From IMG/VR virus record IMGVR_UViG_3300040801_001112, positions 1 to 20,997 of that record: a stretch of DNA of 20,997 bases; one strand, given 5' to 3'. Positions 1-20,997 of the stretch are shown here, piece after piece; position 1 is the stretch's first letter, and each line of letters starts with the position of its first letter. Source of the stretch: a virus. The translations under genes were made by a program, and so were the position numbers. The notes below the pieces were generated by a model, which had not been told where the DNA came from, searched no databases, and saw only the letters and a list, made by a program, of their open reading frames with translations.

Positions 1-100
1 GACCGTCTTCGTGATACTGGAGAACCTTGTCGCCTTTCTTGTACGACGAGATGCTCTTCCACTCTGATCCATTGAAGTACTCGGTGTAGGCATCGACGCA
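1..100 (-). other. Intein N-terminal splicing region inside the terminase (partial)
   Basis: The insert begins at Cys115 of the terminase reading frame (codon at 98-100), directly after TGATG. The first residues read CVDAYTEYFNGSEW, followed by KSISSYKKGDKVLQYHEDG. This matches intein block A: a nucleophilic Cys1, a Thr a few residues on, a G-x-W turn, then a 'K-x-G-D-x-V' strand. The frame stays open to the window edge, so the insert's length, any homing endonuclease and its C-terminal His-Asn are not visible. Protein splicing would be needed to restore the ATPase P-loop. Confidence 0.88.
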
Positions 101-442
101 GCCGGTGGCTCCGGTTAGCAGCAGCTCTTTAATCGCTCCGTTGTTAAGACCCTTCCACCAATACTTGTTGGCGCTGATGATACAGCGGCGAACCTCAGGC
201 CATAGTGTCAAATCGGTCGAGCCGAGAAACTGAGGCGAGTCCAAGAACTCTTCGATAGGTACGGGGATCGTATGCAGGTTTGATAGGAATTTCAGGAAAT
301 CGTTATTGTTGTGCGACTCCTTCTGCTCCAGCGCCCATGAATACATTTCGGCAAGCTGCGGGTTCTCGAACTGCTGCGCCGATTGTCTGGCCACCTCCGC
401 TAAGCGGCTGGCCTTGGTGGCGGCTTTGGTTGGTCTAGCCAT
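1..442 (-). CDS. terL: Terminase large subunit, N-terminal part, interrupted by an intein (partial)
   Basis: Partial gene, open to the left edge; 147 codons are visible. Its ATG overlaps the TAA of the small-terminase-like gene (TAATG). Residues 1-114 look like the start of a phage terminase ATPase: an Ala/Gln-rich helical leader, a segment around residues 62-90 (IEEFLDSPQFLG, then LWPEVRRCI) typical of the region before the ATPase core, and LLLTGATG at 107-114, the first half of a Walker A motif. At residue 115 the expected GKT/GKS does not follow. A cysteine opens a typical intein N-terminus instead. TerL is the ATP-driven motor and nuclease that cuts and packages the genome into the prohead. 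The call rests on the N-terminal segment, the half Walker A and the TerS-like neighbour; the nuclease half lies outside. Another P-loop ATPase is possible but less likely. Confidence 0.72.
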   Translation of the reverse strand, partial: MARPTKAATKASRLAEVARQSAQQFENPQLAEMYSWALEQKESHNNNDFLKFLSNLHTIPVPIEEFLDSPQFLGSTDLTLWPEVRRCIISANKYWWKGLNNGAIKELLLTGATGCVDAYTEYFNGSEWKSISSYKKGDKVLQYHEDG

Positions 443-1188
443 TAGAACAGCCTGAGGTCTTGTTCGTGCTCTTCTTCGTCATCATCCGTCACCATTGAAT
501 CTTCGGAGATATTATTTTCTTCAGCCAAATGCGACACCTTTTGATCATCCGCAAGTAGCCTGTGCGTCAGTTCCATTAGGCGCTCAAGATCAGAAGAGTT
601 TGAGTTCTCCGATGGCGAGTACTGCAGCACGTCAAAGACGCCAGAGGCCGTGAGGAACCGGTGCCTGTCGTTACGCGAGGACAGCGCCGTTCGGATAGCC
701 GCAAGTTTACTATTGGTTGGTATCTTGCGATCAGAGGCCATCTTCATAGCCATGGATTGCGTCTCTTCGTAGAACGCCAACGTCTCGCCAATAAGGGTGT
801 TCGCGTCCAGACTAGATGCCTGTGACCTCAACCGCCGCCCAAGCTCCTGCCGGTCCCTGATCACAGTATCGACCGAGACCTTCATCTCGTTAGCGATAAT
901 GTCGAGGGGTATACCGCGCATTAGGAGCCTGTGTAGTAGCTTGAGCCTGTACTCCCTCTCGTAGGTGTTGGCTTTGCCTCCTACGGTGCTGAGACGCGCC
1001 GCTGGGGTGTTCTCAAGCTCCGCTCTGGGGTCTCTGGCGCGTTGAGCCGGGATGTCCTCTACATGCTCGTTGAGGTCCATCAGGCCTTCCATCTCGTCAT
1101 CCTCCCCGATGTCCAGCGGCTGGCCTTCTGCACGCGTGGACGAACCACCGGTGGGAATCCTTCTGCGTCTGCGTCTCTGCTCTTCCAT
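442..1188 (-). CDS. terS: Terminase small subunit-like DNA-binding protein
   Basis: 248 aa. The N-terminus is Arg-rich (EEQRRRRRRI) and followed by an acidic stretch. A helix-turn-helix spans about residues 80-120 (IPLDIIANEMKVSVDTVIRD), then a long helical region (IGETLAFYEE..., SKLAAIRTALSSRNDRHRFL, SGVFDVL), and the C-terminal end is very acidic (DDDEEEHEQD). The order HTH, helical oligomerisation region, acidic tail, sitting just upstream of a terminase-like ATPase with a TAATG overlap, is typical of small terminase subunits, which recognise the packaging site and load the large subunit. The SD before the ATG is weak (GAG four bases away), so translation may be coupled to the methyltransferase gene ending at 1194. 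Another HTH regulator is possible; the terminase call is by context and general shape. Confidence 0.65.
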   Translation of the reverse strand: MEEQRRRRRRIPTGGSSTRAEGQPLDIGEDDEMEGLMDLNEHVEDIPAQRARDPRAELENTPAARLSTVGGKANTYEREYRLKLLHRLLMRGIPLDIIANEMKVSVDTVIRDRQELGRRLRSQASSLDANTLIGETLAFYEETQSMAMKMASDRKIPTNSKLAAIRTALSSRNDRHRFLTASGVFDVLQYSPSENSNSSDLERLMELTHRLLADDQKVSHLAEENNISEDSMVTDDDEEEHEQDLRLF

Positions 1189-1193
1189 AAGTC

Positions 1194-1958
1194 TCAGCTA
1201 TTGCGGATCGCAGCCATAGAACAAAACTGCAACCACCGGCTTGTCTCCTGCACCTGACTAAAACCCGCTGACTCCAATATCTGCTCTATGATCGCGTTGT
1301 TCTGCGGGAACATAGAATTCTTCAGCGCGCGTGTTTTAGCCTCGATTTCCTTGTCACTATATCCGTTTTCTTTTCTAAATTCTATGTAGCGCTCTTGGAA
1401 CAGGTCTGAGAACCCAGACACGATTTTTTCTTTATGCGATATAAGTAGTAGTGCGCCGGGGTTACAGGACCGCGCCATCTCATGAACTGCAGTAACTGCT
1501 TTATCCGGCTGTAGGAACTGCAGCACGTAGGACACGTTGATGATGTCAAACCGCACGTCCAAGGTACCCAGCTCTAGCACGTCCATCTCGTAGCGCTTAA
1601 CGATTGGCAGCTTCTCAGCAATTTTCTCCAGCATAGGCGCGGAGGTGTCGATAGCGTAAAGCTCTAGCCCCGGTATGGTCTGGGCAGGCGGTATCCACAT
1701 CTCCCTGTGCAGAGCCTCGAAAAACCCTCCGGTTGAGGCTCCTACGTCTAGCACACGTAGCGGCTTCTTGTGCTTTTCCTGCGCTTGAATAAATCTACGG
1801 GTCATGTAAGCGTGTAGCCGGTGCGCCTCCGCGTACATAGGTATGGAGCGCGCTGCCATGCTATCAAACACTTCAGCCACCGAAGAATCGAAATCAAAAA
1901 AGTCAGGCTTGCTTGGGTAATGTATTAGCGTGCCTTCCTGATCTTTTACCAGCGCCAT
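1194..1958 (-). CDS. CmoA-like SAM-dependent methyltransferase (putative carboxy-SAM synthase relative)
   Basis: 254 aa from ATG 1958 (GGTG six bases upstream); an in-frame GTG three codons earlier at 1967 is an alternative. Class I SAM fold: motif I LDVGASTGG, acidic end of strand 2 AIDTSAPMLEK, and NVSYVLQFLQP after motif II. The whole length follows E. coli CmoA as I remember it: the opening FDFDSSVAEVFDSMAARSIPMY, the LQFL block, LLLISHKEKI, then ENGYSDKEIEAK and a C-terminal WLQFCSMAAI. CmoA makes carboxy-S-adenosylmethionine from SAM and prephenate for tRNA wobble-uridine modification. The arginine equivalent to E. coli Arg199, which holds the carboxylate, falls on Thr here with Arg one position later (EAKTRAL against SQKRSML), so the product may be plain methylation. 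Stands between ParB/methyltransferase and terminase genes. Certain as a methyltransferase, fairly sure of CmoA kinship, unsure of the reaction. Confidence 0.85.
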   Translation of the reverse strand: MALVKDQEGTLIHYPSKPDFFDFDSSVAEVFDSMAARSIPMYAEAHRLHAYMTRRFIQAQEKHKKPLRVLDVGASTGGFFEALHREMWIPPAQTIPGLELYAIDTSAPMLEKIAEKLPIVKRYEMDVLELGTLDVRFDIINVSYVLQFLQPDKAVTAVHEMARSCNPGALLLISHKEKIVSGFSDLFQERYIEFRKENGYSDKEIEAKTRALKNSMFPQNNAIIEQILESAGFSQVQETSRWLQFCSMAAIRNS

Positions 1959-2038
1959 AGCGTTCACCGTTCGTAGAAGTAAGTGTCTGCAGTATAAGAA
2001 TACTGGTCAGTTTTTGATAGTCCTGCTTCGTATCCGCT

Positions 2039-3544
2039 CTATAGCGCGGGGGCGTCCATCTCCAAACCTAGCCGCTTGTTAAACGCCTCAATAGCCTCCT
2101 TCCCCAGACTCATCGTTGTTCCGTCAGAGAATGGCAGGTCGTGGAATTCGAATAGCAGCGCCTCACGTAGCACCTTAGGGTTGACCCTAACTGGGTGCTT
2201 GCATCGGAAGTAGAATACGTTACCGCCCGGCCAGCAGTCCGTGGTCTTCCAGAACATTTTGGTGATGCCCTTTAGCTCGTCTTGGCTGTGGAACTTCTGA
2301 ATCTTTGGGTTGTGTAGGGAGTCGCCAAGCCGCACGTTAGGCTCGGAGTCGAACATGAAATAGGAGGCCTGCCGTATCCCGCCGTATTCATAGTGCGCAT
2401 CTGATACATCGCGGCAGGTTCCGTAAGTGACTGTCCGGACGTTTGATAGGGCGTGGACAATTGCGAGTACACACATCCGATCCCTAGGGAAAGGTATGCT
2501 ATTAAGTACAGAAGCGAGAAATATCGAACCAAACGACACTCCATCGGCTGCACTTCGAAGGAATTCCTGCGCCTTCTGTCGTGAGAAGTTCGGGTCCGGT
2601 TTCTTACTTTCAGAATCAGGGTTGATACGGTACGGCTCAAAGTCATAGCAGTTTATACCCTTGCCCCGCAAGAACGGAGCTACTTTGCACAGGCCAGCGC
2701 CGAAGTCGCATACCGTATTTCCGTGCAGGTCTCGGAAGTTTACCCAGTAGTCCCTAGTGTAGCTGTCTTTATCTGCCAGTGTACGCTCGCCGTTTGCCCA
2801 GAACCTGTAGGCCTTGGGAACGCTGCCGCGATTGTTCTGCGGGCGGCGGTAGGCGCTGTATCTGAGAACGTCTGCAAACTCCTCGTTCACGGAAAAATCC
2901 ATGGACAGGTAGTTGAGAAAATGGAGCGCGAACTCAGCCAACTCCTCGGGGATTGTGACTACCGGCCATTCAGTTTCGCCGTGCTCCAGTGCGCATAAGA
3001 TTCGATGCACGCCGTTAACGATACGCCCGCTATCTGATACTACAGCTGGTATGCGGATATTCTTTCGCAGCATAGTAGACGCCGCGACTATAGCTTTTTT
3101 GTCGTACTCTTCTGAGTGCGCCTTGCCCAGCTCTCTGATATCAATAAGCTCTGCATCCGATACGTACCAGTCTTCTTCTAGTAAGTCAGGTAAATCCTCT
3201 GCCAGCGCTACGATATTGTTGAGGTTTAGTTTCTCTAGACCGCCTGAGCCTGTGTCGAGCGCGCCGAAGTCGTTAGTGACGCGGTTAAACAGTATGTTGA
3301 TACCCTTTACGTCTTTTTCCGGCAGATTAATGTACTCCACCGGTACGGTCTCAAGGCCCAGCTGTTTGGCTACCATGAGACGTTGGTGGCCGGATAACAA
3401 CAGGTTGTCTTCGTTGGCGTAGACCGGCATGACGAAGCCCAGCTTCGACAAGCTGAGTGATAGCAAGTGCAGCCTCGCGGGGTCTGTGTGCCGTGGGTTC
3501 GACTCGTCTGGCTCTAGCTGATCAACAGGTACTAAAGGATACAT
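2039..3544 (-). CDS. Double ParB/Srx-like domain protein fused to a methyltransferase-like domain
   Basis: 501 aa; ATG 3544 overlaps the upstream TAA by one base, with AGAGG about 10 bases before it. Three parts. Residues 1-75 are a ParB N-terminal-type domain: PVDQLEPDESNPR, then the nucleotide-binding box LLSGHQRLMVAKQLG at 49-63. Residues about 150-200 look like a second, shorter ParB/sulfiredoxin-like unit with NGVHRILCALEHG at 177-189. Residues about 275-430 resemble a class I methyltransferase: VCDFGAGLCKVAPFL (motif I, 278-292), an acidic strand end CYDFEPY, and a later SVLNSIPFPRDR. ParB-like domains in phages often accompany or are fused to DNA methylases and bind or hydrolyse nucleotides. 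No DPPY/NPPY or cytosine-methylase PC motif was found, so the substrate is unknown and DNA methylation is not shown. Confidence 0.78.
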   Translation of the reverse strand: MYPLVPVDQLEPDESNPRHTDPARLHLLSLSLSKLGFVMPVYANEDNLLLSGHQRLMVAKQLGLETVPVEYINLPEKDVKGINILFNRVTNDFGALDTGSGGLEKLNLNNIVALAEDLPDLLEEDWYVSDAELIDIRELGKAHSEEYDKKAIVAASTMLRKNIRIPAVVSDSGRIVNGVHRILCALEHGETEWPVVTIPEELAEFALHFLNYLSMDFSVNEEFADVLRYSAYRRPQNNRGSVPKAYRFWANGERTLADKDSYTRDYWVNFRDLHGNTVCDFGAGLCKVAPFLRGKGINCYDFEPYRINPDSESKKPDPNFSRQKAQEFLRSAADGVSFGSIFLASVLNSIPFPRDRMCVLAIVHALSNVRTVTYGTCRDVSDAHYEYGGIRQASYFMFDSEPNVRLGDSLHNPKIQKFHSQDELKGITKMFWKTTDCWPGGNVFYFRCKHPVRVNPKVLREALLFEFHDLPFSDGTTMSLGKEAIEAFNKRLGLEMDAPAL

Positions 3545-4254
3545 TACCGCTCAGCCTCTTCATACTCCGTCATACCCAGCCGCGCTTTCAGGTCTGCAAC
3601 GATATCGTCCTCGTTGAAATCATTCTCTACTCGTACGGCTCTCGACCACCGCTTGTAAGCCTCCATGGGAAGGAAGAATACAAACTCCGATATAACTACG
3701 CGGGCCTGCGTAGGGGCGCGTGGGTCAACTCTGGTGGCTCTCTCGCGATCATCATCGTCCATGAAGCCTGTAGCGGATAGGCAATCGTCCTCAACGATAT
3801 CGGCTAGGCAGTCAATCTCTTCCGTAGTGTATCCCAGCCCGACGAACTCGCTGATATCGATGCCTGCTTCCTGCAATGCAGCAAATTCTTCCTGCAGCAT
3901 ATCGGTGTCCCATGTCGCTATCTCAGACACCTTGTTGTCCGCGATCCTGAACTGCTTGACCTTCTCGTCTGATAGGTCCGTGACCTTAACCACAGGAACC
4001 TGAGTAAGCTCAAGCTGGCAAGCCGCACGGTAGCGGGTGTGGCCTGCAATGATTACGTTCTCGCCGTCCACCATGATGGGGACGCGAAACCCGAAGCTGC
4101 GTATAGAGTTGGCAACAGCTTCCACCGCCTTGTCGTTGTTGCGCGGGTTATTTGCGTACGGGTAGATGTCAGCAATATCTACGTACTCAATGTCTATCCG
4201 GTCAGGCTGAGACTCCTGCACTTCTTCAACTTTCTTCTTTCGTGTTCTCGCCAT
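3544..4254 (-). CDS. ParB N-terminal domain protein
   Basis: 236 aa from ATG 4254, with GGTGGAAG just upstream; an in-frame GTG at 4263 would add three residues. The start MARTRKKK is very basic. ParB-like domain at about residues 22-95: IADIYPYANNPRNND (partner box I), VPIMVDGENVIIAGHTRYRAACQL with the box II motif GHTRYRAA at 71-78, and VPVVKVTDL. The typical phage extension RIADNKVSEIATWD follows at 103-115, then an acidic C-terminal half. This is the ParB type commonly found in phages beside DNA methylases, not the plasmid-partition type: no central HTH is seen. It starts about 17 bases after an intrinsic terminator and overlaps the next ParB/methyltransferase gene by one base, so the pair is co-translated. 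Exact function unknown. Confidence 0.88.
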   Translation of the reverse strand: MARTRKKKVEEVQESQPDRIDIEYVDIADIYPYANNPRNNDKAVEAVANSIRSFGFRVPIMVDGENVIIAGHTRYRAACQLELTQVPVVKVTDLSDEKVKQFRIADNKVSEIATWDTDMLQEEFAALQEAGIDISEFVGLGYTTEEIDCLADIVEDDCLSATGFMDDDDRERATRVDPRAPTQARVVISEFVFFLPMEAYKRWSRAVRVENDFNEDDIVADLKARLGMTEYEEAER

Positions 4255-4270
4255 TACTTCCACCGTTTCA

Positions 4271-4308
4271 AAAAGAAAAAAAGCGGGGCGCTTTATAGCG
4301 GCCCCGCT
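4271..4308 (-). terminator. Intrinsic terminator after the H1-like gene
   Basis: On the minus strand AGCGGGGC (4301-4308) pairs with GCCCCGCT (4282-4289), and an inner GCT/AGC extends the stem with one bulged base. It is followed by a T-run interrupted by one C (4281-4271). It ends transcription of the gene stopping at 4334. The T-tract lies only about 17 bases before the next start codon. Confidence 0.93.
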
Positions 4309-4333
4309 GCCCGATCAATCATGCAACGCAAAG

Positions 4334-5485
4334 CTACGCCGCTTTTTTGGTCGTAGTCTTCTTGGCACGGGTCTTCTTAAGGTTGAGATTCTCCGTGGCC
4401 CATTGGGTGATGATATGCTCAAACACGCTGTCGAGGTTGTCCATACCCAGCTGGTCCTGAGCCTGCTCAAGGTAGGACGTGATTGCCGCCCCAGACTCCT
4501 CCAACAAACGGAACTTGAAGGTAGTACGCTTGACCACCTCGCGGGTATCAGTGCCCTTCTTACCGAAGTTCTCGCTGATGTTGTCCTTAAGCTCGGTGAC
4601 TGAGGAGTCACGAGCAAGCTCAACCAGAGCGTCAGCGTTATCCTCGTCCATGACGCGTGAAATTTCCATCGCCTTGGTCCAGCCTACCTCGCCAACAACC
4701 TCGCCCTTGATACCGAAGCGGCTAAACGCCGTGTAGATTTCGATCAGGTGCATGGCCTTGCGGTACTTGACGCCAAGCTCTTCCTCGACAAACAGGGCAA
4801 ACCCTCGGTTACCAGCATAGTCCTCGCTGATTTCCTTGTAGGAACCCTCAAGCCGTACGTGATAGAGAATGCCGCCCAGCAAGTAATCGGCATGCTGCGC
4901 CTCCTCAACCTGCTCGCGCGCAAGCTCAATGATGTCACCGGAATCGCTGATGAGAGTCAGTACTTCCTGATCCTCTTCATGCTCCTGCAAAAGGATCATG
5001 CCTTTTTCCAGTGAAGTAGACTCTTCCTCGCTCTCGTCGGTCTCCTGCCTCTCTTTCAGCTTCGACTTTGGAGCGGGCTTCGCCTTAGCCTTGGCAGGAG
5101 CCTTTGACTTAGCCTTGGCCGCAGGCTTCTTGGCTGCAGGCTTCTTAGCCGCAGTCTTTGCCTTTGCCTTGGTTTTAGCCGGGGCCGTCTCCTCAGCTTT
5201 AGGAGCCGCTTTCGCTGCGGTCTTCGCCGGTTCGATTTCGTCAGCGAATACTTCGACCTCGATGGTGCGCGGGTTGTTCTTCGATGCGCGCTTGCTATCA
5301 TCAAAGTCAGGGTTGTCGAGCGTCAAGGTGTATACAGTCTCGTCCTCTCCCTCGCCCTCGGTCACCGCCGCTACTTCGTACTTACGATTTTTACGCAGAG
5401 CCTCTGCGTTATCTGGGAGTTCGTCTGCATCAGCGAAGCCGATAAACTTGACCGTATCTCCAACGTTTACACCTGTACCTGTCAT
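4334..5485 (-). CDS. Histone H1-like Lys/Ala/Pro-rich DNA-binding protein
   Basis: 383 aa; ATG 5485 with SD AGAGAGGT eight bases upstream. Three regions. Residues 1-85 look like a small beta-rich domain starting VGDTVKFIGF (KOW/SH3-like appearance). Residues 86-145 are an H1-like linker of Lys, Ala and Pro with repeats such as KKPAAKKPAAK, the kind of tail that neutralises and condenses DNA. Residues about 158-365 are a mostly helical, acidic domain I do not recognise (LGGILYHVRLEGSYKEISEDY, later KAMHLIEIYTAF). The C-terminus is basic again (KKTRAKKTTTKKAA). It is alone between a near-consensus promoter (5543-5571) and a strong terminator (4271-4308), so it is probably made abundantly and separately. 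The role is inferred as coating or organising DNA; sharing of H1-like tails does not prove it. Confidence 0.75.
   Translation of the reverse strand: MTGTGVNVGDTVKFIGFADADELPDNAEALRKNRKYEVAAVTEGEGEDETVYTLTLDNPDFDDSKRASKNNPRTIEVEVFADEIEPAKTAAKAAPKAEETAPAKTKAKAKTAAKKPAAKKPAAKAKSKAPAKAKAKPAPKSKLKERQETDESEEESTSLEKGMILLQEHEEDQEVLTLISDSGDIIELAREQVEEAQHADYLLGGILYHVRLEGSYKEISEDYAGNRGFALFVEEELGVKYRKAMHLIEIYTAFSRFGIKGEVVGEVGWTKAMEISRVMDEDNADALVELARDSSVTELKDNISENFGKKGTDTREVVKRTTFKFRLLEESGAAITSYLEQAQDQLGMDNLDSVFEHIITQWATENLNLKKTRAKKTTTKKAA
5121..5150 (-). repeat. Tandem 15-bp repeat coding KKPAA units
   Basis: GCAGGCTTCTTGGCT (5121-5135) is followed directly by GCAGGCTTCTTAGCC (5136-5150), 13 of 15 identical. 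It encodes the KKPAAKKPAA part of the H1-like linker and probably arose by slippage. Confidence 0.8.
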
Positions 5486-5542
5486 TGCCTTTACCTCTCT
5501 AGAGATTTAAACCGTTAACCCAATCGCCTTAGCGACTCTTGA

Positions 5543-5571
5543 ATATTAGCTGTATAGGATTATTTTGTCAA
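5543..5571 (-). promoter_or_regulatory. Sigma-70-like promoter for the H1-like gene
   Basis: On the minus strand, a perfect -35 TTGACA (5566-5571), a 17-bp spacer and -10 TAATAT (5543-5548, 4/6 to consensus). It lies in the 121-bp gap between the RuvC-like stop and the H1-like start. The spacer and -10 contain the 18-bp element also found at 17335-17352. Start of transcription would be near 5535, giving a leader of about 50 nt. Confidence 0.8.
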
Positions 5572-5587
5572 AGACTTTCACAAACTT

Positions 5588-5603
5588 TTGCAATCGGCTG
5601 CAA
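5588..5603. promoter_or_regulatory. Inverted-repeat operator candidate TTGCA-N6-TGCAA
   Basis: TTGCAATCGGCTGCAA: arms TTGCA and TGCAA around a 6-bp centre. It sits 17-32 bp upstream of the TTGACA box, where an activator would bind. Near-identical copies lie at 10452-10467 and 12998-13013, both inside genes. Function is inferred from position and symmetry only. Confidence 0.35.
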
Positions 5604-5606
5604 TCG

Positions 5607-6119
5607 CTAATTCAAGGCTTCGCATTTTTTCAGGGAGTCCCTGACTTTCTGTGATAACCCGCGCTGCTTACGTTTGTTAAACAAAACCTCGCCCAACTGG
5701 TACAGGGCGAACGCATCCGCTTCATCGTTCGTAGGGAAGTCTAGCCCCCACCGCTCTAGTATCGCAGCGGCCATCATGTCCTTATCAGCTGTCCCTTTCC
5801 CCGCCGTAAATAATTTCAAAGTGGCGGGGGGGACCAATACTATACGTAATCCCTTTTCGTAGCAAAGGGTCTTCAGAACTCCGCCAAGCTCGCCGATGTC
5901 AAACACTGATCGGCCTTTTGATCCGAAAGAGTAGTTCTCGTAGATCACGGTATCTGCGCCTGAGGCATCAAGATGGTGGGCCACCTGATCGCGTACGTAC
6001 GCCAGACGCTCCATACCCCTCATCTTTTTGACAGTGATGGCGTAGGTCACCATTCCGTAGCGAAAAGAATCGTACGCCACGCCTGTCGAGTTTAGGCTGG
6101 GATCAATCGCTATGTTCAT
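5607..6119 (-). CDS. ruvC: RuvC-like Holliday junction resolvase
   Basis: 170 aa from ATG 6119, with TGGAG seven bases upstream; it overlaps the end of the preceding nuclease gene by 17 nt. RNase H-like fold with the acidic set of RuvC: Asp6 in NIAIDPSLNSTG, Glu61 in VIYENYSFG, and Asp132/Asp135 in NDEADAFAL. The block LVPPATLKLFTAGKGTADKD at about 95-114 is the usual RuvC region between the second and third catalytic segments, including the G-x-G-x-A-x-K pattern. Length fits the family (about 160-180 aa). RuvC enzymes cut four-way junctions as dimers; in phages they resolve replication or recombination branches before packaging. Last gene of the recombination block, followed by a promoter region. 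The longer frame to 6230 has no SD and no family match. Confidence 0.9.
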   Translation of the reverse strand: MNIAIDPSLNSTGVAYDSFRYGMVTYAITVKKMRGMERLAYVRDQVAHHLDASGADTVIYENYSFGSKGRSVFDIGELGGVLKTLCYEKGLRIVLVPPATLKLFTAGKGTADKDMMAAAILERWGLDFPTNDEADAFALYQLGEVLFNKRKQRGLSQKVRDSLKKCEALN

Positions 6120-7041
6120 TGAAGCACTCCACGCATACATGGCATTTCTTAGCTGCCGGTGCCGAGATGCTGGGGCACACGATCCGTGGAGGCCTACCCT
6201 CCCCGTTCTTGAAACGCTTCCACGCCTCAAGGTCCTCTAGGTAATCTTGGATGTAGCTCATCTCCAGCGAGGGCTGAAGCACGAACTCCTTGTACGGGCT
6301 GGAGCGGAGGTACGACTTGTTGGCGTACAGGATTACCACCTTGTCCGCGAGGTCGTAACCCAACCGCCGCGCTAACCACCAATACAAAAGTATCTGGGCC
6401 TTGTGTGCGGGTACTGGCACTTCAAGCTGGTCCCACTGGTTCGCCGCCATCGACTTAAGCTCTCCCAGTATCAATCCCTGCTGCTCGTCCATGAGTGCCA
6501 GATCGACGTTGCCTACCGTGTAGTATTCCTCGTCAAACAGCGATAGCTCTTTGTACTTGTGGAATCCGGTTTCGCACGTAGCACACTCGTGTTCGTCAGC
6601 CTTTGCTTGCTCGCTGGTGCACCCTCGTTTAACCGAAGCTCCGCAAAGACACGTCCAAGACCCGTACAGTTTATCGGGGGCGCGTTCTGCAACCCGGTCT
6701 ACTATGAAGTCGCCAATGGCATGCCCCATGGCAAAGGTTAGTCCAGTAGAAGGGAACACCGACTCCGATGGCATCGGGGTGAGGGTCTCCTCGCATATAG
6801 CTATCTTACGAAGACACTTGTAAAGCAAGTCTGATACGTGGAGGTATCCGCCCGCTCTAAACATCCCGCTCTGCGGTGCTGATAGCAGTGGTATTAACTC
6901 CTCACCCGGTATGTGGGTGGAGCTTCTGGCTATGACTGCCGCCTGTGGGTCCTCCTGCGCCCTCCTGCGCCTCCTGAGAGCCTGTGCGTTGCGCGAACGC
7001 GCCGAAGGGCCGCTACCGATGCTGCGTGCTCTACGAGCCAT
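6103..7041 (-). CDS. Cas4/RecB-type PD-(D/E)XK nuclease with Fe-S cysteines
   Basis: 312 aa; ATG 7041 follows directly after the TGA of the upstream gene. The first 30 residues are very basic (ALRRRRRAQE). Nuclease core: His107 in MGHAIGDF, Asp180 in GNVDLALM, Glu194/Lys196 in ILGELKSM, and Gln215 in HKAQILLYWW, the order of motifs in the Cas4/RecB family. One cysteine before the core (Cys76, LLYKCLRK) and three of four after it (Cys289, 300, 303, 306; KKCHVCVEC) match the split 4Fe-4S cluster of Cas4 and AddB. An extra CxC...C...CxxC ribbon (131-156) is inserted before the active site and probably binds zinc. Such enzymes degrade or process DNA ends; here it sits between two other junction/end nucleases and RecA, implying recombination. 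No CRISPR array or other cas gene is present. Confidence 0.87.
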   Translation of the reverse strand: MARRARSIGSGPSARSRNAQALRRRRRAQEDPQAAVIARSSTHIPGEELIPLLSAPQSGMFRAGGYLHVSDLLYKCLRKIAICEETLTPMPSESVFPSTGLTFAMGHAIGDFIVDRVAERAPDKLYGSWTCLCGASVKRGCTSEQAKADEHECATCETGFHKYKELSLFDEEYYTVGNVDLALMDEQQGLILGELKSMAANQWDQLEVPVPAHKAQILLYWWLARRLGYDLADKVVILYANKSYLRSSPYKEFVLQPSLEMSYIQDYLEDLEAWKRFKNGEGRPPRIVCPSISAPAAKKCHVCVECFNEHSD

Positions 7042-7401
7042 TCATGAGCCTCCTAGGTGCTGTAGGGCGTAGGTAGGGACGACCGCCACTTCCATTTCAG
7101 GGTTACCAAGCTCATCGATAAACTCAATCACGATAGCCGGTAGTTCGTTACTGGACAAAGCTGCCTCTTCAATTTTGCGCACCATGTCTCTGGTTACGGA
7201 GAACGATTTATTGCCAGTGGTCTTCGCTTCTATACGTACCACGCCAAAGCACTTCTTCACATCGCCTTTTTCGCTGCCTGATCCGGAGCCGGGAACCCTC
7301 CGCCCCTGCATGCGGACAGAGAGTTCTTTCTCCTGCTTCTTGGCTCTGTGGTACCCCTTGCTCTGGCCTTTGTCGCGGTTGAGAAACCCGTTCCTACTCA
7401 C
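7042..7401 (-). CDS. Hjc/RecU-like PD-(D/E)XK nuclease, putative Holliday junction resolvase
   Basis: 119 aa; ATG 7401 overlaps the RecA stop by 8 nt. The compact nuclease core is easy to follow: Glu24 in KQEKELSVRM, a glycine/serine loop RRVPGSGSGSEKGD ending in Asp47, and Glu58-Ala-Lys60 in RIEAKTTGNKSFSV. A 'KI..EA' helix follows, then PAIVIEFID and EVAVVPTYAL strands. The E...D...ExK pattern and the 'GSG..KGD' loop are those of archaeal Hjc and related phage resolvases. It would bind and nick branched DNA with Mg2+. It lies between recA and the Fe-S nuclease. A different structure preference, such as nicked or flapped DNA, cannot be excluded. Confidence 0.8.
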   Translation of the reverse strand: MSRNGFLNRDKGQSKGYHRAKKQEKELSVRMQGRRVPGSGSGSEKGDVKKCFGVVRIEAKTTGNKSFSVTRDMVRKIEEAALSSNELPAIVIEFIDELGNPEMEVAVVPTYALQHLGGS

Positions 7402-8530
7402 TAAAAAAATTTCTCATTTTGATAATTTTATTTACAAACTGCTCGGGCATGTGCGAGGCCGCAGCTTGATGGCCGACAAGCCAGAACCATAAGTGAGCCT
7501 GCAGTGCCTGATCCTCACGTAGCGCCTGTATGCACTCTTCCTGTTTGCCGAACTGCAGGTGCACGTCATCGAACTCTAGATGCTGAGACTTGCCTGCCCC
7601 GGTGTAGTAGCCAAACTTCTTAGCGAAGGTCAGCATCGTAGGCGCGTTGTCAATATCGCCTGACGTAAGCGGAGGCTGCACATCGTCATCGCGAATCAAA
7701 GTGAACTCTCCTGACCGAGAACTGTTGCATATCTTGTTCTTCAGTATGGAGTAGGAATGCTCGTTGGTAGTGATCGTTTCTACCGACTCAGCATTACGCC
7801 CCTTGTTCTCTTTGTTTTTGATGTCGATGTGCACAGACGTTGAGTAATCCAGAGCCTTACCACCCGGCAAACTGCGAGGCTCACCAAACGGAGAGAAGCC
7901 GCCGATCTGTGCTCGCCACTGGTTGACGTACATGATCGTGACAAAGTGTCCACGGCTTCGCTCTTTGATCATCGCCGCAGTGAGCTTACGAACCATGCTG
8001 CTGATCAGCTTGGCGTGTATGCCTACGTGAGCGTCCTCTGCGCTGCTGTCTATCTCTCGTGTAGGCGTTAACGCAGCCAATGAATCGATGAGCACTAGCG
8101 AAGTCTCTCTAGATGAGACAACAGCATCCGCAATGTCTACCGCCATCTCGCCAGACTCCGGCTCTACCACCATAAGACGGTCCGTATCTACGCCTAGCTG
8201 TGTAGCCCATTCTGCATCGAACGTACCCTCCGCATCGATGTAGACAGGAACGCTGTCGAGGTCCATCTTCTGGACCCCGCGTATGATCTTGCCGCACATC
8301 GTGGACTTACCTGCGCTGCGCTTGCCTGTAAGCAACGAAGCTCGGTTATGCGGTATCCCGCCGAGCGTAGCCATATCCAGAACAAACACGCCTGTGCTGA
8401 TCCGGTCTGGCTGAACTACCTTGTCGGCCTTACGCATAACAAACTCGCCGTAGCGTTTGTTAATGGCAGAAGCTGTTTCAGCAAGCTCGCCCGTTAGGGC
8501 GGAGCCGTCCTTCTTTCGAGTCCTAGCCAT
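7394..8530 (-). CDS. recA: RecA-like recombinase
   Basis: 378 aa from ATG 8530, which overlaps the upstream stop as ATGGCTAG; the open frame extends to 8611 but that part would lie within the upstream gene. The start is basic (MARTRKKDGS). ATPase core: Walker A GKRSAGKST at 69-77, YIDAEGTFD at 97-105 with the catalytic Glu101, Walker B LVLIDS at 145-150, then NQWRAQIG at 203-210 and PGGKALDYSTSV at 222-233, which correspond to loop L1/L2 regions of RecA. The P-loop is uninterrupted. RecA coats ssDNA and drives strand exchange; in phages it supports recombination-dependent replication and repair. Neighbours are junction nucleases and a UvsW-like helicase, fitting that role. The C-terminal part (about 260-378) differs from bacterial RecA. 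Confidence 0.93.
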   Translation of the reverse strand: MARTRKKDGSALTGELAETASAINKRYGEFVMRKADKVVQPDRISTGVFVLDMATLGGIPHNRASLLTGKRSAGKSTMCGKIIRGVQKMDLDSVPVYIDAEGTFDAEWATQLGVDTDRLMVVEPESGEMAVDIADAVVSSRETSLVLIDSLAALTPTREIDSSAEDAHVGIHAKLISSMVRKLTAAMIKERSRGHFVTIMYVNQWRAQIGGFSPFGEPRSLPGGKALDYSTSVHIDIKNKENKGRNAESVETITTNEHSYSILKNKICNSSRSGEFTLIRDDDVQPPLTSGDIDNAPTMLTFAKKFGYYTGAGKSQHLEFDDVHLQFGKQEECIQALREDQALQAHLWFWLVGHQAAASHMPEQFVNKIIKMRNFFSE

Positions 8531-8861
8531 CGGCGTTAGCACCTGTGTATTGATCGACTTCATCGGCCAGACGGTCTGCAACCCAATCAGCGCATTCCTT
8601 CTGGGTCTCATTAACCATCTCTACGTAGCAGGGCATGCTGACAGAAACGTCAATGCGCAGCGACTCGTAGTCACCCATGTTAATAGTCTGCCCTGCCGCG
8701 ACTCTCACGTAAGCAGGCTCTGTTTCGAAGATATGGATATCTTTTTCCACGTGTTCTATCTCCTCCGCATTCTTGAACGGAGTGACCATTACGCGTTTGG
8801 TAGACGACGCCACTTCCGTGTGCGCAGTCGCTCTTTTTCTACTTCTCGTTCTTGTTGCCAT
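8523..8861 (-). CDS. Conserved-looking small phage protein of unknown function
   Basis: 112 aa; ATG 8861 with a strong SD AGAGAGGTG six bases upstream, inside the end of the HTH gene (23-nt overlap). It begins with a basic tail (MATRTRSRKRATAHTE), then a beta-rich core (EPAYVRVAAGQTINMG, DYESLRIDVSVSMPCYVEM) and a helical, acidic end (KECADWVADRLADEVDQY). I do not recognise a named family. The 'G-x-Y-E-S-x-R-x-x-V-x-x-S-x-P-C' segment looks like a conserved fold. Its stop overlaps the recA start, so it is translationally coupled with recA; an accessory or loading role for recombination is possible but only inferred from position. Confidence 0.8.
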   Translation of the reverse strand: MATRTRSRKRATAHTEVASSTKRVMVTPFKNAEEIEHVEKDIHIFETEPAYVRVAAGQTINMGDYESLRIDVSVSMPCYVEMVNETQKECADWVADRLADEVDQYTGANADG

Positions 8862-9414
8862 GGCTTACACCTCTCTCTTGCCTAGCGATATTCAACGTAC
8901 GCCACACCTCTGCTACCGTATCGACGTGCGTTGAGTGGAAATAATCAAACGTGTCGTAGTGGTCGGCCAACGGCACGATAAATGCCTCGACCTCCCAAAG
9001 GGCATATTGCTTGTAGCCGTAGATCGTGTCTACGTATACAGGCTCTGGTACCAACCCGTCTGCGATCCATCTTTTAAACCCCAGCTGTGACATGCCTAAT
9101 GCTTCGGCTGTCTTGTTTATCGTATAGGCGAGTTCCACTACTGGGTCCCCGCCGTTAACCGGCACTATTTCTTTTCGCTGAGCCTCCGCCAGTGGCGCGC
9201 GGCTCTTTAAGACGTTCGGGCGCTTCGGGTTGTTTTTCCGATAGGTGCGCCGTGACGCTTGTTTGACTTTCTCTCGATACTCTGGGTCGAGACGGTATAG
9301 TTGCCGTCTAACTTCTTCACTATCTTTCTTTCTCTGAGCATCCGATTTAGACGCCTTGCGGCTGCTGCGACTTGATTGGCGTTTTGTTTTACTGGCTCGC
9401 TCCCTAACTCCCAT
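8839..9414 (-). CDS. MerR/excisionase-type helix-turn-helix protein
   Basis: 191 aa; ATG 9414 has a strong SD (GAGGTG about 5 bases away). Its first 208 nt overlap the end of the helicase gene in another frame. Residues 1-80 are Lys/Arg/Ser-rich and look disordered (KTKRQSSRSSRKASKSDAQ). Residues about 95-145 form a MerR-like winged HTH: YTINKTAEALGMSQLGFKRWI, then GLVPEPVYVDTIYGYKQYAL and WEVEAFI, where the wing tyrosines and the 'G-x-x-x-Y' step are typical. The remainder is helical (YFHSTHVDTVAEVW). Probably binds DNA as a transcriptional regulator or an architectural factor. No internal ATG gives a shorter protein that keeps the HTH. Confidence 0.82.
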   Translation of the reverse strand: MGVRERASKTKRQSSRSSRKASKSDAQRKKDSEEVRRQLYRLDPEYREKVKQASRRTYRKNNPKRPNVLKSRAPLAEAQRKEIVPVNGGDPVVELAYTINKTAEALGMSQLGFKRWIADGLVPEPVYVDTIYGYKQYALWEVEAFIVPLADHYDTFDYFHSTHVDTVAEVWRTLNIARQERGVSHGNKNEK

Positions 9415-10862
9415 TGGTACACCTCGGCGTTTGATTTCACGTACTCGCCAATCCTGTTGGCGAACTGATACTGCGATCTGAACGAATGGGTATCACTTAT
9501 GGTCACCCAAACTGGGGTCTTCTTGCCCTTATGCTCTCTCAGTATTCTTCCGTGAACCTGAACTGCCTTACTGCGAGGTGTCATGTCGATACCTGCTGAC
9601 AGCCTAGGAACGTCTACGCCTTTTTCAAATTTCCCATAAGTTGCCAGAACTATCCTCGCGTTATCTTTCGCGTGGTTAAGCTCGGCAGCTTTACTACGAC
9701 GGCGAACACGCTGGAGGGAAACCGGCGTGTACTCTGTACCCCTCACGTAACCTCTAGGGCGGCGTGAAGGACTGTCGTTTTTTACCCACCGGTACTCGGT
9801 CTTGAACCCAGTAACGATGCCTATATCTTCGTCGGGTATGCCCATGTAGTAGAGCATGTCCCCTACGTCTTCACACTGCTCTACCCGATCACTGATAGCC
9901 AGTACATGGTGTCCGTCTTTGTAGAGCCTTTTAATGATCCGCGCAATCAGGTTGTTGCGCTGCCCGTCCATCGCAATCTCGCTAAGGTACCGGCCAGACT
10001 TTGGGCTGGAATTTGCGTACCAGCTAAAGCTCTGCCCGTTGTAGTCAACGTAGCGAAGTATCGAAGTCGCATGCTGTGCCTCAAGGTAAAGCTGCACGTC
10101 TCCCAGAGAAGCCCGTAGTACCTCCTCCAGAACATCGGTACGCTCTGACGTAGCGCTTAGCCCGATGCGTATCACGGCTGGGATGTTGTTCATAACCCGC
10201 GAGAACTTTCGCGCTCCTATAGTGTGGCTCTCGTCAAATATAGCGACACCAAAGTATTCCCAGAAAGCAGCGGGCATGTCTCTATCGTAGAGGGACTGAA
10301 CCATGCCTATCACAATACTGCGGCCTTCCCAGTCCTCTACCTTACCCTGCACCAATCCTATTTCATCGGGGTCCACACCGAACAGGTCCGTGGCACGCTC
10401 TATCCACTGGTCCCGCAAAAATTCCTGATCGACAATAATCAGCGTGGTTAATTGCAATCGCCTGCAAAGCTCCAACGCCATGACTGTCTTACCTTTACCG
10501 GTAGCCGCTTCCGCGCGGATGTCGATAAACGGATTACCGTCATACTTGAATGGCATTTCTGACAGCATTTCAAGAGAGTCTACAAACGGCACCTGTTCAT
10601 CCCTAAGCTGAATAGGTTTAAAACAGTCCTCCTCCAATGAATAGCCGCTGGTAACATACTCTGGGTATAGACCCAGCTTACTTGCGTAGTCTCTTGGCGC
10701 GAGAATGCCCCCTTTTACGGGGGCGTAGTTTAGGAATGTTTCCGTATCCTGAGTACCAACATCGTAAACCTCCAGCGTAAGGTAGGACACCGCCTTGCCG
10801 TACGCTGGGTGGGTCTCAGGAATGAAAGACATCCCCAAGTGCTTAGCGGCTTCGTCGGGCAC
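9207..10862 (-). CDS. Superfamily 2 helicase, UvsW/XPB-like
   Basis: 551 aa from GTG 10862, chosen because GGAGG lies four bases upstream. ATGs further up (to 10916) arise from the Asp-codon repeat of the preceding gene and have no SD. Helicase motifs in order: Walker A AATGKGKT (119-126), ADQ-like IIVDQEFLRDQW (motif Ia), DESH (210-213), GLSAT (motif III, 234-238), then a second RecA domain with AISDRVEQCE (motif IV), YGKFEKGVDVPRL (motif V) and VQVHGRILR (motif VI). UvsW-type helicases branch-migrate and unwind R-loops or D-loops and link recombination to origin use in T4. A long N-terminal region of about 80 residues precedes the core. Overlaps the SSB-like gene by about 20 nt and the HTH gene by 208 nt. 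Confidence 0.9.
   Translation of the reverse strand: MPDEAAKHLGMSFIPETHPAYGKAVSYLTLEVYDVGTQDTETFLNYAPVKGGILAPRDYASKLGLYPEYVTSGYSLEEDCFKPIQLRDEQVPFVDSLEMLSEMPFKYDGNPFIDIRAEAATGKGKTVMALELCRRLQLTTLIIVDQEFLRDQWIERATDLFGVDPDEIGLVQGKVEDWEGRSIVIGMVQSLYDRDMPAAFWEYFGVAIFDESHTIGARKFSRVMNNIPAVIRIGLSATSERTDVLEEVLRASLGDVQLYLEAQHATSILRYVDYNGQSFSWYANSSPKSGRYLSEIAMDGQRNNLIARIIKRLYKDGHHVLAISDRVEQCEDVGDMLYYMGIPDEDIGIVTGFKTEYRWVKNDSPSRRPRGYVRGTEYTPVSLQRVRRRSKAAELNHAKDNARIVLATYGKFEKGVDVPRLSAGIDMTPRSKAVQVHGRILREHKGKKTPVWVTISDTHSFRSQYQFANRIGEYVKSNAEVYQWELGSEPVKQNANQVAAAARRLNRMLRERKIVKKLDGNYTVSTQSIERKSNKRHGAPIGKTTRSARTS
10452..10467. repeat. Copy of the TTGCA-N6-TGCAA element inside the helicase gene
   Basis: TTGCAATCGCCTGCAA differs by one base from the copy at 5588-5603. 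It lies within the codons for CRRLQ of the helicase, so coding constraint could explain it. Confidence 0.35.
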
Positions 10863-11895
10863 TAGGCCTCCGTGGTCTGCGAGCGGGAGGAGCGTCATCG
10901 TCATCATCGTCATCATCGTCGTCTACCGCTCGGGTAGGTCTGCGAGTCGGACGCGCTGATGGTCGAGCTTTGGCCTTAGCACGAGGTCGAGGCCGTTCTT
11001 CCTCCTCTTCATCGTCCGCCTCTTCCACCTCATACGGAGGCTCATCGTCGTCCTCTTCCACCTTGGATTTACGGCCACGGCGCGAGCGAACAGGTACATC
11101 GTCGTCATCGTCCTCGTCGTCAACATCAGCCTTGCGGCCTCGGCGCGCGCGAGGCGGGACTTCCTCTTCGCTGTTGGCTTTGCTAGAGCCGGGGATTGAA
11201 CTATCCAGCCCTGAGTCACCAAAGAACGACTCGTACTGTTCTATCAGAGTGGCGCGATCCACCTCTGGGAAGAACTCATCATAGTCGTACGGCTCGTGAC
11301 ACTTCTCTACGACACGCTTACCGTCTTTCTGGTAAGAGCGCTCGTATTCTAGAAGCTCGTCCTCATCCATGAACCCAGCGAACTCAATATCGTTTCCGAT
11401 AACGGGGGACTTGTCGCCATCGCGTGATAGCTCAAAGATCGCACCGCGAAGCGTGCCCTCCTTTTCGAACCGGCGCAGAAACTTCTTCTGCTGCTGGGAC
11501 TTAACGAGGAACAGCTTACGTGAGTAGGGGACGCTTTCGCCTTTAGTTGTAGTAAACGGTTTCAGGTCCAGAACCGTAAGGTACATGTTGTACGCTGAGT
11601 TGGTCCCGCTCGCCTCGCAGATGGGGCATACATCATCCTGCTCGATGCACTCCATCATAAGTCCGTACTTCCCAGTATCCGGATTCTTCAAGTTGTGTTC
11701 ATAGACGAAGAACGAAGGCTCGTCATCCAGAATTACTACCTGTCGGTTGGACTCGCCGTTGGGCATCCAGAACGTGAAGGGTCTGCGCGGCATCAGGGAG
11801 TTACCCTCTCGGCGGCGCTTCTGCTTCTCCAGCTCCTGATCTACTCTGTTACGTGCTGCTTCGCCGCGTAAGCGGCCAGAACTCTTTCGTACCAT
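10843..11895 (-). CDS. Putative ssDNA-binding protein with polyampholyte tail
   Basis: 350 aa from ATG 11895 (GGAG seven bases upstream); a TTG six codons earlier lies in the palindrome and is unlikely. Residues 1-40 are basic. The core (about 38-210) carries FTFWMPNGESNRQVVILDD, FFVYEHNL and a zinc-like cluster of His67, Cys83, Cys90 and Cys93 (CIEQDDVCPIC), followed by beta-rich segments. This resembles the gp32-like, zinc-containing OB-fold proteins of many phages. From residue 240 the tail alternates basic blocks (RARRGRK, RSRRGRK) with acidic ones (DVDDEDDDDD, EEDDDEP, ten Asp in a row) and ends basic (RRPRRPSARRSR). SSBs normally end acidic for partner binding, so the basic end is odd. 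Lies among primase, helicase and RecA genes. Function inferred. Confidence 0.75.
   Translation of the reverse strand: MVRKSSGRLRGEAARNRVDQELEKQKRRREGNSLMPRRPFTFWMPNGESNRQVVILDDEPSFFVYEHNLKNPDTGKYGLMMECIEQDDVCPICEASGTNSAYNMYLTVLDLKPFTTTKGESVPYSRKLFLVKSQQQKKFLRRFEKEGTLRGAIFELSRDGDKSPVIGNDIEFAGFMDEDELLEYERSYQKDGKRVVEKCHEPYDYDEFFPEVDRATLIEQYESFFGDSGLDSSIPGSSKANSEEEVPPRARRGRKADVDDEDDDDDVPVRSRRGRKSKVEEDDDEPPYEVEEADDEEEEERPRPRAKAKARPSARPTRRPTRAVDDDDDDDDDDAPPARRPRRPSARRSR
10894..10923 (-). repeat. GAY-codon repeat (ten Asp codons)
   Basis: Thirty bases of alternating GAT/GAC code ten Asp residues near the end of the SSB-like protein. The same repeat creates spurious ATG codons in the helicase frame. 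A likely slippage site. Confidence 0.85.
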
Positions 11896-11908
11896 TCTCT
11901 TTCTCCGT

Positions 11909-11923
11909 GTCAACTTTGTTGAC
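11909..11923. promoter_or_regulatory. Perfect inverted repeat before the SSB-like gene
   Basis: GTCAAC-TTT-GTTGAC: 6-bp perfect arms and a 3-bp centre. It fills the gap between the zinc-finger gene's stop (11924) and the SD of the SSB-like gene (ATG 11895). It could be a protein operator or a small mRNA hairpin next to the SD. Confidence 0.5.
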
Positions 11924-12355
11924 CTAAATGTGAGCCTCTATCGCAGCAACTACTTCCTTTGCCTGCTGCGCCGGTAGGCCCGCTCTAATCAGCTGCGTAG
12001 CCTTGAGATTATCTAACCTCAGCAATTCGCAACCGCCACCTAACAAGCCGACAACTAAACCGCGTGGATCGCCAAACAACCGACCATGCGTGATGAATAG
12101 TATCTGCTTGCTCACCCTCCGCTTCTGGAAAAGCTCGGGATGTTCTACTTGGATCGCTACGGCACCGGTCCTAAACAGCGTGCCTATTGCATGCGACAAA
12201 TATGCAATGTCCGCGTCCCCAGAACTGATTATACTATTGCTTTCACCTATATAGCAACCTTTGCTTAAATCCCCACGGCGCTGGTGAGCGCGCATGTGAG
12301 AGGCGTAGGCTGAACCCGTCTTAAACTGTCTATCGCATAACCCGCATTGAATCAT
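11924..12355 (-). CDS. C2H2 zinc-finger protein of unknown function
   Basis: 143 aa; ATG 12355 lies seven bases after the primase stop and has no clear SD, so it may rely on re-initiation. The N-terminus is a textbook C2H2 finger: Cys4 and Cys7 (CGLC), Phe11, Tyr17, His20 and His24 (C-x2-C-x12-H-x3-H). The remaining 110 residues look globular: SGDADIAYLSHAIGTLFRTG, then strands VAIQVEH, ILFITHGRLF, and a Gly-rich GLVVGLLGGGCELLRL. They end with a short HhH-like helix pair (RAGLPAQQAKEVVAAIEAH). I do not recognise the C-terminal family. DNA or RNA binding is likely from the finger. It sits between primase and the SSB-like protein, so a replication-fork role is plausible but only by position. 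Confidence 0.8.
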   Translation of the reverse strand: MIQCGLCDRQFKTGSAYASHMRAHQRRGDLSKGCYIGESNSIISSGDADIAYLSHAIGTLFRTGAVAIQVEHPELFQKRRVSKQILFITHGRLFGDPRGLVVGLLGGGCELLRLDNLKATQLIRAGLPAQQAKEVVAAIEAHI

Positions 12356-12361
12356 AATTAG

Positions 12362-13336
12362 TCACAGAAGCTGCGCCCCCTCTAGCATCAGCGGTATTTC
12401 TTCTTCATAAAGTTCTGCCGGATCATTGGGAGGATCAGCATCGCCAAAGTCGGCAGCGTCCCAATCGCATGCCATGACCGGAATATACGCTACCAGTTTG
12501 TCTGCTGCCTGCTTTGCACCTAGCCTGCCCGCCTCATCGTGATCGTACATGAGGTACACCGGCTTACCGATGTTCTTAAGGATGTCCGCTTGATGATCGG
12601 TCAGTGTGGAATGCATTACAGCGAGAGCGGCGTACCCGTACTGCGTCAGGTTCAAGTAATCCAGAAGGCCCTCGACAACGATGACATACTTGTCTTCCTC
12701 GGTGACGGTGTGCAGCCCTAGTAACAGGCTGCGCTTCTGCAATCCATGGTAGTCGCGGACCTTTGGCTGCACTTTGTCTGAGGATGCCCTGCCGGTGTAT
12801 CCGTAGCACTTTCCGTCGAGTCCGTAGACAGGGAATACGATGCGCTCGACACCCTGATCATCCGGATCGATCATCAGTCGTGCACGCTCAACCCCCCGCT
12901 CTGTGATCCCGCGATCTTGTAGGTAGACGTGGTTGCCCTCCAGCGGATCGTAGAGATTCGCAAGGTAGTCAGGCAGAGGTTCTGGTCGTTCTGCGTTTTG
13001 CAATTGTCTGCAATCATCCCAATCAGGTAGTTCGGCTTGGTACGCTTCATCGCGCTCCAACTGAGCGATTAGTTTGCCATGATTCTCACCGGTAAACTGC
13101 TCCCACAATTTCACAAAACGAGATAACGGGCCTTTCTTTTTACAGGTGAAGCAGTGGAACGAAGACTTGTCCTCGTTCTTGATACTAACGCCGAAGCTGG
13201 GGTGCGAGTCGGTGCCGCTGGCATGCGTCCACCGCGCTAGCGGGCATGGCACCATGACCCAACCATTGATGATAGTGATCTTGATGTTTGGACCCGCAAA
13301 GGACTTCAGAAAAGCGCGGATGTCATGCTCTTTCAC
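12362..13336 (-). CDS. DNA primase (CHC2 zinc finger and TOPRIM)
   Basis: 324 aa from GTG 13336, which shares GTGA with the upstream stop and has GGAG eight bases before it. A TTG at 13369 is a weaker choice. Zinc-binding domain: Cys31, a His at 38 or 45 (DSHPSFGVSI), then Cys62 and Cys65 in FHCFTCKKKG, the DnaG pattern. TOPRIM domain: VIVVEGLLDYLNL with the catalytic Glu, an AVMHST segment, and VYLMYDHDEAGR, the DxDxxG metal site. A linker (GVERIVFPVYGLDGKCYGYTGR) matches the N-terminal subdomain of the primase core. It makes RNA primers for replication and is separate from the helicase here, unlike T7 gp4. No C-terminal helicase-binding domain is obvious. Confidence 0.9.
   Translation of the reverse strand: MKEHDIRAFLKSFAGPNIKITIINGWVMVPCPLARWTHASGTDSHPSFGVSIKNEDKSSFHCFTCKKKGPLSRFVKLWEQFTGENHGKLIAQLERDEAYQAELPDWDDCRQLQNAERPEPLPDYLANLYDPLEGNHVYLQDRGITERGVERARLMIDPDDQGVERIVFPVYGLDGKCYGYTGRASSDKVQPKVRDYHGLQKRSLLLGLHTVTEEDKYVIVVEGLLDYLNLTQYGYAALAVMHSTLTDHQADILKNIGKPVYLMYDHDEAGRLGAKQAADKLVAYIPVMACDWDAADFGDADPPNDPAELYEEEIPLMLEGAQLL
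12998..13013. repeat. Copy of the TTGCA-N6-TGCAA element inside the primase gene
   Basis: TTGCAATTGTCTGCAA, two or three bases different from the other copies (5588-5603 and 10452-10467). It encodes CRQLQ of the primase, so coding chance is possible. Confidence 0.35.
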
Positions 13337-13656
13337 GTAGCTGGACTCCAGTCTGGAATAGCTAGCCAAGCAATAGGGTGGGCCACTTCTTCAAATTCAC
13401 TGCCGTACCTAAACCAGTAATCGGGCATGTCCCAGTACCCCTCCTCGTAGCTGCCTTCTGTGTAGCCTCCGCCCCACACTACAACGTGCCATCCATTTGG
13501 TACGCTGCTTAGCCCCTCGCAATGCGCGCCGTAGGGCGTCAACCGATTACCGCCATCTAGGCAGTAGTCGTCTTCTTCGTGCTTGCAGAACGCAAGTATC
13601 GGCCTGTCCTTTGGAGCCGCGCTCATATCTGTGTTTGGCGTCTCTAGGCTAGTCAC
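13333..13656 (-). CDS. DUF551-like small phage protein
   Basis: 107 aa; GTG 13656 shares GTGA with the stop of the gene before it, with GGAAAAG upstream. The opening SAAPKDRPILAFCKHEEDDYC and the closing EEVAHPIAWLAIPDW, with several Trp and Gly-rich turns between (WHVVVWGGGYTEG), follow the layout of DUF551-type phage proteins ('APkDg..IL.........W.pi....P'). Function unknown for the family. No signal peptide or membrane segment. It is translationally coupled to the primase through a 4-nt GTGA overlap. Confidence 0.75.
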   Translation of the reverse strand: MTSLETPNTDMSAAPKDRPILAFCKHEEDDYCLDGGNRLTPYGAHCEGLSSVPNGWHVVVWGGGYTEGSYEEGYWDMPDYWFRYGSEFEEVAHPIAWLAIPDWSPAT

Positions 13657-13817
13657 TGCTTTTCCTTCGCCGCCGCAGCCACGTCTCGCTTAACAGCCTC
13701 GGTCAGCTTCTCGTCAAGCTCTTTGTAGCGAGCGCGGCCTTCTCTGGTACGCATATCGCATTTAGAAATCTGCATTGCAATTTTGGCAGACTCTTTGATT
13801 GGTTTACGTTTAGCCAC
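13653..13817 (-). CDS. Small basic hypothetical protein, 54 aa
   Basis: Short gene filling the space between the nuclease and DUF551-like genes. GTG 13817 with SD GAGGAG about nine bases upstream; its TGA overlaps the next start as GTGA. The product begins MAKRKPIKESAKIAMQ and is mostly charged helix (RYKELDEKLTEAVKRDVAAAA). No domain is recognised. The SD, the overlap at the far end and the otherwise empty space support it as real. Confidence 0.7.
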   Translation of the reverse strand: MAKRKPIKESAKIAMQISKCDMRTREGRARYKELDEKLTEAVKRDVAAAAKEKQ

Positions 13818-13837
13818 TTGCGCCTACTCCTCTACAA

Positions 13838-14170
13838 TCACGGCATGTATCTACGCGCGTAGCCGTTGGCGATCAGGTATTCGTTAACGCATAGCTTATC
13901 TGAGTTGTACACGTCTGCTAACCACCGGCCATATTTGCCTTTCGTATCTTTGACAGTCCTTAGCGTCACCTCTTTGTCGAGGATCATTTCACGGACTACA
14001 TCGCGGGAAACCTTACCTTCTGTTTTCTCGTCGCCGCGAAGCTCTGGAGTATCGATACCAAATAGGCGGATGGTCTGGTCGCGGAGCCATACGCCGAAGC
14101 CTAGGTCGATATCACAGGTAATGGTGTCGCCGTCATACACGGCTGTTACACGAGCTTTATAGGTGTACAT
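13838..14170 (-). CDS. Staphylococcal-type thermonuclease (SNase) protein
   Basis: 110 aa from ATG 14170, with TTGGAG six bases upstream; this start gives MYTYKARVTAVYDGDT, the usual opening of short phage SNase proteins. The frame is open up to a GTG at 14266 that overlaps the previous stop (GTGA), so a 32-residue extension cannot be fully excluded. Active-site residues are all there: Asp pair in YDGDTI, Arg in IRLFGID, Asp/Glu in DTPEL, and Arg in KYGRWLADV. SNases cut DNA and RNA with Ca2+. No signal peptide is seen, so it works in the host cell. Host DNA or RNA degradation for nucleotide recycling is the likely role, inferred. Confidence 0.9.
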   Translation of the reverse strand: MYTYKARVTAVYDGDTITCDIDLGFGVWLRDQTIRLFGIDTPELRGDEKTEGKVSRDVVREMILDKEVTLRTVKDTKGKYGRWLADVYNSDKLCVNEYLIANGYARRYMP

Positions 14171-14262
14171 AGTGTTCTCCAATTGGGTGGCGAGCACCCC
14201 GGCCCCAAGTATTGCGATATCGGTCGTTTCCACCCGAACGCCGGGATGCCCGCCATAAACTG

Positions 14263-14508
14263 TCACAAGTCCTGTATCTCGCTGGTTATATTAAGATACG
14301 CCATAACCAGATCGTGGGAATCCGTCCCCTCGGGAGGTGCACCAAACCCGCATTGCGTAAACGTCTTTTGGTACTCACGTAGGTGGCTGTCGGCTATATC
14401 GATGTGCATCTGAAACCACGCGCCGTCTGGGGCATCCTCAGGTACAAAAGCAAACGCTCCCTCCCAATAGTCGAACGCTTCCTTCATCCACTCGTCAAGC
14501 GTCTGCAT
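14263..14508 (-). CDS. Small acidic hypothetical protein, 81 aa
   Basis: ATG 14508 overlaps the end of the preceding gene; GGGAGG lies nine bases upstream. The protein is acidic and aromatic (LDEWMKEAFDYWEGAFAFV), with a helical centre (MHIDIADSHLREYQKTF) and a Gly/Pro turn, then LVMAYLNITSEIQDL. No family is recognised and there is no membrane segment or cysteine cluster. A gap of 92 bp follows before the SNase start; it holds a 5-bp GGGTG/CACCC stem but no clear promoter or terminator. Confidence 0.72.
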   Translation of the reverse strand: MQTLDEWMKEAFDYWEGAFAFVPEDAPDGAWFQMHIDIADSHLREYQKTFTQCGFGAPPEGTDSHDLVMAYLNITSEIQDL

Positions 14509-14983
14509 CTTCTAGCGCCTCCCTGAAATCGCCCAACGCCTTGTTACGCATAGCTTCGTAGACCACTTCAAGCATGTCCATCCAACCACTGACGCCGTTC
14601 CTCATGGCCTCGTCCCACGCCTGCATCCCAGCAATTTTCATCTCGACGGTGACATCGCTCATGGCCTTAATCTGCGCGTCTCTCCAGCCAAGCTCGCCTG
14701 CAATCTCCCACTTGCCGTATAGGTTCTCTCGGGTCATGTGATCGCCGTGCAGAGCCGTGTAGTGGTGGTAGGCCATCTCCTCTGGCATCTGCCGGTAGAT
14801 GCAGCCGTCTTGCGGCTCAAGGCCTTCACGCACACGCTCGCTTTCTTCTGGCCAGAAATGCCGCTGGCCTAGAATCTCAACCTGTGCGCGTAGTTTGCAC
14901 ACCTCGCAGTTTTTTTGATCGTAATGCGAATGGTTGCCCTGATGATCTTCGCAGTAGTGCATGCCCTCAAGCGCGTTACTCAT
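14495..14983 (-). CDS. Hypothetical protein with N-terminal zinc-ribbon-like cysteines
   Basis: 162 aa; ATG 14983 with AGGTGGAAG directly upstream, and its first codons overlap the previous stop (ATGAGTAA). Residues 9-30 carry Cys11, His14, Cys26 and Cys29 (YCEDHQG, NCEVCK), a likely zinc site. The rest is helical with many acidic and aromatic residues: EESERVREGLEPQ, AYHHYTALHGDHMTREN, then MQAWDEAMRNGVSGWMDM. I do not recognise the family. Part of the run of small early-type phage genes; function unknown. Confidence 0.75.
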   Translation of the reverse strand: MSNALEGMHYCEDHQGNHSHYDQKNCEVCKLRAQVEILGQRHFWPEESERVREGLEPQDGCIYRQMPEEMAYHHYTALHGDHMTRENLYGKWEIAGELGWRDAQIKAMSDVTVEMKIAGMQAWDEAMRNGVSGWMDMLEVVYEAMRNKALGDFREALEDADA

Positions 14984-15278
14984 CTTCCACCTCTTCTACG
15001 CTGTAGTGGATGGAGGCCTCAGCAGAGATTCTAAAAGACCGATCACCTACTGTTACTATTCGGCTATCGTCCATCAGGTCGTAGTCCCCGCTTTCGTTGA
15101 AGTCACGGGCGTATTTTTCTGCCGCGTCTTCGGCGTCTACGGCATGGTAGGCGGTGCCTTCGGGTCCGTTGTATTGTTCGTCCACCACTACATACCTATC
15201 GCACTTATGGTCCGTTACTTGCGTACGCCAAAACAGGAACGTTCCGCACTTCGTACACCTGCTATCTACTATTGCCAT
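14976..15278 (-). CDS. Small zinc-ribbon-like hypothetical protein, 100 aa
   Basis: ATG 15278 with TGGAG seven bases upstream; overlaps its upstream neighbour by 17 nt. Cys8, Cys11 (RCTKCG), His24 and Cys26 (DHKCDRY) make a probable zinc ribbon. The second half reads as an alpha/beta unit: YHAVDAEDAAEKYARDFNES, then RIVTVGDRSFRISAEAS, which resembles small phage proteins that combine a helix 'DAEDAAEKYA' with a beta hairpin. Very acidic C-terminus (VEEVEDE). Function unknown. Confidence 0.75.
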   Translation of the reverse strand: MAIVDSRCTKCGTFLFWRTQVTDHKCDRYVVVDEQYNGPEGTAYHAVDAEDAAEKYARDFNESGDYDLMDDSRIVTVGDRSFRISAEASIHYSVEEVEDE

Positions 15279-15486
15279 GTGGAGGCTCCATTACAGATAG
15301 TTTTTCGTCTCGTATCAACTGGTAGCGCTGTATCGTCTCTTCGGCTGTGTACTGCTGCTCGCCGGTAAGCTCAAACCCGCAACGCATGTCCATGCGCGGT
15401 CCTTGAATGCGTAGCCCTATCCCTTCTAGGTAGGCTACTACGCGATGAATCTGCTTACTGTTTGGGCGGTACTGTCTCCTAGGCAC
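15262..15486 (-). CDS. Small hypothetical protein, 74 aa
   Basis: GTG 15486 with GGGAGG about ten bases upstream, in the last codons of a 13-codon micro-ORF that ends at 15490. The product starts basic (MPRRQYRPNSKQIHRVV), then a short helix and strand (YLEGIGLRIQGPRMDM), and a helix AEETIQRYQLIRDEK. No family recognised. Overlaps the following gene by 17 nt. Confidence 0.68.
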   Translation of the reverse strand: MPRRQYRPNSKQIHRVVAYLEGIGLRIQGPRMDMRCGFELTGEQQYTAEETIQRYQLIRDEKLSVMEPPHGNSR

Positions 15487-15489
15487 TGC

Positions 15490-15531
15490 TTAAAACCCTC
15501 CCTGCTTTTTAGGGGTTTTCATGGTTTTCAT
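15490..15531 (-). CDS. 13-aa micro-ORF with consensus SD (possible leader peptide)
   Basis: ATG 15531 sits six bases after a perfect GGAGG, and the frame reads MKTMKTPKKQGGF before TAA at 15490. Its last codons contain the GGGAGG that serves the GTG at 15486. Translation could therefore be coupled: ribosomes ending here would sit next to the following start. It overlaps the end of the small membrane protein gene (stop 15509). Too short to call a protein with confidence; a leader or coupling element is equally possible. Confidence 0.35.
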   Translation of the reverse strand: MKTMKTPKKQGGF

Positions 15532-15643
15532 CTGCGCCCTCCTTTTCCATAGCGCTGCGTATCTTCTTCAGCATGTAGTAGATATCCGACACGTAGAAAA
15601 AGATTAGTACGATAAACAGCGTCTGTATTATCTCAATGATCAC
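15509..15643 (-). CDS. Small single-pass membrane protein, 44 aa
   Basis: GTG 15643 with CGGGA nine bases upstream, overlapping the previous gene's end by 11 nt. The first 20 residues are a strong membrane helix (IIEIIQTLFIVLIFFYV), followed by SDIYYMLKKIRSAMEK and an acidic C-terminus (GADENHENP). The layout suggests an inner-membrane peptide with its positive side just inside the membrane. It fills an otherwise empty 146-bp gap. Phages often carry such small membrane proteins, for example for host take-over or lysis timing; the role here is unknown. Confidence 0.62.
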   Translation of the reverse strand: MIIEIIQTLFIVLIFFYVSDIYYMLKKIRSAMEKEGADENHENP

Positions 15644-15836
15644 GGTGTCGCTTCCCGTGCACCAACTCTCTCAGTTCTTTAGTCGCCGCCCGAACTGCTA
15701 GTATCTGCCTGCGATTCTGTGCACCGTACTTGGCCTCGTTGTTCCTCAGCGTGTCGAAGTACTTCTCCACCGCTGCTTTGAGTTCGATACAGTGAGGGCA
15801 CTCCTGCCGCTCTGCGTAATTAGTTGACTGGCTCAT
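15633..15836 (-). CDS. Small CxxC hypothetical protein, 67 aa
   Basis: ATG 15836 with GAGGGT about nine bases upstream, placed just after the stop of the DUF6378-like gene (15844). A TTG at 15857 would add seven residues but is within that gene. Cys13 and Cys16 (QECPHCIEL) form a half zinc knuckle; the rest is one long charged helix (ELKAAVEKYFDTLRNNEAKY, RRQILAVRAATKELREL) ending in basic GKRHRDH. Probably a small dimeric helical protein; family not recognised. Confidence 0.68.
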   Translation of the reverse strand: MSQSTNYAERQECPHCIELKAAVEKYFDTLRNNEAKYGAQNRRQILAVRAATKELRELVHGKRHRDH

Positions 15837-15843
15837 TGACGGG

Positions 15844-16131
15844 CTACCCTCGTTCAACAGAGGCGGTCTCTGCTGCCAAAGCCATGTACGCTGCGCAGTC
15901 TTCGTAGCTGTCAGCCTTGAACGGCCCTTGCTGGCTGCGCACGATCTTGAGTAGCGCCATGAACACCCAACCGTCCTCCTCGCTCATCGTCTGGCCGGTG
16001 AGGTCGTTGAACATGTTGACAGTCCGCTCCATGCTGCGCTCGCCCTGCGGCTGGTCATACTCCCTAGCACGTTCCTCCATGTGCTTAACAGCGGTCTTCA
16101 AAATGTCTGGCGCTTTGATGGTGTCTGTCAC
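15844..16131 (-). CDS. DUF6378-like phage protein
   Basis: 95 aa; GTG 16131 shares GTGA with the upstream stop and has AGGGAG eight bases before it. The sequence follows a common phage protein: ILKTAVKHMEERAREYDQPQGERSMERTV, then FNDLTGQTMSEEDGWVFMALLKIVRS and ADSYEDCAAYMALAAE. The 'R-x-x-x-Y-x-x-P-x-G-E-x-S-M' block and 'D-G-W-x-F-M-x-L-L-K' are its signatures, as I recall for DUF6378. It is all-helical and reminiscent of MazG-like folds, but no EExxE metal motif is present, so nucleotide hydrolysis is not supported. Confidence 0.82.
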   Translation of the reverse strand: MTDTIKAPDILKTAVKHMEERAREYDQPQGERSMERTVNMFNDLTGQTMSEEDGWVFMALLKIVRSQQGPFKADSYEDCAAYMALAAETASVERG

Positions 16132-16424
16132 GGTGTTAGCTCCCTAATCAATCGATCACGCTTTCTCGGGGTTGTTAGCAGGGTAGTGCGGTTTATCCAG
16201 TGGACTGTCGGCCGGTAAAACATTCCGTCCTTCGTCTCGCATAATTTGCGGTGGCTTAGTAGGGAGGAGATTGCGTTACGCACGCCTTGGCTATTACCTC
16301 TACCAAGCTCGACCGTCATATCCGCAGACGAGAACGGTTCTCCGCTGAGATACAGCTGCGTCTTAGTGATTTCATCCTTCAGCCCTTTCTTGCGGTTGGA
16401 GTAGTCGTTTTCTACCAGCTTCAT
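16128..16424 (-). CDS. Winged-helix-like small protein, 98 aa
   Basis: ATG 16424 shares ATGA with the upstream stop; GAGGAGG is four to five bases upstream. A GTG at 16457 would lie in the previous gene. After a basic start (ENDYSNRKKGLKDEI) the sequence fits a winged helix: LYLSGEPFSSADMTVELG, recognition-like helix SQGVRNAISSLLSHRKL, wing CETKDGMFYRP. The C-terminus is basic (TTPRKRDRLIREL). DNA-binding regulator is inferred; the family is not identified. Confidence 0.72.
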   Translation of the reverse strand: MKLVENDYSNRKKGLKDEITKTQLYLSGEPFSSADMTVELGRGNSQGVRNAISSLLSHRKLCETKDGMFYRPTVHWINRTTLLTTPRKRDRLIRELTP

Positions 16425-16885
16425 TTTCCCTCCTCTGGCGATGCTGCGTTTAGGCACATACCGAACGGGATAGACGATCCCTCCGGTAATACAAATATGT
16501 GGTACTGGTTAGCGGCGTCCACAAGCCTTCTGGTGGCCGGATAGATTTCCATCCCCTCCCGCTCTTCTCCGCAGAAGTAATTCTTGATGGCTTGAAAGTC
16601 TGTCCAGCTGTGCGCTGGCTCGCGATCATTGCGGCGTATGCTGATGTAGGTGCACCGGCCCTTGAGTTCTTCCGGCCCGATCATGTGATCAGCCTCCGCG
16701 CCCTCGTAAACCAGTACGGTATACGTTTCGTTAATGTACAGGTCGCCTTGCGGCTCGTTAGCTAGCGACTTAGCTTGCTGCCATGTCAGAGGGTATCCGC
16801 ATTCATTCCCTCTTTGCTGGTACCAACGGATACGTTCTTTGAACGGCAGCGTGCTAACTACAGTGTGCGTCTTTTCAAACTCCAC
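16421..16885 (-). CDS. DUF7694-like phage protein
   Basis: 154 aa; starts at ATG 16885 two bases after the preceding stop (16888). The C-terminal half carries a recognisable phage block: HSWTDFQAIKNYFCGEEREG, MEIYPATRRLVDAANQYHIFVL, which I recall as the core of DUF7694-type proteins. The N-terminal half has FKERIRWYQQRGNECGYP and TYTVLVYEGAE. No catalytic motif or membrane segment. Function unknown; placed in the small-gene run and coupled to the winged-helix gene by ATGA. Confidence 0.75.
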   Translation of the reverse strand: MEFEKTHTVVSTLPFKERIRWYQQRGNECGYPLTWQQAKSLANEPQGDLYINETYTVLVYEGAEADHMIGPEELKGRCTYISIRRNDREPAHSWTDFQAIKNYFCGEEREGMEIYPATRRLVDAANQYHIFVLPEGSSIPFGMCLNAASPEEGK

Positions 16886-16887
16886 TG

Positions 16888-17310
16888 CTACGTCCTTGAC
16901 TTGACAACGAGTACAGGGTCCTTGGGCTTCCCTTCCTTCTTGGTAGAGATGCGTTCAAGCGTGCGCTCTGGAATAATCTTCCTAGCCCCGGTAACAGGTA
17001 CCGTGATGGTGGCGAAGAAATCCTCCTCGCTCACCTCTGCCCTGAACTTCTTGGGATCGATGATAGTTGATGAGTTGGAGCGTTTGGCTACCATCTCTGC
17101 TACACCGCTTTTGGTAGTCACCTTAGACTCTTTGTTCACCGTCATGATGTCGCTAATCTGGGCGTACAAGTCCTGAAGCTCTACCTCGATTTCAGATAGT
17201 TCGCGCTGCTTGTCAACGGCCATGTCAATCATCGCATTCAGCTTCTCTGAATTCTTGTGCGCCTTGGCAACCGGACGGTTTCGGTTAACTCGTACTCTGC
17301 GTGTGGTCAT
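16888..17310 (-). CDS. Coiled-coil hypothetical protein, 140 aa
   Basis: ATG 17310 with a perfect AGGAGG seven bases upstream. The N-terminus is basic (TTRRVRVNRNRPVAKAHK). A coiled coil runs from about residue 22 to 60 (LNAMIDMAVDKQRELSEIEV, ELQDLYAQISDIM), followed by a beta-rich part (KVTTKSGVAEMVAK, DFFATITVPV) and a Lys-rich end. The layout, coiled coil followed by small alpha/beta domain, recalls host-nuclease inhibitors of the Gam type, but the similarity is only of shape. First gene after the promoter-like gap at 17311-17368, so it probably leads the small-gene run. Confidence 0.78.
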   Translation of the reverse strand: MTTRRVRVNRNRPVAKAHKNSEKLNAMIDMAVDKQRELSEIEVELQDLYAQISDIMTVNKESKVTTKSGVAEMVAKRSNSSTIIDPKKFRAEVSEEDFFATITVPVTGARKIIPERTLERISTKKEGKPKDPVLVVKSRT

Positions 17311-17334
17311 GGTGTCCCCTCCTGTTTTGACCTT

Positions 17335-17352
17335 TATTAACTATATAGGATT
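17335..17352 (-). promoter_or_regulatory. Promoter-like element shared with the H1-gene promoter
   Basis: Minus-strand AATCCTATATAGTTAATA, 16 of 18 identical to the element at 5544-5561 in the H1-like gene's promoter. It lies in the 58-bp gap before the coiled-coil gene, whose SD is perfect. A -10 such as TATAGT or TAATAA fits; a -35 is weak (TTGCAT, 17 bp above TATAGT). Probably starts the small-gene transcript. Confidence 0.6.
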
Positions 17353-17368
17353 CTTTGTGGTAATGCAA

Positions 17369-20026
17369 TTAGGTCCAGAGGTGGATTTCTTCTGGGGCTT
17401 GCAGGTGCTCTGGCAAATCCAGAAGCCCATCATTCTCAGGCCATGTCTGTTCAGGAAGCTCAAAGTCCATCTCTTCGGCATGCAGGTCAAAATTGTAATC
17501 GTCTGCAAGATTCAGAGTCTCCATCTCAAACACCTTGGACCCGTTCATACCAAACGATACGTCCGCAACCATTGGCACCTTCATTTTGATGTTGAACCAC
17601 TCTTGGATCGGATTGGACTCCATGTAGTACTTCAGCATCTTCGCCCCCCACTCGACATGCTGCGCAGGTACCCATGCATAGATCGCGTCATGGACAAACC
17701 CGACCGGCTTCAGGAACCGTGGATCGATTTGCTGGGTGATACGCGCCAAAGACATTACACCTAGGCTGGAAGCGAACTCCTGCACCGGTGAGTTGATCGC
17801 TTGCCGCAGCGCTCCCTGCTGGATGTAGTCCGTGTCTGAGTAGACTGTGGGGAGGTGCCGTACGCGCCCGTCATAGCTCCGTACGTAGCCTTTCTGCATG
17901 GCGAACTCCCGCATAGCGTTGTGCCATGGACCGAGCCGTGAGTAGGTCTGGAAGAACCTCTCGCGTATCGCCTGTGCTTCCTGTTCGGTAAACTCCACGC
18001 CGTACTGCGTCTTTGCGTAGGATACGAATTTCTTCCACCACATTCCGTAGAGAAACCCGAAGTTCACGGCCTTCGCTTTAAATCGCGCGAGGCTACGAGC
18101 GTCAGGCTCAAGCTGGCCGAACTCGCGCTCGGTACAACCCATGACGATGCAGGCTGTTCGTGTGTGGATATCACCGTTGTTACGGTAGATATTGATCATC
18201 GTAGGATCGTTTGACATGTCCGCCGCGATGCGCAGTTCTGCCTGAGACAAGTCAGCTTCCAGCTGTACGTATCCCGGCGGCGGCACGAATATCTTTCTGT
18301 AGGCTTTAGCCGCCGCCCCACGCTTAGGAAAATTCTGGCCGTTCGGATCGCGTGAACTGGTGCGCCCTGTAACAGCCTGAGACAGCGAATAGATCGGGTA
18401 GATGCGCCCCTCGTGCATGTAGTTGTCGCGGAACTTGATCACGTTCGCATCTAAGATTCGCTTATTCTTGATGTACTCCGCTAGCTCAAAAGTAAACGGG
18501 CATTCCTCAAAGAAGAACGGCAGATGGTCTTTGGTGCTGGTGCTTGGCACGCGGTACTGCGGTTCTAGATTCTCTGTGCTTTTTGTAAACACTCTCGGGC
18601 GTAAACGGAATCCGTCTTTGTGCGAAAACAGTATCGCCTGTACGAACGCAGCCCTGCCGAACGACAGCCCATTCATTGGTTTCTTTAAGTCCAAGAACTC
18701 TCTGGTGATGGTGGTGGGTACCTGCTCTATCAGCGTTTGATAGTCAGTCTCTACCTGCTCCGTCAGCACCTCTTGGAACTCGTCAAGTGAGTCCTCATCG
18801 ATGAGCATGCCGTCAGTCTCAAACGACAGGAAGGCGTTAAGCCCCGGCATCGACACCATGCGATAGCTGTTCCATAGAACGGGGTCTTTCTCCAGCTCCT
18901 TCTTCAACGTGTAGTACAGGCGTAGAGACGCGTCTGTATCTCCGCAGCCGTAGCCTACGACTCGATCTAGCGGCACCTCCCGCATATTCGACTTGTCTAT
19001 CTCCGCGTTGAACTGGTCTGCGTATCCTGCCATCTCAGGTACGTAAATCTTGATGGCCGTATCAAGGTCTTTGTTCTGGAGATTCTCGTTTAGACACGCG
19101 AGCATCATCAGCGTGTCATTGCCCATGCGAAAATGTATACCGAGTTTCTTTAGCACCCATGATGCGTCGAACTTCAGATTGTGACCGACGATGTTTCGGT
19201 GCTTTTGACAGAGTAGCTCTCGTAGCTGCTGCTTAATTTTTTTGCGCTTACGTAGAGGCATCGGCCTGTCAGGATGATCCCACGATAGTAGGTATCCGCT
19301 GCCCACCTCTGGGGAGAACTGCATCGTCAGTAGCTCGCAGTCTTTATCGTACGGGTGCAGCCCCTGCGTCTCGACATCGAAGGCCAAATCTTCAGGGTCC
19401 ATGTCGATAAGGAACTGCAGGTCATCGATCAGCTCATAGTTACCGGCCCTGTCTTCCTCGACAGCGTTCATGTCATATTCGAAGCCCTCCATCCTAGCCA
19501 GCGCCTCAAGGTCTGACTTCAGGAAAGCGAGGTTCTGCGGGTACTGGTTAGCAAGCACTGGGTCCTGCATGGCGAGTATCTGGGCGTTGAACTCTTCGCT
19601 CCAGTTTAGTACGCCGCGCACCTTGGTGATCTTAACCGCACGGCCATAGACCTGCTTAGCCGCCTCTTTCCCTAACGGTATAATCACCTCTGGCTTCGCT
19701 TGGTTAATTACGTTGACTAGATGGTGTCGGCAGCGCGTCTCAATCTCTTTGCGCTGTGCTGCAGGGTACTTGGTTTCATCGTAATCACAGCGTACGGAGT
19801 TGGCCCATGCAAAGTCCTTGTCCGTGAAGCCCGCCTTCCTTGCGTATTTGGTCAGCGTCTCCATCGCCTTTGGAGGTAGTATCCTGTCATTGCGTAAGCT
19901 GTCCGTAGAGGGCTGCTTGCCGACGATCAGGAAAGGTCTGTTCTTGCCCAGCTTAGCCTTGCTCTTGCGCCTACAGCTAATTATCGGGCACCCATCACAT
20001 GGGTTCTCGGGATCGATGTCACTCAT
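17369..20026 (-). CDS. polA: DNA polymerase I-family (family A) with N-terminal UDG-like domain
   Basis: 885 aa from ATG 20026, overlapping the helicase stop by 8 nt (ATGAGTGA); an ATG at 20068 (MARTANPTQ) is an alternative. Residues 1-180: family-4 uracil-glycosylase-like domain with Cys10, Cys13, Cys80 and Cys99 placed for a 4Fe-4S cluster, IPLGKEAAKQV and a closing FLKSDLEAL. Residues 205-375: 3'-5' exonuclease with Asp217/Glu219 (FDVETQ), Asn283/Asp287 and Tyr359/Asp363. Residues 400-835: polymerase; motif A DLSQAELR (Asp592), motif B Arg648-x3-Lys652-x3-Phe656-x3-Tyr660, motif C His779-Asp780-Ala781. The last 50 residues are acidic. It is the replicative polymerase of the phage. Phe656 fits normal dNTP preference. 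Motif C has Ala where Glu883 of E. coli Pol I stands. No 5'-nuclease domain. In a run with the helicase. Confidence 0.95.
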   Translation of the reverse strand: MSDIDPENPCDGCPIISCRRKSKAKLGKNRPFLIVGKQPSTDSLRNDRILPPKAMETLTKYARKAGFTDKDFAWANSVRCDYDETKYPAAQRKEIETRCRHHLVNVINQAKPEVIIPLGKEAAKQVYGRAVKITKVRGVLNWSEEFNAQILAMQDPVLANQYPQNLAFLKSDLEALARMEGFEYDMNAVEEDRAGNYELIDDLQFLIDMDPEDLAFDVETQGLHPYDKDCELLTMQFSPEVGSGYLLSWDHPDRPMPLRKRKKIKQQLRELLCQKHRNIVGHNLKFDASWVLKKLGIHFRMGNDTLMMLACLNENLQNKDLDTAIKIYVPEMAGYADQFNAEIDKSNMREVPLDRVVGYGCGDTDASLRLYYTLKKELEKDPVLWNSYRMVSMPGLNAFLSFETDGMLIDEDSLDEFQEVLTEQVETDYQTLIEQVPTTITREFLDLKKPMNGLSFGRAAFVQAILFSHKDGFRLRPRVFTKSTENLEPQYRVPSTSTKDHLPFFFEECPFTFELAEYIKNKRILDANVIKFRDNYMHEGRIYPIYSLSQAVTGRTSSRDPNGQNFPKRGAAAKAYRKIFVPPPGYVQLEADLSQAELRIAADMSNDPTMINIYRNNGDIHTRTACIVMGCTEREFGQLEPDARSLARFKAKAVNFGFLYGMWWKKFVSYAKTQYGVEFTEQEAQAIRERFFQTYSRLGPWHNAMREFAMQKGYVRSYDGRVRHLPTVYSDTDYIQQGALRQAINSPVQEFASSLGVMSLARITQQIDPRFLKPVGFVHDAIYAWVPAQHVEWGAKMLKYYMESNPIQEWFNIKMKVPMVADVSFGMNGSKVFEMETLNLADDYNFDLHAEEMDFELPEQTWPENDGLLDLPEHLQAPEEIHLWT

Positions 20027-20997
20027 GAGGCATTGTGAATCCTGTGTTGGGTTCGCCGTCCTCGCCATCAGTATCTTCGATGGGTCGGTCTCGTGTCCCG
20101 AACATAAGCTCTTGCGTCTCACGCGGGCACTGCTCAAAACTCAACGGCGAAAACTTGAAATCGATTGCGAACTTTGTGTACTCGCCCTCACGTCCTTTCA
20201 GCGTTTCAATCACACGCTTGTCTGGACGCGGTGACCTTTCGTTGGGTGGCATCTTTACGGCTATCACCAGCGAGGCGTGCTGTCCGATAGCATCGCTGAA
20301 ACCGATCTGCTCAAGACCTCCTCCTTTGCCTCCCTTTCCTGCATCTCTGCTGAACTGGCTGGTAGCGATGATTGGCCTGTTTCTCTGGATAGCCATTTTC
20401 TTTAGCTCGTCAGCAATGTATCCCACCTTGCTGATGCGGTCAGTTCTCGACGGCGCGTTGCTAGGCTCCATGATGTACATACCATCGATGTAAACCACAT
20501 CCGGAGAAAGCTCTTGTATCAGGATGTCTATCTCCTCAGGCTTCTTACCTTTGAAGTTACCCGCGTACATCATGAACCGGTTATCGTCTTCCATCTCCTC
20601 CATCACTTCTCTAACGCGGTTCCAGTGCCTAGTCGATAGGCGTCCTCTTCTCAGAAGGGCTGGGTTTACCCCGGCGCGTTGTGCGTAGAAGCGGTAGGCG
20701 ACTTGCCGCAGCGTCATCTCCATCGATACCAGCAGTACTTTCTTGCCCGACATCCATGCCAGTCTGGCCATGTGGATCAGAAGGTGAGTGTTATGGGTTA
20801 CCGTGAAATCCCAAAGGCAATATAAGCTGTCTCCGTCGAGGGTTATACCGAAGTAATCTCCTTCTCCTTCACTTTCGAGCAGGAACCCTGTAGCAAGTTC
20901 GTTGTACTTGTTTTCCCTGTGAGAAGAGTGCGCTTGTTTACGCCGTATTATCGTAGGTATGTCGTGCACTCGGCCATAATTAAACAGCCGATAATAC
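20019..20997 (-). CDS. dnaB: DnaB-like replicative helicase, C-terminal part, interrupted by an intein (partial)
   Basis: The frame is open to the right edge; the gene's 5' part lies outside. The visible extein starts at Thr (codon 20787-20789) and covers the RecA-like ATPase after the P-loop: THLLIHMARLAWMSGKKVLLVSMEM (helix and strand after Walker A), Walker B VVYIDGMYIM, PIIATSQFSRDAG (sensor Gln), and IGFSDAIGQHASLVIAV. Thr follows His-Asn of the intein, so Walker A is split as GK|T. DnaB-type helicases unwind DNA at the fork and load primase. The C-terminus (PNTGFTMPHE) is short and lies over the polymerase start. A UvsX- or Sak4-like ATPase is less likely because of the SMEM and QFSR motifs. 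Confidence 0.88.
   Translation of the reverse strand, partial: YYRLFNYGRVHDIPTIIRRKQAHSSHRENKYNELATGFLLESEGEGDYFGITLDGDSLYCLWDFTVTHNTHLLIHMARLAWMSGKKVLLVSMEMTLRQVAYRFYAQRAGVNPALLRRGRLSTRHWNRVREVMEEMEDDNRFMMYAGNFKGKKPEEIDILIQELSPDVVYIDGMYIMEPSNAPSRTDRISKVGYIADELKKMAIQRNRPIIATSQFSRDAGKGGKGGGLEQIGFSDAIGQHASLVIAVKMPPNERSPRPDKRVIETLKGREGEYTKFAIDFKFSPLSFEQCPRETQELMFGTRDRPIEDTDGEDGEPNTGFTMPHE
20790..20997 (-). other. Intein C-terminal splicing region inside the DnaB-like helicase (partial)
   Basis: Reads through from the edge: YYRLFNYGRVHDIPTI, then TGFLLESEGEGDYFGITLDG and DSLYCLWDFTVTHN. This is intein block F (GDYFGITLDGDS-like), followed by block G with DFTVTHN, ending in the His-Asn pair that cyclises. 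The +1 residue is Thr, a valid nucleophile. Upstream parts (Cys1, any endonuclease) are outside the window. The usual Gly before Asp in block F/G is Trp here. Confidence 0.93.

What the first reader, a model, noticed from the sequence alone, without database searches (positions are those of the whole stretch)
20790..20997. Second intein, splitting GK|T of the DnaB-like helicase
The frame entering from the right edge ends in DFTVTHN and is followed at once by the sequence after a DnaB P-loop, with +1 Thr. Trp replaces the usual Gly in front of the DFTVTHN block. Two essential ATPases of this phage, the fork helicase and the packaging motor, are therefore both interrupted at or inside Walker A.
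Basis: partly seen in the sequence, partly recalled or inferred. Interest (0 to 1): 0.6.

Follow-up and report, generated by a model that had tools for sequence, protein, structure and literature searches.

The report
Intein tail in phage DnaB helicase
The right edge of this viral fragment holds the last 69 residues of a self-splicing protein insert (an intein) sitting in the ATP-binding loop of the phage's replication helicase; this is a real but ordinary case, because the same intein family sits at that spot in many phage ATPases.

Summary
Confirmed, but ordinary. On the minus strand, window 20996-20790 encodes 69 residues ending ...YCLWDFTVTHN, followed in frame at 20789 by Thr and a DnaB-type helicase C-terminal domain (Pfam DnaB_C, 3e-21). 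Intein-free phage homologues align so that this Thr is the T/S of Walker A GK[TS], placing the insertion at GK|T. The 69 residues match, along their whole length, the last fifth of a LAGLIDADG-bearing intein family (profile positions 269-335 of 335, E 2e-18). Most of 88 complete relatives begin GK|Cys and end HN|Thr/Ser. Fourteen other viral contigs carry a DnaB-like gene with an intein at the same point. Trp before DFTVTHN is unique among 83 distinct C-ends (61 have Gly), but the position tolerates D, K, E, A, Q and N. The first half of the helicase, the GK, Cys1 and the endonuclease lie beyond the 20,997-base record and are inferred. The second intein, in TerL, is also inside Walker A but three residues upstream and in a different family, so neither arose recently from the other. 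P-loop inteins at K|T are published for phage and bacterial ATPases. New member of a known kind.

The parts
20790..20996 (-). C-terminal 69 residues of an intein: last strand of the LAGLIDADG domain, linker, Hint C-terminal part (blocks F and G), ending in His-Asn
20787..20789 (-). Thr +1: first residue of the C-extein, nucleophile for splicing and Walker A Thr of the spliced helicase
20019..20789 (-). C-extein: DnaB-type replicative helicase ATPase domain from Walker A Thr onward, stop codon included
17369..20137 (-). neighbour gene: UDG plus family A DNA polymerase, directly downstream of the helicase as in SM1, RHph_I4 and RcDurkin phages; its listed start overlaps the helicase end
101..442 (-). 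N-extein of the other interrupted gene: TerL up to GATG of Walker A
2..100 (-). first 33 residues (CVDAYTEYFNG...) of the left-edge intein at G|xGK of TerL; a different intein family

Best explanation
This is the tail of a cis-splicing, Cys1-type intein that carries a LAGLIDADG homing endonuclease and is inserted between Lys and Thr of Walker A of the phage replicative helicase. The unspliced precursor cannot form a working P-loop. The intein excises itself using Cys1, Thr+1 and the terminal His-Asn, and joins GK to T to give active helicase. The DNA spreads by endonuclease cutting of intein-free P-loop coding sequences. Shown here: the HN|T junction, the family membership and the site by alignment. 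Inferred: Cys1, the endonuclease, splicing and homing.
For: Full-length 69/69 match with inteins of phage SF2 helicases, 51% identical to Escherichia phage Bas95, whose record marks the intein. Profile match at the extreme C-terminus, E 2e-18. Of 88 complete relatives, most are GK|C...HN|T/S and about 20 are xG|C...HN|[ST]GK. Fourteen viral contigs carry a DnaB-like gene with an intein at the same point. The model of a DnaB-hosted relative (L030, pLDDT 95.9) resembles PI-SceI, and the fragment begins at its residue 279, in the last strand (277-285) of the endonuclease domain. Pfam finds Hom_end_hint and LAGLIDADG in relatives. The fragment has no Cys at the block F position used by class 3 inteins (Gly there; compare sequences), so a nucleophile at position 1 is expected. 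[quoted passage not shown] the DnaB-b site of M. smegmatis is in the P-loop (PMC6195587).
Against: The N-terminal half is not in the record, so Cys1, block B, the endonuclease active site and the GK half are unseen. The unique Trp and other departures (Asn where 51 of 53 relatives have Ile, and a two-residue insertion) leave room for a weakened intein.
Confidence: 0.9

Rival explanations
1. Split helicase gene with a split intein: the N-half of helicase and intein is encoded elsewhere and joined by trans-splicing.
For: The N-half is not in the 21 kb at hand, and the upstream sequence is unknown.
Against: The frame stays open to the very edge, and the fragment already reaches back into the endonuclease domain, so the break would have to fall inside or before that domain. 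The complete relatives inspected are single open frames.
Confidence: 0.04
2. Decayed or non-splicing intein that leaves the helicase broken in this genome.
For: Trp unique among 83 C-ends; several otherwise conserved residues differ.
Against: His-Asn and Thr+1 are intact, the frame has no stop, and the helicase C-half keeps all 13 residues that are invariant across the family alignment.
Confidence: 0.04
3. Assembly chimera joining the intein end of another gene (for example an SF2 helicase) to the DnaB C-half.
For: The best named-phage matches of the intein piece are in SF2 helicases, and the contig ends 208 bases further on.
Against: The join is exact to the codon at the Walker A Thr, and other viral DnaB-like genes show the same arrangement in longer contigs.
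Confidence: 0.02

Closest known systems
Phage SF2-helicase inteins at GK|T (Escherichia phage Bas95, Vibrio phage 489E54-1, Escherichia phage Sciku, Salmonella phage SETP3)
   Same: C-part matches along its whole length at 42-51% identity; ends DFTVTHN|T; same Walker A sub-site in those inspected
   Different: Extein is an SF2 helicase, not DnaB; Gly instead of Trp before DFTVTHN
Viral DnaB-like P-loop inteins of the same Cys1 family (L018, L020, L023, L028, L030, L038)
   Same: Same extein type, same GK|T/S site, same family
   Different: Complete; exteins are more distant DnaB relatives; inteins only moderately alike
Mycobacterial DnaB-b intein (M. smegmatis DnaBi1) and Ala1/Gly1 viral inteins (L019, L021, L024-L027, L029, L031)
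   Same: Insertion in the DnaB P-loop
   Different: DnaBi1 is class 3 and lacks an endonuclease; the Ala1/Gly1 set has the block F Cys that the window piece lacks
Mycobacteriophage TerL1-a and TerL1-b inteins (PMC5050341)
   Same: P-loop insertions in phage ATPases, TerL1-a between Lys and Thr
   Different: Terminase host; not compared by sequence here
PI-SceI (yeast VMA1) and fungal Prp8 inteins
   Same: Fold and sequence kinship of the family profile (1dfa 4e-44, 6mx6 2e-26)
   Different: Eukaryotic hosts, other sites; the Prp8 structures are short and match only the Hint part

Membership tests
Intein (general) | Terminal Asn with penultimate His (block G) | tested here: met
   ...TVTHN, residues 63-69
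Intein (general) | +1 Cys/Ser/Thr of the C-extein | tested here: met
   Thr at 20789-20787, aligned to Walker A T/S of intein-free homologues
Intein (general) | Insert absent from homologous host proteins | tested here: met
   HJ05, SM1, RHph_I4, RcDurkin, DLP5 helicases are uninterrupted
Intein, class 1 | Cys/Ser at position 1 and block B | not testable with these tools
   Record ends at 20997; nearly all complete relatives have Cys1
Intein, class 3 | Cys at block F position 4 and no position-1 nucleophile | tested here: not met
   Gly50 at the position where Ala1/Gly1 relatives have Cys-[IL]-x-V (sequences, compared by eye)
LAGLIDADG homing-endonuclease intein family (Hom_end_hint) | Endonuclease domain inside the intein | tested here: inconclusive
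   Only the last strand is in the record; relatives have the domain
DnaB-type replicative helicase | DnaB_C ATPase domain | tested here: met
   PF03796 3.3e-21, phrog_19 2e-34
DnaB-type replicative helicase | GxxxxGK half of Walker A and N-terminal domain | not testable with these tools
   Beyond the record; no N-half elsewhere in the window

The most novel reading that the evidence does not exclude
The helicase and terminase inteins act together as a post-translational switch: both replication and packaging ATPases stay off until conditions allow splicing, in the manner proposed for mycobacterial DnaBi1.
Probability: 0.04. Interest if true: 0.6.

Novelty: new member of a known kind. Interest (0 to 1): 0.16.

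Why it matters
It adds one more phage replicative helicase to the list of P-loop ATPases invaded by inteins. The wider set gathered here shows a family that keeps to its Walker A sub-site (3 changes on the intein tree against about 18 when labels are shuffled) but moves between unrelated ATPases (8 changes for DnaB against other hosts, with 11 DnaB-type hosts). That fits homing driven by the shared P-loop coding sequence, in line with published views of P-loop inteins.

Tried and rejected
Single-protein and two-sequence searches of viral contigs for the helicase found no close relative; a seven-sequence alignment was too variable to search with. Exact 26-base patterns of both contig ends found no overlapping viral contig, so the missing halves could not be recovered. 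A helicase N-half elsewhere in the window was sought and not found. The tree position of the 69-residue piece is unstable: beside L036 on the window columns alone, beside L042/L046 on full inteins, so no nearest donor is claimed. The idea that one intein of this phage came from the other was rejected on sub-site and on lack of profile match; the two cannot be aligned directly, since the window holds only the start of one and the end of the other.

Full report
What is there. The record is a linear virus contig of 20,997 bases, and the window is the whole of it. On the minus strand an open frame enters from the right edge and runs to a stop at 20019. Its first 69 residues are YYRLFNYGRVHDIPTIIRRKQAHSSHRENKYNELATGFLLESEGEGDYFGITLDGDSLYCLWDFTVTHN; then follows THLLIHMARLAWMSGKKVLLVSMEM.... 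From the Thr onward it matches Pfam DnaB_C (3.3e-21, entering the profile at position 33), PHROG 19 DnaB-like replicative helicase (2e-34) and TIGR00665 DnaB (5e-19, below cut-off).

The insertion point. The nearest intein-free relatives are helicases of Aeromonas phage HJ05, Pseudomonas phage SM1, Rhodobacter phage RcDurkin, Rhizobium phage RHph_I4 and Stenotrophomonas phage DLP5, at roughly 30-40% identity. In the alignment the window's Thr falls on the T/S of their GK[TS], for example VGRPNLGK|TYLLLH in HJ05. When these proteins are cut at GK|[TS], the C-halves of HJ05, SM1 and DLP5 align from their first residue at window 20789, and the N-halves have no significant match in the window. In SM1, RHph_I4 and RcDurkin the helicase is followed by DNA polymerase I, as in the window, where UDG plus polymerase A lies at 17369-20137.

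The intein. The 69 residues match phage inteins over their full length: Escherichia phage Bas95 51% (1e-14), Vibrio phage 489E54-1 51%, Bacteroides phage BS162P1 49% and many Salmonella phages; the Bas95 and Sciku records mark the intein explicitly. Those read here sit in SF2-type helicases at GK|C...HN|T. A profile of 13 complete inteins matches the window piece at positions 269-335 of 335, E 2e-18 for a library of 24,736. A scan of viral contigs with the C-end found more than 500 related loci. Of 88 complete family members in hand, most are GK|C with T or S next, and about 20 are xG|C with [ST]GK next; nearly all start with Cys.

DnaB hosts. A DNA pattern for DFTVTHN[TS] plus the DnaB [ML]EM motif gave 14 viral contigs, all with an intein end at Walker A of a DnaB-like or primase-helicase gene; L022 holds only the C-part, L026 and L027 share one protein, and L024 and L031 are near-identical. 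They fall into two groups: Cys1 inteins (L018, L020, L023, L028, L030) and Ala1 or Gly1 inteins with Cys-[IL]-x-V in block F, the hallmark of class 3. The window piece has Gly at that place and so belongs with the Cys1 group; Cys1 is therefore predicted for the unseen start.

Endonuclease. Pfam finds Hom_end_hint and LAGLIDADG domains in complete relatives. An AlphaFold model of the DnaB-hosted L030 intein (pLDDT 95.9) matches PI-SceI in the PDB (Foldseek 2e-23), and the family profile matches PI-SceI by sequence at 4e-44. The window piece starts at L030 residue 279, inside the last strand (277-285) of the endonuclease domain. A mini-intein would not be expected to carry this stretch, so an endonuclease or its remnant is likely upstream. 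This is inference.

The Trp. Among 83 distinct C-ends the residue before DFTVTHN is Gly in 61, Asp 9, Lys 5, Glu 3, Ala 2, Gln 1, Asn 1, and Trp only in the window.

The other intein. The left edge is TerL up to TGATG, then CVDAYTEYFNGSEWKSISSYKKGDKVLQYHEDG. The extein aligns with RHph_I4 TerL and its SM1 and HJ05 counterparts, whose Walker A reads GATG|TGKT or GCTR|SGKS. The junction region is about 60% identical to that of inteins of Enterocloster phages, which end TGN|[SC]GKT. Neither it nor those relatives match the profile of the right-hand family. So both ATPases are interrupted inside Walker A, at sub-sites three residues apart, by different inteins. The window also holds two uninterrupted P-loop ATPases, a RecA (7394-8611) and an SF2 helicase (9207-10916). 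More than one intein of this broad family per viral record is not rare: six of 52 records had two or three long matches.

Movement. On a tree of 77 complete inteins the Walker A sub-site changes 3 times (shuffled mean 18, minimum 13), while DnaB against other host changes 8 times with 11 DnaB-type hosts (shuffled mean 10.5). The family keeps its sub-site and changes gene. The sample was chosen by similarity to the window's C-end, so the figures describe this set only.

Known ground. [quoted passage not shown] M. smegmatis DnaBi1 sits in the DnaB P-loop at site b (PMC6195587). A review lists DnaB, RecA and RadA among P-loop hosts (PMC5874633). The finding is therefore a new member of a known kind.

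Limits. The GK half-motif, Cys1, block B and the endonuclease core were not seen, and no overlapping contig was found. Splicing and homing are inferred from family knowledge.

Noticed in passing
window 1-100 and 20790-20997: Both ends of the contig fall inside inteins. Inteins are known to make variable islands in phage populations (PMC7468147), so mixed intein-plus and intein-minus genomes may have stopped the assembly at both ends.
   Followed up: partly
window 2-100, minus strand: The TerL intein belongs to a second P-loop family, with relatives in an Enterocloster phage P-loop protein, an exodeoxyribonuclease V and a Vibrio phage PhoH-like helicase, ending TGN|[SCT]GK rather than HN|T.
   Followed up: partly
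L019, L021, L022, L024-L027, L029, L031: Viral DnaB-like genes with Ala1 or Gly1 inteins (start unseen in L022) and a block F Cys, the class 3 pattern, at the same GK|T site as the Cys1 family; two splicing mechanisms share one site.
   Followed up: partly
G049 (contig of L022), G013 (L045), G044 (L112): Viral records with two or three inteins of the broad P-loop family.
   Followed up: no
window 9207-10916, minus strand: The SF2 helicase, the commonest host type of this intein family among named phages, is uninterrupted here (Walker A ATGKGKT).
   Followed up: no
window 2039-4263, minus strand: Two neighbouring ParB-like proteins, the longer one (501 aa) with no Pfam match; next to a methyltransferase at 1194-1967.
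   Followed up: no
L063 (G021:C1:45182-46105): An intein relative that lacks the middle of the profile (matches 1-143 and 175-340), possibly a reduced endonuclease.
   Followed up: no
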